From Cognatundibacterium squillarum (GTDB taxonomy: Bacteria > Pseudomonadota > Gammaproteobacteria > Burkholderiales > Burkholderiaceae_D): DNA of 64,000 nt. Positions 1-64,000 of the stretch are shown one piece after another. The stretch spans positions 1 to 64,000 of the forward strand of contig NZ_BMYU01000004.1 of the NCBI RefSeq assembly GCF_014652435.1. The letters run 5' to 3'. Under the pieces are notes generated by a model that was given only the letters and a program-made list of their open reading frames with translations, was not told the DNA's origin and did not search any database. Positions within the stretch are counted from its first letter, which is position 1, and the number at the start of each line of letters is the position of its first letter. Both the position numbers and the translations under genes were made by a program.

Positions 1-105
1 AATGCGGTCGTGGAGTACAAATCGGTGGCGGCGGTGATGGCCTCGGCACAGCGTCTGGGTGTAACCAAGATCGGTATGGTGGGGAACGAGCAGTTCCTGA
101 AATAA
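1..105 (+). CDS. C-terminal fragment of an ExbD/TolR-family biopolymer transport protein
   Basis: An open frame enters from the left edge and ends with TAA at 103-105, leaving 34 residues that end in VGNEQFLK. The pattern 'VMASAQRLGVTKIGMVG' resembles the periplasmic C-terminal end of ExbD/TolR proteins, which energise TonB-dependent outer-membrane transport with ExbB and TonB. This is recognised from a short tail only, so TolR or another ExbD paralogue is possible. A TonB-dependent receptor lies 9 kb away on the other strand. A strong hairpin terminator follows 20 bp after the stop. Confidence 0.55.
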   Translation, partial: NAVVEYKSVAAVMASAQRLGVTKIGMVGNEQFLK

Positions 106-125
106 TCCGTTTCAGGCGTTACAGT

Positions 126-157
126 AAAAAAGGCAGAGTTTTCACTCTGCCTTTTTT
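126..157. terminator. Bidirectional rho-independent terminator
   Basis: GGCAGAG (132-138) pairs with CTCTGCC (145-151) around a six-base loop. Six A precede and six T follow the stem, so it can terminate the ExbD-like gene on the plus strand and the converging minus-strand gene at 211. Confidence 0.9.
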
Positions 158-210
158 ATCGCCTTCATTTTCACCATACTTGCTGCACGAAATTTCCGTC
201 GCGAACAAAG

Positions 211-492
211 CTACGAATCAGCATTATCCGGCTTACTTTTCTTACGCTTCACGCCGATGACAATTTGAAAGATACCGGTCGATATCGCAAAAACAGCCAG
301 TGCCGGAATCAACACACGCAGCAGCCGAACGATGGAGTCCTGACTTTCGGGTGAAAGATGGCTGTACCATTGATCTGCAAACGGCAATGCGTACTGAACA
401 AACACAGAAGGCATGAGCGCCATTAACACAGCAATGCCTGCTGATGCTGCAAGAATCACCATCCGCAGTAACACCGCACCCGACTTACGCAT
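211..492 (-). CDS. Small membrane protein, function unknown
   Basis: A 93-residue protein starting at ATG 490-492, overlapping the end of the upstream gene by 8 bp (start and stop interleaved), which suggests translational coupling. Two hydrophobic stretches are visible, around residues 5-35 and 58-83, separated by a polar loop, with a lysine-rich C-terminal tail (VKRKKSKPDN). This predicts a two-pass inner-membrane protein. I do not recognise a family. It is the last gene of the minus-strand run that begins with the glucan utilisation genes, but nothing in its sequence ties it to sugar metabolism. Confidence 0.6.
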   Translation of the reverse strand: MRKSGAVLLRMVILAASAGIAVLMALMPSVFVQYALPFADQWYSHLSPESQDSIVRLLRVLIPALAVFAISTGIFQIVIGVKRKKSKPDNADS

Positions 493-1354
493 TAGCGGCG
501 CCTGTCTGGGGCGACTTCGAACTGACGGCAGATGTGCGAACCACGACAAACTGCTTGCGGAACTCCAGGCCCTGCTGTGGCCAGCGCTCAGCGTATTTCG
601 TAAGTACCGGCACCAGCGCCTCCAGATTTTCACCATTACAACGGCAGTCCACAGCCAGTTTTCCATGCTGATCACGCGACACAAAGAAGCGGATTCCGAG
701 GAATGCCTGACTTTGCAATTCTTTGTGCAGATGATCCATCACCTCGGTGACGAAGCAACACGGACAGAACGGGTGCTCCTCTTTTTTTCCTGATGGTGTC
801 TGCACGAGATGTGCCACTGGCCCCAGCAAAATCTGACGATATCCGGAGACCTGATTTTCCACGCCAGCCACAGGAAGCTCAATGACTGCACAATCCTTAG
901 GCTGTTCGCGCACAGCGTCCGCGATCACAATCCAGTCCTGCGCCAGCCATTGCTGAATACAGGCTGCAAACGCATCTGTTTCCGTTTTTCCGAGCGCATG
1001 CTGATATTCAGTGAAACCCTCAGGAAACCATACCGGATGAGAAACACTGACCCTGATTGCGGTTCTGTGACGGTCTGCACCCAGCGCTACCGACTCCATC
1101 GCCAGCATACTGACCGAAACCTGATTTGATGCCCGAAGGAATCCGTTTTCAACGGTCGCCGATTCACCCTGTGCAGTCAGTGCTGTGCGCAGCATTTCCA
1201 GCAACAAGGGATCTCCCTCCTGATGAATGCCAGGCTGGTTGCCGGACATATTTACAGAACGGGATTCACTATGCTGTTTTCCAAACAGCGCCTGGATAAA
1301 TCGTGGAAGACGCATAATCATCAGATCAAATAAAAGTGCGTCATTGTATGCCAC
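485..1354 (-). CDS. DUF6348-like conserved protein of unknown function
   Basis: A 289-residue soluble protein when read from GTG at 1352-1354, 13 bp after the glucokinase fusion gene. ATG codons at 1321 and 1315 are alternative starts (278 or 276 residues), and none has a clear ribosome-binding site. The C-terminal half contains 'HPFCPCCFVTEVMDHL', a cysteine cluster followed by a mixed alpha/beta region, and resembles proteins annotated DUF6348. That assignment is from memory and moderate. No catalytic motif is recognisable. The position directly behind the glucokinase/RpiR gene suggests co-transcription. Confidence 0.65.
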   Translation of the reverse strand: MAYNDALLFDLMIMRLPRFIQALFGKQHSESRSVNMSGNQPGIHQEGDPLLLEMLRTALTAQGESATVENGFLRASNQVSVSMLAMESVALGADRHRTAIRVSVSHPVWFPEGFTEYQHALGKTETDAFAACIQQWLAQDWIVIADAVREQPKDCAVIELPVAGVENQVSGYRQILLGPVAHLVQTPSGKKEEHPFCPCCFVTEVMDHLHKELQSQAFLGIRFFVSRDQHGKLAVDCRCNGENLEALVPVLTKYAERWPQQGLEFRKQFVVVRTSAVSSKSPQTGAANA

Positions 1355-1367
1355 TAACGCATTTGCG

Positions 1368-3221
1368 TCAGTTATCGAGATGTGAAATCAGCAGCTGACT
1401 GATACGCCCGCTTTCTGCAACCGCCTCTGCAGATGCATTGTCCATCGATAAACCAACCGCGAGAATATCAATCAGCAGCAATTGCAGGATACGGGAAATC
1501 ATTGACAGGAAAGTTGCATTATCCTCGGTATGATTCACTGCCAGACAAACCGTCGCCAGTTTGCCCAGAGGCGATTGCTGAGGCGCGATTGCAATCACGC
1601 TGGCGCCCGATTTCAGCGCCACTTCTGCCGCTTTAACAATTTCCGGTAACTTACCCGAATTCGATACGGCAATCACCACATCGCCGGGACCAAGAATTTC
1701 TGCCGCCATCATGAACAAATGTGCATCGCCATAATTAGCGGTTGGAATCCGGAAGCGGAAAAATTTATGCTGTCCATCCAGCGCGACAGCACGGGCATTC
1801 CCCATCGCGTAGAACTCAATTTTTCGCGCCTGCCGCAATAAAGACAGAGCATGTTCGATTGCATGAACCTCCAGCTGGTCGCGGAAGCTCAGAATTGCAG
1901 AAACCGTGTTATCAATGACTTTTGCACTCAGATCATGGGTACTGTCACTGCGCCTTACCTGACTATGACGAACCGGTATCGTACCCGTCAGGCTGCTGGC
2001 AAATTTCAGCTTAAAGTCTGCCAGCCCTGCAAAACCTAAAGAACGACAAAAGCGGATCACGGTTGGTTGGCTGACATCTGCCAGACGTGCAATTTCAGCA
2101 ATCGCTTCATTCAAAACTGTGCGCGGATTATCCAGCACCAGCGATGCTACTCTTTTTTCCGCTGGCGTCAGTTCCGGCAAAATTTGTTGTATACGGTCAA
2201 GCAGTCCGTTATCACCCGACTTACCGCGCAGGTGCTCAGACAAGATTGCTGAAACGCCGTAAAACGCAGGAACCGGTGTTGTAATCACATAGACCGGAAT
2301 CTGCCGCAAATACTGACTGAAGCGCCCTTTTGCTTCAAAACGCTGACGAAACTGCGATTCGGTGAACAGAGGCAGAATGCGGGGCACGATGCCGCCGCCA
2401 ATGTAGATACCACCCAGTGCGCCTAGCGTCACCGCCAGATTTGCGGCAAAACTGCCAAGCATGCCGCAAAACACGTCGATTACCTCAGTACACAGGGTAT
2501 CCCGGTCGCGCACCGCCTTTTCCACGATGTCGCGCGATGCCAGCGCGATATCAGGCTGACCGCGTAATTGCGCCAGCGCCCGGTAAATCAGCTCTATGCC
2601 AGGACCGGAAATCAGGCGCTCAGCGGAAACGTGCTGCCATTCTTTCCACGCATATCGCAACACTTCATATTCCCGCTCATCGCAGGGCGCAAAGTTGACA
2701 TGGCCACCTTCTGAACCCAGTGTAACAAATCCGTCTGCCGTCGGAATCAGCCCTGACACACCCAGACCTGTTCCCGGACCAAGCACCCCGATCACTGATT
2801 TTGCAACCGGAGCCTCACCGCCGATCTGTAAAGTGTCGTCCGCACGTAACTGCGGCAATGCCATTGCCAGTGCAGTAAAGTCATTCACAATCAGCAACGT
2901 ATATAAACCAAATTCACGACGGACGGATTCAATCGAAAAACGCCAGTCGCGATTCGTCATTTGTACCGCGTCGCCATCTACCGGATTCGCAATCGCAAAA
3001 GCAGCATGCTGAATTTTGACGCTGGGTACATTGGATAAATACGATTTAATCAGCGGCACAATCCCGGCATAGTCAGCACATGGCAACACCTGCACATGCT
3101 CAAAATGGCCGACTGACGTTTCCAGCGCAAAGCGGGCGTGCGTTGCACCGATGTCTGCAATCAGGCGCGGTCCGCCCGACATGGCAACAACTGGTAAAAG
3201 CGGATTCTGGTGTTCGGTCAT
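1368..3221 (-). CDS. glk: Bifunctional glucokinase / RpiR-family transcriptional regulator
   Basis: A 617-residue fusion. Residues about 18-340 are a glucokinase of the bacterial Glk family: phosphate-binding LIADIGATHAR (20-30), catalytic aspartate in NDFTA (D114), GPGTGLGVSGL (148-158) and EGGHVNFAP (171-179). It phosphorylates glucose with ATP in the cytoplasm. Residues about 345-415 form an RpiR/HexR helix-turn-helix (VSQPTVIRFCRSLGF) and about 455-590 an SIS sugar-phosphate-binding domain. ATG 3219-3221 is chosen because the kinase motif begins 20 residues later; an AGGG lies 8-11 bp upstream. Such fusions are known in Burkholderiales. The gene follows the GH31 gene by 88 bp. The inferred role is to trap glucose from the upstream hydrolases and to sense its phosphorylated derivatives. 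Confidence 0.93.
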   Translation of the reverse strand: MTEHQNPLLPVVAMSGGPRLIADIGATHARFALETSVGHFEHVQVLPCADYAGIVPLIKSYLSNVPSVKIQHAAFAIANPVDGDAVQMTNRDWRFSIESVRREFGLYTLLIVNDFTALAMALPQLRADDTLQIGGEAPVAKSVIGVLGPGTGLGVSGLIPTADGFVTLGSEGGHVNFAPCDEREYEVLRYAWKEWQHVSAERLISGPGIELIYRALAQLRGQPDIALASRDIVEKAVRDRDTLCTEVIDVFCGMLGSFAANLAVTLGALGGIYIGGGIVPRILPLFTESQFRQRFEAKGRFSQYLRQIPVYVITTPVPAFYGVSAILSEHLRGKSGDNGLLDRIQQILPELTPAEKRVASLVLDNPRTVLNEAIAEIARLADVSQPTVIRFCRSLGFAGLADFKLKFASSLTGTIPVRHSQVRRSDSTHDLSAKVIDNTVSAILSFRDQLEVHAIEHALSLLRQARKIEFYAMGNARAVALDGQHKFFRFRIPTANYGDAHLFMMAAEILGPGDVVIAVSNSGKLPEIVKAAEVALKSGASVIAIAPQQSPLGKLATVCLAVNHTEDNATFLSMISRILQLLLIDILAVGLSMDNASAEAVAESGRISQLLISHLDN

Positions 3222-3309
3222 ACTACGGCCCTGACGATACGGTGATGTGCCGGACAATTGCCGGATTGAAAACTGGCAGCAATTTACCACAGTGCCGCCA
3301 GTGTGCCTA

Positions 3310-5721
3310 TCAGCCCCGCACTTGCTGCAAACCAGGCAGGCGAATCTGATGCCGGGTACCCGGTTTAAATGTCAGTGTAAAGCGCAGCAATTTTTGTGCT
3401 GCATCGTAACTGAATGTCTGCGCCTTACCGTCAATCGTAATGATTTGCGGCTCTTTGCTGACACCATGAACATACATCGTCCATTGACGCGGCACCGACT
3501 GATAGCGACGCCCTGCTTTTTCATCCACTGTCAGCAGTAAGCCTTCCGCGGTGTGCTGCTGTGACAGGCGCGTCAGTGCAAACGCCTGCTGCTCCCATGC
3601 CAGCCTTGTTTTTCCGTCATCGTCATACAATTGACCTTCAGACGCTTTTGTCTCGCTGACTGTCTGCGGGTAAATATGCCAGTTCAGATCTGCGACACGG
3701 AAGTCTTCTGTACTTTGCAAACCTTCAGCCATCGGAATCATCGCGCCAGATTTCACAAACACCGGGATCGTACCGCTGCTCAGCACCAGCTGATGCTGAC
3801 TGCCGCCTGCGTAAGTCACGCCACTTTGGAAATCGATCCAGTCATGTCCGCGCGGAAAGCTGACCTGCATGGTTTTCTGACCTGCATTTAACACCGGAAA
3901 CACAAGAAAATCATTGCCCCAGAAATATGCACTGGCGGACGTCCGTGCCTCTGCTCCTGCGTCAGCGGCAAAGAACAAAGGACGCATCAGCGGCATACCG
4001 CTGCGATGATTTTCAAATGCCAGCGTATAGTTATACGGCAGTAAGCGGTAGCGCAGTTCAATAGCGGCTTTGGCAAGCGCTTTCGCTGCATCGCGCCGGT
4101 ACACCGGTTCTGCAGGCACCTCTTCCTGAGCGTGAGGGCGGAACACAGGCTGGAACACGCCATACTGTAACCAGCGCGTATACAGCTCATCATCATCTAC
4201 TGCACCGGCAAAACCGCCAAGATCGGAATGCATATATGCCATACCCTGCATCCCCATTTGCAATGCGATTTCCGGCTGTGAACGCAAGCCACCCCAGCTG
4301 CGATTCACATCGCCCGACCACGGAATCATGCCGAAGCGCTGAGAGCCGGAGTAGCCGGCGCGCATCAGAATAAATGGCCGCTCCTTCGGATAAAATCGCG
4401 CAGATTTCTCCGCAATCAATTTTGCCCACTCGTGTCCGTATATATTGTGAACCTCAGCCGCGCTGCCGCCCGCGTGGCGAATATCATCCGGATGAACTTC
4501 AGGCTCACCCAGATCACCCCACCAGCCGTCGGCACCCAATGTTTTCAGCTCAGCATAACGTTGCCAGAACCAGTCGCGCGCTGCAGGTTTTGTGATATCG
4601 ATCAGTCCGGTATGTCCGAAATAAAAATCATATTCATACGGCTTACCATCTTTGCCTGTTGCAAGAATGGCGTTTTGCTTTGCTTCCTCCCAGCGCCCGG
4701 ATGAAGTCAGAATAAATGGCTCTGTAATCAGCACGGTACGTACCTGCTGCTTTTTCAAACTCGCCATCATGCCTGCGGGATCCGGGAAGTTATCTTTGTC
4801 AAATGCCAGATTGCCCATCGTGCCTTTGACTTCTTTACCGAACCAGAAAAGATCGAACACAATGGCGTCCAGCGGAATCTTTTCCGCCCTGAATAAAGCC
4901 ACTGTCTTCAGTGCTTCCTCTGCTGAATGATAACCGAACCGGCTGGCAAAATTTCCCAGTGTCCAGCGTGCCGGCATAGGTTGCCTTCCGGTCAGCGTCG
5001 TGTAGGCATCTATCAGTTGCGGCCACTGCGTTCCAGCCAGAACCTGATATGTACGGGTGTCACCACCCGCACCATACACGACACGGTTATTTTTCTGACT
5101 GTCTAAATCCAGAAATCCTGTCGACGGCTGGTCAAAGTGCACCGCATATTTCTGCGAAGACAGAAACAATGGCATCGCAAAATTCATTTGCAGGGATTGC
5201 TCTTCATAACCGTAATGGGCCTTGTTATACAAAGGCAGGCGATGTCCGCGACGGTTCATCCCAAGTGCACGGGCTCCGCCACCGTAAAGCACTTCGTCGG
5301 GCTGCACAGCAAGTTCGGTCAGTGCCAGTCCGTTCTCAGTACGGTCGCTGACAATATCCTCGAACAGAAAACGTCCCTGCGCGTAATAACGCAGTCGCAT
5401 CGGCGACTTTTGAATTTCCACCAGCATTTGTCCGGCCTGAACTTTCAGCAGATTCTGCTGTTGCTCCAGCTGCATTCCGGGCAATGCGCGATGTAGTTGT
5501 ACTGCATGCGATGCACGTGCTGGCGATGCGGATTTACCTTTTGGTATGAAGCGGTTTTCCAGTATGTCGTCGCGCAATAAACGCAACTCCATCTGACCAT
5601 GCGAAGTCTGCATCGTCAGAACATGATTCTTCAGCGCAAAACTCTGCAGCGTCTGTTCATCCGCAAACGCTGCCTGACTGACCACAACAGCCGCCAGACT
5701 ACAAAAATACACTAACTTCAT
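3310..5721 (-). CDS. Exported GH31 alpha-glucosidase
   Basis: An 803-residue protein with a clear signal peptide (hydrophobic residues 3-19, AFA cleavage near 20). An N-terminal beta domain is followed by a GH31 TIM barrel with the nucleophile in GWWGDLGEPE (D403) and the acid/base in WSGDVNRSW (D471), and a C-terminal beta domain with YDDDGKT. GH31 enzymes release glucose from the non-reducing ends of alpha-glucosides. The start overlaps the stop of the GH13 gene (ATGA, 5718-5721), so the two are translationally coupled. It probably acts in the periplasm on maltodextrins produced by the amylase. Linkage preference (alpha-1,4 or alpha-1,6) cannot be read from the sequence. Confidence 0.93.
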   Translation of the reverse strand: MKLVYFCSLAAVVVSQAAFADEQTLQSFALKNHVLTMQTSHGQMELRLLRDDILENRFIPKGKSASPARASHAVQLHRALPGMQLEQQQNLLKVQAGQMLVEIQKSPMRLRYYAQGRFLFEDIVSDRTENGLALTELAVQPDEVLYGGGARALGMNRRGHRLPLYNKAHYGYEEQSLQMNFAMPLFLSSQKYAVHFDQPSTGFLDLDSQKNNRVVYGAGGDTRTYQVLAGTQWPQLIDAYTTLTGRQPMPARWTLGNFASRFGYHSAEEALKTVALFRAEKIPLDAIVFDLFWFGKEVKGTMGNLAFDKDNFPDPAGMMASLKKQQVRTVLITEPFILTSSGRWEEAKQNAILATGKDGKPYEYDFYFGHTGLIDITKPAARDWFWQRYAELKTLGADGWWGDLGEPEVHPDDIRHAGGSAAEVHNIYGHEWAKLIAEKSARFYPKERPFILMRAGYSGSQRFGMIPWSGDVNRSWGGLRSQPEIALQMGMQGMAYMHSDLGGFAGAVDDDELYTRWLQYGVFQPVFRPHAQEEVPAEPVYRRDAAKALAKAAIELRYRLLPYNYTLAFENHRSGMPLMRPLFFAADAGAEARTSASAYFWGNDFLVFPVLNAGQKTMQVSFPRGHDWIDFQSGVTYAGGSQHQLVLSSGTIPVFVKSGAMIPMAEGLQSTEDFRVADLNWHIYPQTVSETKASEGQLYDDDGKTRLAWEQQAFALTRLSQQHTAEGLLLTVDEKAGRRYQSVPRQWTMYVHGVSKEPQIITIDGKAQTFSYDAAQKLLRFTLTFKPGTRHQIRLPGLQQVRG

Positions 5722-7433
5722 TCATTCACTCCTTCCAGCAACACAGCGCGACTGGCGGATGGCACAGTCACGTAACCATCTTTCACTGTCAGAATCTGCT
5801 TGCTGTAAAAATCTCTTAAGCTTTGCGCCGCCGGAAACACCTCACCGACAAAAACACGCTGACCTGCGACTGCGCCGAGAACCACCACCACCTGATCCTG
5901 AAGATGCGGTGTGTTCAGGCGCCGGCTGAATACATAGGGCGTTGCCGACATTTGCTGATGCACTCCTGCACCGATTGCCGGATGGCGCTGCCGGAATTGT
6001 CCGAGCAACTGCCAGTGCATGAGTACTTGTGGCGCAGGTATGCCGGCAATTCTGGCCTTCTGCGCCAGATCGTCCCAGTTCATTGGTGAACGTAATTTCG
6101 CATCACCTGCTGCATCCGGATCATCCATATTGCGGCCGGATTCATCACCGTAATAGATCTGCGCGGCACCGGGGCTCAGCAACAGGCGCTCGGCAGCCAG
6201 CAAAGGGAATTTACGCTGACGGTCAAAAGAATGTTCATCATCATGCGATGCAAGGTAATTCAGAACGGAAACACCTTTCAAGTCTGTTGACAGTAATTTC
6301 TGATATTCAGAAAACTGCGCCTCTGCATCTTTGCTGATATCGCTGCGAAATGAAAAATTAATCAGTGCGTCGAAGCCGGCATCAAACAAAGCCAGTTTGC
6401 TGCCGCCGTCCATATGAAATGATTTTCCCTGCTGAATGCCATAGCCGTAAGCTTCGCCAACCATATAAAACGGCGTACGGAAGCGAACCTTTTGCGGATG
6501 ATTCTGCTTCCATTCAGCATATGCATCACTGGCGACCTGCTTTAATTCTGCCCACAATTCCGGCTCTACATGCTTAACGGTATCGGCACGAAAGCCATCA
6601 ATACCAAAGCGTCTGATCCAGTCTGCATGCCAGCTCATCAGGTAGTAGCGTGGTGCGCGGGGAAAGCGGTAACGCTGGAAAAACACGTCGAGATTTTGCA
6701 TCTGCTGCTGCAAACGCCCTTCCTGCTGCCACTTATTGATCAGGAATGGCGGCAGTTTCATGTCGCTGAGCGTTTCTGTGCGCAAGTCCGGTAAACCCTT
6801 TACCAGTGCACAGGATACCGTGCTCGGAATATCGCGGTAACTGCATACCGGTTCGTCCCGCACCCATTCCTGCGGCCATGCACTATCCTGCGCTGTGACT
6901 GGTCCGACATGGTTCATTACCACATCCAGTAATACGCGGATACCTTTGTCGTGCGCGGCATCCACCATTTCACGGAACGCGTCTTCACTGCCAAGTGCCT
7001 GATCCGTGGTCGTAAAATCCCGTGCCCAGTAACCATGAAAGCCATAGGATTTTCCTGTACCTTCATCGGTGTAACCGTGTATCTGCTCCACCGGTGGCGT
7101 AATCCATAAAGCGCTGACGCCGAGCGCATTGAAATAACCGTCACGGATTTTCTGCGTGATGCCGGCGAAATCACCGCCCATAAAATAACGCAGCGGCGCA
7201 CCGTCTTTCTGCCGTCCGTAAGCCGCATCATTTGCCTTGTCGCCATTCACGAAGCGATCGGTCAGAACGAAGTAAACCGTTCCGTGCTTCCACCACGCGA
7301 CATCCTGCTCAGCCGCAGGTGCTGTATGCACCGCTGTTGTTGCAGCGCTTACAGAAAAAACCGTGGTATTTGTCAGCAGCAATGCGAGCGCCAGCGCACG
7401 CAAAGGCTGATTCAGCCATGCTTGTTTGAACAT
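5718..7433 (-). CDS. Exported GH13 alpha-amylase
   Basis: A 571-residue protein from ATG 7431-7433, preceded by GGATGA; a TTG five codons upstream is a weaker alternative. Residues 10-31 form a signal peptide (LRALALALLL, SVSAA). All four GH13 regions are present: DVVMNH (170-175), GFRADTVKH with nucleophile D284, MVGEAYG with acid/base E327, and ASHDDE (H397, D398). GH13 enzymes cleave or transfer alpha-1,4-glucosidic bonds. A periplasmic location is inferred. It lies 51 bp behind the MFS transporter gene and overlaps the GH31 gene by 4 bp, consistent with stepwise starch or maltodextrin degradation. Confidence 0.93.
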   Translation of the reverse strand: MFKQAWLNQPLRALALALLLTNTTVFSVSAATTAVHTAPAAEQDVAWWKHGTVYFVLTDRFVNGDKANDAAYGRQKDGAPLRYFMGGDFAGITQKIRDGYFNALGVSALWITPPVEQIHGYTDEGTGKSYGFHGYWARDFTTTDQALGSEDAFREMVDAAHDKGIRVLLDVVMNHVGPVTAQDSAWPQEWVRDEPVCSYRDIPSTVSCALVKGLPDLRTETLSDMKLPPFLINKWQQEGRLQQQMQNLDVFFQRYRFPRAPRYYLMSWHADWIRRFGIDGFRADTVKHVEPELWAELKQVASDAYAEWKQNHPQKVRFRTPFYMVGEAYGYGIQQGKSFHMDGGSKLALFDAGFDALINFSFRSDISKDAEAQFSEYQKLLSTDLKGVSVLNYLASHDDEHSFDRQRKFPLLAAERLLLSPGAAQIYYGDESGRNMDDPDAAGDAKLRSPMNWDDLAQKARIAGIPAPQVLMHWQLLGQFRQRHPAIGAGVHQQMSATPYVFSRRLNTPHLQDQVVVVLGAVAGQRVFVGEVFPAAQSLRDFYSKQILTVKDGYVTVPSASRAVLLEGVNE

Positions 7434-7484
7434 AGATACATCATCCAAAAAGAAACGGTGATCCGCAGATCACCGCATTTGCTG

Positions 7485-8810
7485 TTACGCCTTCTGTTGT
7501 TCCGGTTCGCTGATCATTGCGCTGATCAGGCCTGCAATCAGCATGCAGGCACCACCCAGTACCAGTGTTTTGATGGTTTGTCCGGCAAACCAGTGCTTTG
7601 TCACCCAGCCCAGCAGCAAGCCACTCAGAATTTGCGGAATCACGATGAAGAAGTTGAACACGCCCATGTAATAACCCATGCGATCTGCCGGCAGTACCGA
7701 AGCCAGCATGGCATACGGCATGGTCAGAATACTGGCCCACGCCAGTCCGACTGCGACCATCGGCACCCACAGCAAATCTGCAGATCCGATTACGTAAAGT
7801 GTCATCAGACCGAGTCCGCCAGCCGCCAGACACAAAGCGTGCACAAGGCGCTTTGCCATAAATCTGGCCAGCAGCGGCAGCAGAAACGCTGCAATCGCAG
7901 AAACCCCGTTATACACAGCAAACATATTACCGACGCGGTTTGCCGCATCCTGAAAGCTTTGTGAGCCAGCGTCTGTGACATGGAATAAATGATCTGCGAT
8001 CGCTGTCGTTGTATAAATCCACATGGCAAACAAAGCGATCCAGGTAAAGAATTGCACCACTGCCAGCTGACGCATCAGCTTTGGCATACTGAGCAAGCCG
8101 GCAACGATCTCTTTGACCGCATGCGACACCGACCCTGCCTGCTGACGGTTGCGTTCAAACGCCTGCATATCGGCTGGCGGCGCTTCCTGTGAAGTCAGTA
8201 CAGTCCACATCACTGCAGAAAAATAAATGGCGCCGCCGGTGTAGAACGCAAAGCGCACGCTGTCGGGAATACCGCCGTTCACCGGTACATTGCTGACGTG
8301 CATGACTTTGGTAAAAAATTCCGGTAATAACGAAGCGATCACCGCACCGCAGCCAATGAAAAATGTCTGCATGGCATAACCGGCTGTTTGCTGAGAGCTG
8401 TCCAGTTTATCGCCCACGAATGCGCGGAATGGCTCCATCGATACATTGATCGCCGCATCCATCATCCACAACACCAGCACCGCCATCCAGACTGCGGAGG
8501 CATTTGGCATCAGGAACATCGCGATGCTGGCAAGTAATGCGCCGATAAAGAAGAACGGACGACGGCGTCCCCAGCGCGGATGCCAGGTGTGATCACTCAG
8601 GTAGCCAATCACCGGCTGTACCAGCAAACCTGTCACCGGCGCTGCCAGCCAGAACAACGGCAAGTCATCCGGACTGGCACCCAGCGTGGAAAAAATCCGG
8701 CTGGTGTTCGCGTTTTGCAAAGCGAAACCAAACTGAATGCCGAAAAAACCAAAGCTCATGTTCCATAACTGCCAGAACGTCAGTCTTGGTTTCTGAATTG
8801 AATTTTGCAT
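7485..8810 (-). CDS. MFS/GPH-type sugar (maltodextrin) transporter
   Basis: A 441-residue integral membrane protein with about 12 hydrophobic segments. The N-terminus (FWQLWNMSFGFFGIQFGFAL) and the loop YLSDHTWHPRWGRRRPFF, a variant of the MFS loop 2-3 motif, match the family of proton-coupled sugar transporters related to SLC45 and sucrose carriers. In glucan loci with TonB receptors this family carries maltose or maltodextrins across the inner membrane. ATG at 8808-8810 is chosen because an upstream in-frame start at 8840 lacks support; a GGAG lies about 12 bp upstream. A 17-bp palindrome lies about 87 bp upstream of the start and may control it. The substrate is inferred from neighbours. 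Confidence 0.88.
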   Translation of the reverse strand: MQNSIQKPRLTFWQLWNMSFGFFGIQFGFALQNANTSRIFSTLGASPDDLPLFWLAAPVTGLLVQPVIGYLSDHTWHPRWGRRRPFFFIGALLASIAMFLMPNASAVWMAVLVLWMMDAAINVSMEPFRAFVGDKLDSSQQTAGYAMQTFFIGCGAVIASLLPEFFTKVMHVSNVPVNGGIPDSVRFAFYTGGAIYFSAVMWTVLTSQEAPPADMQAFERNRQQAGSVSHAVKEIVAGLLSMPKLMRQLAVVQFFTWIALFAMWIYTTTAIADHLFHVTDAGSQSFQDAANRVGNMFAVYNGVSAIAAFLLPLLARFMAKRLVHALCLAAGGLGLMTLYVIGSADLLWVPMVAVGLAWASILTMPYAMLASVLPADRMGYYMGVFNFFIVIPQILSGLLLGWVTKHWFAGQTIKTLVLGGACMLIAGLISAMISEPEQQKA

Positions 8811-8896
8811 CTCTACCGTCTCCAAGGATTTCGCCCGCACTGTTATGGCTCAGTCAGGCTGCGATCACCGCCATGCGGTCTTTTTTGTATTGGTTT

Positions 8897-8913
8897 CATC
8901 CGTCAGACGGATG
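8897..8913. promoter_or_regulatory. 17-bp perfect palindrome, candidate operator upstream of the MFS transporter
   Basis: CATCCGTC and GACGGATG flank one central base. It sits about 87-103 bp upstream of the transporter start, between it and the terminator of the TonB receptor gene. There is no T-tract on either side, so it is not a terminator. Size and symmetry fit a homodimeric repressor such as a LacI-family protein; no such gene is in the window. Confidence 0.45.
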
Positions 8914-8981
8914 TTTGCCGGACAGCGTTAGCATACCTGCATTTGCTGTTCCGGCATTCAGGCTTGCAACCGTGTGCCAAC

Positions 8982-9015
8982 AAAAAACCCTCCTCAGACA
9001 GGGTCAGAGAAGGGT
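8982..9015 (-). terminator. Rho-independent terminator of the TonB-dependent receptor gene
   Basis: On the minus strand ACCCTTCTC pairs with GAGGAGGGT (one G-U pair) around an 11-base loop and is followed by six T. It lies 21 bp after the receptor stop, so the MFS gene probably depends on its own promoter or on read-through. Confidence 0.75.
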
Positions 9016-9036
9016 CAAAGGACACACTGGAGTGAA

Positions 9037-11712
9037 TTACATTTTGTAGTTCAGGCCGACAAACATCTGACGTCCGTATTGCTGATAGCCACGCGGACGG
9101 TCAGGCGAACCGGAGTAAGTCTGGAATGCAGTGTCAGTCAGGTTATTTACCTGGAACAGCACGGACATGCCTTTTGCCCAGCCGGAGTTGAAGTCATAAC
9201 CCAGTTGCATATCGACGACGCGGTCAGACTTCACAAAAGTCAGTTCGTTTTGTCCGCCCGGACCGCCGATCTCACCAACGAAGTCAGAACGACGACGCTG
9301 GCTGATACGCGCAGAGAAGCCATCTTTTTCGTAGTATGCAGTCAGATTCAGCACGTTACGGGACAGACCTGGCAGCGGCACACTCATGCTGCCGAAACGC
9401 TGATCCTGAATCGAAATCGAGCTGTTTGTCAGCGCCAGATTCGCAGTCACGCCAAAGCCGCTCAGTACCGGTGTTGCCAGATCGAGTGGCAGCGATGCCG
9501 CCAGTTCCAGACCCTGCAGCTTACCACCCTGACCATTCACTGGCTGAGTGAATGTACCCATGTTCGTTGTCGCCCCCGGAATCGCCATCGACGAGAAATC
9601 GTATGGTGTGGTCTGACGATAGATATAGGATTTCAGTTGCTTGTGGAATATTGCCGCTGAAAAATAAGCCTTTTTACCGAAGTATTTTTCGTAAGACAGA
9701 TCGATATAATCTGCGCGCCAAGGGTCGAGCTGCGCATTGCCGCCGTTACCTTTTGGCGTACCGGTTTTGCCGTTAGACAGACCAACTTCGCGTGCTGCAT
9801 TCAGTTCATCCAGTTTGGCACGTGCCAGCGATTTACCGAAGCCAAGACGCACGATTTGCTCGTTCGACAAGCTGGCTGCCAGATTCACGCTCGGCAATAC
9901 ATCGGTGTAAACCTTACCGTCTGTCACCGGTACCAGTGCAGCGATTGGCCATGCCAGCAGTGCGTTCGATGTCGAAGACTGATCGGTACGGATTACTTGC
10001 AGACCGACATTCCCTGTGACCGGCACGCCGGATACATTGGCATCAATATTCAGTTTAGAGTAACCGGTCGTGACTTTTTCGGTCAGCGTCCAGTTTTTCG
10101 TTGCACCCCACGGGTTCAGCAATACCGGTGTGAAAGGACCGAAGTTCGCAGCCAGAACGCCCGGGATATCCCATGCCAGTGTGCCTGGCATATTGATGAA
10201 CGACAGATCTTGCGCGCCGTAAATCACGGACGGAGAGAAAGAACCATCGCCTTTTTTGTCAAAGCCGGTTTCCAGATGTTCTTTGGTTTTATCGCGTTTC
10301 GCGTAGTTCACACCAAATTCCAGGCTGGAGAACATACCGTCAGAAAACTCGCGTACTGCGCTCAGTCGGATTGCATTCAGTTTATCTTCCAGCGATGGCT
10401 GATTGACATAACCGTCACCGAATTTACCGCCGATTTTGATCGCGGATGCATCCGCCAGACTGTTCGCAAAAGTGAAGGTCGGAATCGGATTACCGTTCAG
10501 GTAATTGAAGCCGATATCCATTGCGCCACGACTGGAGTTGATCTCTACCAGACGCTCACGGATTTTTGCTTTGGAGTGGCTCAGATCTGCCGCCAGCGTC
10601 CATGCATCCAGCTTGTATTTATTGTTCCAGCCGATTGCAGTGATTTCACTTTCTTTGGTGAACCAGTTATTACGGATCACCGGACTGGCGTTAACAGTGC
10701 CTGCCAGCGCCATACCGTTAGCAATCGTCAGATTCGTAAAGTTCGCATCAGACCAGGATTCAAACGGCACTTCAAAGCCGCGACGTACTTCATCCTGTTT
10801 CAGTTTGGAATAGTAAGCATCAACAGTCGATGTGAAGTTTTTGGCTGGTTTCCATTCCACCACACCAATCAGACCATCGCGCTGAGAATTGCCGGTCAGT
10901 GCCAGTGCTTTAATACCCTGCGGTGCTTTCACGCCGGCTGGCACGCCTTTGTTACCTTCAACCCAGTTCCAGGTTTCAAAGAAATTATTAACATTTGGTT
11001 TATCGCTGTGCGCAAAACCCAGTGCCACACCGATGGTACGGTCAGCAAACTGATCGATATACGATGCGCTGATACGGTTACCGGTGCTCGGTGCGCCCAC
11101 GCTTTCGCTGCCGTAAGAATTACGTTCGCCGCGTACATTCACAGCGATGGTACGACCCGGAAATGCCAGTGGCTTCACGGTTTGCAGATCAACTGTACCG
11201 GACAAACCTTGTCCGACCAGAGAAGAATCACCGGTTTTATAGACAGTGACATTGCTGATCAGCTCAGACGGATACTGATCATATTCCACGATACGGCTTG
11301 CGCTGGTACTGGCTTGTTCACGACCGTTCAGTGTTACGGTGGACAAATCGCCGGAAGTACCGCGAATACTGATTTGCTGTGCCTGACCATTCACGCGCTG
11401 TGCGGACAAACCCGGCAGACGTGCAATCGATTCTGCGATGCTGGTATCCGGCAGTTTGCCGATATCTTCCGCAGAAATGGTTTCTACGATGGCGTTTGCA
11501 TTCTTTTTCGCGCTGATCGCGTCTTCGATACCTTTACGGATACCGGTCACAACCACCGTGTTGGTTTCTTTTGTTTCTTTCGCTTCCTGTGCAAATGCGG
11601 CTGCAGATGTTGTCATCATCAGAATTGCGCAACCCATCGCTACCGGATTGAGTCGAAACACTTTCTGCTGATGTGCAGCACCGCACATCACACGTTCTGT
11701 AGTTTGTTTCAT
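9037..11712 (-). CDS. TonB-dependent outer-membrane receptor for oligosaccharides (probably maltodextrin)
   Basis: An 891-residue protein with a signal peptide (hydrophobic core near residues 26-40, AAAFAQ cleavage). A TonB-box-like VVVTG is followed by a plug domain (IPLRK-type start IRKGIEDAI, then SIARLPGLSAQRVNGQ, QISIRG, TVTLNGRE), and a large beta-barrel ends in the aromatic-rich GLNYKM. It binds its ligand at the surface and imports it with TonB/ExbBD energy. The plug style (KNANAIVETISAEDIGKLPD) matches sugar receptors of Xanthomonas/Caulobacter-type glucan loci. ATG 11710-11712 has a strong GAGGGGAC upstream. The ligand is inferred from the amylase, glucosidase and transporter next to it. 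Confidence 0.93.
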   Translation of the reverse strand: MKQTTERVMCGAAHQQKVFRLNPVAMGCAILMMTTSAAAFAQEAKETKETNTVVVTGIRKGIEDAISAKKNANAIVETISAEDIGKLPDTSIAESIARLPGLSAQRVNGQAQQISIRGTSGDLSTVTLNGREQASTSASRIVEYDQYPSELISNVTVYKTGDSSLVGQGLSGTVDLQTVKPLAFPGRTIAVNVRGERNSYGSESVGAPSTGNRISASYIDQFADRTIGVALGFAHSDKPNVNNFFETWNWVEGNKGVPAGVKAPQGIKALALTGNSQRDGLIGVVEWKPAKNFTSTVDAYYSKLKQDEVRRGFEVPFESWSDANFTNLTIANGMALAGTVNASPVIRNNWFTKESEITAIGWNNKYKLDAWTLAADLSHSKAKIRERLVEINSSRGAMDIGFNYLNGNPIPTFTFANSLADASAIKIGGKFGDGYVNQPSLEDKLNAIRLSAVREFSDGMFSSLEFGVNYAKRDKTKEHLETGFDKKGDGSFSPSVIYGAQDLSFINMPGTLAWDIPGVLAANFGPFTPVLLNPWGATKNWTLTEKVTTGYSKLNIDANVSGVPVTGNVGLQVIRTDQSSTSNALLAWPIAALVPVTDGKVYTDVLPSVNLAASLSNEQIVRLGFGKSLARAKLDELNAAREVGLSNGKTGTPKGNGGNAQLDPWRADYIDLSYEKYFGKKAYFSAAIFHKQLKSYIYRQTTPYDFSSMAIPGATTNMGTFTQPVNGQGGKLQGLELAASLPLDLATPVLSGFGVTANLALTNSSISIQDQRFGSMSVPLPGLSRNVLNLTAYYEKDGFSARISQRRRSDFVGEIGGPGGQNELTFVKSDRVVDMQLGYDFNSGWAKGMSVLFQVNNLTDTAFQTYSGSPDRPRGYQQYGRQMFVGLNYKM

Positions 11713-11799
11713 TGCTGTCCCCTCGATCTTGTTTGACTGCTACTAAAGCTACATATCCACCTGTTCAGAACTGCCAGATCCCTGCGTCCCAGTCAGAAT

Positions 11800-11827
11800 T
11801 TTGTACTAAAACTAGATTCTCAGTCAA
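11800..11827 (-). promoter_or_regulatory. Candidate sigma-70 promoter of the TonB-dependent receptor
   Basis: On the minus strand TTGACT (11822-11827, -35) is followed after 16 bp by TACAAA (11800-11805, -10), about 88 bp upstream of the ATG. The -35 matches 5 of 6 consensus bases, the -10 only 4 of 6. GTAGTT direct repeats sit immediately upstream of the -35. Confidence 0.45.
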
Positions 11828-11832
11828 ACCTC

Positions 11833-11960
11833 AACTACAGAAAACTACATAAATATGTGCACTTATTGTGCAATGCCGTCTTTTTTACGCACACTTTTTC
11901 AGCAAAAAGCCTCATTTCGATGCACAAATGTAACTCAACTACCTTATGTAGTTTAACTAC
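11833..11960. repeat. Cluster of five GTAGTT/AACTAC hexamers, putative regulator-binding sites
   Basis: AACTAC occurs at 11833-11838, 11843-11848, 11937-11942 and 11955-11960, and its complement GTAGTT at 11948-11953. The first two are direct repeats exactly 10 bp apart, abutting the candidate -35 of the receptor promoter. The ten bases AACTACATAA (11843-11852) recur inverted as TTATGTAGTT (11944-11953). The arrangement resembles an activator site plus a distal site. The rest of the 378-bp gap 11713-12090 shows no gene I can support. Confidence 0.5.
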
Positions 11961-12090
11961 CAAACCAATCAATACCAGTCGGCCATCCGCCCTGACGCGC
12001 AGCATCAACTGAACAGCAGAAAGCGAGGATTCACTCGCTGCATGTGATATGCTCCGTCCTCCGCAATACAGTCTCACTCACCCATCACTT

Positions 12091-12447
12091 ATGAATTTCA
12101 AACTGAATCAGGACGAGTTCCGGATACTCCGCCGCATCTACGCTGCCGGCCGCAAAGCCAAAGCGCCGAGTGGCATGCACTTGCAGTATAAGAAACTGGC
12201 TGCCCAGAAGCTGATTATTTTCCGCCGCGACGGCAGCGCCGAACTGACCGCACAAGGCCAGCAAGCGATCTTCGCCGACCTGTGCCTGACCGCACTGAAA
12301 GAACTCAGCGATGGCAAACCGGTGCAACTGACACCGGAAGTCCGTGATTATTTATCCCGCAAATCGATGATTTGCCGCGATGAAGAAAACAACTGGAAAG
12401 TGACCGATAAGGCACGCGAAATCCTGGCCGACGCTGGCATGGCGTAA
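12091..12447 (+). CDS. Conserved hypothetical protein, 118 residues
   Basis: A small, basic, soluble protein starting at ATG 12091 (MNFKLNQDEFRILRRIYAAG). The content is mostly helical with a two-part layout: residues 1-65 contain a segment like a helix-turn-helix followed by 'LIIFRRDGSAELTAQGQQAI', and residues 75-118 end in WKVTDKAREILAD. Both halves look like winged-helix elements ('wing' then 'LT..G...'), but I do not recognise a named family. It is transcribed divergently from the TonB receptor, across the 378-bp gap with the hexamer repeats. A role as a DNA-binding protein is speculative. Confidence 0.6.
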   Translation: MNFKLNQDEFRILRRIYAAGRKAKAPSGMHLQYKKLAAQKLIIFRRDGSAELTAQGQQAIFADLCLTALKELSDGKPVQLTPEVRDYLSRKSMICRDEENNWKVTDKAREILADAGMA

Positions 12448-12610
12448 GCCCCGCATGGCGGGATCACCCGCCCTGCCTCCCCCTTCTCCCGCACTCTTTG
12501 CTTTACACCGTTCGCGCTTCATCCAAAGTCCGCAGCACTCTGCCAGTCGTCGTCCAAACTACACCGGACATACTTTTGCCATCCGAAAGCGCCAAAAACC
12601 GCCATTTTTT

Positions 12611-12701
12611 GCCTCAAATGCGGACTCCGGCACAGCACCCCGGCGGTCGTTGGCAGAAAGTCTGGCTCACCGGAAATGGTGCATGCGGATAGCTGCACAA
12701 T
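12611..12701. repeat. Dispersed 91-bp intergenic repeat, copy A
   Basis: This block aligns without gaps to 60310-60400, with 75 of 91 positions identical by manual comparison. It contains the shared blocks GCCTCAAATGCGG, CGGCGGTCGT, GGCAGAAA, CCGGAAATGG and CTGCACAAT. AATGCGG near the left end and ATGCGG near the right end form an internal near-repeat, each followed by a GCACA element. It lies between convergent genes in the 12448-12867 gap. The rest of that gap holds only the terminator at 12775. Confidence 0.8.
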
Positions 12702-12774
12702 CACCCGATTTTTCTCCTGCCATCTCAGCCCCGGTATCGGCGCGGCAGATGGTGAATGGCGTGCTTCTGAAAGC

Positions 12775-12807
12775 AAAAAGCCACACCGGTATCCGGCGTG
12801 GCTTTTT
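12775..12807. terminator. Bidirectional terminator between the 12091 gene and lnt
   Basis: AAAAAGCCAC and GTGGCTTTTT pair, and CCGG pairs with CCGG inside, around a three-base loop. A and T runs flank the stem on both sides, so it can serve the convergent genes on both strands. Confidence 0.8.
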
Positions 12808-12867
12808 GTGTTTTGCTCAGCAATGTAGCTGCTGGTGATACGTGATCCGGTTCAGGCGCCGGCTAAT

Positions 12868-14448
12868 TTATTCCGCCTTATTCCGGAACAGCAGCAGCGC
12901 TGCAGCTAGCATCAGCAAACCGGCAAACAGTGCAAGCAGATTGCCGAAGCGGATATACGGCGTGGCACCGCTGTAGCCCTGCACGCTGGTTTCCAGCACG
13001 CCCTGCTTCAGATAAGGCAGCTGCGCATAGACTTTACCGTCGGTGCTGATCGCCACCGTTGCGCCGGTGTTGGTGGTGCTGATCATCGGGCGACCAGTCT
13101 CCAGCACCCGCATCTGGGCGAACTGTAAGTGCTGGGGCATGGCGATTGAATCGCCGTACCATGCCAGATTTGACGCATTCAGCAGTATCGTCGCTGCAGG
13201 AACGCCGCTTTGTATCTGATGGCGAATCTGGTTAGCGATTTCCTCGCCGAACAGACTTTCATAGCAAATATTCGGCATGATCCACTGGTCTTTGACCGGC
13301 ATCGCCATTTGCAATTCACCGGCACCGGTAAAGTCACCGATAGGGATTTGCATCATTTTGACGAACCAGCCGAATCCGGCAGGCACAAACTCACCAAACG
13401 GCAGCAAATGATGTTTGTCGTAACGGTAGTAACTGTTTGCAGCAATCGCGGGACCATAACCGATCAGACTGTTTGCATATTTCTGCGGGCCGTCGTGCAT
13501 GCCCAGCCCCAGCAATACGGCAGTTCCGCTGCGCTCAGAAAACTGACGTACCGAAGACAGATAATCCGGCGGCAGCATCGATGACAATACCGGCAGCGCT
13601 GTTTCCGGCATGGCGACCAGATCCGTGGCTTTGGCTGTTGCCATCTGGTGATACAGCGCCAGCGAATCATTCACATGCTGCTGATCGAACTTAATCGTCT
13701 GATCCACATTACCCTGCAATAAGCGCACCTGTAATGGCTGACCGCTGGCCTGCGTCCAGTGCTGATGGCGCAGCGCGCTGCCAGCCACTGACAAGACGCA
13801 AAGCGCGGCGACCGCGCCCTGCCGCCAGCGCGCAGGTGCGTCGCCGATCAGAAACAGCGCGAGCACGGCAGCGGCAAATGCCGCGATCAGGCTCAGTCCG
13901 TACACGCCGGCAACCGGCGCAAAACCGGCAAACACGCTCTGGCTGTGCGCATAACCGGAAATCGCCCACGGAAAACCGGTCAGCAACCAGCCGCGCAGCC
14001 ATTCAGACAGCATCCAGACAGCAGGCGTCAGCAGCAGCAGCGCAGGTGCAAGCGGGATACGGAAACGGTGACGGATCTGGTGAATCAGCAATGCAGCCAG
14101 ACCGGCATACAAGGCGAGGAAAGCACACAACACCACCAGCGCCAGCACCGCCAGCACCACGGGCATGCCGCCGTAACGCGACATCGCAATCACCAGCCAG
14201 GCGATCGTTGTCAGCATCCAGCCGAAACCGAACACTGCACCGGTCAGAAACGGGCGTTTCTTTTCGGTGTTGTCAGGCAGACTGAGCAGCATGGCAAACA
14301 GCAAAGCCATACTGACCACCTGCACAGGCCACACATAAAACGGCGCAAAGGAAAACACTGCGCTGCTACCGGCTGCCAGTGATAACAACAGCGTTTTCGG
14401 AAGCGACAGCTGACGGAGTTTCTGACCTATGCCCAGCTCAGTCTTCAC
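12868..14448 (-). CDS. lnt: Apolipoprotein N-acyltransferase
   Basis: A 526-residue inner-membrane enzyme of the CN-hydrolase superfamily that adds the third acyl chain to the N-terminal cysteine of lipoproteins. About six to seven membrane segments fill residues 15-225 and one lies near the C-terminus. The catalytic triad residues are visible: MPETALPV (E282), YDKHHLLPFGEF (K345) and MPNICYESLFGE (C395). GTG 14446-14448 is chosen because it gives the usual length and overlaps the corC stop by 11 bp; the first in-frame ATG upstream lies far inside corC. It is the last gene of the miaB-phoH-ybeY-corC-lnt group. Confidence 0.95.
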   Translation of the reverse strand: MKTELGIGQKLRQLSLPKTLLLSLAAGSSAVFSFAPFYVWPVQVVSMALLFAMLLSLPDNTEKKRPFLTGAVFGFGWMLTTIAWLVIAMSRYGGMPVVLAVLALVVLCAFLALYAGLAALLIHQIRHRFRIPLAPALLLLTPAVWMLSEWLRGWLLTGFPWAISGYAHSQSVFAGFAPVAGVYGLSLIAAFAAAVLALFLIGDAPARWRQGAVAALCVLSVAGSALRHQHWTQASGQPLQVRLLQGNVDQTIKFDQQHVNDSLALYHQMATAKATDLVAMPETALPVLSSMLPPDYLSSVRQFSERSGTAVLLGLGMHDGPQKYANSLIGYGPAIAANSYYRYDKHHLLPFGEFVPAGFGWFVKMMQIPIGDFTGAGELQMAMPVKDQWIMPNICYESLFGEEIANQIRHQIQSGVPAATILLNASNLAWYGDSIAMPQHLQFAQMRVLETGRPMISTTNTGATVAISTDGKVYAQLPYLKQGVLETSVQGYSGATPYIRFGNLLALFAGLLMLAAALLLFRNKAE

Positions 14449-15319
14449 TGTCACGCTCTTCAGGAATAATCTGCTCGATCTGCAGCAGCTGTACTTCGGT
14501 CGCATCGGCGCGCAGCACTTCGATATGCAGTTCTTCCCAGTCAAATTCATCGCCTTTGTGCGGAATTTCACCGAGATGCGACACCACAAATTCACCCAGC
14601 GTACGGTCGCTGGCTTCTTTTAACAGCTCGCCGGTTTCTTCGTAGAATTGCGCCAGCGTGGTGGTGCCTTTCACGCGCCAGCGTTTGGCATTACCTTTGT
14701 AATCCAGCGCAATAACGTGATCTTCTTCCTCGGAATCGTACTCATCGTCAATATCACCGACGATTTGTTCGAGTACGTCTTCGATGGTAATCAGCCCCGC
14801 AACGGCACCGTATTCATCGACAACCATCGCCATGTGATTGCGGTTGGCGCGGAAATCACGCAGCAACACGTTCAGGCGCTTGGATTCGGGAATATAAGTA
14901 ACCGGACGCAGCATCGTCTTCAGTTCAAAGGTTTCACCGGCGTAATAGCGCAGCAAATCTTTGGCCAGTAAGACACCGACGATCTTATCCGGATCATCAT
15001 CAATAGCAGGAAAGCGGGAATGTGCGGTATCGAGTACCTGGTGTATCCATTCATCAATCGGACGTGAAATATCAATCACATCCATTTGTGCCAGCGGCAC
15101 CATGATGTCACGGGCGCATAAGTCGGATACCTGAAACACGCCTTCGATCATTGCCAGTGCATCGGCATCGATCAGATTGCGTTCTTGTGCTTCAGTCAGG
15201 ATTTCAAGGAGTTCTGCCCGGTTTTCCGGTTCCGGAGAGATCAGTGCGGTCAGTTTTTCAAACAATGTCCGCGGAGGTTTAAGGTCAGCCGGTCTGACCC
15301 TGCGCGAGTGCTCTTGCAT
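14438..15319 (-). CDS. corC: CorC/HlyC-type CBS-domain protein
   Basis: A 293-residue cytoplasmic protein without the membrane domain of longer relatives. It has a short N-terminal region with 'RNLIDADALAMIEGV', two CBS domains (about residues 65-190, with DIMVPLAQMD and VVDEYGAVAGLITIEDVLEQIVGDIDDE) and a C-terminal CorC/HlyC domain (about 205-285, FDWEELHIEVLRADA). Family members are associated with Mg2+/Co2+ efflux and membrane function. The gene order ybeY-corC-lnt is widely conserved. The start ATG 15317-15319 has no strong ribosome-binding site. A 119-bp gap separates it from the channel gene upstream. Confidence 0.93.
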   Translation of the reverse strand: MQEHSRRVRPADLKPPRTLFEKLTALISPEPENRAELLEILTEAQERNLIDADALAMIEGVFQVSDLCARDIMVPLAQMDVIDISRPIDEWIHQVLDTAHSRFPAIDDDPDKIVGVLLAKDLLRYYAGETFELKTMLRPVTYIPESKRLNVLLRDFRANRNHMAMVVDEYGAVAGLITIEDVLEQIVGDIDDEYDSEEEDHVIALDYKGNAKRWRVKGTTTLAQFYEETGELLKEASDRTLGEFVVSHLGEIPHKGDEFDWEELHIEVLRADATEVQLLQIEQIIPEERDSED

Positions 15320-15438
15320 AGCGGGCTTTAAAGCCGTAGTTGGAATCCTACAGGATACAACAAATCAGGCAGATTCCCAAACCACGGCCTGCTGTTAGCC
15401 TGACAGACAACAAAGCTGCCACATCAGGCGCAATGTCA

Positions 15439-16353
15439 TCACGGTGTCACGACAGGATGCTGCGCTTCAGCAGAATCCGCAGGTTCCACTTCATGAAAAT
15501 GTTTGTAGTGCAGATGCGGTGTATGCATCAGGCCGGACATAATGTCCTTGTAACGGTAACCCCATTTAATATCAGCAACCAGATAGTGGTGGCGTGCATG
15601 CTGTACCTGCGCAGTGGCATCATCCAGACCGTCAATGGTGACGATCAGCGCAGCACCGGCACGCTCCAGCGCTTCAGGACTCAGGCAGGCCAGTGGGCTA
15701 TCCTCATCCAGTACGTGAATCAGTGTCCAGCCAAGCATGAAATCCGGATGCACCGAGCGCTCCAGTTTCAAATCATAAATACGCCGGAATAAGCCCATAT
15801 CTTCCGTCTGTTCATTCAGCATCAGAAACAGGCGGGCATTCGCCTGAGATATCACATTCAGTCTGGCATTCGCCAGACGTATCATCAGCAACTTTCGGTT
15901 TTGCCCCTGATAACAGACCGGATGGCGCGCAAAAATGACACTGGAACGGGGGCGTGAAAAGCGGGCAAATACAACACCGGTTGCCAGTGCAACGCTGGCC
16001 ATCCCGACAAAAATTTCAATTGTCGCGATGATGTGAGCATACATGGTCTGAGGATGCATATCCCCGTAACCCACCGTTGCCAGTGTTTCAACGCTGAAAA
16101 AGAATGCGCCGAGAAAATTATCCGGCGCCATATTGGCAATCGGTGCAGCCCCCAGCATATACAGCGTGGCGAAGACCAGATTAAAGATCAGAAATACGAT
16201 GCCGACGACCACAAAAAAAGCCGGCCAGCTGGATGTCAGCGCGTAGTAGTACACGTCCTGCCAAATCGGGTGGTCAAGGCCAAAGACCATGATTTCACGG
16301 TCTCTGACGCGCACCCGCCTTCCACGTTGCCGGTTCAGCAAAGCGGACCTCAC
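15439..16353 (-). CDS. Inward-rectifier type potassium channel (KirBac)
   Basis: A 304-residue protein read from GTG 16351-16353, sharing GTGA with the ybeY stop. A slide-helix-like amphipathic N-terminus (HPIWQDVYYYALTSSWPAFF) precedes a first membrane helix (about 43-68), a pore helix and the selectivity filter TVGYGD (93-98), and a second membrane helix (about 104-127). From residue 130 to 290 an immunoglobulin-like Kir cytoplasmic domain follows. This architecture is that of bacterial Kir channels, which form tetramers. The gene is inserted in the otherwise conserved ybeY-corC interval, which is unusual. Confidence 0.9.
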   Translation of the reverse strand: MRSALLNRQRGRRVRVRDREIMVFGLDHPIWQDVYYYALTSSWPAFFVVVGIVFLIFNLVFATLYMLGAAPIANMAPDNFLGAFFFSVETLATVGYGDMHPQTMYAHIIATIEIFVGMASVALATGVVFARFSRPRSSVIFARHPVCYQGQNRKLLMIRLANARLNVISQANARLFLMLNEQTEDMGLFRRIYDLKLERSVHPDFMLGWTLIHVLDEDSPLACLSPEALERAGAALIVTIDGLDDATAQVQHARHHYLVADIKWGYRYKDIMSGLMHTPHLHYKHFHEVEPADSAEAQHPVVTP

Positions 16354-16820
16354 TGTTCCTGATAAGGATTGGCAATACCGAGCGTGGCCAGCATTTCCGC
16401 TTCCAGCGCTTCCATTTCATCAGCTTCGTCATCATCGAGATGATCGTAACCCTGCGCATGCAACACACCATGCACGATCAGATGCTGGGCATGAGCGATC
16501 ACGGTTTTGTTTTGCTCAGCGGCTTCACGCAGCAATACATCGGTACACAGGATAATGTCAGCCTGCGTGACTTCCGCTTCTTCATCTTCGGTGTAGGCAA
16601 ACGTCAGCACGTTAGTCGCGTAGTCCTTACCACGGTAATCACGATTCAGTTGCTGACCTTCTTCGGCATCGACAATCCGCAGTGTGATTTCTGCCGGAAA
16701 CAACAATGCAGCCTGTACTGTTTTGCGAATCAGCGGACGGGTCAGCTGATCCTGCAGACGGGTATCTGCATACTGTACGGACAGGTTAAGTTTTGGTTTA
16801 ACTGCTTTATTTTCTGCCAT
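16350..16820 (-). CDS. ybeY: Endoribonuclease YbeY (rRNA maturation factor)
   Basis: A 156-residue single-domain metalloprotein with the zinc motif HLIVHGVLHAQGYDH (H117, H121, H127), which defines the UPF0054/YbeY family. YbeY takes part in 16S rRNA 3'-end maturation and ribosome quality control. ATG 16818-16820 overlaps the phoH stop by 14 bp; a TTG five codons upstream is the alternative. The stop overlaps the start of the potassium channel gene. Confidence 0.95.
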   Translation of the reverse strand: MAENKAVKPKLNLSVQYADTRLQDQLTRPLIRKTVQAALLFPAEITLRIVDAEEGQQLNRDYRGKDYATNVLTFAYTEDEEAEVTQADIILCTDVLLREAAEQNKTVIAHAQHLIVHGVLHAQGYDHLDDDEADEMEALEAEMLATLGIANPYQEQ

Positions 16821-17907
16821 GGTGTAATTGCTCAAATCGTTTACTGATCAGACTTTTCGCCGGTTCCGTGTGTTCATTCAGTCTGGCGTTCTGCTCATAA
16901 GCATCCACGATACGGCCAACCAGCGGATGGCGCACCACGTCAGCACTGGTGAAGCGGGAAAAGGCGATTCCGCGCACATCTTTCAGCACCTGCACTGCAT
17001 CGGTCAAACCACTGCGTTGTCCGCGCGGCAAATCCACCTGCGTTGCATCACCAGTTACCACTGCTTTACTGCCGAAACCAATCCGCGTCAGGAACATCTT
17101 CATTTGTTCCGGCGTCGTGTTCTGCGCCTCGTCCAGAATAATGAATGCATGGTTCAGCGTGCGACCGCGCATATATGCCAGCGGCGCAATTTCGATCACT
17201 TGTTTTTCGAACAGTTTCTGCGTCTTATCGAAGCCGAGTAAGTCATACAGCGCATCGTATAAAGGACGAAGATAAGGATCGACTTTTTGCGACAAGTCAC
17301 CGGGCAAAAAGCCCAGGCGCTCACCAGCTTCCACTGCAGGGCGCGTCAGGATAATCCGCTTTACCTGATCGCGTTCCAGCGCGTCCACCGCACAGGCAAC
17401 CGCCAGATACGTCTTACCGGTTCCGGCAGGTCCCAGACCGAAAGTGACATCGTGTTCAATAATGGCACGCAGATACTTGATCTGATGCGGCGTTCTGCCG
17501 CGTAAATCACTGCGCCGTGTTTTCAGCAAAGGACTTTCGGCAGATTCGGACTCTTCCGTTTCCGTTTCGGACGGCTCGCCTGTGACCGCTGCACTGGCGG
17601 GCACATCACCCGTCGCAGTACTGCCAGCGCCTGTGTGATGTGCGCGCTGCTCTACCAGCGCCAGCTGAACTTCATCGACCGTGACCGGTTTCTTTGCCAA
17701 AGCATAGAACTGCTCCAGCAATTCCAGCGCACGTGCGCACTGATGTCCGCTGATAATGAATTTTTCACCACGGCGAAAAATCGTCACATCCAGCGCGGCC
17801 GAAATCTGGCGCAGATTCTCATCCAGCGGACCGCACAGGTTAGCCAGTCGGTTATTGTCCAGCGGTTGCGGGACAAAATGCAGCACAGGAACCGGTGTTT
17901 TGATCAT
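16807..17907 (-). CDS. phoH: PhoH-family ATPase
   Basis: A 366-residue cytoplasmic protein. Residues 1-130 hold a KH-like N-terminal region and a variable acidic linker ([13 protein letters not shown]). The PhoH P-loop domain follows, with Walker A GPAGTGKT (159-166), Walker [10 protein letters not shown] (255-263) and [21 protein letters not shown]. In this conserved operon it is the PhoL/YbeZ type, which partners YbeY in RNA metabolism. The start shares ATGA with the miaB stop (17904-17907). Confidence 0.94.
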
Positions 17908-19244
17908 GATGCCGAGGTTTCCCCGATCAGTTCGCCACGCAGCGAGTAGTTATAGACTTCGGTAATTTTGGTCTCCGCAAACTGACCAATCAGTGACTTC
18001 GGACCAACAAAATTCACTACGCGGTTATTTTCAGTACGTCCCTGCAATTCAGCAGGATTACGTGCCGACGGACCATCAACCAGAATGCGCTGTACCGTTC
18101 CCAGCATTTGCTGACTGTATTTACGTGTATTTTCGTCAATTGCAGCCTGAAGGGTTTGCAAGCGGCGCAGTTTGATTTCCGGCTCTGTATCGTCAGTCAG
18201 ATTCGCAGCAGGCGTGCCCGGGCGCGGGCTGAAGATAAAGCTGTAACTGTTATCAAAACCAACGTCTTCCACCAGTTTCATCAGTGCACGGAAATCTTCG
18301 TCAGTCTCACCGGGAAAACCAACGATGAAATCGGAAGACACCAGAACATCAGGACGAATCTGGCGCAGTTTGCGGATCACAGATTTGTACTCAATCGCGG
18401 TATATCCGCGCTTCATTGCAGACAGAATACGGTCGGAACCATGCTGTGCTGGAAGGTACAAATGACTGACCAGCTTAGGCACTTTCGCATAGCAATCGAT
18501 CAGACGCTGGGTAAATTCTTTCGGATGGCTGGTCACAAAACGGATACGCTCAATCTGCGGAAATTCAGCGATGTATTCAATCAGCAGTGCAAAGTCAGCA
18601 ATTTCGCCGTCAGCCATCTGACCGCGATAAGCATTTACGTTCTGACCAAGCAATGTGATTTCTTTCACGCCCTGCTCTGCGAGGCCAGCAACTTCCGCCA
18701 GTACATCTTCAAACTTACGCGACACTTCTTCGCCGCGGGTGTAAGGAACAACGCAATAACTGCAGTATTTGCTGCAGCCTTCCATAATGGAAACGTAGGC
18801 GGTTGCACCTTCTACTTTAGCAGGTGGTAAATGATCAAACTTTTCGATCTCAGGAAAACTGATATCCACTTGCGGACGACCGGTCGTACGACGGGCATCC
18901 ATCAGTTTCGGCAGACGGTGCAGGGTTTGCGGACCAAACACTACGTCCACATACGGCGCACGTTTGATAATGGCTTCGCCTTCCTGCGAAGCAACACAAC
19001 CGCCGACACCGATCAGCAGATCCGGATTTTTGCGCTTCAGCTCACGGATACGGCCGAGATCAGAGAATACTTTTTCCGATGCTTTTTCACGTACGCTGCA
19101 AGTATTCAGCAGAATAACGTCAGCGTCTTCCGGTGTATCGGTTTTCACCAGACCTTCAGATATGTTGAGAACATCTGCCATTTTGTCTGAGTCATACTCA
19201 TTCATCTGGCAACCAAATGTTTTAATAAAGACTTTCTTTTGCAT
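17904..19244 (-). CDS. miaB: tRNA-2-methylthio-N6-dimethylallyladenosine synthase
   Basis: A 446-residue radical-SAM methylthiotransferase that adds the 2-methylthio group to i6A37 of tRNAs. The N-terminal cluster cysteines are C12, C49 and C83; the radical-SAM motif CSKYCSYC has C157, C161 and C164; a TRAM domain closes the protein (about 380-442). Length is normal. It is the first gene of the miaB-phoH-ybeY group. ATG 19242-19244 is preceded by a weak AGAGA. Confidence 0.96.
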
Positions 19245-19264
19245 TTCTCTGACTGACTACTTAA

Positions 19265-19648
19265 TTATTTAATTTCGGTATTCTTGTACGGCACAGGCTT
19301 AAACACTTGCTCAACCGGCAATTGCTTGCCAATTTCTGAGCGTGTCAGTATCCAGATACGATCAACGTCACCCATCACATTTAAGGTGTAGTTGACGATA
19401 ATTTCTTTCTCATCCAGCGATGCAGGAACCACAAACATATTTTCTGCATTAAAAATTCTGCAGGCAGGCGCGAGATACACTGCTTTGCCATTCAGCCGGA
19501 CATCCGGATAAGCGGACATATCCAGCTTGCCGCGCTGGGTACCCGGTGGAAACTGACGATCTGCGCTGACCTGCGCAAAGCTCAGCAATTGCATTTGTGC
19601 GAACAGCAAAAATATGGCCATCTGGCACAACTTGCGGAATATACGCAT
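19265..19648 (-). CDS. Exported hypothetical protein
   Basis: A 127-residue protein with an N-terminal signal peptide (basic MRIFRK, hydrophobic core to about residue 24, SFAQ cleavage). The mature part is a small beta-rich domain containing 'YLAPACRIFNAENMFVVPA' and ending VFKPVPYKN. ATG 19646-19648 is preferred over GTG two codons upstream because AGGGG lies at the right distance. No family is recognised, though short exported proteins of this kind upstream of miaB are familiar in Oxalobacteraceae. It probably shares the transcript with miaB (20-bp gap). Confidence 0.65.
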   Translation of the reverse strand: MRIFRKLCQMAIFLLFAQMQLLSFAQVSADRQFPPGTQRGKLDMSAYPDVRLNGKAVYLAPACRIFNAENMFVVPASLDEKEIIVNYTLNVMGDVDRIWILTRSEIGKQLPVEQVFKPVPYKNTEIK

Positions 19649-19810
19649 TCTCACCCCTGTAAGACAAAAAATATGAGAAGAATCAACTACTTAAAACCGC
19701 CAAATGAAAGGCAGCAAGTTTAACACAGAGCGGCTTTGCAAACAGATTTCCAGGCAGCAGATCAATTTCAAGAGCGTTTTCTGGGATAATGACGGAAAAA
19801 ACGCTATTTC

Positions 19811-20323
19811 ATGATGCAAAACAAACACGCCCCTACCGAAATCAGTCCGTTCGACGAAAGTTATTTCCGCAAGGCCTTGTCACAGTTCGCTACCGGCGTC
19901 ACTGTCATTACAGCCCGTATTGCGGACGGACATTACATTGGATTGACCGCCAGTTCATTTAACTCTGTTTCACTGGCGCCGCCACTGGTACTCTGGAGTC
20001 TCGGCAGCCGGGCGAACAGCATGCCGGTATTCGCATCATGCAGTCACTACGCAATTAATGTTTTGTCAGCAGGGCAGGAATGGATTGCACAGCAATTTGC
20101 CAGCAAACGTGATAACCGTTTCGAAGGCATCGGTTTCAGCTTATCACCAAATGGTCTGCCAGTACTGGACGGCGCTGCGGCCTGGTTTGAGTGCAAAAAC
20201 CGCAGCCAGTATCCGGAAGGTGATCACGTCATTTTTGTTGGTGAAGTGACCCACTGTTTTGCAGACCCGAAAGATGCGATGGTATATCACTCGGGACAGT
20301 TTATTCAGGCGAGTCAGGCATGA
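19811..20323 (+). CDS. Flavin reductase family protein
   Basis: A 170-residue protein of the FMN-binding split-barrel flavin reductase family, which supplies reduced flavin to monooxygenases or acts alone. Typical segments are visible: ALSQFATGVTVITAR, GLTASSFNSVSLAPPLVLWSL, FAINVL-like YAINVLSAGQ and GDHVIFVGEV. No oxygenase partner is adjacent. The start is ATG 19811, with a second ATG directly after it. The stop overlaps the SemiSWEET start (ATGA, 20320-20323). Confidence 0.85.
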   Translation: MMQNKHAPTEISPFDESYFRKALSQFATGVTVITARIADGHYIGLTASSFNSVSLAPPLVLWSLGSRANSMPVFASCSHYAINVLSAGQEWIAQQFASKRDNRFEGIGFSLSPNGLPVLDGAAAWFECKNRSQYPEGDHVIFVGEVTHCFADPKDAMVYHSGQFIQASQA

Positions 20324-20580
20324 ACTGGCTGAACAGCGACCTGGTCGGCTACGTTGCCGCGACACTGACCACCAGCGCATTTATTCCGCAAGCCCTGATG
20401 ACCTGGAAAAACAAACGTGCTGAAGGTGTTTCCCTGAGCATGTATGTCATCCTGATTACAGGCGTGATTCTCTGGCTGACATACGGAATCATGCTGTCAG
20501 CATGGCCTGTGATTATCGCGAACATCATTACCTTGTTTCTGACGATTTTCATTCTTGCAATGAAGATCGTCTACAAATAA
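20320..20580 (+). CDS. SemiSWEET-type sugar transporter
   Basis: An 86-residue protein with three membrane helices and the PQ motif in TTSAFIPQALMTWKNK (residues about 18-33), followed by GVSLSMYVILITGVILWLTYG. This is the half-transporter form of SWEET proteins (MtN3/PQ-loop), which dimerise to pass sugars down a gradient. Translation is coupled to the flavin reductase gene by a 4-bp overlap. The substrate is unknown. Confidence 0.9.
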   Translation: MNWLNSDLVGYVAATLTTSAFIPQALMTWKNKRAEGVSLSMYVILITGVILWLTYGIMLSAWPVIIANIITLFLTIFILAMKIVYK

Positions 20581-20587
20581 GCCGTCC

Positions 20588-20616
20588 AAAAACTGCCTGC
20601 CGTTCAGGCAGGCAGT
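20588..20616 (-). terminator. Rho-independent terminator of the sua5 gene
   Basis: ACTGCCTGCC (20592-20601) pairs with GGCAGGCAGT (20607-20616) around a GTTCA loop: ten perfect pairs. On the minus strand the stem is followed by five T. It lies just after the stop at 20620 and between convergent genes. Confidence 0.85.
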
Positions 20617-20619
20617 ATC

Positions 20620-21654
20620 TCAGGACAACCATTCTCCGAGTACATGACGGGAATCAAAAGCTGCACGGCGCAGACGGTCATTGACGCCCTGCCAGGCTGC
20701 ATCTGACGGTAGTTGCTCTACCAGAATCAGATCAGCGCTTGCCTGATCCAGCTCTCTCAGCCCCGCATATAACCCGAACGCATAGCCAGCCGGATCTGTC
20801 GGCAATTGCGTCCATGCTTTCGCATTGAGTTCAGGATGTGCCTGACAACTCATCAGCGCAATTGTTTTCCCCTTACTTTCCAGTACCGAGACGACCTGAT
20901 CCAGCTCGTCAGGGCTGACCAGTATCACCGGTGTGCGTGGCGCATAATGCGATTCCAGTGTACCGGAAGCACGCGGAGCAGCGGCATCAGGCATGGCGGG
21001 CACAACACCCAGCACGGCACTCAGCTGATCCACCGAAATATGCCCCGGACGCAGCAACACTGGTCCGTGCGTTGCCAGCCGGCTCAGGTCGATGATGGTG
21101 GATTCAATACCGACATCGCTCTGACCACCATCCAGCACACTGGCTATCAGTCCACCCGGTCCCAGTTCCTGTTCAAACTCCTCAATCACGTGCTCCGCTT
21201 TGGTCGGACTGACGCGGCCAAATTTATTCGCGGATGGCGCTGCAATACCGCCGCGTCCGGCTTTAAAGCTTTTCAGCAACTCTTGTGCAACCGGATGCGA
21301 AGGACAGCGCAAACCCACCGTATCCTGACCGCCCGAAACCGCATCGGGAATATGATCGGCACGCTTCAGAATCAGTGTCAGGGGTCCCGGCCAGAACGCC
21401 TCTGACAACTGAAGCGCAGCGTCCGGGATGTCTTTTGCCCAGTATGACAAATCGGCACCCGGTGCTAGATGCACGATGACAGGATGATCGGACGGTCTTC
21501 CCTTCGCTTCATAGATGCGGGCTACCGCTTCGGGATTCTCGGCATCAGCGCCGAGTCCATACACAGTTTCCGTCGGAAAGGCGACCAGCAAGCCGGATTC
21601 CAGTGCTTCCGCCGCTTCCGCCAGATTGCATGGCGTACAGTCTGCTGCCTTCAT
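20620..21654 (-). CDS. L-threonylcarbamoyladenylate synthase (Sua5 family)
   Basis: A 344-residue protein with an N-terminal YrdC/Sua5 domain (AFPTETVYGLGADA, residues about 22-35; KGRPSDHPVIVHL; PSANKFGRVSPT) and a C-terminal Sua5 domain (about 225-340), the long form rather than the short TsaC. It makes threonylcarbamoyl-AMP for t6A37 tRNA modification. ATG 21652-21654 shares ATGA with the purK stop, which decides the start. Confidence 0.94.
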   Translation of the reverse strand: MKAADCTPCNLAEAAEALESGLLVAFPTETVYGLGADAENPEAVARIYEAKGRPSDHPVIVHLAPGADLSYWAKDIPDAALQLSEAFWPGPLTLILKRADHIPDAVSGGQDTVGLRCPSHPVAQELLKSFKAGRGGIAAPSANKFGRVSPTKAEHVIEEFEQELGPGGLIASVLDGGQSDVGIESTIIDLSRLATHGPVLLRPGHISVDQLSAVLGVVPAMPDAAAPRASGTLESHYAPRTPVILVSPDELDQVVSVLESKGKTIALMSCQAHPELNAKAWTQLPTDPAGYAFGLYAGLRELDQASADLILVEQLPSDAAWQGVNDRLRRAAFDSRHVLGEWLS

Positions 21655-22868
21655 ACCCACTCCGGCTCCTGAATACCCAGAATTCTGCATGCTTCTGTTA
21701 AGTGCTTTTTCGCCTGCGCCAGTTCCGGTGCGACGAACGTAATATGTCCCATTTTGCGTCCGCGACGTGCCTCAGACTTACCGTATAAATGTAACTTGGC
21801 ACCCGGTAATGCCAGCACCTGATCCCACGGAGGATCCACGGCTTCAGTGTCGGAAATACGGAACCAGATATCACCAAGAATATTCAGCATCACCGCAGGC
21901 ATGTGTTGCGCGGTACTGCCAAGCGGCAACTGCGCTGTCGCTCTTACCTGCTGTTCGAACTGGCTGGTGACACAGGCATCAATCGTATAGTGTCCGCTGT
22001 TATGTGGTCGCGGTGCCATTTCATTCACAACCAGCGAACCATCTTTCAATACGAAAAACTCGATGCACAATACGCCGACATAACCGAGCTCGCTGATAAT
22101 ATGCAAGGCAGCTTCCTGCGCCTGACGCGCCACTTCCGCGGTCACATTCGGGCTCGGTGCGAGCGTCACAAACAATATTCCGTCCCGGTGGATATTTTCA
22201 GCAATCGGATAAACCACTGATTCACCATCGACACCGCGCGCAACCAGCACCGATACTTCGTATGCCAGCGGCAGCATCTTTTCCAGTACGCAGGTCTGGT
22301 GTTTGAGCGTATCAAAGGCCGCGGATAATTCTTCACGTGTATTCACGCGAATCTGGCCTTTACCGTCATAACCCATGCGTACGGTTTTCAGGATGCCGGG
22401 CAGCAACTCTTCTTTAACTGCAGCGATATCTTTCACACTGGAAATGCCCCAGTGCGGTGCCGGATAAACTCCTGTTTGCGTACCACAGCGGGTGAAGAAA
22501 TGCTTCTCTGCAAGTCTGTCCTGCGCAACTGAAACACAGGCAGCCGAAGGCGCTACCGGACCTTCATAGCCCAGCAATTTCAGGCTTTCTGCAGGTACGT
22601 TCTCAAATTCTGTCGTAAAGTGCCGGGCATACTTCACCAGTTCACGTAAACCATCTTTACTGGTGTATTCCGCACTCACATGATGCTGCGCTATCTGAGC
22701 TGTCGGGCAGGCATGTTCCGGTTCCAGTACCGCAACTTGATAACCCATGGCATTCGCAGCCTGTGTAAACATACGCCCTAACTGACCGCCACCCATCATT
22801 CCCAGCCATGCGCCGGGCTGATTAGGCAACAGCGGCTTGCGTGGCAAAACCTGTTTTTCTATCGTCAT
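21651..22868 (-). CDS. purK: 5-(carboxyamino)imidazole ribonucleotide synthase
   Basis: A 405-residue ATP-grasp enzyme that converts AIR, bicarbonate and ATP to N5-CAIR in purine synthesis. N-terminal GMMGGGQLGRMF (residues 23-34), ATP-grasp segments VRMGYDGKGQ and CIEFFVLKDGSLVVNEMAPRPHNSGH, and the C-terminal HLYGKSEARRGRKMGH are diagnostic. It lies 115 bp downstream of purE, a gap with a 10-bp hairpin. Confidence 0.96.
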   Translation of the reverse strand: MTIEKQVLPRKPLLPNQPGAWLGMMGGGQLGRMFTQAANAMGYQVAVLEPEHACPTAQIAQHHVSAEYTSKDGLRELVKYARHFTTEFENVPAESLKLLGYEGPVAPSAACVSVAQDRLAEKHFFTRCGTQTGVYPAPHWGISSVKDIAAVKEELLPGILKTVRMGYDGKGQIRVNTREELSAAFDTLKHQTCVLEKMLPLAYEVSVLVARGVDGESVVYPIAENIHRDGILFVTLAPSPNVTAEVARQAQEAALHIISELGYVGVLCIEFFVLKDGSLVVNEMAPRPHNSGHYTIDACVTSQFEQQVRATAQLPLGSTAQHMPAVMLNILGDIWFRISDTEAVDPPWDQVLALPGAKLHLYGKSEARRGRKMGHITFVAPELAQAKKHLTEACRILGIQEPEWV

Positions 22869-22934
22869 AATTTGTCAAACTTTCGCTTTATCGCGGAATT
22901 ACACCATAGTCTATTTTACTGGCTGTGGAAATCA

Positions 22935-22959
22935 GAAAGCCGGAGCTAGTCCGGCTTTC
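22935..22959 (-). terminator. Hairpin between purE and purK
   Basis: GAAAGCCGGA pairs with TCCGGCTTTC around a GCTAG loop: ten perfect pairs. No T-tract follows on either strand, so it may stabilise or attenuate the purE-purK transcript rather than end it. Confidence 0.4.
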
Positions 22960-22983
22960 ATCATTCTCCGTTACCCGAAAAAC

Positions 22984-23478
22984 TTACACCGGCAAAGTCA
23001 TATCTCTGGCGGCCTGAGTCTGCTTGACCCGGAAAGCTTCCAGTTTTTCCGCCAACACATCATCAGTTGTTGCCAGCATCGCGATCGCAGACAGGGCTGC
23101 ATTCGCAGCGCCGGCCTCACCAATCGCAAATGTCGCGACCGGAATGCCTTTTGGCATCTGAACAATCGACAATAAGGAATCTTCACCACGCAGATAACGG
23201 GACGGCACAGGTACGCCGAACACAGGTACGATCGTTTTGGCTGCGATCATACCCGGCAAATGTGCAGCGCCACCGGCACCGGCAATAATTGCGCGAATAC
23301 CACGTCCACGGGCAGTCTCAGCAAATGTGAACATTTCATCCGGCATACGGTGCGCTGACACCACTTGAGCTTCAAACGGAATACCAAATTCCTTCAGAAC
23401 GCTGACAGCATTCTGCATCACGTCCCAGTCTGAAGAAGAGCCCATTACCACGCCTACGACAGGTGCATTTTGTGTCAT
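22984..23478 (-). CDS. purE: N5-carboxyaminoimidazole ribonucleotide mutase
   Basis: A 164-residue class I Pur[13 protein letters not shown] near the N-terminus, [25 protein letters not shown] and the [24 protein letters not shown] segment. It converts the PurK product N5-CAIR to CAIR. The start shares ATGA with the purC stop (23475-23478), so purC-purE-purK form an operon in purine-pathway enzymes. Confidence 0.97.
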
Positions 23479-24377
23479 TGCGCATCCTTCAGAGTTTCAC
23501 CTGTCAGACGTTCCAGCGCCTCACGATATTTCGCAGCTGTTTTCTGGACTACGTCATCCGGTAATGCAGGAGCAGGCGCTGTTTTATTCCAGTCGGTAAT
23601 CGTTTCCAGATAATCGCGTACAAACTGTTTATCAAACGATGGTGGAGAAATGCCAACAGCGTAAGAATCTGCCGGCCAGAAGCGGGAAGAATCCGCTGTC
23701 AGCGCTTCATCCATCAAATGCAATACACCCTGATCATCCAGACCAAATTCGAATTTGGTGTCAGCGATGATGATGCCGCGTGTTGCTGCATATTCAGATG
23801 CTTCTTTATACAAACGAATCGAAATTTCACGGATTTTTTCAGACAGCTCTTTTCCGATGCGGCTTTCCATATCCGCGAAGCTGATGTTTTCATCATGCTC
23901 ACCGACGTCTGCTTTCGCTGCTGGTGTAAAGATAGGTTCAGGCAGCTTTTCAGCCTGCTGCAGACCTTGCGGTAAAGTGATGCCGCAAACTGCACCGGTT
24001 TCCTGATAATCCTTCCATCCGGAGCCAATAATGTAGCCGCGGACAACCGCTTCAACCATGATCGGTTTCAGACGTTTCACCACCACGCCACGCCCTTTTA
24101 CCTGCGCGACTTCATCAGCAGCGACAACAGATTCCGGTGCAATACCAGTTGTGTGATTCGGAACAATGTGTGCCAGCTTAGTGAACCAGAAATTCGCCAT
24201 CTGGTTCAGCACTTTACCTTTATCCGGAATGGGTTCGGACATAATCACATCGAATGCGGAAAGACGGTCGCTGGTCACAATCAGCAACTTATCTTCACCA
24301 ACTGCATAATTATCACGAACTTTTCCACGGCCCAGCAAAGGCAGGGAGTGCAGGGAGGATTGAATCAGGGTAGTCAT
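23475..24377 (-). CDS. purC: Phosphoribosylaminoimidazole-succinocarboxamide synthase
   Basis: A 300-residue SAICAR synthetase, the longer type related to yeast Ade1: [29 protein letters not shown] (start of the ATP-binding domain), [18 protein letters not shown] and [14 protein letters not shown]. It condenses CAIR with aspartate. It follows fba by 80 bp, with a strong hairpin between. Confidence 0.97.
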
Positions 24378-24419
24378 AAAAATATCAATTAATTACTGCA
24401 AATATCGGCATCATAAGCA

Positions 24420-24453
24420 CACAGGGCGCATGACGCGCCCTGTGCTGTTTTTG
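24420..24453. terminator. Hairpin between fba and purC
   Basis: CACAGGGCGC (24420-24429) pairs with GCGCCCTGTG (24435-24444). A run of five T follows on the plus strand only, so as a minus-strand terminator for fba it lacks a good U-tract. It may be a weak terminator that separates glycolytic from purine genes. Confidence 0.5.
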
Positions 24454-24457
24454 CTGA

Positions 24458-25522
24458 TTAGTTCACGATCTGTGACAACAAGCCTTTTTTGTACTGCTCT
24501 GCAACTTTTTCCAGAGACAGTGGTTTGATCTTGTATGCCTGACCTTCGCAACCGAAGGACAGATAACGTGCCTTACAAACTTCTTTCGCCGCAGCACGTG
24601 CTGGTTTCATATATTCGCGCGGGTCAAATTTGCCCGGATTTTCGAACATGAAACGACGGATTGCACCGGTCATTGCCAGACGAATATCCGTATCGATATT
24701 GATTTTACGTACGCCGTGCTTAATACCAGTCACGATTTCTTCAACCGGCACACCGTAAGTTTCCTTCATGTCGCCACCAAACTGACGGATTTCTTCCAGC
24801 AGTTCTTGCGGAACAGAAGAAGAACCATGCATCACCAGATGGGTATTCGGAATGCGTGCGTGGATTTCTTTGATACGGTCAATCGCCAGGATGTCGCCGG
24901 TTGGCTTGCGGGAGAACTTATAAGCACCGTGGGATGTACCAATTGCAATCGCCAGTGCATCGCACTGTGTTGCTTTCACAAAGTCGGCCGCCTGATTTAC
25001 GTCTGTCAGCAGTTGTTCACGGGTCATTTTGCCATCTGCGCCGTGACCGTCTTCTTTGTCACCCATCATCGTTTCCAGCGAGCCCAGAACACCGAGTTCT
25101 GCTTCCACTGTCACACCAATAGCGTGGGAAAATTCAACCACTTTGCGCGAAACTTCGACGTTGTATTCGTAGCTGGCAACGGTCTTACCATCTTCCATCA
25201 GAGAACCATCCATCATGACAGATGTAAAGCCGGATTTAATCGCAGCCATACAAACCGCAGGGGACTGGCCGTGATCCTGATGCATTACCACAGGAATATG
25301 CGGGTATGCTTCAACTGCAGCTTCGATCAGGTGACGCAGAAACGCTTCACCTGCATATTTACGTGCACCGGCAGATGCCTGCATGATCACCGGAGCGCCG
25401 ACTTCGTCAGCAGCTTCCATAATTGCAGTAACCTGCTCCAGATTGTTCACGTTAAATGCTGGCAAACCATAACCATTTTCAGCAGCATGGTCCAGCAACT
25501 GGCGCATGGAAACGAGTGGCAT
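24458..25522 (-). CDS. fba: Class II fructose-1,6-bisphosphate aldolase
   Basis: A 354-residue zinc-dependent aldolase (CbbA/Fba, Calvin-type subgroup). Zinc-site and substrate motifs are visible: [58 protein letters not shown] and [12 protein letters not shown] 25520-25522 is chosen over an in-frame start four codons upstream because GGAG lies 8 bp before it. It cleaves fructose bisphosphate to triose phosphates. It is third in pgk-pyk-fba. Confidence 0.97.
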
Positions 25523-25609
25523 AAATAACTCCAAATATAAAAAATAAAAATAAAAACTTTTTAGCGTACGGCAAATACAGTCACCGGAAATATCACGGGC
25601 ACGCGCTTA

Positions 25610-27040
25610 TTACTCACCGACTCTGACAATCTTCAGTGCATTGGTTCCGCCGATTTGTCCCATCGGTTCACCCCAGGTCATGACAATCAGGTCACCGCGC
25701 GCAACAACACCCTTCGATAACAGGACATTTTCGGCCTCACGCAGAACGAAGTCGCGGTCGGTGGACTGCGGCAAATCGAACGTTGTGACATTCCGGTAAA
25801 GCGCTGCTTTGCGACGCGTTGCATTGCTCGGCGTCAGCGCAAACAATGGAACGTTAATATCATGGCGACTCATCCACAATGCAGTTGAGCCAGATTCGGT
25901 AAGCGCAACGATGGCTTTCACGCGCAAATGATGCGCAGTAAACAATGCACCATAAGCAATAGACTGGTCGATACGCGTGAATGTCTGATTCATGAAATCT
26001 GCATCCAGCCGTGACTCCTGGAACTTCTCTGCCTCAAGACAGATAGCTGCCATGGCTTCTACCGTTTCCACCGGATATTTGCCCGATGCAGTTTCAGCGG
26101 AAGTCATCACCGCATCCGTACCGTCCAGCACCGCATTCGCGACATCCGATACTTCGGCGCGGGTCGGCACTGCATTGACGATCATCGATTCCATCATCTG
26201 GGTCGCGGTAATGGCTACCTTATTGGAAGCACGCGCCATGCTGATCATGCGCTTTTGCAGCGCCGGAACTGCTGCAACGCCGACTTCAACTGCCAGATCA
26301 CCACGTGCCACCATAATGCCGTCAGACGCGTTCAGAATATCCTGCAGGACTGGGATTGCTTCGGCGCGCTCAATCTTTGCGATCATCATAGGACGATGGT
26401 TATACGGTTCACCCGCAATATTCGCGAGCTGACGCGCCATTTCCATATCGGTCGCATTTTTCGGAAATGAGACAGCAACGTAATCTGCCTGAAAAGACAT
26501 TGCCGTTTTGATATCTTCCATGTCTTTCGCAGTCAGCGCTGGCGCTGACAAGCCACCGCCCTGGCGATTGATGCCTTTATTGTTCGACAATTCGCCACCG
26601 ATTTTTACGACGGTGTGAATCTCATTACCCTTCACTTCTTCAACCACCAGAACAATCAGGCCATCATTCAGCAACAGAACGTCACCGGCTTTCACATCGC
26701 GCGGTAAGGCTTTGTAATCCAGACCTACGCGCTCCTGATTACCGAGCTGACAATCTGCATCAAGCACGAATTTGTCACCGTTAACGAGCTGAATACGGGA
26801 ATGTTCAAACTTCCCGATACGGATTTTCGGCCCCTGTAAATCGGCCATGATGGCGATTTCACGACCACACTCTGCTGCTGCAAGACGAACCATCATCGCG
26901 CGATCAATATGATCCTGCGCTTTTCCGTGTGAAAAATTCAAGCGTACAACACTGACGCCTGCCATGATCATTCGTTTGACGATATCCGGATCACTGGAAG
27001 CCGGACCGATCGTTGCAACAATTTTTGTGGCGCGTGACAT
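25610..27040 (-). CDS. pyk: Pyruvate kinase
   Basis: A 476-residue type II-like pyruvate kinase. It starts TKIVATIGPASSDPDIVKRMI, contains NFSHG (residues near 37-41), the active-site stretch GIMVARGDLAVEVG and the TSAETASGKYP segment of the effector region. It makes ATP and pyruvate from phosphoenolpyruvate. ATG 27038-27040 is preceded by AGGAGA. It follows pgk by 37 bp. Confidence 0.97.
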   Translation of the reverse strand: MSRATKIVATIGPASSDPDIVKRMIMAGVSVVRLNFSHGKAQDHIDRAMMVRLAAAECGREIAIMADLQGPKIRIGKFEHSRIQLVNGDKFVLDADCQLGNQERVGLDYKALPRDVKAGDVLLLNDGLIVLVVEEVKGNEIHTVVKIGGELSNNKGINRQGGGLSAPALTAKDMEDIKTAMSFQADYVAVSFPKNATDMEMARQLANIAGEPYNHRPMMIAKIERAEAIPVLQDILNASDGIMVARGDLAVEVGVAAVPALQKRMISMARASNKVAITATQMMESMIVNAVPTRAEVSDVANAVLDGTDAVMTSAETASGKYPVETVEAMAAICLEAEKFQESRLDADFMNQTFTRIDQSIAYGALFTAHHLRVKAIVALTESGSTALWMSRHDINVPLFALTPSNATRRKAALYRNVTTFDLPQSTDRDFVLREAENVLLSKGVVARGDLIVMTWGEPMGQIGGTNALKIVRVGE

Positions 27041-27077
27041 CGGGTCTCCTGTTGTTATGGGTCAAATGCGATGAATA

Positions 27078-28271
27078 TTACTGCGCAGCGCGTTGCAGCA
27101 GAACTTCTACTGCGGGCAAGGTTTTGCCTTCAAGGAATTCCAGGAACGCACCACCGCCAGTGGAGATGTATCCGACTTGCTCAGCAATTTTATATTTTGC
27201 GATTGCAGCGAGCGTATCGCCACCACCCGCGATAGAGAATGCAGGCGATTCTGCAATGGCAGCTGCCAGTGTTTTCGTACCGTTAGCGAACTGATCAAAC
27301 TCAAATACGCCAACCGGGCCGTTCCAGACGATTGTGCCCGCTTTTTTCAGTTGTTCCGCGAGTTTCGCCGCAGTCACAGGGCCGATATCAAGAATCATGT
27401 CGTCATCTGCAACATCGGCCACTGCTTTTACAGTTGCCGTCGCTGTAGGGGAAAACTCCTTGGCACATACAACATCTTCCGGAATCGGCACGATTGCGCC
27501 GCGGCTTGCCATGATATCGATAATCGCTTTTGCTTCGCTGACCAGATCCGCTTCAGCCAGAGATTTACCGATTTTCAGGCCGGATGCCAGCATGAATGTA
27601 TTTGCAATGCCACCACCGACGATCAAATGATCCACTTTGTCTGCCAGAGATTTCAGGATAGTCAGTTTTGTCGACACTTTGGAGCCGGCAACAATCGCAA
27701 CCAGCGGACGCGCTGGCTGACCAAGCGCTTTTCCGAGCGCATCCAGTTCCGCTGCCAGCAATGGACCCGCACATGCAATTTTTGCGAATTTTGCGATACC
27801 GTGGGTTGTTGCTTCGGCGCGGTGTGCCGTACCGAATGCATCGTTCACGTACACATCACACAGCGCTGCCATTTTTTGTGCCAGCGCGTCATCATTCTTT
27901 TTCTCGCCTTTGTTGACGCGGCAGTTTTCCAGCAACACGACCTGACCAGGTGCTACGTCAACGCCTTCCAGCCAGTTTTGACGTAACTCGACCGGTGCGC
28001 CCAGCAATTCCGCCAGACGGGCAGCGACCGGCGCCAGCGAATCTTCCGCTTTGAACTCACCCTCAGTCGGACGACCAAGATGTGATGTCACCATCACGGC
28101 TGCACCGGCGCTCAGTGCAGCCTGAATCGCAGGAACAGAAGCACGAATACGGGTATCTTCGGTGATATTACCGGCATCGTCCTGAGGCACGTTCAGGTCC
28201 GCACGAATGAAAACACGCTTACCCTGAAGCTGATTAGCTGCGACGAGGTCGCTGAGTCGATTGAATTGCAT
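27078..28271 (-). CDS. pgk: Phosphoglycerate kinase
   Basis: A 397-residue enzyme: [13 protein letters not shown] at the N-terminus, [30 protein letters not shown], and the nucleotide-binding [35 protein letters not shown] reduced here to its landmarks GGGDT and STGGGA. It transfers phosphate from 1,3-bisphosphoglycerate to ADP. It is the first gene of the glycolytic part of this minus-strand run. The 185-bp upstream gap holds its promoter, which I cannot place. Confidence 0.97.
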
Positions 28272-28456
28272 CGTTGTCTATTGATAAGTTGGTAAAATCT
28301 GCGGCCTGCAAGGGTGAACAATCTTTCAAGATACCCAGGCGGTTAATAACCGGATATTTTACCAAACCAATTGCTGCCGTCCCAAGGGTTTCTTATGCAG
28401 ATACCACTTTCGGGCACAAGGACCACATCGCTGCAGCTTTTAACAAGGAAAAGCTC

Positions 28457-28801
28457 TCAGAATCCCGGTAAATTCGAGGACATCAACAGACGCAGCAGCG
28501 TAAATACCAGCATGCCGAACAGAATTGTCTGCAGCATATTCTTGCGCACCATAAAAAACGCAGCCGCAATGCAACCCGCCAGCAAACGCGGATTGTGCCA
28601 GCTGAGATCGGCTTGCCCCTGTACAAGAATCAGATCAGGAAAAATAATCGCTGCCAGCGCACAGGCCGGCGCATACCGTAATGCTCCCTGAAGCGCATCC
28701 GGCAGGCGAATACGGGCACCGGCCAGCCAGAAACCACTGCGCGCAATAAAAGTTGCCAGCGTCAGCAATACGATGGCGCTCCAGATTTCCAGATCACTCA
28801 T
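28457..28801 (-). CDS. azlD: AzlD-family branched-chain amino acid exporter subunit
   Basis: A 114-residue protein with about four membrane helices, starting MSDLEIWSAIVLLTLATFIARSGF and containing RLPDALQGALRYAPACALAAI, typical of AzlD. It forms the small subunit of two-component branched-chain amino acid exporters with AzlC. It overlaps the azlC stop by 8 bp (ATGAGTGA), confirming the start and the pairing. Confidence 0.92.
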   Translation of the reverse strand: MSDLEIWSAIVLLTLATFIARSGFWLAGARIRLPDALQGALRYAPACALAAIIFPDLILVQGQADLSWHNPRLLAGCIAAAFFMVRKNMLQTILFGMLVFTLLRLLMSSNLPGF

Positions 28802-29495
28802 GTTTTGCTCCGTGTTTTTCCAGCATCATTGCAACAGATACGCCCGAAATTACTGCGCACAACAATCCTAATTTGTAGGGCAATCCGTACAGCAAAAGGC
28901 TGACTGTACCGGCAACTAACACACCGGCTGCCGCCACCCTGCCCACCACCAGAGGCAGCATTACGCACAGAATAGCCAGCGTACCGGCAAATCCCAGCCC
29001 CCAGCTTTCCGGCACCTGACTCCCGGCCAGAATGCCCGTCACTGAACCGATTTGCCACGCACTCCAGTTGGGAAATACCAGCGCCTTCAGATACGAGAGT
29101 TTATAGCGACCATTCTGCAAATCCGGATATTGCTGCACAAACAAGCTGACTGAGACATCTCCGGTCAGAAAACCGAGCCACGCACGCGTACGCAACGGCA
29201 AATGCGCAAAATGCGGCGCCAGAATGGCAGAAAAAATAACGAAACGAAGATTCACGACGAGCGCCGTTGCAAAAATCACCCAGAGGGGTGCATGGCTCGC
29301 GATCAAAGGCAGCGAAGCGAGTTGTGCGGAACCGGCAAAAACCAGCAGGGTCATCCCCAGTGCCTGAGGCACTGTTAATCCGGCCTTGATCATCGCAACA
29401 CCCACGACCAGTCCCCAGGCACCGATCCCGAACAAGGTTGGTGCTCCGGCTTTCAGTGCGTGGTGCACTGCATCTTTTTCAGTTTGAAACGACAT
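28794..29495 (-). CDS. azlC: AzlC-family branched-chain amino acid exporter subunit
   Basis: A 233-residue integral membrane protein with about six to seven helices: FGIGAWGLVVGVAMIKAGLT, LLVFAGSAQLASLPLI and NLRFVIFSAILAPHF are AzlC signatures. It is the large subunit of the AzlCD exporter. ATG 29493-29495 was chosen because the longer in-frame reading has a low-complexity, non-conserved N-terminus; the Shine-Dalgarno region is poor. Confidence 0.92.
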   Translation of the reverse strand: MSFQTEKDAVHHALKAGAPTLFGIGAWGLVVGVAMIKAGLTVPQALGMTLLVFAGSAQLASLPLIASHAPLWVIFATALVVNLRFVIFSAILAPHFAHLPLRTRAWLGFLTGDVSVSLFVQQYPDLQNGRYKLSYLKALVFPNWSAWQIGSVTGILAGSQVPESWGLGFAGTLAILCVMLPLVVGRVAAAGVLVAGTVSLLLYGLPYKLGLLCAVISGVSVAMMLEKHGAKHE

Positions 29496-29740
29496 AAAGG
29501 AAACTGACTGGCCCGTTACCAGTCCTGACACCTGATTTTTACGGAAAATGCGGCAATCTGCATACGGTTTTCTGGAAGTCCAGTCGTTCTGCGGGCGTCC
29601 GGGGTGGTCGCCATTTTTGCCGTGCGGAAAACAGCATACATTGTACCCAGATTCGTTTTTCCGTGCCGGACACTGCCGGGAAGCAGGCAAATCCGCTAAA
29701 ATCGCGCTTTAAGTTTCAATCTAACAATGCGGAGTTTTTT

Positions 29741-29938
29741 ATGACCACCACTAACGCGCAGGCGCCAGTCGAGCTCAAAGCAGAAGATCTGCCAGCATAT
29801 TGCCCTAATCCGAACATGCCGCTCTGGTCATCCCACCCGAAAGTGTTCCTTGATATGTCTCATGGTGGTAAAGCAAACTGCCCATATTGCGGTACCCAGT
29901 ATCAGCTGGCACCGGGCACAGTTATTAAAGGTCACTGA
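29741..29938 (+). CDS. CHCC-type zinc-finger protein
   Basis: A 65-residue protein with the zf-CHCC pattern: AYCPNPN, then SHGGKANCPYCGTQYQL, giving C-x(n)-H-x(n)-CxxC. The family includes the mitochondrial complex I subunit NDUFS6, and short bacterial members of about this size are common in Betaproteobacteria. The metal is presumably zinc; the function is not established. ATG 29741 follows GGAG by 8 bp. Confidence 0.88.
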   Translation: MTTTNAQAPVELKAEDLPAYCPNPNMPLWSSHPKVFLDMSHGGKANCPYCGTQYQLAPGTVIKGH

Positions 29939-29954
29939 TCTCCGCGTGCCGATC

Positions 29955-30386
29955 ATGCCGGATAAAAAGCAACTCAACAGTACCCCTGACGAGGCGGAAG
30001 CCGCTTTTTATGAAGCCATCAGCAATGCTGACCTGGATGCACTGATGGCGCTGTGGGCCGACGACGAAGAAATAGTCTGCATACATCCCGGAGCATCCCG
30101 CCTGATCGGCCATGCAGCAATCCGCGCTTCTTACGAAGCCATATTTGAGCGTGGTACCGTCAGCATTCGGGCGGCACAACTGCACTCCGTGCAACAACTG
30201 ATGACATCCATTCACAGCGTGATTGAGCATGTTTCCCGTCAGAACGACGATTTGCCGGATATTCACATCATTGCAACCAATGTCTTTGTGAAGACCCCGC
30301 ATGGCTGGCGCATCGCAATGCATCATGCATCTGTCGCTGCCGGCAAAGCGCCGCTTGACCTGTTCAAAGCAAGCATTCTGCACTGA
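29955..30386 (+). CDS. SnoaL/NTF2-like domain protein
   Basis: A 143-residue protein of the NTF2-like fold: 'AEAAFYEAISNADLDALMALWADDEEIVCIHPG' at residues about 14-46, followed by beta strands ending in 'GWRIAMHHASVA'. The family includes isomerases, ketosteroid-type and calcium/calmodulin-kinase association domains, so the activity is unknown. ATG 29955 is chosen as the first in-frame ATG after the preceding gene; there is no clear ribosome-binding site. The stop overlaps the start of the hydrolase gene (TGATG). Confidence 0.8.
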   Translation: MPDKKQLNSTPDEAEAAFYEAISNADLDALMALWADDEEIVCIHPGASRLIGHAAIRASYEAIFERGTVSIRAAQLHSVQQLMTSIHSVIEHVSRQNDDLPDIHIIATNVFVKTPHGWRIAMHHASVAAGKAPLDLFKASILH

Positions 30387-31336
30387 TGCCCGAATACCGC
30401 TCCCCGCTATGGATGCCCGGCGGGCATCTGCAAACTATCCTTCCGGCCTTGTTCAGCCCGCGTCCTCCGGTTGCGTTTCGCCGGGAGCGCTGGCAAACAC
30501 CGGACCAGGATTTTATCGATCTCGATTTTGTTGATGGCGCGCCCGGCAAGCCCGTGCTCGTTCTATTTCACGGACTCGAAGGCTCCAGCGACAGTCACTA
30601 TGCCCGTGCACTGATGGCGCAAATTCGTACGCTCGGATGGCATGGTGTCATACCGCATTTCCGCGGCTGCTCCGGAGAGCTGAATCTGGCACCACGTTTT
30701 TACCACTCCGGAGATTCTCAGGAAGTTGCATGGATACTGGCGCGTTTGCGGACAGTTTTCCCATCAGACATGCACCGGAAATTCTACGTCTGCGGCGTTT
30801 CACTGGGTGGTAATGCATTGCTCCGCTATCTGGGCGAATCCGGCCATCAGGCTAGCTATATAGATGCCGCTTGCGCCATTTCCGCACCACTGAACCTCAG
30901 CGCAGGTGGCGCAGCTTTGTCCAAAGGACTGAACCGGATATACACGCAGATGTTTCTCCGGACACTGAAGCCCAAATGCCTGCGCAAACTGGAACAGTTT
31001 CCCGGCCTTTTTCCGCGGGAAGCAATGCTGACTGCACGGAATTTATACGAATTCGACAACGTCGTTACTGCGCCATTACACGGCTACAAAAACACGGAAG
31101 ATTACTGGCATCGTGCCAGTGCCTGCCACGTGCTGCAGGACATACATGTCAGGACACTGGTTTTAAATGCCCGTAACGATCCGTTTCTGCCGGAAAGACA
31201 TTTACCAGTCAGTGGTTCCGATGCCGTAACACTGGAATATCCTGAACATGGCGGGCACGTAGGCTTCGGCGCAGGACTTCCCCCGGGGAATCTGAACTGG
31301 TTACCACAAAAAATCGTTTCTTTTCTGGAGTCCTGA
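30386..31336 (+). CDS. YheT-family alpha/beta hydrolase
   Basis: A 316-residue alpha/beta hydrolase: MPGGHLQTILPALF at the start, oxyanion-region LFHGLEGSSDSHYARALM, nucleophile elbow VCGVSLGGNALLRYLG (serine near residue 137), NARNDPFLP with the acid, and a C-terminal histidine in EHGGHVGF. The family (YheT/UPF0017) is an esterase-like group of poorly defined substrate. It is coupled to the preceding gene by a one-base overlap. Confidence 0.9.
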   Translation: MPEYRSPLWMPGGHLQTILPALFSPRPPVAFRRERWQTPDQDFIDLDFVDGAPGKPVLVLFHGLEGSSDSHYARALMAQIRTLGWHGVIPHFRGCSGELNLAPRFYHSGDSQEVAWILARLRTVFPSDMHRKFYVCGVSLGGNALLRYLGESGHQASYIDAACAISAPLNLSAGGAALSKGLNRIYTQMFLRTLKPKCLRKLEQFPGLFPREAMLTARNLYEFDNVVTAPLHGYKNTEDYWHRASACHVLQDIHVRTLVLNARNDPFLPERHLPVSGSDAVTLEYPEHGGHVGFGAGLPPGNLNWLPQKIVSFLES

Positions 31337-31337
31337 C

Positions 31338-31934
31338 ATGGATGAAATCGTCAAAGCAGCCATGCTGAAATGGCCGGCCGTACCCGATTGCTATGGCTGG
31401 CTGACACTGGATGCACGCGGTCAGTGGCACATGAGAGATGAGGCATGTCAGAGAGCCAATAGTGCCGGGGATATTATCCGCAATCCCGCACTACAGGCTT
31501 TTATCGGACGCAACTACCAGGCGGATGCAAATGGAAACTGGTATTTCCAGAACGGACCTCAACGCGTTTTTGTCGATCTGGAAGTTTGCCCATGGGTATG
31601 TAAGCTGACTCCGGAGGCTATTTACCTGCATACAGGTGTAACACTTGGCTCTGTCACTGCAGTACTGATTGACGAGCTGCAGCAATTTTACCTTACCGGT
31701 GATAACAAGCTGTGCCTGCTGGACGACCGTGATATTGAGATTCTGATTAATTGCATAGTGGCAGCAACACCGGAAGAGGCCATCCGGACGATGGAGACCT
31801 GGCTGGAAAATCCGGCTGACCATGCCCTGTATTTACGCCTTCCGGGTCAGAAAAGCCCCCTTCCCCTACAACAAACCACCATCTCAGCATTGAAAGAACA
31901 GTTTCCGTTTAACCGGAAACCAGCGCCTCGCTGA
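31338..31934 (+). CDS. Conserved hypothetical protein (DUF2946-type annotation in Burkholderiales)
   Basis: A 198-residue soluble protein starting one base after the YheT stop. The N-terminal 'MDEIVKAAMLKWPAVPDCYGW' and the central 'NWYFQNGPQRVFVDLEVCPW' are characteristic of a conserved Burkholderiales family that I remember annotated as DUF2946; the exact DUF number is uncertain. No catalytic residues are apparent. It is the last gene of the plus-strand group 29741-31934 and converges with the Rieske gene, whose stop lies 6 bp away. Confidence 0.75.
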   Translation: MDEIVKAAMLKWPAVPDCYGWLTLDARGQWHMRDEACQRANSAGDIIRNPALQAFIGRNYQADANGNWYFQNGPQRVFVDLEVCPWVCKLTPEAIYLHTGVTLGSVTAVLIDELQQFYLTGDNKLCLLDDRDIEILINCIVAATPEEAIRTMETWLENPADHALYLRLPGQKSPLPLQQTTISALKEQFPFNRKPAPR

Positions 31935-31940
31935 CGTCGT

Positions 31941-32948
31941 TCAGCGCGGCGTCACAGATTGCAGACTACGCCGGAAATGAGCGATTTTTTCCTCATCGGA
32001 AGACAGTCGCGATAAATCATGCCAGTCGTATCGGGTGCCGTCAATCTGGCGGCAAACTGCGTGATCTTCTTCGAATACCATCCGGTTGACCTGTGCTGTC
32101 GAATCAAAGAAATGCTGCATCGCAGAGGCGTCTAGCCCCGGCCGCAACACACCTTTCAGCAAACGGCTATAAAACTGCGTTTTGCCCGGCTCTTTAGCAG
32201 GAAAAAAATGCTGCAGTGAATAGGAGTACCCGAAAGTTGATGTCAGCATCGTGAATGGGAATATGAACATACTCATATAGCCCTCGAACTGCTCTGACAA
32301 ATGGAATAGCTTGCCGACTGTTTTCAGTCGTCGCAGCATTTGTGCATCTTTAATCTCAAAACTTGCCAGCGAATTCGCCGCTTCATACGAATTCACAGGA
32401 TCCGACAAGTGCAATCGCCCCAGCGAATTCGTATGTACAAACGGGGTGTGCAACGAATCGAGACCATTCTCTATCGCAATTTTCCAGTCACAGTTGTAAA
32501 TGTATGCGTTCCAGTCATGGCGTCCATATATATCCATTGAAATCGCAGCAAGCCTGTCAAACATACCTACGAGCTGGTTTTCCAGACTGGCGGCGGGTTT
32601 AACCGATGCAAATAAAAAATCGCCGCACCAGGCGAGAGCTAGCGCACCGATCTGCAATCCATTCAGCTCCTGCTCACGAAATTTATGACGACAAGGAATA
32701 TGTAACTCCCCACCCCGAAAAGTCCAACCGTGATAGGGACAAGTAACCGGCCCGTTGCCCGAGTCCTCTGAAAAAAAACGTGCACCGCGATGCGGGCAAA
32801 CATTATCAAATGCGATTAAGTCGCCCTGATCATTCGCCACAACAACATCTTCCCCAAGCCACTGCAAGCGAAGGTAATCCCCGTTCGCCGGCAACTCTGT
32901 TCGATGACATAACAAATGCCAATAACTGTCACGAAGGTAGCGATTCAT
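31941..32948 (-). CDS. Rieske non-heme iron oxygenase (alpha-subunit type)
   Basis: A 335-residue protein with an N-terminal Rieske [2Fe-2S] domain, ligands C51/H53 in CPHRG and C70/H73 in CPYHGW. A catalytic domain follows with the iron-ligand region ENGLDSLHTPFVH (H167, H172, nearby D164). Such enzymes hydroxylate or demethylate organic substrates using electrons from a reductase. No ferredoxin or reductase gene is adjacent. It is the last gene of the tightly packed glycan-type operon, overlapping the acyltransferase stop by one base. A role in oxidising the sugar or its acyl chain is inferred only from position. Confidence 0.88.
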   Translation of the reverse strand: MNRYLRDSYWHLLCHRTELPANGDYLRLQWLGEDVVVANDQGDLIAFDNVCPHRGARFFSEDSGNGPVTCPYHGWTFRGGELHIPCRHKFREQELNGLQIGALALAWCGDFLFASVKPAASLENQLVGMFDRLAAISMDIYGRHDWNAYIYNCDWKIAIENGLDSLHTPFVHTNSLGRLHLSDPVNSYEAANSLASFEIKDAQMLRRLKTVGKLFHLSEQFEGYMSMFIFPFTMLTSTFGYSYSLQHFFPAKEPGKTQFYSRLLKGVLRPGLDASAMQHFFDSTAQVNRMVFEEDHAVCRQIDGTRYDWHDLSRLSSDEEKIAHFRRSLQSVTPR

Positions 32949-33595
32949 TATTCTTCTGCCTGTCTTAAGGTACGTGCAGGTTGAGCGAACACTGTGGCAT
33001 GCGCTCTAACGCTTCGCACAACGATAGAACCTGCACCGATTTTTGCGTGATCTCCGACCTTCACTTTTGGCAGAACGGATGCATGAGATCCGATCAGCAC
33101 CGCCTCACCAATACGAACAAAACCCGTTAAATCAACATGGGCACAAACGACGCTGCCATCGCCGATCACGACATCATGGCCGGCCCCTGAATGCACGTTA
33201 ATCAGTACAAAATCACCCAGTCTGGTATTCGCAGAAATCAATGAATACGGATAAATTACAACACCAGAACCCAGTTTGGCATCCGGAGCAATAATACTGG
33301 TCGGATGAATGAAAGTGAAAAATTTACACCCTCGCGCGCTCAGCTCCCGCCCTAGCTTCAATCTCGCTGCAGGATCTCCGATGGCAAGTAACAGTAAATC
33401 GTTTTCCTCGGGAATAAATTTTTCGATGCTGCTCAATACCTGACAGGAATAGCCCGGACAAAAATCCGCTCCCAGCGGCAAGGTATCATCAATGACTCCG
33501 CGAATTCTCACATCACCGCTCTGTATCATCGGGCTCATTAATGCGATGACTTCACGTGCCATTCCCCCGCCACCTACGATCACGACCTGTTTCAT
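32948..33595 (-). CDS. PglD/NeuD-like hexapeptide-repeat sugar acyltransferase
   Basis: A 215-residue protein with an N-terminal nucleotide-sugar-binding fold (VVIVGGGGMAREVIALM, residues 4-20) and a C-terminal left-handed beta helix of hexapeptide repeats (about 95-200; e.g. IIAPDAKLGSGVVIYPYS, GAGHDVVIGDGSVV). Relatives N- or O-acylate amino sugars, for example PglD on UDP-4-amino sugars. A basic histidine in HSGAGHD is a candidate catalytic base. The start has AGGTAAGG upstream, and the gene lies 6 bp after the SDR gene. Inferred role: transfer of the acyl group made by the neighbouring KAS/ACP enzymes to the amine made by the aminotransferase. Confidence 0.87.
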   Translation of the reverse strand: MKQVVIVGGGGMAREVIALMSPMIQSGDVRIRGVIDDTLPLGADFCPGYSCQVLSSIEKFIPEENDLLLLAIGDPAARLKLGRELSARGCKFFTFIHPTSIIAPDAKLGSGVVIYPYSLISANTRLGDFVLINVHSGAGHDVVIGDGSVVCAHVDLTGFVRIGEAVLIGSHASVLPKVKVGDHAKIGAGSIVVRSVRAHATVFAQPARTLRQAEE

Positions 33596-33601
33596 AACAC
33601 C

Positions 33602-34363
33602 TTACCTGACGGTATATCCGCCATCAACGACAACTGAAGTGCCAGTAATCCAGCGCCCGCCCTCACCCATTAAAAACGCGACTGTGTTCGCAATGTCGTC
33701 GGGGGTACCAAAACCGAGCAAATGTTTATTTTCGTAATCATTCACAGATTCCTGACTAAGCGAATTGACCAATTTTTCATGCATCGGGGTCTGTACTGCC
33801 CCTGCGCACAATGAATTCACACGAATACGTCTTGGTGCAAACTCGACAGCCAGCGATCGCGTCATTCCATCGATTGCTGATTTTGCTGCTGAATACAAAG
33901 CCATTCCAGCTTGTCCGCGTAGTGACGCGACTGAAGACATCAGAATCACTGAACCTCCGTCCTCAATCACACCACGTAAAGACATCGCACGTGCTATCGC
34001 GATACCGGACTGAACACTGCTTGAAAATACTTCATCAAACTGTTTCTCTTTGCATAGCTTCGCAGGTCTTACCATGCTGATGCCGGCACCGTGAAATACA
34101 CCCCAAAATGTACCTGATGTTTCAGCATCATGACGGATAGCATCCGTCACAGCGTCGGAGCCGTTCAAATCCAGACACAAAACAGAATGCCCCTCGCCAT
34201 GCAAAGCATTCAACACTAGCTGCAGACGCTCGTTATCGCGACCGGACAAACAAATTCTTGCGCCGCAGGCAGACAGTAGAATCGCCACCTGCCTTCCGAT
34301 ACCAGACGAGGCACCGGTAACCAAAATCCGTTTTCCGGCTAAGTAATTATTGCTGAATATCAC
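33602..34363 (-). CDS. SDR oxidoreductase, 3-oxoacyl-ACP-reductase-like
   Basis: A 253-residue short-chain dehydrogenase: TGASSGIGRQ cofactor motif (residues 16-25), catalytic S144, Y157 and K161 in YSAAKSAIDG, and C-terminal GRWITGTSVVVDGGYTVR. Members of this classical subfamily include FabG. GTG 34361-34363 shares GTGA with the upstream KAS gene stop and has GAGG 8 bp upstream. Placed between two KAS III-like genes with an ACP on one side and an acyltransferase on the other, it most likely reduces a 3-oxoacyl-ACP to the 3-hydroxy form; a sugar substrate is the alternative. Confidence 0.88.
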   Translation of the reverse strand: MIFSNNYLAGKRILVTGASSGIGRQVAILLSACGARICLSGRDNERLQLVLNALHGEGHSVLCLDLNGSDAVTDAIRHDAETSGTFWGVFHGAGISMVRPAKLCKEKQFDEVFSSSVQSGIAIARAMSLRGVIEDGGSVILMSSVASLRGQAGMALYSAAKSAIDGMTRSLAVEFAPRRIRVNSLCAGAVQTPMHEKLVNSLSQESVNDYENKHLLGFGTPDDIANTVAFLMGEGGRWITGTSVVVDGGYTVR

Positions 34364-35421
34364 GAACTTACCTCGAGCAAATCACATACTTGTAAGCCAT
34401 CCATCGTAAGCTGAACCGCCGCCCACGAATATCCAACGCCAAAGCCGGTCATTACAACGTCTCTGGCTGCTTTCGCATCATCTCCCATACTTGCCAGTAA
34501 CAATGGAATTGAAGCACTCGAAGTATTTCCAAACCGGTCGATATTGATTGGAAATTGATCCGGGCGCAATGATAATTTTTTTGCAATATGCTTAAGCATA
34601 AATGCATTAGCCTGATGAAAGAACACGTGGGTTAATTCAGAAATATCTTTCTTTGAAATTTTTAATACCTGATTAACAAGCGGTGGAACGCTGCGAATAG
34701 TGAAATTAAAGACTTCGGCGCCGTCCATATACAGATAATCCGGCAACACAGCAGACAGTTTTTCATCTGAAGGCAGTGCGGTTCGATATTGACTTCGCGG
34801 AACTATCAGATTCTTTTCACCGCTACCATCCGTACCCAACACATACCAGCACGGTGCGGCAGATTCGTCGAATTCAAGAGCAGTCGCAGTTCCTGCATCA
34901 CCGAATAACATTGCGGTCGCGCGATCTTCAGGATTCACGAGCTTTGTTGACGTATCGCCAGCCAGCAACAGCACACGACGTATTCCCGTACCGTCGATTA
35001 ACTTAGAGGCAATCCACAGACCATACACATAGCCCGAGCATCCGAGATTGACATCAAATGCTGCGCAGTGCGCAGATAACTGTAACCTTGCTTGCAAAGC
35101 ACAAGCCGTTGCAGGTAAGCGATAATCCGGCGTCTGGGACACAAATACAATCGCGTCGACAGAATCTGGCGCCCATTGCAGTTTTTCCAGCAACTGACGG
35201 GCAGCAGCTTCGGAAAGATCTGCTGTAGTCTGGTTTTCCGATGATACGTGCCGGCTTTGAACACCCGTCATCCGCGAAATTTCCGCAACTGCTTTCGCGC
35301 CGAATTTATCTACAAACACGGAGTTTCCGACGACAGTTTCGGGAACTGCACTGACAATCCCGCGCAAAGCCACATTCTGCACAGACAGTGCTTTACCAAC
35401 CTCGGTCACAGGGACGTCCAT
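34360..35421 (-). CDS. KAS III-like beta-ketoacyl synthase (copy 1)
   Basis: A 353-residue thiolase-fold enzyme with an intact FabH-type triad: C128 in NLGCSGYVY, H269 in HQANAFML and N299 in RFGNTSSAS. KAS III enzymes condense an acyl-CoA with malonyl-ACP; pathway-specific copies make short acyl chains or transfer them. Start ATG 35419-35421 has GGAAAG upstream and lies one base after the ACP gene. The paralogue at 35661 is clearly different in sequence, so the two may act on different substrates. The chromosomal fabH would be elsewhere. Confidence 0.9.
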   Translation of the reverse strand: MDVPVTEVGKALSVQNVALRGIVSAVPETVVGNSVFVDKFGAKAVAEISRMTGVQSRHVSSENQTTADLSEAAARQLLEKLQWAPDSVDAIVFVSQTPDYRLPATACALQARLQLSAHCAAFDVNLGCSGYVYGLWIASKLIDGTGIRRVLLLAGDTSTKLVNPEDRATAMLFGDAGTATALEFDESAAPCWYVLGTDGSGEKNLIVPRSQYRTALPSDEKLSAVLPDYLYMDGAEVFNFTIRSVPPLVNQVLKISKKDISELTHVFFHQANAFMLKHIAKKLSLRPDQFPINIDRFGNTSSASIPLLLASMGDDAKAARDVVMTGFGVGYSWAAVQLTMDGLQVCDLLEVSS

Positions 35422-35422
35422 T

Positions 35423-35650
35423 TTACTTTCCGTTTGCAGCCGTAATCAGCGCATGAATATCGCCAACAGTCTGACATTTTGCCAACGCTTGCCCGTCCAG
35501 CATCACGGAATAGACATCATCAACCAGCGCCATGGTTGAGACTACCGCCAGAGAATCCCAGGCGAAATCTCCAAGCAAAGTATCTGGCTGAATGTTTTCA
35601 ACTTCCGTTTCCAGAATTTCAGCGAGACCTTCAATAAATTCACTTAACAT
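35423..35650 (-). CDS. Dedicated acyl carrier protein
   Basis: A 75-residue acidic protein with the phosphopantetheine site in GDFAWDSLAVVS (serine near residue 33) and a four-helix ACP pattern; DSLAV replaces the DSLDTVEL usual in fatty-acid-synthesis AcpP. This divergence, and the position between two KAS III-like genes, point to a pathway-specific carrier. AAGGAAA lies upstream of ATG 35648-35650. Confidence 0.9.
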   Translation of the reverse strand: MLSEFIEGLAEILETEVENIQPDTLLGDFAWDSLAVVSTMALVDDVYSVMLDGQALAKCQTVGDIHALITAANGK

Positions 35651-35660
35651 TTTATTTTCC

Positions 35661-36695
35661 TTATATAAAAACGCGGATATTGCCAGAGGTCATCATGCAA
35701 CCTGCCCATGAATACCCGACTCCAAATCCCGCCAGCAAAACATTCATATCCGGTTTCAAACTTCCTTTCTGCACACACTCGATCAGAGCAAGCGGAATTG
35801 TGCAGGACACAGTATTTCCTGTTAACTCCATTTCAATCGAAAATTTTTCCTGTGAAACTTTCAGTTTTTTTCTGAGAGTCTCTAACAGAAACCGATTGGC
35901 CTGATGCAAAACAACCAAGTCTATTGCATCCCAATCCAGTCGTGTTTTTTCAAGGATTGCACGACACAGAGCAGGCACTCTTCCCAAAGTGAACTGCAAA
36001 ATTTCAGGGCCATCCATATACAGAAATTCAGGGGATCGCATTTCACCTGAATTGTCACGAAACAGTCCCTGCTGAGCATATTCTTTCTTACAGGCACTGT
36101 GATGCACAATCAGATTCCCTGCACCGGTGCCATCAGTACCAAAAACAAAGCCTTGAATGGATGCCTTAGCGAGATCGATTGCCTCAACCATCACTGCAGA
36201 TCCGGCATCTCCAAACAAAGGCATCACACTGCGATCACCTGTCTGAATTAACTTACTGTAGGTATCAGCACATAAAACAAGCACACGCTGCACTGTACCG
36301 GATTCAATCATTGATACAGCCAGAGATAAACTGTACACAAATCCGGAACATCCCATATTGATATCCAGCGCACCACAGTCCGGTCGAAGGCCAAGTCGCT
36401 GATGAATCAGACATGAAGACGACGGAAGCAGATAATCCGGCGTCTGCGTACAAAACAGCAAAAAATCGATTGATTCCGCGGAAAAACCGGTACCGTCAAT
36501 CAGTTTCAGAGCAGCCTGTGTCGCAAGATCCGACGCCATAATATTTTCGTCAGCTATACGACGTTCGCGAATTCCGGTTTTCTCATAAATCTTCTCCGGG
36601 CTCCATTCGGGAAAAATCGCTGACAACTCAGCATTTATCAGTCTTTTTTCTGGCAAGAAGCGGCTGATCGCTGTAATGCCCGCAAATCGTTTCAT
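35661..36695 (-). CDS. KAS III-like beta-ketoacyl synthase (copy 2)
   Basis: A 344-residue FabH-like enzyme with triad C116 (NMGCSGFVY), H264 (HQANRFLL) and N294 (LTGNTVSCT). It shares the fold and many landmarks with the copy at 34360 (PDYLLP/PDYRLP, FGDAG, YMDG) but is otherwise divergent. The start shares ATGA with the aminotransferase stop (36692-36695). Together with the ACP and the SDR it could build a short hydroxyacyl group for an amino sugar. Confidence 0.9.
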   Translation of the reverse strand: MKRFAGITAISRFLPEKRLINAELSAIFPEWSPEKIYEKTGIRERRIADENIMASDLATQAALKLIDGTGFSAESIDFLLFCTQTPDYLLPSSSCLIHQRLGLRPDCGALDINMGCSGFVYSLSLAVSMIESGTVQRVLVLCADTYSKLIQTGDRSVMPLFGDAGSAVMVEAIDLAKASIQGFVFGTDGTGAGNLIVHHSACKKEYAQQGLFRDNSGEMRSPEFLYMDGPEILQFTLGRVPALCRAILEKTRLDWDAIDLVVLHQANRFLLETLRKKLKVSQEKFSIEMELTGNTVSCTIPLALIECVQKGSLKPDMNVLLAGFGVGYSWAGCMMTSGNIRVFI

Positions 36696-37816
36696 TTTTT
36701 TTCGCCGGAAGGGTTTTGAACCAATGTAATGATTCGCTGCAAGTCTTCATCGCTCAGCTCCGGATATATCGGTAAACAGAGTACTTTACTGGCGATCTGA
36801 CCTGCTACCGGAAGATTTGCCGGGTTTGCTGAAGGAAGGTGCCGGTACATGTCGAAGTCTGAAATGAGGGGAAAGAAATATCTGCGTGCAAAAATATTGT
36901 GTTCACGAAGCAAAGCATACAGAGCATCCCTGGTTACCGGATAATTATCGTGGATCAATACTGGGAAATAAGCGCAATTCGATATGCTTTCGTTACATAC
37001 GGCCATGCAGGTTACACCCTCAACCTTACTGAAGGCCTGACGATACTGAGTATCAATTAACCTGCGGCGGCAAAGTGCTTCCTCAAGATAATTCAACTGA
37101 TGCAGGCCGATCGCAGCCTGAATCTCGTTCATCTTTCCGTTAATTCCTGCTTCTACTACTGTAACCTCATCGACAAAGCCAAAATTTTTCAAATGATCGA
37201 TATGCCGTTTCATTTCTGGTGTACGGCAAATAATTGCTCCCCCTTCGAGCGTATTGAATACTTTTGTCGCATGAAAGCTCAGTACAGAAATATCCCCTGC
37301 AGCAAACAAGTTCCCGGATGCCCGCTTTACACCAAATGCGTGTGCAGCGTCATAAATAACGTGTAGCTTGTATTTGTCGGCAATTTTCTGAATTGCATCA
37401 GTATCACAGGGAACACCATAACAATGCACTGGCATAATCGCCGTTGTGCGTTCAGTGATTGCACGTTCAATAGCATCAGGATCCAGATTCAGCGATACAG
37501 GATCAATGTCAGCGAACACAGGCTGAATATTGTTCCATAGCAGCGAATGCGAAGTCGCAACAAAGGAATAGGGAGTTGTGATTACTTCTCCTTTTACATT
37601 TAAAGCTTGCAAAGCCGTGACTAATGCAATCGTCGCATTACAAAAGAGACTGACATATTCAACTTCCAGATATTCTGCAAGCGCCTTCTCCAGCGCCATA
37701 TGATATGGACCGCTGTTTGTCAGTACTCTGGTCTCCCAGATATTGCTGAAATCCGGTATCAGCTCTTCAAGGGGGGGAAGAAAAGGTCGCGTCACATAGA
37801 CAGGATCATGACTCAT
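36692..37816 (-). CDS. DegT/DnrJ/EryC1-family sugar aminotransferase
   Basis: A 374-residue PLP enzyme with the Schiff-base lysine K185 in SFHATKVFNTLEGG, PLP-contacting D156 in IYDAAHAFGV, and TPYSFVATSHSLLWNNIQPVFADID near residues 81-105. The family transfers amino groups from glutamate to nucleotide-linked keto sugars. Relatives with the ATKVFNT motif include enzymes making 4-amino-4,6-dideoxy sugars such as viosamine or Fuc3N/Qui3N types. AGGAAG precedes ATG 37814-37816, which overlaps the preceding glycosyltransferase by 11 bp. The keto-sugar donor is not encoded here. Confidence 0.92.
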   Translation of the reverse strand: MSHDPVYVTRPFLPPLEELIPDFSNIWETRVLTNSGPYHMALEKALAEYLEVEYVSLFCNATIALVTALQALNVKGEVITTPYSFVATSHSLLWNNIQPVFADIDPVSLNLDPDAIERAITERTTAIMPVHCYGVPCDTDAIQKIADKYKLHVIYDAAHAFGVKRASGNLFAAGDISVLSFHATKVFNTLEGGAIICRTPEMKRHIDHLKNFGFVDEVTVVEAGINGKMNEIQAAIGLHQLNYLEEALCRRRLIDTQYRQAFSKVEGVTCMAVCNESISNCAYFPVLIHDNYPVTRDALYALLREHNIFARRYFFPLISDFDMYRHLPSANPANLPVAGQIASKVLCLPIYPELSDEDLQRIITLVQNPSGEKK

Positions 37817-39890
37817 TCGTCACTTCCTTTTCTTCATTGTCCTGCACAGCACAAAAGTTAGCTCCGTTCCATTGGACAGAAAAATGCTCCGGACTCAGTT
37901 CATTACTCCAACGCTCCATCATGTATACAAACGCATGTTTTAATGAAGCCGCAACGACATCCGGACGACAAAACAATGATTGTTCAAATTTCGTACGCAA
38001 ACCAGCCCTGAGTTCAGCCAACCAAGGCACTTTATTCGAAAGAAGAACTGCCATACGAATGAATTCCTCGTGACTGGTTGCGTAAAACTCTTCTTCCAAA
38101 CCAACATGGCGCATATTGGCGAATGATTGTCTGCCAGGCGCACTAGTGCCGACCAAAGTAAGTGTTGGAACACCCATCCAAAGTGCATGATTTGTTGTAG
38201 TACCACCGGTATAAGGAAAAGTATCCAGACAGACATCCACACGATGATGTAGTTCGAGATATTTCCCCATATCCATTCGGTGATGAAATTCGATACGGTC
38301 GGCAGTTATTCCGCAAGTTTGAAATAACTCTGAAAATTTAGACACATCCATTTTCTCCGGTAGACCTGCCAGAATGAGCCTGCTTGCAGGAACAGCCTTT
38401 AATACCTCTGCCCATAAATGCAGCACGTGGGACGATAGCTTTTCAATGCGGTTAAAACTTCCAAAAGTAATAAATCCATTTTGCGTTGCCGGAAGCTCTG
38501 AGACTGGATCTGCATAAGTTACGGGAGCAAAAGTTGTGGTTATCGGAAGTCTGGCTAATTTTTCTGTGAAATGTTTTTTCAAATGATCATCTACAAAATA
38601 TGGATCACAAAGAAAATAGTCCATTGCATACATACCTGTTGTACCCGGATACCCCAGCCAGCTTGCCTGAACCGGAGCAGGACGACGTGCAAATACCGGA
38701 AGTCTGTGCCCACTGGTATGCCCGGACAAGTCAATAAGTATATCGATCTTATCCGATTCGATTTTGTGAAAAAACTCATCGTCGCTAACTGAGGCAGCAT
38801 CAAACCAGTTGGAATATTTCTGACGAAGTCGCTGATTTACCTCATCGGCAACAACATTGTTGTAATAGATATAGATTTCAACATCTGGATCTGAATGCAA
38901 ATGTTCCAGCAATGGCTCAAGAAACTGCATAACAGCATGCCGGAAAAAATCCGCACTGACGAAGCCAATCTTCAATACCCGACCTGGGTTCGGTTCACGA
39001 AGCGGCCGACTCCACAAACTGGAAAATGGGGACTCCATCTGCAATCCCAGTTGACGATGAGAATCAAACAATTCATCGGAGCTTACTTTTTCGCTATGTG
39101 CCATGCAGAACAATAGCAGAGTCGCCATCATGGCACTGTGTGGATTGCGGTCTAAGTATCCACGACATACTTCCATCGCCTTATTCAGCAGTCCCAATTC
39201 CCGATAAACAACGGCCAGATTTCCGTATGCTTCAAGAAAGTCCGGATCACGCTCAAGTATGAACTCGTATTCAGTGACTGCGGTCTCTCTGTTTCCCAGC
39301 TCTCTTAACGCCAGCGCAATATTGCAGCGTACATTGTGATAGTCCGGAACAAGCTCAAGCGCCTTTCGATAACTGATAATTGCTGCATCTTTGCGTCCCG
39401 TATCACTTTGGACATTGCCGAGACCAACGTAAGCATCTGCAAAGTCAGGCTTGTGACGAATCGCTTCCAGATAGCTGAGTTCAGCATCTGCTTTCTGATT
39501 AAGCATATCCAGCACATTTCCCAGATTAAAATGTGCTGCGGCATATTCAGGATCAAGCCGCACGGCGCGCTTGTACTGGTCTAATGCAGAATTCAGGTTG
39601 CCCTGATAAAGATAGATATTTCCTAAATTCAACGGCACTTTTGGAAACTCAGGAGCCAGTCTGTCAGCTTGCTGGTAACATTCAAATGCACCGGCAAAGT
39701 CATTTACAGCCTCCTTGGTATGACCATCTGTAATCAACAATTCAGCTTGTTCAAATTTCAGCGCCATAAGATTGCCGCCACCTTTGTGAGGCAGTTCGGC
39801 AGATTCGGCATGTTGGCGGGCGATCAAGACATCAAGCCGGCGATTCATGATTTGATGCAATTTGGTGCCGAGTCTTGCGATAAATGACAT
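37806..39890 (-). CDS. TPR-containing O-GlcNAc-transferase-like (SPINDLY family) glycosyltransferase
   Basis: A 694-residue cytoplasmic protein: TPR repeats at about residues 45-265 (e.g. PLNLGNIYLYQGNLNSALDQ, AYVGLGNVQSDTGRKDAAI) followed by a GT41-type catalytic region (about 295-670) with GFVSADFFRHAVM, DILIDLSGHTSGHRL, ITFGSFNRIEKLS and LDTFPYTGGTTTNHALWMG. GT41 enzymes O-glycosylate serine or threonine of proteins, and bacterial members commonly modify flagellins or adhesins. It lies 23 bp after the small unknown gene and heads the sugar-acylation genes, so it probably transfers their product to a protein. The acceptor is not evident; type IV pilins are 5 kb away. Confidence 0.9.
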   Translation of the reverse strand: MSFIARLGTKLHQIMNRRLDVLIARQHAESAELPHKGGGNLMALKFEQAELLITDGHTKEAVNDFAGAFECYQQADRLAPEFPKVPLNLGNIYLYQGNLNSALDQYKRAVRLDPEYAAAHFNLGNVLDMLNQKADAELSYLEAIRHKPDFADAYVGLGNVQSDTGRKDAAIISYRKALELVPDYHNVRCNIALALRELGNRETAVTEYEFILERDPDFLEAYGNLAVVYRELGLLNKAMEVCRGYLDRNPHSAMMATLLLFCMAHSEKVSSDELFDSHRQLGLQMESPFSSLWSRPLREPNPGRVLKIGFVSADFFRHAVMQFLEPLLEHLHSDPDVEIYIYYNNVVADEVNQRLRQKYSNWFDAASVSDDEFFHKIESDKIDILIDLSGHTSGHRLPVFARRPAPVQASWLGYPGTTGMYAMDYFLCDPYFVDDHLKKHFTEKLARLPITTTFAPVTYADPVSELPATQNGFITFGSFNRIEKLSSHVLHLWAEVLKAVPASRLILAGLPEKMDVSKFSELFQTCGITADRIEFHHRMDMGKYLELHHRVDVCLDTFPYTGGTTTNHALWMGVPTLTLVGTSAPGRQSFANMRHVGLEEEFYATSHEEFIRMAVLLSNKVPWLAELRAGLRTKFEQSLFCRPDVVAASLKHAFVYMMERWSNELSPEHFSVQWNGANFCAVQDNEEKEVTNES

Positions 39891-39913
39891 ATTCAGGAAA
39901 TATTCAATGATGT

Positions 39914-40213
39914 TTATAGGCCGCGAACCAGCCAGGCTGTCAATTCGTCAACATGAGATCTTTCCACCCCCGCCTCGAGCAGACGCCACTTAAATGCATT
40001 ACAAAGTTGCGCTTTTTTATAGATGTTTAACTTCTCTCTATCTTTAAACGACTCCACTCTGTTCACCACCTGAATCAGAACTTCTTTTTGCTTTTTGTCA
40101 TTTTGTTTCAATGATCGTTTAACCTGATCAAATTTCATACCACTCAGATAGTAATCTGCGAGTGAAGCACCAAAATTCTTAGATTCCTTAGCATTAAACC
40201 AACCAAATATCAT
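39914..40213 (-). CDS. Small protein of unknown function at the head of the glycan operon
   Basis: A 99-residue protein, probably soluble, from ATG 40211-40213; a GTG two codons upstream is the alternative. It is rich in lysine and helical (FGASLADYYLSGMKFDQVKRSL, VNRVESFKDREKLNIYKKAQL, NAFKWRLLEAG) and ends VDELTAWLVRGL. No domain is recognised. It is the first gene downstream of the sigma-54 promoter at 40295 and is followed by the TPR glycosyltransferase after 23 bp, so it is likely part of the same system. Confidence 0.65.
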   Translation of the reverse strand: MIFGWFNAKESKNFGASLADYYLSGMKFDQVKRSLKQNDKKQKEVLIQVVNRVESFKDREKLNIYKKAQLCNAFKWRLLEAGVERSHVDELTAWLVRGL

Positions 40214-40294
40214 ATACACACTCTCTAACCTGACTTATGCAGGACGTCAAATTCAAATGCAACAGACGAAAACGAATTTCTCTACTTCGTAAAA

Positions 40295-40310
40295 AGCAAA
40301 GATAGTGCCA
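40295..40310 (-). promoter_or_regulatory. Sigma-54 (RpoN) promoter of the glycan operon
   Basis: On the minus strand TGGCACTATCTTTGCT matches the -24/-12 consensus TGGCAC-N5-TTGCW, with GG and GC exactly 10 bp apart. It lies in the 120-bp gap behind the M48 protease gene, about 80 bp upstream of the small unknown gene. Such promoters need an enhancer-binding activator and are typical of flagellar and pilin genes. Confidence 0.75.
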
Positions 40311-40333
40311 GATTGAACAAGTTCTAAAAAATT

Positions 40334-41923
40334 TTACTGTGCATGTTTTGATTGTTTCTTTTCAGCCGCAAGCTCTTCTTTATGCACTTCTCTCCACTCC
40401 CGCTCTTTGGCATCAATAACCGACATATCGTAGTAGCTGGCATCTTTTTGCTGTCTTGCAATTTCAAGCTGATGTATGGCTGCACTCCAGCCCCCCTGTA
40501 CAGCAGCTTCATCCGCCAGCGCTATATGCTGCAATGCCTGCTTTCCTTGCTGCGCATATGTTCTTGCAAGCAATTTGTACAATTTAGGCTCTGTACGGTA
40601 AAGGGAAATCTGGTCGCGAAGAAAATTCTCTGCCCGATTCGGTGATTTATTATTCAACAGAGCCTCGGTAAATAAATATACGATTCCCCGCGACAATGGC
40701 AACTCCTTCATTGCAGGTTCAGCCTGGCGAATAACGTCGTCGTATTGCTTTGCCGCTAACTTTATTTCAAGCTCCAGGCATATATACATACAACTCGCCC
40801 GCGCCTGAATTGCAAGTGATTCACTCTTCTGAACAATGCTCGATGATAATTTGTGATACCGAAGCGCCTCCGAATGCAACCCTTGCTTCATCGCAACAAA
40901 TGAAAGCCCGTAGTAAGCCATCACAAGGTCTTCGGCACGTCCAGACCGAAGTGCCTGGTCAAACCATGCGCGCGCATCAATAAGGCCCTGCGCCCCAGAA
41001 TCCTGCAGCACTCTGATCCTTGCTTTAGTCAACAGGAAATCAAGGCTATCCGGCACCTGCTTGTAGCGCTGATCAGCAACGCGCCCTTGAATATCAGCAA
41101 TGCGTTCACTTGTCAGCGGGTGACTTCTGAGAAATGCAGGTGCATTATCCGCATAATTTCGCATCGAATTTTGCAATCTGCCAAAAAAACTCACCATGCC
41201 GTTTGTATCAAACCCAGCATCACGCAGGATCAAAAACCCAATCCTGTCTGCCTCCCGTTCTGCATCTCTGGAGAAATTAAGCTGCTTTTGAATTGCTAAC
41301 CCCTGCCCTCCGGTCGCAACAGCAATTGCTGCATCGGGACTGCTTCTTGCTGCAAGCACTGCCAATGCTAAAGCCGCAATAGGTATAAATGCATCATATT
41401 TTTGTGCCGCAAGCATTCGAGCAATGTGCCGCTGGGCGACATGCCCAATCTCATGTCCCATCACCGACGCGAGCTCCGACTCAGACTGCGCTGACAGGAT
41501 AAGTCCGGAGTGAAAGCCAATAAAACCACCCGGAAATGCAAATGCGTTCAATACAGGATCACGTACTGCAAAAAAATCAAAATTAAAGTTAGCCTCACCT
41601 CTGGCATCTGGACGTGCATCCAGCATTTTATTTCCGAGCCGGTTTAGGTATTCAGATATTGCCCAGTCTTCAATGTAATCAGGATCACGCCGGACAATGT
41701 ACATAATTTGCTCACCAAGACGCCTCTCCATTAACGGAGACAACTCTTCGCGTGCTGTATCTCCCAGAACCGGTAAATTCTGAGCCATCGCATCCCCTGA
41801 CATTGCCGGAAAGAAAAATCCGGAAATTGTCGCCAAGCCAAAACTTATCAATCTACGCTTCCAGGTCAAGAATTTATCATCTGTACTGGTAACAAAAAAA
41901 TTCCGCCGATATACTCCGGACAT
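40334..41923 (-). CDS. M48-family metalloprotease with TPR region (BepA-like)
   Basis: A 529-residue exported protein with a long signal region (hydrophobic stretch about residues 25-40, AMAQ near 47). The zinc site is [12 protein letters not shown] (H157, E158, H161), followed by a distal glutamate in [18 protein letters not shown]-like C-terminal half (about 330-510) completes the BepA/YfgC architecture. BepA acts in the periplasm on outer-membrane protein assembly, LptD in particular. ATG 41921-41923 is chosen because AGGAGAG lies 8 bp upstream. It is divergent from moaC, with only 21 bp between the start codons. Confidence 0.92.
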
Positions 41924-41944
41924 GTATTTAACTCTCCTGATACG

Positions 41945-42451
41945 ATGAATAAAATTCAAACTAACCACAAAGAATTGACGCACTTCGACCAAGCTGGTCA
42001 GGCACATATGGTAGATGTCGGCAACAAAGATATCACCCACAGGATTGCAAAGGCATCCGGCGTCATCCGCATGCTCCCAGAGACACTTGCATTGGTTCTC
42101 AGTGGTAACCATCGTAAAGGTGATGTCATAGGCATTGCCAGAATTGCCGCAATTATGGCTACAAAACGAACCGCTGACCTAATTCCATTATGCCACCCTC
42201 TTGCACTGACAAAAGTTGCTGTCGAATTTAAAACCAACGAGAATACATCAACCATCATTTGCGAAACCCGTGTCGAAACATTTGGAAAAACCGGCGTAGA
42301 AATTGAAGCGCTGATGGCAGTACAAGTCGGTTTATTGACAATTTATGATATGTGTAAAGCCGTTGATAAAGGCATGACTATCACAGACGTAAAACTTATC
42401 GAAAAATCGGGAGGCCAATCAGGTACTTGGATAGCATCTGCTCAAAGCTGA
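41945..42451 (+). CDS. moaC: Cyclic pyranopterin monophosphate synthase
   Basis: A 168-residue molybdenum-cofactor enzyme: [13 protein letters not shown] (residues 20-32), [30 protein letters not shown] with the conserved histidine, [15 protein letters not shown] and MCKAVDKGM. It converts 3',8-cH2GTP, the MoaA product, to cPMP. It is a single gene on the plus strand. There is no clear Shine-Dalgarno, and its promoter must lie inside the M48 coding region. Confidence 0.96.
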
Positions 42452-42475
42452 CAAACTTAGTTGTCTTGCGGCAGC

Positions 42476-44188
42476 TTATGGAGAATTTCGAGCAGGCATT
42501 TTTGAAACAACTCTCCCGTATCTGAAATCAAACGCACTCTTGGAATACCAGTAGTCGTAATATTCCGGATATCGATCTGGGTGCAGCTTTTGCAAAGTCA
42601 TCATATCTTTGACAGCTGCATCTTCCATTCCGTTCAAAGCATGTACCTCAGCAAGTTTGTTGATAATGTGAACAAATCCGAAGCGAAGACTCCAGCGCTC
42701 AAGAAATTGAATATCGGACAAAGACATTTTTTCGACTGGCTCAATTCGCATCAATTCAAAATAACGGTAGTAATAGGGCAATGCTGTATAAGTAGGCTGT
42801 GTAACAATTGCCAGTGAACCTGACTTATCAGATTGCGCACTCCTCAACTGATTAAATCCGCTGACTACTTTATTGTGATCACGAATCAGAAATACGGAAA
42901 AAACTATTACCACTCCGAATACAACAATGCCCACCAAAGGATAAGCTCTATAAAAAGTGCCTCTGGAGACATGGCCGTCTGCAGCCCCCATCAGCACAGC
43001 TGCAGGTATGAGCACGTACGCATACCATAGTGGAAATTCAACCATGCTGTGAACACCAATCGCCACCAGACAACCAAAGATAAACATTAGTCCATCTAAT
43101 TCTTTTGCCTGCAGATAAACTCGAAAACTCCAATATCCAAGAATACCCAGAATTAAGGATGTTGCGATAACACCTATTTCGGCAGCAAATTGCATCACAA
43201 GATTATGTGCATGCTCTGAATACGTCGTTGAGGAAAACTCACTGGCGATCATCACCTGATGCTCCCCAAATTGCCCCCACCCAACGCCTAATAACGGATG
43301 CGCCTGGAGCATATGCAGCGCATGTTGATACAACCCAAGGCGCTCTGATCTTCCTCCAATTCGTGCAACAACGCCGGCCGAATTTTCCTGATTAAAATGC
43401 GCAAGGAGCAACGGCAGCCCGAATACGAAAAAAAAATATAGTAGCGCGATGGATATTCCACTGCCCCACAAAGACCTCTTACGCTCACGGGGATAGAAAA
43501 TAAACAAACAAAACATCGCGGGAAGTATGATCCAGCCAATTCTTGACTGGGTCAGCGCAAGTCCAAATGCGAGTAATGCAGAAATTGCATAAGCCAGCAC
43601 ACCTGAAAACTTTCCCTGCCGGAACAGATACCAGACAGCACTTAGTCCGAAGGTAATCCAAAGTGCGAGTTGATTTGGTTGCCCCAGGTTTGCATAAGGT
43701 CGAATACTCCAGCCTGAAACTGGCATTGCCATGATCCATGGTGACAATCGAATCCCACCAACTTGCATAAGTTGTACAACTACCGAACAAACTGCAGAAA
43801 TAACAAAAGCACAACTCAATGCGAAGCAGAAATAATCGAAGTTCTCGCGGCTTTCGGAAATTGTAGCGCCAAGTCCAAATGCAAAAGGTAAGGCGAGAAG
43901 ATACATTGCTGGTAGGAGCAAGTCCCAGCCAAAAATCCCATCAATACACAAAAGCTGAATAGCAAATATCCCCAACAACGCGATCGGCAATAGAGACAAT
44001 TTTGTCCATCGCCATGTTTTTAAATTTAAAAACGATAACAATAGAAATGCTAAGAAAAGTGCATAGAATGATACAAAGTCATTCCAAAAACTACGCAATG
44101 GATGGATATGAAATGGGACTAATACGGAAAATGCTGTTCCAATTGAAAAAGCTACAACAGCAGCACGAGGCGTAAGATAGTTTTTCAT
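42476..44188 (-). CDS. PglL/Wzy-type O-oligosaccharyltransferase, probably pilin-specific
   Basis: A 570-residue membrane protein with about 11-13 helices. The Wzy_C/PglL signature lies in the large loop near residues 270-335 (RIGGRSERLGLYQHALHMLQAHPLLGVGWGQF, HAHNLVMQFAAE), with catalytic-type histidines. A PglL_A-like N-terminal region and a soluble C-terminal tail complete it. Such enzymes transfer lipid-linked glycans to pilins in the periplasm. It lies 9 bp after the TfpX-like gene and downstream of three pilin genes, which identifies it as a TfpO/PglL-type enzyme rather than an O-antigen ligase. Confidence 0.85.
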   Translation of the reverse strand: MKNYLTPRAAVVAFSIGTAFSVLVPFHIHPLRSFWNDFVSFYALFLAFLLLSFLNLKTWRWTKLSLLPIALLGIFAIQLLCIDGIFGWDLLLPAMYLLALPFAFGLGATISESRENFDYFCFALSCAFVISAVCSVVVQLMQVGGIRLSPWIMAMPVSGWSIRPYANLGQPNQLALWITFGLSAVWYLFRQGKFSGVLAYAISALLAFGLALTQSRIGWIILPAMFCLFIFYPRERKRSLWGSGISIALLYFFFVFGLPLLLAHFNQENSAGVVARIGGRSERLGLYQHALHMLQAHPLLGVGWGQFGEHQVMIASEFSSTTYSEHAHNLVMQFAAEIGVIATSLILGILGYWSFRVYLQAKELDGLMFIFGCLVAIGVHSMVEFPLWYAYVLIPAAVLMGAADGHVSRGTFYRAYPLVGIVVFGVVIVFSVFLIRDHNKVVSGFNQLRSAQSDKSGSLAIVTQPTYTALPYYYRYFELMRIEPVEKMSLSDIQFLERWSLRFGFVHIINKLAEVHALNGMEDAAVKDMMTLQKLHPDRYPEYYDYWYSKSAFDFRYGRVVSKMPARNSP

Positions 44189-44197
44189 TACAACTAT

Positions 44198-44977
44198 TCA
44201 AGATTTTGCCGCAAGCTCGAAAAAGCCATCTTTAGGAATAAAATCTAAAGGAACTAAAGTCCGAGACGATAGCACAGCTACCCAATCTCCGGTCCTGGTC
44301 ACCACGGGCACAAAGACCAACTCACTTGGAGCAGCCCCTAATTTTCCGGGTAATTCACTTACGATCGAATCCGCCGGATATTTTTTTAATAAAACATCGT
44401 ATGGCCGAGCAACTTTCCTCAATTGCATATCTGCAAAATGATAAGGTTGCCAGAATTTTGGACGGACGCCGACATCGGAACCTGCCAAACCCTTCTCTGC
44501 CGCATCAGACTTCTCTTTATCGTCTTTAAAATCCCGGACTGATAACAATATAGGGCCAGACAAGGATATATCCTCCACATCAGATGACTTATTCAAGAGT
44601 TCTGATTGCTCCACCTGGATAAAGCTAACGACACGAAATCTGGTTTGCTCAAAAACAAGCGCCACTGGTCGCGCCAGGTATACGGTATGAATACCATAAG
44701 CCAACCCACTAATTTGCAGTACAAAAACTACGAGTAAATCACGAAGAATCTCACGGCGTGGCTTTTGCGTATTAAACACAACAAATGTCAGCAAAGGCCC
44801 AAGAACAACATCAACACTGATTATCAGAATCAACAAATGACTACCGCCTGCCATTTCCCTGTATTGACCGGGAAACCATAAGTGCAAAATCAGGACTGCA
44901 CAGAGCACAGCAACGACAACAGATAATGTCAAATGAATCAGCGCCGCTTTCAATCTGATGTATGTAACACTATTCAT
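44198..44977 (-). CDS. TfpX/TfpZ-family type IV pilin accessory protein
   Basis: A 259-residue inner-membrane protein with three N-terminal helices (residues about 12-35, 45-66, 78-100) and a periplasmic C-terminal domain (about 105-259). The segment HLWFPGQYREMAGGSHLLILIISVDVVLGPLLTF is the hallmark region of TfpX/TfpZ accessory proteins, which are encoded beside pilins and assist specific pilin alleles. It lies 30 bp after the third pilin gene and 9 bp before the glycosyltransferase gene. Confidence 0.88.
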   Translation of the reverse strand: MNSVTYIRLKAALIHLTLSVVVAVLCAVLILHLWFPGQYREMAGGSHLLILIISVDVVLGPLLTFVVFNTQKPRREILRDLLVVFVLQISGLAYGIHTVYLARPVALVFEQTRFRVVSFIQVEQSELLNKSSDVEDISLSGPILLSVRDFKDDKEKSDAAEKGLAGSDVGVRPKFWQPYHFADMQLRKVARPYDVLLKKYPADSIVSELPGKLGAAPSELVFVPVVTRTGDWVAVLSSRTLVPLDFIPKDGFFELAAKS

Positions 44978-45007
44978 GGATAGAATCTGAATTTCAAATT
45001 ATCTACT

Positions 45008-45469
45008 TCACTGACAAGCAACAGGACGATACTTTTTATCCACGGTTCCACCGCGGCAATCCCAGGAATTACCGCCATCTACAGTCGACATGTGTATTGT
45101 TTTGCCTGCCGCCTGGCCAGAATTAATGGTGGCGGATATTGTGCCAGAAGGATAACTTCCTGTCATGGGCGAGTTGACAGTACTGTACTTACCATTGATT
45201 GTGGCAATAATCTCGGTTTGTGACGGAGTAGCACTGGATAGAACAAATGCTGTTGGCCATGAACTCCTCTGTGCAGCGAACTCAGTTGTTGTCTCCTTCA
45301 TTCCACTAAGCAAATTAACTGCCTCAATCACCTGGGTTCTTGTCACATAATCGTTATATGCTGGCAAGGCAATAGCGGACAATATCCCAATAATAGCAAC
45401 AACAATCATCAGCTCAATCAAGGTAAAGCCTGACTGGACGGCACGATACAACCCTCTGGTATTTTCCAT
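45008..45469 (-). CDS. Type IV pilin (third of three tandem pilins)
   Basis: A 153-residue prepilin: 14-residue leader ending in glycine, then [16 protein letters not shown], the class IVa pilin N-terminus cleaved and methylated by PilD. The C-terminal disulphide region runs from WDCRGG to RPVACQ. It is related to, but well diverged from, the two upstream pilins, which share TTR/TRT QV and the ...KYRPVAC end. A terminator precedes it at 45568. It ends in glutamine, not serine. Confidence 0.93.
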
Positions 45470-45567
45470 GGCAACTTTCCGGAAAAAAGTAACGTTCCCT
45501 GAACGAGAACAAACGAATATTTGCCGTCTCTAGCATATATTGTTCCAATGGCTCACAAAAAACAAAT

Positions 45568-45595
45568 AAAAAAGCCACAACCCAAGTTGTGGCTT
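45568..45595 (-). terminator. Rho-independent terminator after the second pilin
   Basis: AGCCACAAC (45573-45581) pairs with GTTGTGGCT (45586-45594) around CCAA. On the minus strand six T follow. It lies 18 bp after the pilin stop and about 100 bp before the third pilin. Confidence 0.88.
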
Positions 45596-45613
45596 CTGCT
45601 AAACAAGCTACGA

Positions 45614-46075
45614 TTACTTACACGCAACTGGACGATATTTATTCGCTACCGTGCCACCTGTGCACGTCCACGTGTTTCCACCATCAGCTGTTGCAAGTGT
45701 AACAGTACTACCATTTGCCTGACCAGAAGTCATCGTCGCAGTCAAAGTACCAGATGGAAAAGTACCGGCAACTGAGTTCGAAACCGTAGAATATTTACCG
45801 ACGAGAGTCGCAGTTAACTGGGATGCTGTTGGCGTCGCAGTAGAAGGCACCAAACCTGAAGGCCAAGCATTCTTCTGATATCCATACTCTGCCAAAGGGC
45901 CTTTCAAACCACCCATCAGCTCAATTCCCTCAGAAACCTGAGCACGAGTCGTATAGTCATTGTAAGCAGGCAATGCAACCGCCGCCAAAATACCGATAAT
46001 CGCAACAACGATCATCAACTCAATCAAAGTAAAACCTTGCTGCAAACGCTTGCTACTTGTATTCAAATTACTCAC
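45614..46075 (-). CDS. pilA: Type IV pilin (second of three tandem pilins)
   Basis: A 153-residue prepilin read from GTG 46073-46075 (GGGGGGATGCA upstream), with a 14-residue leader before [18 protein letters not shown]. The mature protein of 139 residues is identical to that of the 46144 gene except for six substitutions, all between mature residues 60 and 72. Disulphide cysteines are C124 and C138. A terminator lies upstream (46103) and another downstream (45568), so it is probably expressed by read-through from the first pilin. Confidence 0.94.
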
Positions 46076-46102
46076 TGCATCCCCCCGGAATAACGGACAA
46101 AC

Positions 46103-46130
46103 AAAAGGCGTCACAAAGGACGCCTTTTTT
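46103..46130. terminator. Rho-independent terminator after the first pilin
   Basis: AAAAGGCGTC (46103-46112) pairs with GACGCCTTTT (46119-46128) around ACAAAG. T-rich sequence follows on both strands. It lies 14 bp after the first pilin stop and 28 bp before the second pilin start. Confidence 0.88.
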
Positions 46131-46143
46131 CACTCAAAACAGA

Positions 46144-46593
46144 TTATTTACATGCAACTGGGCGGTATTTGTTTGCAACCGTACCACCAGTACAAGTCCA
46201 AGTATTGCCACCGTCAGCTGTTGCCAGAGTTACAGTGCTGCCATTGGCCTGGCCAGAAGTCATAGTTGCAGTCAATGTGCCAGATGGGAATGTACCTGCA
46301 ACAGAGTTACTAACTGTAGAATATTTACCAACCAAAGTTGCTGTCAGTTCTGTCGCTGCCGGAGTGCCTGTGGAAGGGATTAAAGCACTTGGCCATGCAT
46401 TTTTTTGATACCCATACTCGGCGAGTGGACCTTTCAAGCCACCCATCAATTCGATACCTTCAGAAACCTGAGCGCGGGTTGTGTAATCGTTATAAGCAGG
46501 CAGTGCAACCGCTGCCAAAATACCGATAATCGCAACAACGATCATCAACTCGATCAAGGTAAAACCTTGCTGTACTTTTTTTGCAACTTTCAT
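46144..46593 (-). CDS. pilA: Type IV pilin (first, probably major, pilin)
   Basis: A 149-residue prepilin with a 10-residue leader ([10 protein letters not shown]) before [19 protein letters not shown]5 of the mature chain is present. The C-terminal loop runs from C124 to C138 of the mature chain. GGAGAG precedes ATG 46591-46593. A sigma-54 promoter 52 bp upstream and a strong terminator downstream mark it as the highly expressed subunit of the type IV pilus fibre. Confidence 0.95.
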
Positions 46594-46644
46594 ATTTGCT
46601 CTCCAAAAAATGTAGAAAGAGGATTCTCCCCGAACATTTAAGAG

Positions 46645-46660
46645 AGCAACTCTTATGCCA
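46645..46660 (-). promoter_or_regulatory. Sigma-54 (RpoN) promoter of the first pilin gene
   Basis: On the minus strand TGGCATAAGAGTTGCT matches TGGCAY-N5-TTGCW, with GG and GC 10 bp apart, 52 bp upstream of the pilin ATG. pilA of other bacteria is commonly driven by RpoN with PilR. Confidence 0.8.
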
Positions 46661-46758
46661 GCTATGCAAAATGCATATTTTTGATCAATCCTTTTTTTCT
46701 GACATTTGATGTCACAAGAAAATGCCGTTTTTTGTCAGTCAAGTGACCGAGATTTGGC

Positions 46759-47349
46759 TTAAGCAAGGAAAAATTGCATCTGAACACTCAGCATTTCGAT
46801 GATGTCACCACCTTTTAGCAATAAAGGCTCTGCGCCAGCCGGAATCCCGTTCACTTTAGGAGCATCACGCCCCTCAACATGGCGTAAAAAATACTGGTCA
46901 GCTTGCTTTGAGATTGCCATAACCAATGTTGCCGGCGACCCTATTGTGGTCAATGGTTTTGATAATGTAAGCTCTTTACCTGCATTGGGCCCGTTAAGAA
47001 CCTTAATCTTTCCAGTTAATACTTGCTGCACAGCAGATGGAATTGAATGTGTTTGGGCAGATACGTCCTGCTGGAATCGCAGCTTATATTTACCCACATC
47101 AATCACATCACCATGCTGCAGCAAGTGCTTTTTCACTGGCTGGTTATTAACCATAGTTCCATTTGTACTACCCAGATCAAGTACAAAAGAGCCACTACTC
47201 GTAGTATCTATTGCTGCATGTTGTCCGCTGACAGTCAGGTGATCAATAACCAGATCATTTCCCGGGCGCCGCCCAATCGTGACTCTGGATTTGGTTATTC
47301 CATACTCTTGCTGCACTAACCCGTTAAATGTGACGATAATTTTCGCCAT
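46759..47349 (-). CDS. FHA-domain protein
   Basis: A 196-residue cytoplasmic protein with a canonical forkhead-associated domain (about residues 20-90): TIGRRPGNDLVIDHLTVSGQHAAI, then LGSTNGTMVNN. These residues bind phosphothreonine. A second FHA-like fold (about 112-196, ITTIGSPAT) lacks the SxxH pair and is probably degenerate. It lies 23 bp after the PP2C phosphatase gene, so it is likely an effector or adaptor of a Ser/Thr phosphorylation system. No kinase gene is adjacent. Confidence 0.9.
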   Translation of the reverse strand: MAKIIVTFNGLVQQEYGITKSRVTIGRRPGNDLVIDHLTVSGQHAAIDTTSSGSFVLDLGSTNGTMVNNQPVKKHLLQHGDVIDVGKYKLRFQQDVSAQTHSIPSAVQQVLTGKIKVLNGPNAGKELTLSKPLTTIGSPATLVMAISKQADQYFLRHVEGRDAPKVNGIPAGAEPLLLKGGDIIEMLSVQMQFFLA

Positions 47350-47372
47350 AGCACTCTCAGAAAACGTTCTTT

Positions 47373-48179
47373 TTATCGTTTAAAAATTCTTCGGACCCAT
47401 GAGCTTTCCCGGAGGGGTTCTGCCTTGAACAGAACAACGGAAATGTTATCTGCACCACCAGCGGCGTTCGCTTCAGCAATCAGTGCCGCAGAGCAGAGAT
47501 GCAGATCATCATGATTTGTGATGATAATACGTTCGATTTCATCATGATTAAGCATATCGGTCAATCCGTCAGAACAGATTAAAAAAAGGTCTCGTTCGTC
47601 AGCCGGATACAAATGCAACTCAGCTTCAAGATCAGGTTGCGTTCCGACCGCCCGGGTTATTAGATTCTTAACGGCAGAAAACCTTGCTTGCTCCTCGCTA
47701 ATGTATCCAGCGTCAATCTGATCCTGCAAAACAGAGTGATCATGCGTGAGTCTGACTAATTTCCCTTGCCTGAAGACGTAAGCACGAGAATCACCTACAT
47801 GCGCAACCAGAATTTTATGATCAAATAAGCATGTCGCAACGATCGTCGTTCCCATTCCGGAACATTCAGGATTGGATAATGACGACTCGAGAATCTGCCG
47901 GTTAGCTTCAGAAATTGCTTCAGCCATCCACCGCTGCAATGGCTTGGCGCGAATACCAACATGCCTCAACCACAGGGTATCGAGTTTCTCACAAAGGTAA
48001 TCTGCGACGATCTGTGTCGCCATTGCACTGGCAATTTCACCAGCGTTATAGCCTCCCATCCCATCAGCAAGCACAACGCAGCCATATTCAGCACAAACAA
48101 TGATTGCGTCTTCGTTATGCTCTCTGACCTGCCCAGTATCGGACTGTGCTGAAAATTCTAGGATTTGTCGGTGACTCAT
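47373..48179 (-). CDS. PP2C-family Ser/Thr protein phosphatase
   Basis: A 268-residue phosphatase with the metal-binding and motif residues of PP2C: GQVREHNEDAI (near residue 17), VLADGMGGYNAGEIAS (35-50), LVAHVGDSRAYVFRQGKLV, LFLICSDGLTDML and GGADNISVVLF. It dephosphorylates phosphoserine/threonine proteins using Mn2+ or Mg2+. It is followed by the FHA gene. Relatives are called Stp1/PrpC/PppA. Confidence 0.94.
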   Translation of the reverse strand: MSHRQILEFSAQSDTGQVREHNEDAIIVCAEYGCVVLADGMGGYNAGEIASAMATQIVADYLCEKLDTLWLRHVGIRAKPLQRWMAEAISEANRQILESSLSNPECSGMGTTIVATCLFDHKILVAHVGDSRAYVFRQGKLVRLTHDHSVLQDQIDAGYISEEQARFSAVKNLITRAVGTQPDLEAELHLYPADERDLFLICSDGLTDMLNHDEIERIIITNHDDLHLCSAALIAEANAAGGADNISVVLFKAEPLRESSWVRRIFKR

Positions 48180-48360
48180 CGAATGGCGTGCAAATGAAAA
48201 CTCGTCTCAGATTAGCTAAAAAGGAAAAAGTTTCCAAAATTCAACATTATTTCGCTCTGAAATAGCTTAACACTAAGATCGTTGCTTTGCACTCCGCTTA
48301 ATCGGAAAGTTGCGATCAAACCTCATACAACGTGCTTATCAACGCTACTTAGAAAACTTT

Positions 48361-48396
48361 AAAATAAAAAAAGCGGCTTCCAGGAGGAAGCCGCTT
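48361..48396 (-). terminator. Rho-independent terminator of sucCD
   Basis: AAGCGGCTTC (48371-48380) pairs with GAAGCCGCTT (48387-48396). On the minus strand a run of seven T follows. It lies 18 bp after the sucD stop. Confidence 0.9.
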
Positions 48397-48413
48397 TTGC
48401 GAAATTTCCGCGA

Positions 48414-49295
48414 TTACAGCATTGCTTTCAGCAATCGCGCCATTTCTGACGGATTCTTAGTCGTACGAATACCACAAGCTTCCATGATATCCAGCTTAGC
48501 TTGCGCAGTATCTGCACCACCTGAAATCAGAGCACCTGCGTGACCCATACGTTTTCCTGGTGGCGCAGTGACACCAGCGATGAATCCAACAACCGGTTTC
48601 TTCATGTTTTCTTTAATCCAGTATGCCGCATTCGCCTCATCCGGACCACCAATTTCACCAATCATGATGACTGCATCTGTATCAGGGTCATCATTGAACA
48701 TCTGCATCACGTCGATATGTTTCAGTCCATTGATTGGATCACCGCCAATACCAACTGCAGAAGATTGACCGAGGCCCAGAGCTGTCAGCTGACCGACTGC
48801 TTCATATGTCAGCGTACCGGAACGGGAAACAACACCGATACGGCCTTTCTTATGGATATGACCCGGCATAATGCCAATTTTGATTTCATCCGGTGTAATC
48901 AAACCAGGACAGTTAGGGCCAAGCAGCTTTGTTTTGCTGCCAGCTTTTGCCATACGATCTTTGAGCATCATCATATCGCGAACAGGAATACCTTCCGTGA
49001 TACAGATTGCCAGATCCAGCTCAGCTTCAACAGCTTCCCAGATCGCCGCTGCAGCACCTGCTGGCGGTACATAAATGACAGAAACAGTTGCACCGGTTTC
49101 TGCTTTAGCGTCTTTTACGCTTGCGTAAATCGGGATGCCTTCGAAATCTTCACCAGCTTTCTTAGGGTTAACACCTGCAACGAAACATTCTTTGCCGTTT
49201 GCATAATCACGGCACATGCGGGTATGGAACTGACCAGTTTTACCAGTGATACCTTGGGTAATAACTTTTGTATCTTTATTAATCAGGATGGACAT
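48414..49295 (-). CDS. sucD: Succinyl-CoA synthetase, alpha subunit
   Basis: A 293-residue subunit that carries the phosphohistidine and binds CoA: MSILINKDTKVITQGITGKTGQFH, GPNCPGLITPDEIKIGIMPG, and the active-site histidine in RMGHAGALISGG. With SucC it makes ATP/GTP from succinyl-CoA in the citric acid cycle. ATG 49293-49295 is chosen because AAGGAA precedes it. It lies 18 bp after sucC and ends at a strong terminator. Confidence 0.97.
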   Translation of the reverse strand: MSILINKDTKVITQGITGKTGQFHTRMCRDYANGKECFVAGVNPKKAGEDFEGIPIYASVKDAKAETGATVSVIYVPPAGAAAAIWEAVEAELDLAICITEGIPVRDMMMLKDRMAKAGSKTKLLGPNCPGLITPDEIKIGIMPGHIHKKGRIGVVSRSGTLTYEAVGQLTALGLGQSSAVGIGGDPINGLKHIDVMQMFNDDPDTDAVIMIGEIGGPDEANAAYWIKENMKKPVVGFIAGVTAPPGKRMGHAGALISGGADTAQAKLDIMEACGIRTTKNPSEMARLLKAML

Positions 49296-49313
49296 GTTAT
49301 TTCCTTGCAAATA

Positions 49314-50477
49314 TTAAGCTTTAGCAGCTGCAACAACTTTTTGTGCAGCTTCTTCCATCGTGTCAGCGGAGATAATAGGCAGACCGGAATCGGCCAGCAT
49401 TTTCTTACCGATGTCTTCGTTAGTACCTTTCATGCGAACGACCAACGGCACTTGCAGAGAAACCGCTTTAGAAGCAGCAATAACGCCTTCTGCGATCACA
49501 TCACAACGCATAATGCCACCGAAGATGTTGACCAGGATTGCTTTCAAACCAGGGTTTTTCAGCATAATTTTGAAAGCTTCAGTGACTTTCTCAGTTGTAG
49601 CGCCACCACCAACGTCCAGGAAGTTAGCTGGCTCACCGCCAAACAACTTAATTGTGTCCATAGTTGCCATCGCGAGACCAGCACCATTTACCAGGCAGCC
49701 AATATCGCCATCCAGAGAGATGTACGCGAGATCGAATTTAGAGGCTTCGATTTCAGCAGGATCTTCCTCATCCAGATCACGGTATGCAACGATTTCTGGC
49801 TGGCGGAACAGTGAGTTCGCATCAAAATTGAACTTCGCATCCAGTGCGATTACTTTACCGGAACCCGTCAGAATCATCGGATTTATTTCAGCCAGAGACG
49901 CATCGGTTTCCATGAACGCTTTGTACAGTCCATGCAGCTGTGTACGCATATCTTCAACGGAAGCATCAGGCACACCGATTTTACGCGCGATGTCGTCGGC
50001 TTCTTCATCTTTCAGACCGACACCCGGATCGATAGCGATCGAGTGAATCAGTTCAGGATGGCTTTCCGCCACTTCTTCAATATCCATACCGCCCTCAGAC
50101 GATGCCATCAGCACTACACGCTGGCTAACACGGTCTGTCACCATACTTACGTACAGTTCCTTCTTAATATCTGCGCCTTCCTCGATCAGCAAGCGACGGA
50201 CTTTTTGGCCTTCAGGGCCAGTCTGGTGAGTAACCAGTTGCATACCCATGATCGCATCTGCATATTCACGAACTTGTTCGATCGATTTTGCAACTTTAAC
50301 GCCACCACCTTTACCACGGCCACCCGCATGGATTTGCGCCTTAACGACCCAAACTGGTCCGCCCAGGGTTTCTGCGGCTTTTACTGCTTCATCAACGGAC
50401 AAGCATGGGATACCGCGTGGTACAGTCACTCCGAATTTACGGAGGATTTCTTTACCCTGATACTCATGGATTTTCAT
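49314..50477 (-). CDS. sucC: Succinyl-CoA synthetase, beta subunit
   Basis: A 387-residue ATP-grasp subunit starting [22 protein letters not shown], with [52 protein letters not shown] and [16 protein letters not shown]. It binds the nucleotide and succinate. GAAGGGAAG precedes ATG 50475-50477. It is first of the sucCD operon, and its promoter lies in the long 50478-51105 gap. Confidence 0.97.
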
Positions 50478-51105
50478 ACGACTTCCCTTCAGACACTGAG
50501 GTATAAATAGTTAATAACAAACAAACTTTTTGAACACTACAATTCCTGTTTTAATCAGAAATTGATAATGACTGAATGATCTGCGACGACATTCTGAAAT
50601 TTGAATGAAGCTGCGAAATCACGCGTTCCCCTGATTTACCGGCTGCATTATAGACTGTTGATTCGAAAATTTGAAAATCGTCGGCGCATATAACCGGAGT
50701 ACAGACTGAACTGATTGTTTGGGTATTATGCAGAATTGAAATTGGATTGCGCTGCTGAGTAAGAACAACACTATACTTATTTGTCCGATTCCGGAAAATA
50801 ACAGTGGCCCTTTCAAACGCATAATATTTGTGCGTCTTGTCCTCAGCATAAACCCCTGACGCGTCGTGCAGAGCAGTAACACGTATGGCGAGAGCTGGCA
50901 GAAGAACTGTTGGCTCAGCGGTGTAAGTGGTTTTGATGGCATAAAGCCTTCCGGCGGCTAATCTTTTCTAGCCACAATTGCGTGTCGTCACCACAGTTTC
51001 TATGGTAACAGCCGCTCCTGCGGCGCTGCAAAACCTCGAAATTCTAGCACAGCTGCAAACGGTTCTGACAATTCGCAAAAACTTTCCTGATCCGGCATCC
51101 GTACC
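50478..51105. other. 628-bp intergenic region upstream of sucC
   Basis: No supported gene. A 107-codon open frame at 50619-50942 on the minus strand has no domain and no convincing start. The region must contain the sucC promoter and the end of the recX transcript. Near 51075-51115 TCCTGA and TCAGGA could pair on the minus strand ahead of a T-rich stretch, a weak terminator candidate for recX. Confidence 0.4.
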
Positions 51106-51564
51106 TTATTCAGGATGATTTTCAGCAATCCAGTTTTTAATTGCTCGCTGCACAAGATTACTTGAAAAACCTCTCTGAGCTAAATAACGGTACATTTTGG
51201 CTTTTAGTTCCGGCGTTACCTCCTGCGAGGCAAACTTTCTTTGCAACAAATAAATTGCACGCTCAGACTCCGACTCTGAGAGCGATGTCCGACACTCTGC
51301 CAGCAGATCAGGATCCAGATCATGTTGCGTCAGCTCATACAAAATCCTCTGATTGCCATACCTATTTTGCATACGGTGCACTAATGAATCTGCAAAACGC
51401 TGATCTGAAAGATATCCGCACTTCAGCAACCAGTTGAGAACGGACTCAAGTTCATCCTCGGATTCCGCATAAGGGCCCAGTTTTCTTAACAGCTCGGGGC
51501 GACTATATTCTCTGCCAGCAAGATATCGCAAGGCTCTTGCCTTCAGACTAAGTTTCTGACGCAT
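51106..51564 (-). CDS. recX: Regulatory protein RecX
   Basis: A 152-residue, all-helical RecX with the characteristic three-helix repeats: ARALRYLAGREYSRPELLRKL, LLKCGYLSDQRFADSLVHRM and MYRYLAQRGFSSNLVQRAI. RecX binds RecA filaments and inhibits recombinase activity. It follows recA by 47 bp, with a terminator hairpin between, as in many Proteobacteria. Confidence 0.94.
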   Translation of the reverse strand: MRQKLSLKARALRYLAGREYSRPELLRKLGPYAESEDELESVLNWLLKCGYLSDQRFADSLVHRMQNRYGNQRILYELTQHDLDPDLLAECRTSLSESESERAIYLLQRKFASQEVTPELKAKMYRYLAQRGFSSNLVQRAIKNWIAENHPE

Positions 51565-51571
51565 AAAACAA

Positions 51572-51593
51572 AGGCCGGGAAAGCCCCCGGCCT
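51572..51593 (-). terminator. Intercistronic terminator/attenuator between recA and recX
   Basis: AGGCCGGG (51572-51579) pairs with CCCGGCCT (51586-51593) around a six-base loop. On the minus strand it is followed by TTTGTTTTATG, whose ATG is the recX start. The leaky terminator would keep RecX far below RecA. Confidence 0.7.
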
Positions 51594-51611
51594 GTAGGTA
51601 TTTTCAGTTAA

Positions 51612-52649
51612 TTACTCTGCACTTACGGGTGCGAGCAAAGGTACGCCGAGATGTGCCCGTACTTTATTTTCAATTTCACGAGCAAGTTCGGGATGTTCTC
51701 TGAGATAAATGCGGGCATTGTCTTTGCCCTGACCAATTTTTTCACCACCATAGCTATACCATGCGCCGGATTTCTCAACAATCTTGGCTTCCGCGCCCAG
51801 ATCAAGAATCTCGCCCTCACGAGAAGTACCTTCGCCATAAAGAATATCAAAGTGGGCTTCTCTGAAAGGTGGAGCAACTTTATTTTTAACGACTTTAACT
51901 TTCGTTTCGTTACCAATCACTTCATCACCGGACTTAATTGAGCCGACGCGGCGAATATCCAGACGAACCGATGCATAAAATTTCAGTGCATTACCGCCAG
52001 TTGTCGTTTCAGGGCTTCCGAACATGACACCGATTTTCATACGAATCTGGTTAATGAAAATCACCAGCGTATTTGTTCGCTTGATGCTACCGGTCAATTT
52101 ACGCAGAGCCTGAGACATCAGACGTGCTTGCAGGCCCGGCAGGTTATCGCCCATATCACCTTCGATTTCAGCGCGCGGGGTAAGTGCAGCAACCGAATCG
52201 ACCACCACCAGATCGACACTGCCACTACGTACCAGTGCATCCGTAATTTCCAGGGCTTGCTCACCGGTATCTGGCTGGGAAATGAGTAACTCAGAAATAT
52301 TCACGCCCAGCTTTTGTGCATATCCGACATCCAGTGCATGTTCGGCATCGATAAACGCACAAGTTCCGCCGAGTTTCTGCATCTCTGCAATTGCCTGCAA
52401 CGTCAGTGTTGTTTTACCCGAGGACTCAGGGCCGTAAATTTCAACGACGCGACCACGTGGCAAACCACCAACACCTAATGCAATATCCAATCCGAGAGAG
52501 CCGGTAGAGACGACCTGCACTTCTTCTTTAGCCTCATCGTCGCCCATACGCATGATGGACCCCTTGCCGAACTGCTTTTCAATCTGCGCCAGCGCAGCAG
52601 CCAGAGCCTTACTTTTTTCAGAAGCGTTATCAGGTTTTTTATCGTCCAT
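51612..52649 (-). CDS. recA: Recombinase RecA
   Basis: A 345-residue recombinase: [13 protein letters not shown], Walker A GPESSGKT (near residues 74-81), Walker [12 protein letters not shown]1/L2 DNA-binding loops with [25 protein letters not shown] and [20 protein letters not shown]. It mediates strand exchange and LexA cleavage. The upstream region has a LexA box overlapping the -10 region. Confidence 0.98.
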
Positions 52650-52706
52650 GATGTCTTTCGTCGGTTAATAAGCGGAAATTTCAGGCAGCAAAGTCGCCAT
52701 GAACAG

Positions 52707-52736
52707 TACTGTATAAAAGATCAGTGATTTTTGCAA
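52707..52736 (-). promoter_or_regulatory. recA promoter with LexA (SOS) box
   Basis: The plus-strand text TACTGTATAAAAGATCAGTG (52707-52726) matches the SOS-box layout CTG-N10-CAG. On the minus strand it lies between a -35 TTGCAA (52731-52736) and a -10 TACAGT (52708-52713), spacing 17, so LexA would block RNA polymerase. It is about 60-80 bp upstream of recA. Confidence 0.8.
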
Positions 52737-52910
52737 GCATTTGTTCCGTTGATTACAGCATTGCTGACCGAAGGCGATTTGAAAGCCTTCCCAAAGTATC
52801 TTCGTCGGCTGAAAACGACCTTTTATCAATGTCATAACGATTAGCCTGCGGAAGCATGCTACATTCACCAAATTCAAATATATTTAACACATATTTACTG
52901 AAAGCAACTT

Positions 52911-53357
52911 ATGATATCGCTCAAATCAAACGGATTTACCCTGATCGAAGCACTGGTAACGGTTGCTCTCATCTCGATACTCAGCAGCTTTGCCTTTTCT
53001 AACTATAAGGAACAGATGGTCCGGGGCAAACTGATGGAAGCCACTAAAGGGCTGACTGAAGCACAGATGCGTCTGGAGCAGCGCTTTCAGGATGCGCGCA
53101 CCTACCTCAACTATGTGAAAGCAGATTGCAGTCCTGAGAACGCCGCCTTTGGCACAATCATTCAGCCAAGTCAGTACTTCAGTTTTGAATGCACGACCAC
53201 CGATATGACTTACTCGATCACCGCAAAAGGTAAAGCATCGGGTGGTATGAAAGATTATGTGCTTACGGTCGATCAGGACAGGCAGAAAAGCAGTCTGCTT
53301 CCGGGCATGAGCTCACCTCAACCCTGCTGGATTTCTAAGGCGGGCGAGACATGCTGA
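52911..53357 (+). CDS. pilE: Type IV pilus minor pilin PilE-like
   Basis: A 148-residue prepilin with a short leader (MISLKSNG) before FTLIEALVTVALISIL, then a pseudopilin-like body and a C-terminal pair of cysteines (PCWISKAGETC). It is the first gene of a minor-pilin operon whose genes overlap by a few bases. In Pseudomonas pilE closes this operon, whereas here it opens it. It is divergent from recA across 261 bp. Confidence 0.85.
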   Translation: MISLKSNGFTLIEALVTVALISILSSFAFSNYKEQMVRGKLMEATKGLTEAQMRLEQRFQDARTYLNYVKADCSPENAAFGTIIQPSQYFSFECTTTDMTYSITAKGKASGGMKDYVLTVDQDRQKSSLLPGMSSPQPCWISKAGETC

Positions 53358-53875
53358 ACTTCCGCCAGGCAGGATTCACACTGATCGAGATGCTCACGGC
53401 AGTCGCAATTCTTGCGATTTCGATGGCATTTGCGGCACCCGCATTTCAGAGCTGGACAGCAAACACCCAGATCCGCTCTGCTGCACAGCAAATTACCGGC
53501 GCTGTGCAACTCACCAAGAGCGAAAGTCTGCGCAGGAATGCACTGGTCAAACTGACCAAAGACGCGAGCAATGCGTGGACCATCTCCTGCGTTACGGTTA
53601 CACCCGATTGTCCGGCGGTTATTCAGCAACAAAAGTCGGGCGAAACCAAAACCGGACGACTGGTGACCCAGTTTAGTGAAGGCAATAGTGTTGTTTTCAA
53701 TTCACTTGGCCAACTGGCAATCCCACTCAGTAATCCAGGTCCGCTCTTTATCACGGTGAAAAGCCCGGATTCGAAAATCAACAGTCAGGTCCGTATTCAG
53801 ATTGCTCAGACGGGAAGTGTCCGTCAGTGCCCGAAAGAGACTATTCCTTCAACACCGGTGACAACACCATGCTGA
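53351..53875 (+). CDS. fimT: Minor pilin FimT/GspH family
   Basis: A 174-residue prepilin with leader MLNFRQAG and FTLIEMLTAVAILAISMAFAAPAFQSW, followed by the GspH/FimT domain (AAQQITGAVQLTKSESLRRNALVKL). FimT/FimU initiate pilus assembly, and some FimT proteins bind DNA for natural transformation. It overlaps the pilE stop by 7 bp and pilV by 7 bp. Confidence 0.87.
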   Translation: MLNFRQAGFTLIEMLTAVAILAISMAFAAPAFQSWTANTQIRSAAQQITGAVQLTKSESLRRNALVKLTKDASNAWTISCVTVTPDCPAVIQQQKSGETKTGRLVTQFSEGNSVVFNSLGQLAIPLSNPGPLFITVKSPDSKINSQVRIQIAQTGSVRQCPKETIPSTPVTTPC

Positions 53876-54297
53876 CACAAACCATCCGTAAGCCTGACGC
53901 GCAACAAGGTATTGCGCTGATCGAATCTCTGGTATCGCTTCTTCTGGTTGCAATTGGCATTATCGCATTGCTCAATATGCAATCACTGAATGTCAGAAAT
54001 ACCTCCGATGCAAAATACCGTTCCGAGGCTGCACTACTGGCACAAAAGCGCATCTCGGAAATATTCGTTAATCAGGAAAATCTGAACAATTTCATTGAGA
54101 CGTCTACAGATATCTCATCCCAAACCACGCTTCCGGGCGCGAAGCGGAGTACGCAACGTGCGACTGCCGATTGTGATACCGACGCGTCGAATGCGAAAAA
54201 CGCTGAGTGTTTCGTTATCACTATTCAGTGGAAAATTCCAGGCTCAACAGAAACCCGTTCATTTGTCCGGACAGCCTATATGACAGGTGGCGTATGA
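53869..54297 (+). CDS. pilV: Minor pilin PilV
   Basis: A 142-residue prepilin from ATG 53869 (overlapping the fimT stop); leader ending KPDAQQG, then IALIESLVSLLLVAIGIIALLNMQ. The conserved glutamate replaces nothing, and the leucine-rich stretch is the PilV type. An internal ADCDTD...AEC segment carries two cysteines. It shares ATGA with pilW. Confidence 0.88.
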   Translation: MLTQTIRKPDAQQGIALIESLVSLLLVAIGIIALLNMQSLNVRNTSDAKYRSEAALLAQKRISEIFVNQENLNNFIETSTDISSQTTLPGAKRSTQRATADCDTDASNAKNAECFVITIQWKIPGSTETRSFVRTAYMTGGV

Positions 54298-55358
54298 TCC
54301 GGCGCCCTTTAAACAAAAGATCCGGCGGGTTCAGCCTGATCGAACTGATGATAGGTTTGGCGATTGGTCTGGCTGTTGTTTTAATCAGCACCAGTCTGTA
54401 TGTCAGTTTTATACAAAGCAGAGAGCGCAACAGCGGTGTCACCAATGCACAAACCAGTGGCAACATCAGCTTGTACCTGATCCAGCGCCGAGTTGCAAAT
54501 GCTGCTTTCGGCTTACCTCTGCAAAATAAGAATAATCCGGCAATGCGCTGTGCGGTAGGCACTGGACTGGATCATGACAATAATCCGGCGACAGATCCGA
54601 TTGACTATTTTCCGGTATCCATTATCGATGGCGCCAACGGTGCCAGCGATACACTGATTGTCCATCAGGGAGATTCTGACACCGGCGGCATTCCTGCACG
54701 CATCAACACTATGGCAGGCAACACCCTGACGCTGAACAGTAACTTTGGCTGCAAAAACGGGGATGTCGTCATGATCAGCAATGGCTCAGCCTGCTCCATG
54801 ACAAAGGTGACGAATGTACCTGCCGGCAACAACACCGACATCGTAACTGCAGCCGCAACGAACGCTGCAATCGGGGCTTCGGTTGCCTGTATGGGAAATT
54901 TTACTGAATTCCGCTTTGCAACCACTGCATTGCAAAAACTCACTGAAAATCAACGGGAAATTGCCAGCGATGTAGTCAGTCTGCAAGCACAGTACGGTCT
55001 TGCAAATGATGTGAATTCGAATCAGATCACCAGCTGGGTGAATGCCAGCGGTAACGACTGGTCATACACAGCGGCCACACCGACACTGGCAAACCGTAAC
55101 CGGATTCGCGCGATCCGCGTAGCGCTGATTGTACGGAGTGGTCAGGCTGAGCGCGAAGAAATTCCCGAAGTAGTTTCCTGCAGCTCACTGACCGCGGCGA
55201 AACCCAGCGGTATCTGCGCATGGGCCGGCACTGCAGCCGATCCTTCGCCACTCATGAATCTCGCGCTGCAGGACCCGGACTGGCGCCGCTATCGGTATCG
55301 GGTCTTTGAAACCATTATTCCTTTACGCAATGTCATCTGGGCACGGGGGAATTTATGA
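54294..55358 (+). CDS. pilW: Minor pilin PilW
   Basis: A 354-residue prepilin-like protein: MIRRPLNKRSGG leader, FSLIELMIGLAIGLAVVLISTSLYVSF, and a long beta-rich C-terminal domain with TEFRFATTALQKL and a closing WRRYRYRVFETIIPLRNVIW, typical of PilW. ATG 54294 shares ATGA with the pilV stop. It is part of the tip complex with PilV, PilX and PilY1. Confidence 0.9.
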   Translation: MIRRPLNKRSGGFSLIELMIGLAIGLAVVLISTSLYVSFIQSRERNSGVTNAQTSGNISLYLIQRRVANAAFGLPLQNKNNPAMRCAVGTGLDHDNNPATDPIDYFPVSIIDGANGASDTLIVHQGDSDTGGIPARINTMAGNTLTLNSNFGCKNGDVVMISNGSACSMTKVTNVPAGNNTDIVTAAATNAAIGASVACMGNFTEFRFATTALQKLTENQREIASDVVSLQAQYGLANDVNSNQITSWVNASGNDWSYTAATPTLANRNRIRAIRVALIVRSGQAEREEIPEVVSCSSLTAAKPSGICAWAGTAADPSPLMNLALQDPDWRRYRYRVFETIIPLRNVIWARGNL

Positions 55359-55960
55359 ATATTTCACTTCAGTTAGCTCGTAATCAGCGGGGCATCTCCA
55401 TGTTCTTCGCCCTGATCATTCTGGTCATCATTTCGATATCCATGGTTGCGCTGGTCAAGATGACCGATATCAATGCCATTATTGCCGGCAATCTTGCATT
55501 CCGGGAATCCGCCACCAGCGGAGGTGACCGCGGGATTGAAGTCGCCATCCGCTGGCTGCGCACATCGGATAACGGTGCCGGCGGAATGGACCCGTGGCAG
55601 AGCACAGCCCATCCGCTGAATACGGACCGTGCCGCAAATGGCTATTACTCCAGCATGGATCCGCAAAAAAATCTGATCAGCATGACATGGAATAACACGA
55701 ACAGTGTGGATGCCGGAAAAGATGCCGCATCCAATCAGATCCGATATGTGATTCAGCGTATGTGCCGCACTCCCAATCAGGTACTGAGTGATGCGAACTG
55801 CCTGTTCAGCGACTCTGCCGAAGATAACGACGGCCATAACGTTATCAATGCCACACAGGCGGGTGCTGTGAAGAACGGTAAAAGCCCAGTCTACCGGATT
55901 ACCGTCAAAATCAGCGGCCCGCGCAACACCATCAGTTATGTACAAGGCTTTGTTTACTGA
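55355..55960 (+). CDS. pilX: Minor pilin PilX
   Basis: A 201-residue protein with an N-terminal PilX-like segment (RNQRGISMFFALIILVIISISMVALVKMTD), in which the usual GF/E pattern is replaced by GISMF, as in PilX homologues of Burkholderiales. A small C-terminal domain with two cysteines follows (MCRTPNQ, DANCLF). It shares ATGA with pilW (55355-55358). It acts with PilY1 at the pilus tip. Confidence 0.86.
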   Translation: MNISLQLARNQRGISMFFALIILVIISISMVALVKMTDINAIIAGNLAFRESATSGGDRGIEVAIRWLRTSDNGAGGMDPWQSTAHPLNTDRAANGYYSSMDPQKNLISMTWNNTNSVDAGKDAASNQIRYVIQRMCRTPNQVLSDANCLFSDSAEDNDGHNVINATQAGAVKNGKSPVYRITVKISGPRNTISYVQGFVY

Positions 55961-55962
55961 CC

Positions 55963-58900
55963 ATGGATAAAATCGCTATGAAGAAGTCTGTTTATCTGCT
56001 GTCTTTCTCTCTGGTTACGCAAATGGTACACAGCAATGTGGCATTCGCTGCGGCACCACTCACGATTCCGCAGGCTCCGCTGTCTACTGCTGCGATTAGT
56101 CAGGTGAAACCAAACCTGATGTTTATTCTTGATTCGTCCGGCAGTATGGGGGAGAAGTATTTACCAGACTGGGCAGGCTGGGTTTACTGTGCATATCAGC
56201 TGGACGGATACATGTACTTCGGTCAGGATTGCCGCCAGCTTCCTCCTTATTTCAGCGGCGACTTTAACGCGGTTTACTACAACCCTGAGATCCGCTATCA
56301 GCCTCCCGTTGACGGCGCAGGTAACGAATATCCATCAATCACCACTTATACCCGCGTCAGGCAAAACGCTTTTGATCCGGACTCACCTTTTGTGAATCTG
56401 CTAACCGATCTGGACGATTTTGTCTGGTGCAATGACAATAATCCCAGTGACTGTCTGCGGAATAATAATTTCCTGCTGCCTTCTACCATTGGCGGAAAAC
56501 GTTATGCGACACAAAATCCGGTAAAGGCAACCGGCACATCAAAATTTGTATCCGGCACACCTGCCAGTCCTGTTGTCAGCGCTGCATCCGCTGTCGGCCC
56601 CTACTATTACCGCATCAATCCGGGTGAATACTGTACGGATGATGCACTGACTGACTGCATACTTGCCAGCGGTCCCAGCGCTGCTTACCCTTATCCTGCC
56701 CGTGTCCGCTGGTGTGACTCTGAAACCAATGCAAAAACGGCGATTCCTCCGGTCGGTGCTTGTCGTGCCACACAATCTGCAACCTACTACAACGTTCGCT
56801 ACCTGACAGGACAGTTTAACAGCGGGGCCCCGGCTGCTACCGCCAGCGCGGCAAGCGTCAGTATTCCGCTTGCCCTTGATAACTGCAGCCGCAGCGATCA
56901 GACCGGCGTTGAACGAATTGAGGTGGACGGAGTCGGAAATATTCTGAAAACAGCAACCAAGCTGAGTAAAAGCTCTGCCAACCTGATCAATGACATTATC
57001 AAAGCTGGCGCCAGCGCAGGTTACAGCTTTAGTAAAGACGGGGCTGGGGATCTGGTGATTACAGCACCGCTGACACTCACGCGCGACGCCAGCGTTAAAC
57101 TGGTGAAATCCGCGGCATCCACAGGAAGCTGCAGCATCACTCCTGACCAGGCAGTACTGAGTGGCTACCGCGCAGCACGCGGGGCCATTCCCGCCGGAAG
57201 CTACGGAAGTTTCACGCGCACCGATATCGTTCCGGGAAAGACTTTTACCCGCTACCCGGGACGGTCAGACTGTGTCAGCAGTGCAACCAGCTGTAACTAC
57301 ACGGAAGAAATGACCAATTTCGCTAACTGGTTCACTTATTACCAGTCACGCATGCAAACCATGAAAACCGTGGTAAGCCGCAGCTTTAAACCGATTGATA
57401 ACCGCTTCCGTGTTGGATTTATTGATATCTACGGACAAAATTATCTGACACCGAAAGTGTTTAACAGCGGCACCGGCAGCCAGAAAGAAGCCTGGTATGC
57501 GCAATTGTTCGGCGTCAAACCCGGTGGCGCAACGCCTTTGCGTTCTGCTCTGGCGCGGGTGGGGAAAATTTTCGCAGGGAAAGGGCCGGCTGGCACCAGT
57601 GATCCGGTCGAATATTCCTGCCAGCAAAATTTTGCGCTGCTAACAACGGATGGTTTCTGGAATACAGATACTGAATCCGATGTTCAGAATATCAATGGTG
57701 GACAAATCGGCAATCAGGACGGTGGTACGACTGCCAGACCCAAATTTGAAGGCCCCGTCGCGAGCTCAAACTCACTTGCCGACGTCGCTAAGTATTACTA
57801 CGAAACCGATATCCGGAACAGCAGCTTCAATAACTGCACCGGCGCACTGGGCAATGATGTCTGCACGAATAATGTATTTACGTCAGCCAAAGATCCGAAC
57901 AATAAACAGCATATGACCACCTACACGCTTGGCCTTGGTGTGGATGGTGAGCTGCGCTATCGTCCGGATTATGCCAGCGCCAGCACCGGTGATTTTGCGA
58001 AGATCAAAAATGGTTTAATGAACTGGCCGGAACCTGTCAGCAATACGAATTCAGCCGTTGATGATCTGTGGCACGCTGCGGTCAACGGTGGCGGCAGCTA
58101 CTTCAGCGCCAAGGACCCTGCTCAGCTCACACGATCGCTGACCGCATCGCTGAACGAAATCTCTGCGAAAACAGCCAGCGGTGGCGGGGCCGGTACCAGC
58201 AGTCTGAATCCGATCGGCGGCAACAACTATGCTTACATTTCCAGCTATACCTCCGTGAAATGGCAGGGCAATATAGAACGCAGAACCATCGATACGCTGA
58301 CTGGCCAGATCAGTAAAGCCGCGGGACGCTGTGTTGAAAACGTAGTACCGGGCAACTGCCCGTTACCCGGTGCTGTACAGCAATTTGTGGAAAATGACAG
58401 CATCATCTATCGTTGCGTAACCCCGGGTCTGCCGGATGTGGAATTACCGGTAGCATGTAACGGCAGCATGAACAACAAAGTACGTGCCGACAGCGATACA
58501 CGGACAATTTATATTGCCGGCGCGGCGAATACGCTGCTGCCGTTCACCGCATCAGGCTTGCAGACTGCAGGCAAAAACAGCAGTTTCTTCACCGCTGCGA
58601 ATCTGAGTCAGTACGGAAATCTTGACCCGGTCACACAGCAACCGGCGGTTACCCTGACAAATCTGGTGGACTATCTGCGCGGGCAATCGCAATATGAAGA
58701 CAGGCAGTCGAATCCGCCGCTGAACCGGTTGTTCCGCGCAAGGGAAGCGGTACTCGGCGACATTACCGAATCTCAGCTGGCCTACGTCGGCAAACCGACG
58801 TTCAGCTATGTTGATGCCGGCTACGATGCTTTTAAAACAGCAAATGCCAGCCGCACACCGATGATTTATGTTGGTGCTAACGATGCCATGCTGCATGCGT

Positions 58901-60165
58901 TTGACGCTGATTCGCTGGAAGAAAAATGGGCCTTTATTCCGAGTGCCGTGCTCGGTAATCTGTGGAAACTGGCTGACATCAATTACGCCGGCAATCACCA
59001 GAATTTTGTTAACGGTTCTCCGGTGATTGCGGATGTCTATGACGGTACGAACTGGAAAACCATTCTGGTGGCAGGTCTGAACGGTGGCGGACGTGGTTAC
59101 TTTGCAATGGATATCACCAATCCGCTGGCGCCATCCTTGCTGTGGGAATTCGGTCCATCCAATGACAGTGATGTCGGCTACAGTTTTTCACCACCTGTGG
59201 TGACAAAAACAAGCGCCGGACAATGGGTCGTGTTACTGAGTTCCGGCTACAACAATGGCAATCCCGGCTCTGGTCTCGGCTGTGTGATTGCGCTGAATGC
59301 GAACAGCGGCGCAGTCAGTAAAAAGATCTGCAATACCTCAGGCAGCGCAGTCGCGCCGAGTGGCCTTGGCCAGCTGGCAGCCTGGGCTGACAGCCCGCAA
59401 ACCAATAACGTCACCGAACTGGTCTATGCCGGTGACCTGAACGGTGATGTCTGGAAATTTAATCTGACCACGGAAGCCGTCAGCCGGCTTGCCACGCTGA
59501 AAGATAACAACGGCAATCGTCAGCCGGTGACGACCGAGCCGGCACTGGGTAATGTCAAAAATACGAAAGTGATTTTTGTCGGTACTGGTAAATATCTGGA
59601 ACTGGCAGATATCAGCAACCGTTCGGCGCAATCCCTGTATGCACTGAAGGATGATCCTGCGCTGGACAGTCCTGCCGGTGTCAGTGCCCGTAGCAAGCTG
59701 GTTCAGAAAACCATTTCGCAGTCCGGCGGCACCCGCAGTATTAACAACAGCAATGTGGATTACAGCGCCGATCTGGGCTGGTATCTGGACTGGCCGGACA
59801 GTGGTGAACGCATTACTTTATCGCCTAAACTCGATATGGGAACACTGATTGTGCCGAGTAACGTTCCTTCGGACCAAGCCTGTTCTCCGGGTGGTTATGG
59901 CTGGCTGAATCTGCTGGACTACGCCAATGGCAATAACAAGTTCAACACTTCCGGCGGTGTGATGGCAGGAAAGATGTATTCCAGCCAGATTGTCGGCTAC
60001 AACGTGGTCTACACCAAAAACGGCAAACGTGTTATTTCGATTATTAAGGAAAATGATCCGAATCCGGAAAAAGCCAGTGAAGATGATGCCGGTACGCAGC
60101 GCTTCATCGGCAAACGCATCGTCTGGCGCGAGCTGGTGCCGGATCTGGTGATGCCGAAGCCGTAA
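55963..60165 (+). CDS. pilY1: PilY1-type pilus tip adhesin / assembly protein
   Basis: A 1400-residue exported protein with a signal peptide after a short leader (MKKSVYLLSFSLVTQMVHSN region); starts at 55963 or 55978 are both possible. A von Willebrand A-like domain opens with MFILDSSGSMGEKY (MIDAS, residues about 53-66). From about residue 950 the PilY1 beta-propeller contains GANDAMLHAFDADSLEEKWAF and a calcium-binding loop GDLNGDVWKF near residues 1157-1166. PilY1 sits at the pilus tip and controls retraction, adhesion and mechanosensing. It is the last gene of the operon and is followed by a terminator. Confidence 0.93.
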   Translation: MDKIAMKKSVYLLSFSLVTQMVHSNVAFAAAPLTIPQAPLSTAAISQVKPNLMFILDSSGSMGEKYLPDWAGWVYCAYQLDGYMYFGQDCRQLPPYFSGDFNAVYYNPEIRYQPPVDGAGNEYPSITTYTRVRQNAFDPDSPFVNLLTDLDDFVWCNDNNPSDCLRNNNFLLPSTIGGKRYATQNPVKATGTSKFVSGTPASPVVSAASAVGPYYYRINPGEYCTDDALTDCILASGPSAAYPYPARVRWCDSETNAKTAIPPVGACRATQSATYYNVRYLTGQFNSGAPAATASAASVSIPLALDNCSRSDQTGVERIEVDGVGNILKTATKLSKSSANLINDIIKAGASAGYSFSKDGAGDLVITAPLTLTRDASVKLVKSAASTGSCSITPDQAVLSGYRAARGAIPAGSYGSFTRTDIVPGKTFTRYPGRSDCVSSATSCNYTEEMTNFANWFTYYQSRMQTMKTVVSRSFKPIDNRFRVGFIDIYGQNYLTPKVFNSGTGSQKEAWYAQLFGVKPGGATPLRSALARVGKIFAGKGPAGTSDPVEYSCQQNFALLTTDGFWNTDTESDVQNINGGQIGNQDGGTTARPKFEGPVASSNSLADVAKYYYETDIRNSSFNNCTGALGNDVCTNNVFTSAKDPNNKQHMTTYTLGLGVDGELRYRPDYASASTGDFAKIKNGLMNWPEPVSNTNSAVDDLWHAAVNGGGSYFSAKDPAQLTRSLTASLNEISAKTASGGGAGTSSLNPIGGNNYAYISSYTSVKWQGNIERRTIDTLTGQISKAAGRCVENVVPGNCPLPGAVQQFVENDSIIYRCVTPGLPDVELPVACNGSMNNKVRADSDTRTIYIAGAANTLLPFTASGLQTAGKNSSFFTAANLSQYGNLDPVTQQPAVTLTNLVDYLRGQSQYEDRQSNPPLNRLFRAREAVLGDITESQLAYVGKPTFSYVDAGYDAFKTANASRTPMIYVGANDAMLHAFDADSLEEKWAFIPSAVLGNLWKLADINYAGNHQNFVNGSPVIADVYDGTNWKTILVAGLNGGGRGYFAMDITNPLAPSLLWEFGPSNDSDVGYSFSPPVVTKTSAGQWVVLLSSGYNNGNPGSGLGCVIALNANSGAVSKKICNTSGSAVAPSGLGQLAAWADSPQTNNVTELVYAGDLNGDVWKFNLTTEAVSRLATLKDNNGNRQPVTTEPALGNVKNTKVIFVGTGKYLELADISNRSAQSLYALKDDPALDSPAGVSARSKLVQKTISQSGGTRSINNSNVDYSADLGWYLDWPDSGERITLSPKLDMGTLIVPSNVPSDQACSPGGYGWLNLLDYANGNNKFNTSGGVMAGKMYSSQIVGYNVVYTKNGKRVISIIKENDPNPEKASEDDAGTQRFIGKRIVWRELVPDLVMPKP

Positions 60166-60191
60166 TACACTGACGTTGCAGCATCAGCGAA

Positions 60192-60228
60192 AATGCCCCG
60201 GATGGCATGTCCGGGGCGTTTTGTTTTA
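60192..60228 (+). terminator. Rho-independent terminator of the minor-pilin operon
   Basis: GCCCCGGA (60195-60202) pairs with TCCGGGGC (60210-60217), followed by GTTTTGTTTT. It lies 30 bp after the pilY1 stop. Confidence 0.85.
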
Positions 60229-60309
60229 GCGGTTTCAGTCGCTGTCTGATGCTGCGCTGACGTTGTGCCGACTCAGAGGCCGCCCCGCAACGCAAAACCG
60301 GCTGAAAAT

Positions 60310-60400
60310 GCCTCAAATGCGGTGTTCAGCACAGCGATCCGGCGGTCGTCGGCAGAAACTCCGGCTCTCCGGAAATGGCGAATGCGGAGTTCTGCACAAT
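60310..60400. repeat. Dispersed 91-bp intergenic repeat, copy B
   Basis: This is the second copy of the block at 12611-12701, gap-free, with 75 of 91 positions identical. It ends 3 bp before the left terminal inverted repeat of the MITE-like element at 60404. It has GCCTCAAATGCGG and CTGCACAAT at its ends and no coding potential that I trust. Confidence 0.8.
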
Positions 60401-60403
60401 ACC

Positions 60404-60751
60404 AGAACTCATTTCATCAATAGCCACGAGTGCGAACGCGAGGTGCCGGGAGGCAGTGTGCGGCGTCGTTGCGCAGCACAGGCTGGTGCCTGTGCAAGCG
60501 ACGCAACAAAGCAATGCGCCCGGCACCTCCGTTCCCGCAGGGTTTGCCTCATAGCGCACGCTGGACAGCGTTGGACGCGTTGTGAATAGCACCGCTATTC
60601 ACTACCTTGTCCCCTTGCAGGGCGCATGTGCGCTGGTAAGCGCACATCGTTACGCAGGCATGCAGCTTTGCTGCATGAATTCCCTGCTACACCCTTGCCA
60701 GCCTGCGCTATGAGACAAACGCATCTCGCGGGTATTTATGAAATGAGTTCT
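60404..60751. mobile_element. 348-bp MITE-like element with 27-bp terminal inverted repeats
   Basis: The left end (60404-60430) and right end (60725-60751) are inverted copies matching at 24 of 27 positions; the outermost 14, AGAACTCATTTCAT, are perfect. There is no transposase, so it is a non-autonomous element. Internally AGGTGCCGGG (60441-60450) pairs with CCCGGCACCT (60519-60528), enclosing an 8-bp stem with TGGT loop (60476-60495). A second inverted pair, TTTGCCTCATAGCGCA (60541-60556) and its near-complement (60703-60718), lies further in. No clear target-site duplication is seen (TACC left, AACC right). It fills the gap between pilY1 and the GH31 gene. Confidence 0.75.
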
Positions 60752-60762
60752 AACCATCAGGC

Positions 60763-63700
60763 TCAGTCTTTACGCTGTGCGCTGTCGCCTTCATAGCCCG
60801 TCAGCATCGCATTTGCCCAGTTAGCGCAGGCGCTGGCAGCCGCCTTATCGCTGCTGACTGTGCGCAACTCCAGCTCGCGCACACCACGCACGTCCAGTTC
60901 CGGTTTCACCACGGCCGGTGCTTTGATCAGACCGCTGCTGAACAACAGGCGACCGTCACCGAGAATACGGAATTGCACGCCGCTGTGCGCACTGCAACGG
61001 TCATCAATGCCGACGTCGGCACGGAACCATTGCCAGTTGCCGTTCAGCGTATAACGCTGGCTGCTGTTACCAGTCACCTGTAAGCCCTGACGGAACTGCA
61101 AGCCATTCATACTGATCTGCGGAACCGGCAATACTTTGCCACCGCTGACAGGTAAGGTATTCAGCGCAAGTTGCTGCGCCGGTTTTTGCGGTGCAGCTGC
61201 CTCCAGTACCGCAAACTCAGAAATCGTCACCGGTGCCACGGTTTTCGGAATCTGCGTATTCACTGCTTTTGCCTGATCGGCATTGCCGGCGGCATTCAGT
61301 ATCATCGGGTCTGCTGCGACACCATCGTCATTCTGATCATGTGTGCTCAGAATACGCATGCGCAGTAAGCGGCCCGCCACTGGTGCAAAACTGACTTGCT
61401 GTTTCTCTTTTTGTTTTTTCAGTTGTCCGCTGAACACTGGCTTACCCCACTCACCATTGCTGTCACCGACATAAATTTCGATTGCTTTCGGCTGGCCGTA
61501 TTCCCAGTGCTGATCAGTGCGTCCTGTAATTTCTATGCCTTTCACCATGCGACGTTCACCCAGCGCCAGCGTGAATTCGTGCGCACCGGTTTTCTGTGCC
61601 TGATCACGCACGGTGCGGAACCAGGTTTCCGGCTTGCCATCGAAGGCGTTTTCCAGCGGATGCCCCGGCTCCTCTGCCGGACGGCTGACTACCAGCAATG
61701 CATCCGATGGAATGCTTTCGCCAAGTGCCGGTGCTGCCGGATAATCTGCTGTCGGAGTCTGCTGCGTACCGGCGGCAATATCCAGTGTAAATTCCTGTGG
61801 CTGACGGATATCCAGCGCCGCCGTCTGCACATGCACCGTACCGTAACGCTCATCCGCTGCATACCACCAGCCGGTCTGACCTGCCTGTGCCTGCGCCGGA
61901 TCTAACTGCGCCAGCACTTTGCCATTTTGTGTAACTTGCTGCGGCAACGCACGGGTGTGTACCAGCAGGCTGACAGCACGCTGCGTTTCCTGCCCCTGAT
62001 AACTGCCATTCACCGCACCGACCTGAATCTGCACTTTGCCTGCACCCTGCGGCGGTGCATCAACACGAATCTGCTGATGACTGAACGCGCCTTTTTCAAA
62101 CTGACGGGTTTCGCCGTCATCTTCATACAAATCGAACTGCGAACTGCCTTTCGGATAAATATCCAGTGTCAGCCGGTCTTTCGGTTTTTGTCCGTCATAC
62201 AGTGATTCCGGATACATCGGCAGAATCGCACCGGCACGCACCATCACCGGCAAACGTTCCAGCGTCACCTGCTGATCAATCACACGTCCCGCCGCTCCCG
62301 CCTGCACCACGCGGCCATCCCAGTAATCAATCCATTCGCCCTGCGGCAGATAGATATCGCGCCGCCAGCCACGGCTGGCCGCCTGACTCTTGTACACCGG
62401 TGCCACCAGCAGATCACGGCCTAAGAAAAACTGATAGCGGTAGCGTTCATCCATAGCATGCGCGTCCTGCGGATGATCCCACATCAGACCGCGCACCAGC
62501 GGCGCGCCGGTTTGCTGCGCCTCGCGTGCCAGCGTGTACATATACGGCATTAAGCGCATCTTCAGTTTCAGATACCGGCGGTTTATGCTGCGGTAAGGCT
62601 CATCAAACCACCACGGATGTTTGCGCTCTGCTTTGGACCAGCCTGACATGCCCATCAGCACCGGCGTAAAAGTTTTCCATTGCAGATCGCGGGTGTAGGT
62701 TTCCGGACTGCCGCCGAAAATGCCATCCACATCGCCGGTGGCATAAGCCTGTCCGGACAAGCCGGAGCCGATCAGGGTAGGAATATGCCAGCGTATGTAA
62801 TCCCAGCTGCCGGACTGATCACCGGTCCATGTGACTGCGTATCGCTGCACACCAGCCCAGCCCATCACGGTCCACACAAACGGACGACTATCGGAAGCTG
62901 ACAAAATACCGTTGGCAGCGGCATGATTCGCATCCATCGCAAACTGATAGCCTTTACCGGTCCACGCCACATCCAGCTTTTGCGCGCGTGTTCCTGCGGT
63001 ACCGACTTCCCACTGAATTTTGTCGACACCGTTTTCTGTCCACAGGCCGGTACGGAAGCCATATTGTTTCAGCCCCTTCACGGTTTCCGGTAATCCGGTA
63101 TAGCCGCAGCCATAGCCGTCATTCGGCAAAATCCAGCCGCCCGGCATATCGTGTTTGCGGTATTGCGCCGCGACCGACTGCACCACATCCGGCGTGGTGC
63201 CGGTCGGGCCATCGCTCCAGCCAGCAGGAACCGTACCCGGTTTTTTGCGGTTATCGCCATCGTTATAACAATCGGCATCGCCGTACTCCAGCGCCCAGCG
63301 CGGCAGCAAAGGCACACGGCCGGTCAGCGCAGTGTACTGGCGCAGCGCATCGTGCAAACCGCCGACCATGTAATACGCATCAAATCCGCGCTCCTGATGG
63401 CTGGCAGTCAGATAGTTCTGCTGACGGAAATCATAGACACCCGGTGCAAAGGTATTGCGCAACACAGCGTAGCCCTGCGAACTGATAAACACCGGCGCAG
63501 GATTCGGACGGTCACCCTCCTCCCAGCCGCCGGAATACGAAATATCGAGCTGCTTGCCCTGAAATGCAAACTGACCATTCTGCTGACCACCGCCCCAGAA
63601 TGCTTCACCGGCTTTCGATGACAAGGTCTGATAACTTTGCTTCTCCCCCAGATCCAGCGGCTGGAGTTCTTCCCAGATGCGCTGCTGATTACCGGCCTGA

Positions 63701-64000
63701 TACAGCGCCAGCTTCAATGGCTTTTTATAAATGCGCAGCGCGAAACGCGGGCTTTCCCACAACAGGTATTCGCCCTGATCGCGCAACGCGACAGATTCGG
63801 ATCCTGCTGGCTGCGGCAACACAATCGGTGTCGTCTGGGTTTTCACCTGCTTCCAGTCGCCCTTCCACGCAGCTTCCACACGGAAAACGCTTTCCTGAAT
63901 CAGGCTGATACGTAACTGGTGTCCCTGATCAGTTTGCAGGGTCAGCACACGGTTTGCCTGCGCCGGTGCGGCTTGCCAGCTTTGCAGACTGCCAATTGCC
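60763..64000 (-). CDS. Multidomain exported GH31 glycosidase with carbohydrate-binding domains (5' end outside the window)
   Basis: The frame is open through the right edge; residues before 63948 (SLQSWQAAPAQANRV) look like the end of a signal peptide, so only the start is missing. At least 1078 residues are visible. A GH31 TIM barrel carries KLDVAWTGKGY (aspartate codon 62971-62973, candidate nucleophile) and WTGDQSGSW (62818-62820, candidate acid/base). This is not the WxDMNE form but the variant of a distinct GH31 subgroup. A C-terminal F5/8-type discoidin/CBM32 domain (DALLVVSRPAEEPGHPLENA to about the DGVAADPMI stretch) and an NPCBM-like domain at the end follow. It probably attacks a branched or alpha-1,6/alpha-1,3 glucan outside the cytoplasm; the exact substrate is unknown. 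Confidence 0.88.
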   Translation of the reverse strand, partial: AIGSLQSWQAAPAQANRVLTLQTDQGHQLRISLIQESVFRVEAAWKGDWKQVKTQTTPIVLPQPAGSESVALRDQGEYLLWESPRFALRIYKKPLKLALYQAGNQQRIWEELQPLDLGEKQSYQTLSSKAGEAFWGGGQQNGQFAFQGKQLDISYSGGWEEGDRPNPAPVFISSQGYAVLRNTFAPGVYDFRQQNYLTASHQERGFDAYYMVGGLHDALRQYTALTGRVPLLPRWALEYGDADCYNDGDNRKKPGTVPAGWSDGPTGTTPDVVQSVAAQYRKHDMPGGWILPNDGYGCGYTGLPETVKGLKQYGFRTGLWTENGVDKIQWEVGTAGTRAQKLDVAWTGKGYQFAMDANHAAANGILSASDSRPFVWTVMGWAGVQRYAVTWTGDQSGSWDYIRWHIPTLIGSGLSGQAYATGDVDGIFGGSPETYTRDLQWKTFTPVLMGMSGWSKAERKHPWWFDEPYRSINRRYLKLKMRLMPYMYTLAREAQQTGAPLVRGLMWDHPQDAHAMDERYRYQFFLGRDLLVAPVYKSQAASRGWRRDIYLPQGEWIDYWDGRVVQAGAAGRVIDQQVTLERLPVMVRAGAILPMYPESLYDGQKPKDRLTLDIYPKGSSQFDLYEDDGETRQFEKGAFSHQQIRVDAPPQGAGKVQIQVGAVNGSYQGQETQRAVSLLVHTRALPQQVTQNGKVLAQLDPAQAQAGQTGWWYAADERYGTVHVQTAALDIRQPQEFTLDIAAGTQQTPTADYPAAPALGESIPSDALLVVSRPAEEPGHPLENAFDGKPETWFRTVRDQAQKTGAHEFTLALGERRMVKGIEITGRTDQHWEYGQPKAIEIYVGDSNGEWGKPVFSGQLKKQKEKQQVSFAPVAGRLLRMRILSTHDQNDDGVAADPMILNAAGNADQAKAVNTQIPKTVAPVTISEFAVLEAAAPQKPAQQLALNTLPVSGGKVLPVPQISMNGLQFRQGLQVTGNSSQRYTLNGNWQWFRADVGIDDRCSAHSGVQFRILGDGRLLFSSGLIKAPAVVKPELDVRGVRELELRTVSSDKAAASACANWANAMLTGYEGDSAQRKD

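Follow-up and report, generated by a model that had tools for sequence, protein, structure and literature searches.

A high-copy, non-palindromic intergenic element in Cognatundibacterium squillarum, possibly a protein-binding site at converging gene ends

What kind of sequence recurs, free of gaps, in two intergenic spaces 48 kb apart? The window analysed here is a 64,000-nucleotide stretch of the C. squillarum genome (NZ_BMYU01000004.1, positions 1 to 64,000), for which a preliminary description had reported a pair of 91-bp copies at 12611–12701 and 60310–60400. The pair was recovered at exactly these positions: the copies agree at 75 of 91 positions with no gap, a match to which blastn restricted to the window assigns E = 4.9e-21. 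The similarity runs on weakly to 107 bp (79%). As had been described, both copies lie in intergenic DNA past gene ends; both are on the plus strand, and by our own ORF-based gene calls, on which all statements on gene context rest, both gaps are convergent. Copy 1 is flanked by genes at 12091–12447(+) and 12868–14454(−), copy 2 by one at 55963–60165(+) and another, on the minus strand, that ends at 60763. The window also contains a degenerate third copy, on the minus strand at 29548–29638 in a divergent gap (26.6 bits; 32 bits with a rebuilt profile). Other repeats are also present in the window. One adjoins copy 2 (60402–60720) and appears by eye to be an imperfect hairpin, with an inverted repeat at 60542–60571/60691–60720 and parts of its flank found again at C4 210566–210788 and 336189–336359; another region, 45297–46572, contains imperfect tandem repeats of 140–300 bp at a spacing of 530–606 bp.

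The preliminary description left room for a pair produced by one segmental duplication. A profile built from the copies (E <= 1e-3) detects 151 copies in 1,655,751 of the 4,185,104 bp of the genome (40%, composed of the sampled stretches and the window) and none in the reversed sequence, which extrapolates to about 382 copies genome-wide and refutes an origin limited to two copies. BLAST with copy 1 against the same genome gave 306 first-look candidates, and all of the 40 that were scored reached E 1.6e-18 or better. The element family is real and large: a non-palindromic DNA family of about 380 copies, not recognised in the searches made. Among the papers listed in literature searches, mostly the best of longer result sets, none describes it by title or abstract opening.

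Among relatives the family is sparse. BLAST with copy 2 found a match in 0 of 42 congeners. The profile search of the 41 other congeners gave weak copies (34–57 bits) in G004 (2), G005 (3), and G018 (3), and one marginal partial match each in G013, G023, and G036 (E 0.002–0.007), of which the match in G023 scores 12.7 bits and falls within coding DNA. Across 294 genomes of the family, the element occurs only here and in G004, G005, and G018, with partial matches in G116 and G177 (20.6 and 23.3 bits), and among 399 genomes drawn from the order, a draw evidently without these three congeners, this genome alone has matches at E <= 1e-4. Plasmid and phage records gave no match, and viral contigs a single one of 13 bits. 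G004, G005, and G018 have one site in common at which variation falls in the columns with lower information content in the present genome (MWU p = 0.007, Fisher p = 0.07); the same conservation test was negative at a second site common to the three (MWU p = 0.26, Fisher p = 0.54).

The conserved part of the element spans model positions 13–101 and carries about 116 bits, as computed from 122 copies scoring above 60 bits. From the column information, this body corresponds to 12613–12701 in copy 1 (nhmmer, model positions 2–101 on 12602–12701, 96.5 bits) and to 60312–60400 in copy 2 (3–101 on 60302–60400, 101.9 bits). Three conserved blocks can be distinguished. In copy 1 the family alignment places block A (AAATGCGG..GCACAGC) at 12616–12636 and the central block, around GGCAGAAAGTC, at 12644–12676; block B (ATGCGGATAGCTGCACAAT) occupies 12683–12701. 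Family-wide, block B reads TGCGGA..CTGCACAAT, or TGACGA.., and the centre, GTCGGCAGAAAGTC.GG, is nearly invariant. Blocks A and B are imperfect direct repeats that flank the centre, identical at 15 of 20 positions in common variants and at 12 of 20 in the consensus.

The spacing of the blocks, counted only for uniquely matching blocks, falls into two classes. From A to the centre it is 32 (50 copies) or 42 (4 copies; n = 59), and from the centre to B 33 (106 copies) or 44 (6 copies; n = 114). Where both spacings could be measured (n = 51), 43 copies are short on both sides and four are long on both sides, and none mixes the classes. Most copies have the standard length in both gaps, and a few exceed it in each by one helical turn. 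The length conservation noted for the original pair extends to the family with few indels, in that 131 of the 151 matches show no net length change; 11 are longer by 18–21 bp, three are longer by 9–10 bp, and six are shorter by 1–5 bp. Where the blocks could be placed, the extra length is split between the two gaps, with 10 bp in one and 11 bp in the other. The long copies have sequence in common and may be one subfamily; as they look related, a single change in each gap may underlie the helical-turn spacing. Some subfamily structure is also evident from the pairwise identities (s.d. 0.070 versus 0.039 when shuffled). Of the two alignments of copies, the first retained 33 of 36 rows and the second 62 of 63; the in-register statistics use 127 copies, with 24 of the 151 omitted.

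Conservation of this extent invites the question of a fold. RNAalifold on 62 copies predicts three base pairs, none of them covarying, and dependence between positions is short range, with a mean excess mutual information of 0.097 bit at distance 1 and 0.002 bit at distances of 30 or more. A structured RNA, such as a terminator, attenuator, riboswitch, or sRNA, would agree with the location at 3′ ends, with a single conserved 3-bp hairpin in block A, and with a mild enrichment of T about 21–25 bp beyond the body; these are outweighed by the missing covariation and by the window having no Rfam match at gathering scores, while permissive Rfam scoring of three loci returned one subthreshold match, outside the element. 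We rejected an RNA element on these grounds, and consider it very improbable.

A different kind of regularity is found in the base composition. The A+T profile from −60 to 175 has its peak at a period of 10.4 bp, matched by none of 500 column shuffles, and the left arm by itself has a period of 10.1 bp (0 of 500 shuffles). The A/T tracts are homopolymeric on either strand; AAA or TTT occupies positions 6–8 in 110 of 127 copies, where 36.6 would be expected under column independence. The tracts recur at about 10 bp on the left (from the family profile, 12575–12615 in copy 1 and 60274–60314 in copy 2) and are weaker on the right (12702–12735 and 60401–60434). When the body is taken by itself, a period of 8.2 bp is strongest and the 9.5–11.5 band attains only p = 0.03; the right flank is less clear than the left, with a peak of 11.5 bp at the edge of the tested band. 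The stretch from 185 to 300 fails for A+T periodicity (p = 0.07). The stretch from −190 to −70, intended as a control, also passes with small power (10.9 bp, 0 of 500), so either the arms extend further or the test is lenient. With these caveats on body, right flank, and control, the phased tracts resemble curved or protein-wrapped DNA, and the 10-bp rhythm suggests DNA wrapped on protein rather than RNA.

As to location, 144 of the 151 copies are intergenic, with at most 20 nt of overlap with any called gene; 68 of them lie in convergent, 61 in tandem, and 15 in divergent gaps. Counted by junction, a copy is present at 65 of 192 where genes converge, at 60 of 996 where they are in tandem (Fisher p = 1.8e-23 for this contrast), and at 14 of 191 where they diverge. 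Of the convergent gaps of at least 100 bp, 65 of 101 contain a copy, a figure inflated because the element itself lengthens the gap. The right end points toward a gene end in 105 cases and toward a gene start in 39; in tandem gaps, 37 copies run against and 24 with the direction of the genes, a difference that is not significant (p = 0.12). Copies close to each other tend to point the same way (within 6 kb, 50 of 63). For the first 80 copies this gives p = 0.002–0.009 under a null that accounts for gene direction; for all 151 the unconditional binomial p is 3e-6, part of which may be gene direction, and pairs with both copies in convergent gaps (5 of 8 within 6 kb) are too few. A further small repeat of about 40–80 bp abuts several element copies (C1 near 110958, 144793, 202133, and 218448).

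The preliminary description had compared the pair with REP and BIME sequences. REPs are defined as 20–40 bp palindromic stem-loops tagged GTAG or CGTC (PMC3733652). REPs and BIMEs are intergenic, reach high copy numbers, prefer convergent spaces, and differ from species to species, and BIME-2 is cleaved by gyrase (PMC6379681, PMC1525189, PMC3733652); convergent spaces are prone to supercoiling (PMC1525189). The likeness holds with respect to high copy number, intergenic location (144/151), convergent preference (65/192), and variation between species. Membership does not hold: the element has a body of about 90 bp with three spaced blocks, no palindrome or stem-loop of the REP/BIME type (RNAalifold and mutual information), and no linked RAYT gene. 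Some REP families flank their RAYT gene. The genome contains one RAYT-type (Y1_Tnp) gene (C11 113908–114231, L083), and no copy occurs within 1.5 kb on either side, so that neither a RAYT-driven REP family nor a REPIN/RAYT arrangement fits. This gene has GGGTCAGAGT motifs nearby. By the defining features tested the element is not a REP or BIME; by analogy, it may nevertheless work like BIME-2.

MITE-type elements such as ERIC, RUP, and Correia are likewise dispersed intergenic units of about 100 bp. The preliminary description spoke of a functional or mobile unit, and the dispersed, high-copy, intergenic unit with a bias to gene ends and convergent gaps is borne out, whereas mobility is unproven and copies inside genes argue against simple insertion. 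The main rival to the reading that we favour is nevertheless a non-autonomous, REP- or MITE-like mobile element with hundreds of insertions in this lineage, in which the blocks would be transposase-binding sites and convergent gaps the places where insertions are tolerated; the convergent bias would equally follow from purging of insertions elsewhere. Such a burst in one species would account for about 380 copies here against 0–3 in relatives. The copy 1 gap measures 420 bp compared with about 90–170 bp, as estimated from tblastn ends, at three loci of matching gene order in Undibacterium (U. curvum, U. crateris, and U. jejuense), and convergent gaps have a median length of 341 bp with the element and 71 bp without it. 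On these lengths, the intergenic copies are likely to be in part insertions. Weak intergenic matches of at least 5 bits (20 versus 0 in reversed sequence), the shared orientation of neighbours, and the subfamily structure point the same way. Weak matches in coding DNA show no clear excess, either in the 1.66 Mb (50 versus 25 reversed, at least 5 bits) or in 0.4 Mb of congener G006 (6 versus 2).

Against mobility, terminal inverted repeats are absent (best 9 of 15 in the consensus), and no target-site duplication was found (best 4 of 127 copies over 28,644 combinations of boundary and length, with ungapped boundaries only); both distinguish the element from ERIC/RUP/Correia-type MITEs and led us to reject MITE membership. 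Indels are few, and in the first 855,751 bp sampled there are no split halves around another gene, an arrangement that an autonomous partner might have shown; the leftover half matches there, 29 of the left half (best E 0.05) and 18 of the right (best E 0.44), are weak. Flank matching revealed no empty site in the sampled part of the genome; 21 of 302 flanks have non-self matches at E <= 1e-4, and no copy has them on both flanks. In 400 kb compared with G006, none of 34 conserved adjacent gene pairs has the element here, which leaves that comparison neutral between insertion and origin in place. A retron as the source of single-stranded DNA was rejected as well, as nothing near it resembles the element (best match 0.6 bits). 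The reverse transcriptase gene concerned (C2 290254–292330) is type XIII-like and the sole RVT_1 match in the genome, with a long hairpin, identified by eye, upstream. Overall, we regard a mobile element as a serious possibility, if a rather unlikely one.

The idea of an integron-like recombination site for gene cassettes arises from paired copies. Weak copies lie 1.7–2.0 kb apart in G004, G005, and G018, with pretoxin-HINT genes between them in G005 and G018 (L106 and L107), and at C4 91843–92893 two copies flank one gene that is missing from that place in all three congeners. Only short ORFs lie between the paired copies in G004 (L105), and the orthologues of the genes on either side of the C4 unit are convergent in the three congeners, an estimated few bp apart. 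However, the genes between same-orientation neighbours face either way and look ordinary, there is no fold, and an imperfect palindrome or hairpin of the attC type was not found on either strand (33 copies; RNAalifold). The mixed orientation of the enclosed genes led us to reject a cassette system, which we hold to be extremely improbable.

Two copies located inside intact genes are particularly informative with respect to insertion. A 58-bit copy lies on the sense strand of a photolyase-like DPRP gene (PF04244). A DPRP match is present in 31 congeners, 29 of which gave loci for comparison; the length at the copy site is equal in these 29. The sequence here differs from the congener majority at 46 of 97 sites, and at 31 of these 46 the element base is found here, as against 7 in the congeners. 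Twelve of the 29 congener genes match the element best in this very register, which indicates that partial similarity predated the copy. The encoded protein deviates from the congeners at this place to an extent exceeded by only 13 of 490 overlapping segments, and conserved columns are broken at 3 of 14 positions in the copy versus 17 of 238 elsewhere (three are gap columns). The second copy, of 61 bits, is antisense in an ABC-F gene. Two homologues that are not element-like (45–47% identity) align gap-free over it, and over residues 230–278 the lengths of 21 homologues deviate by −4 to +6 residues, compared with the roughly 30 extra residues expected of an insertion. Because relatives align at both in-gene copies with no comparable insertion and do not carry the motif, at least one copy was, judging from these comparisons, probably not made by insertion and arose in place. 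A weaker possibility for ABC-F is that a flexible linker was swapped for an equal-length copy.

These observations could also be turned around, so that the whole family would consist of copies of a DPRP gene fragment. The 58-bit match, the 31 of 46 sites, and the shared register in congeners would suit such an origin. The ABC-F gene also has a match, of 61 bits, and both cannot be the source; moreover, G004, G005, and G018 have element copies, yet their DPRP genes are near background (26–27 of 96 versus a mean of 24). A DPRP source is accordingly improbable. A more tentative view, which we find doubtful as a whole though worth stating, is that the element is a wrapping site of about 90 bp and 116 bits at about one third of convergent junctions, whose copies would have been written in place rather than inserted, even within conserved coding genes. 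They could have arisen through selection acting on partial matches, or through ectopic conversion with other copies as donors.

Our best explanation, to which we give about an even chance, is that the element is a protein-binding site in double-stranded DNA, wrapped and located at converging gene ends in a manner similar to BIME-2, and not an RNA. A nucleoprotein site is the simplest account because of the conserved blocks, their helical spacing, the phased tracts, the lack of covariation, and the convergent location. A sequence-specific protein complex would contact A, centre, and B from the same face of the helix. The DNA, whose A/T tracts follow the helical turn chiefly in the left arm, would wrap or bend around this complex. 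Most sites separate converging genes, whose transcription would accumulate positive supercoils from either side; the most likely role would be to anchor there a complex that manages topology or limits collisions, a function attributed to BIME-2 in E. coli.

A narrower form of this explanation, a strong DNA-gyrase site of the BIME-2 or Mu type, is unlikely on present evidence. The phased 10-bp A/T variation beside the centre, less clear on the right flank, and the position at converging gene ends both fit it. The element further resembles the E. coli gyrase motif, which is 130 bp long with phased 10-bp G/C variation, and gyrase is reported to prefer BIME-2 (PMC6379681). Unlike that motif, called too degenerate for motif finders in PMC6379681, the element carries about 116 bits; its sequence specificity is much higher, and a single species accounts for its high copy number. 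The same paper finds that the attraction of gyrase downstream of transcription units is not hard-wired in sequence (PMC6379681). Moreover, type II topoisomerase A-subunit genes give two family matches here, as in most of the 17 genomes searched, usual in number and length (the names GyrA and ParC are inferred from length) and shared with relatives without the element; no extra topoisomerase was found in this comparison. Because the copy number is particular to one species and the topoisomerase genes are ordinary, gyrase on its own is not enough to account for the specificity. A dedicated protein, which may recruit gyrase, agrees better with the specificity and with the restriction to one species.

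If the protein-binding reading is true, the element would be a second, sequence-unrelated answer to the problem that BIMEs are thought to solve. Its sequence specificity would be sufficient to fish out the binding protein directly, and the role of high-copy repeats between convergent genes would become testable. The in-gene copies, finally, raise the question of how a long motif arises in place under coding constraint.
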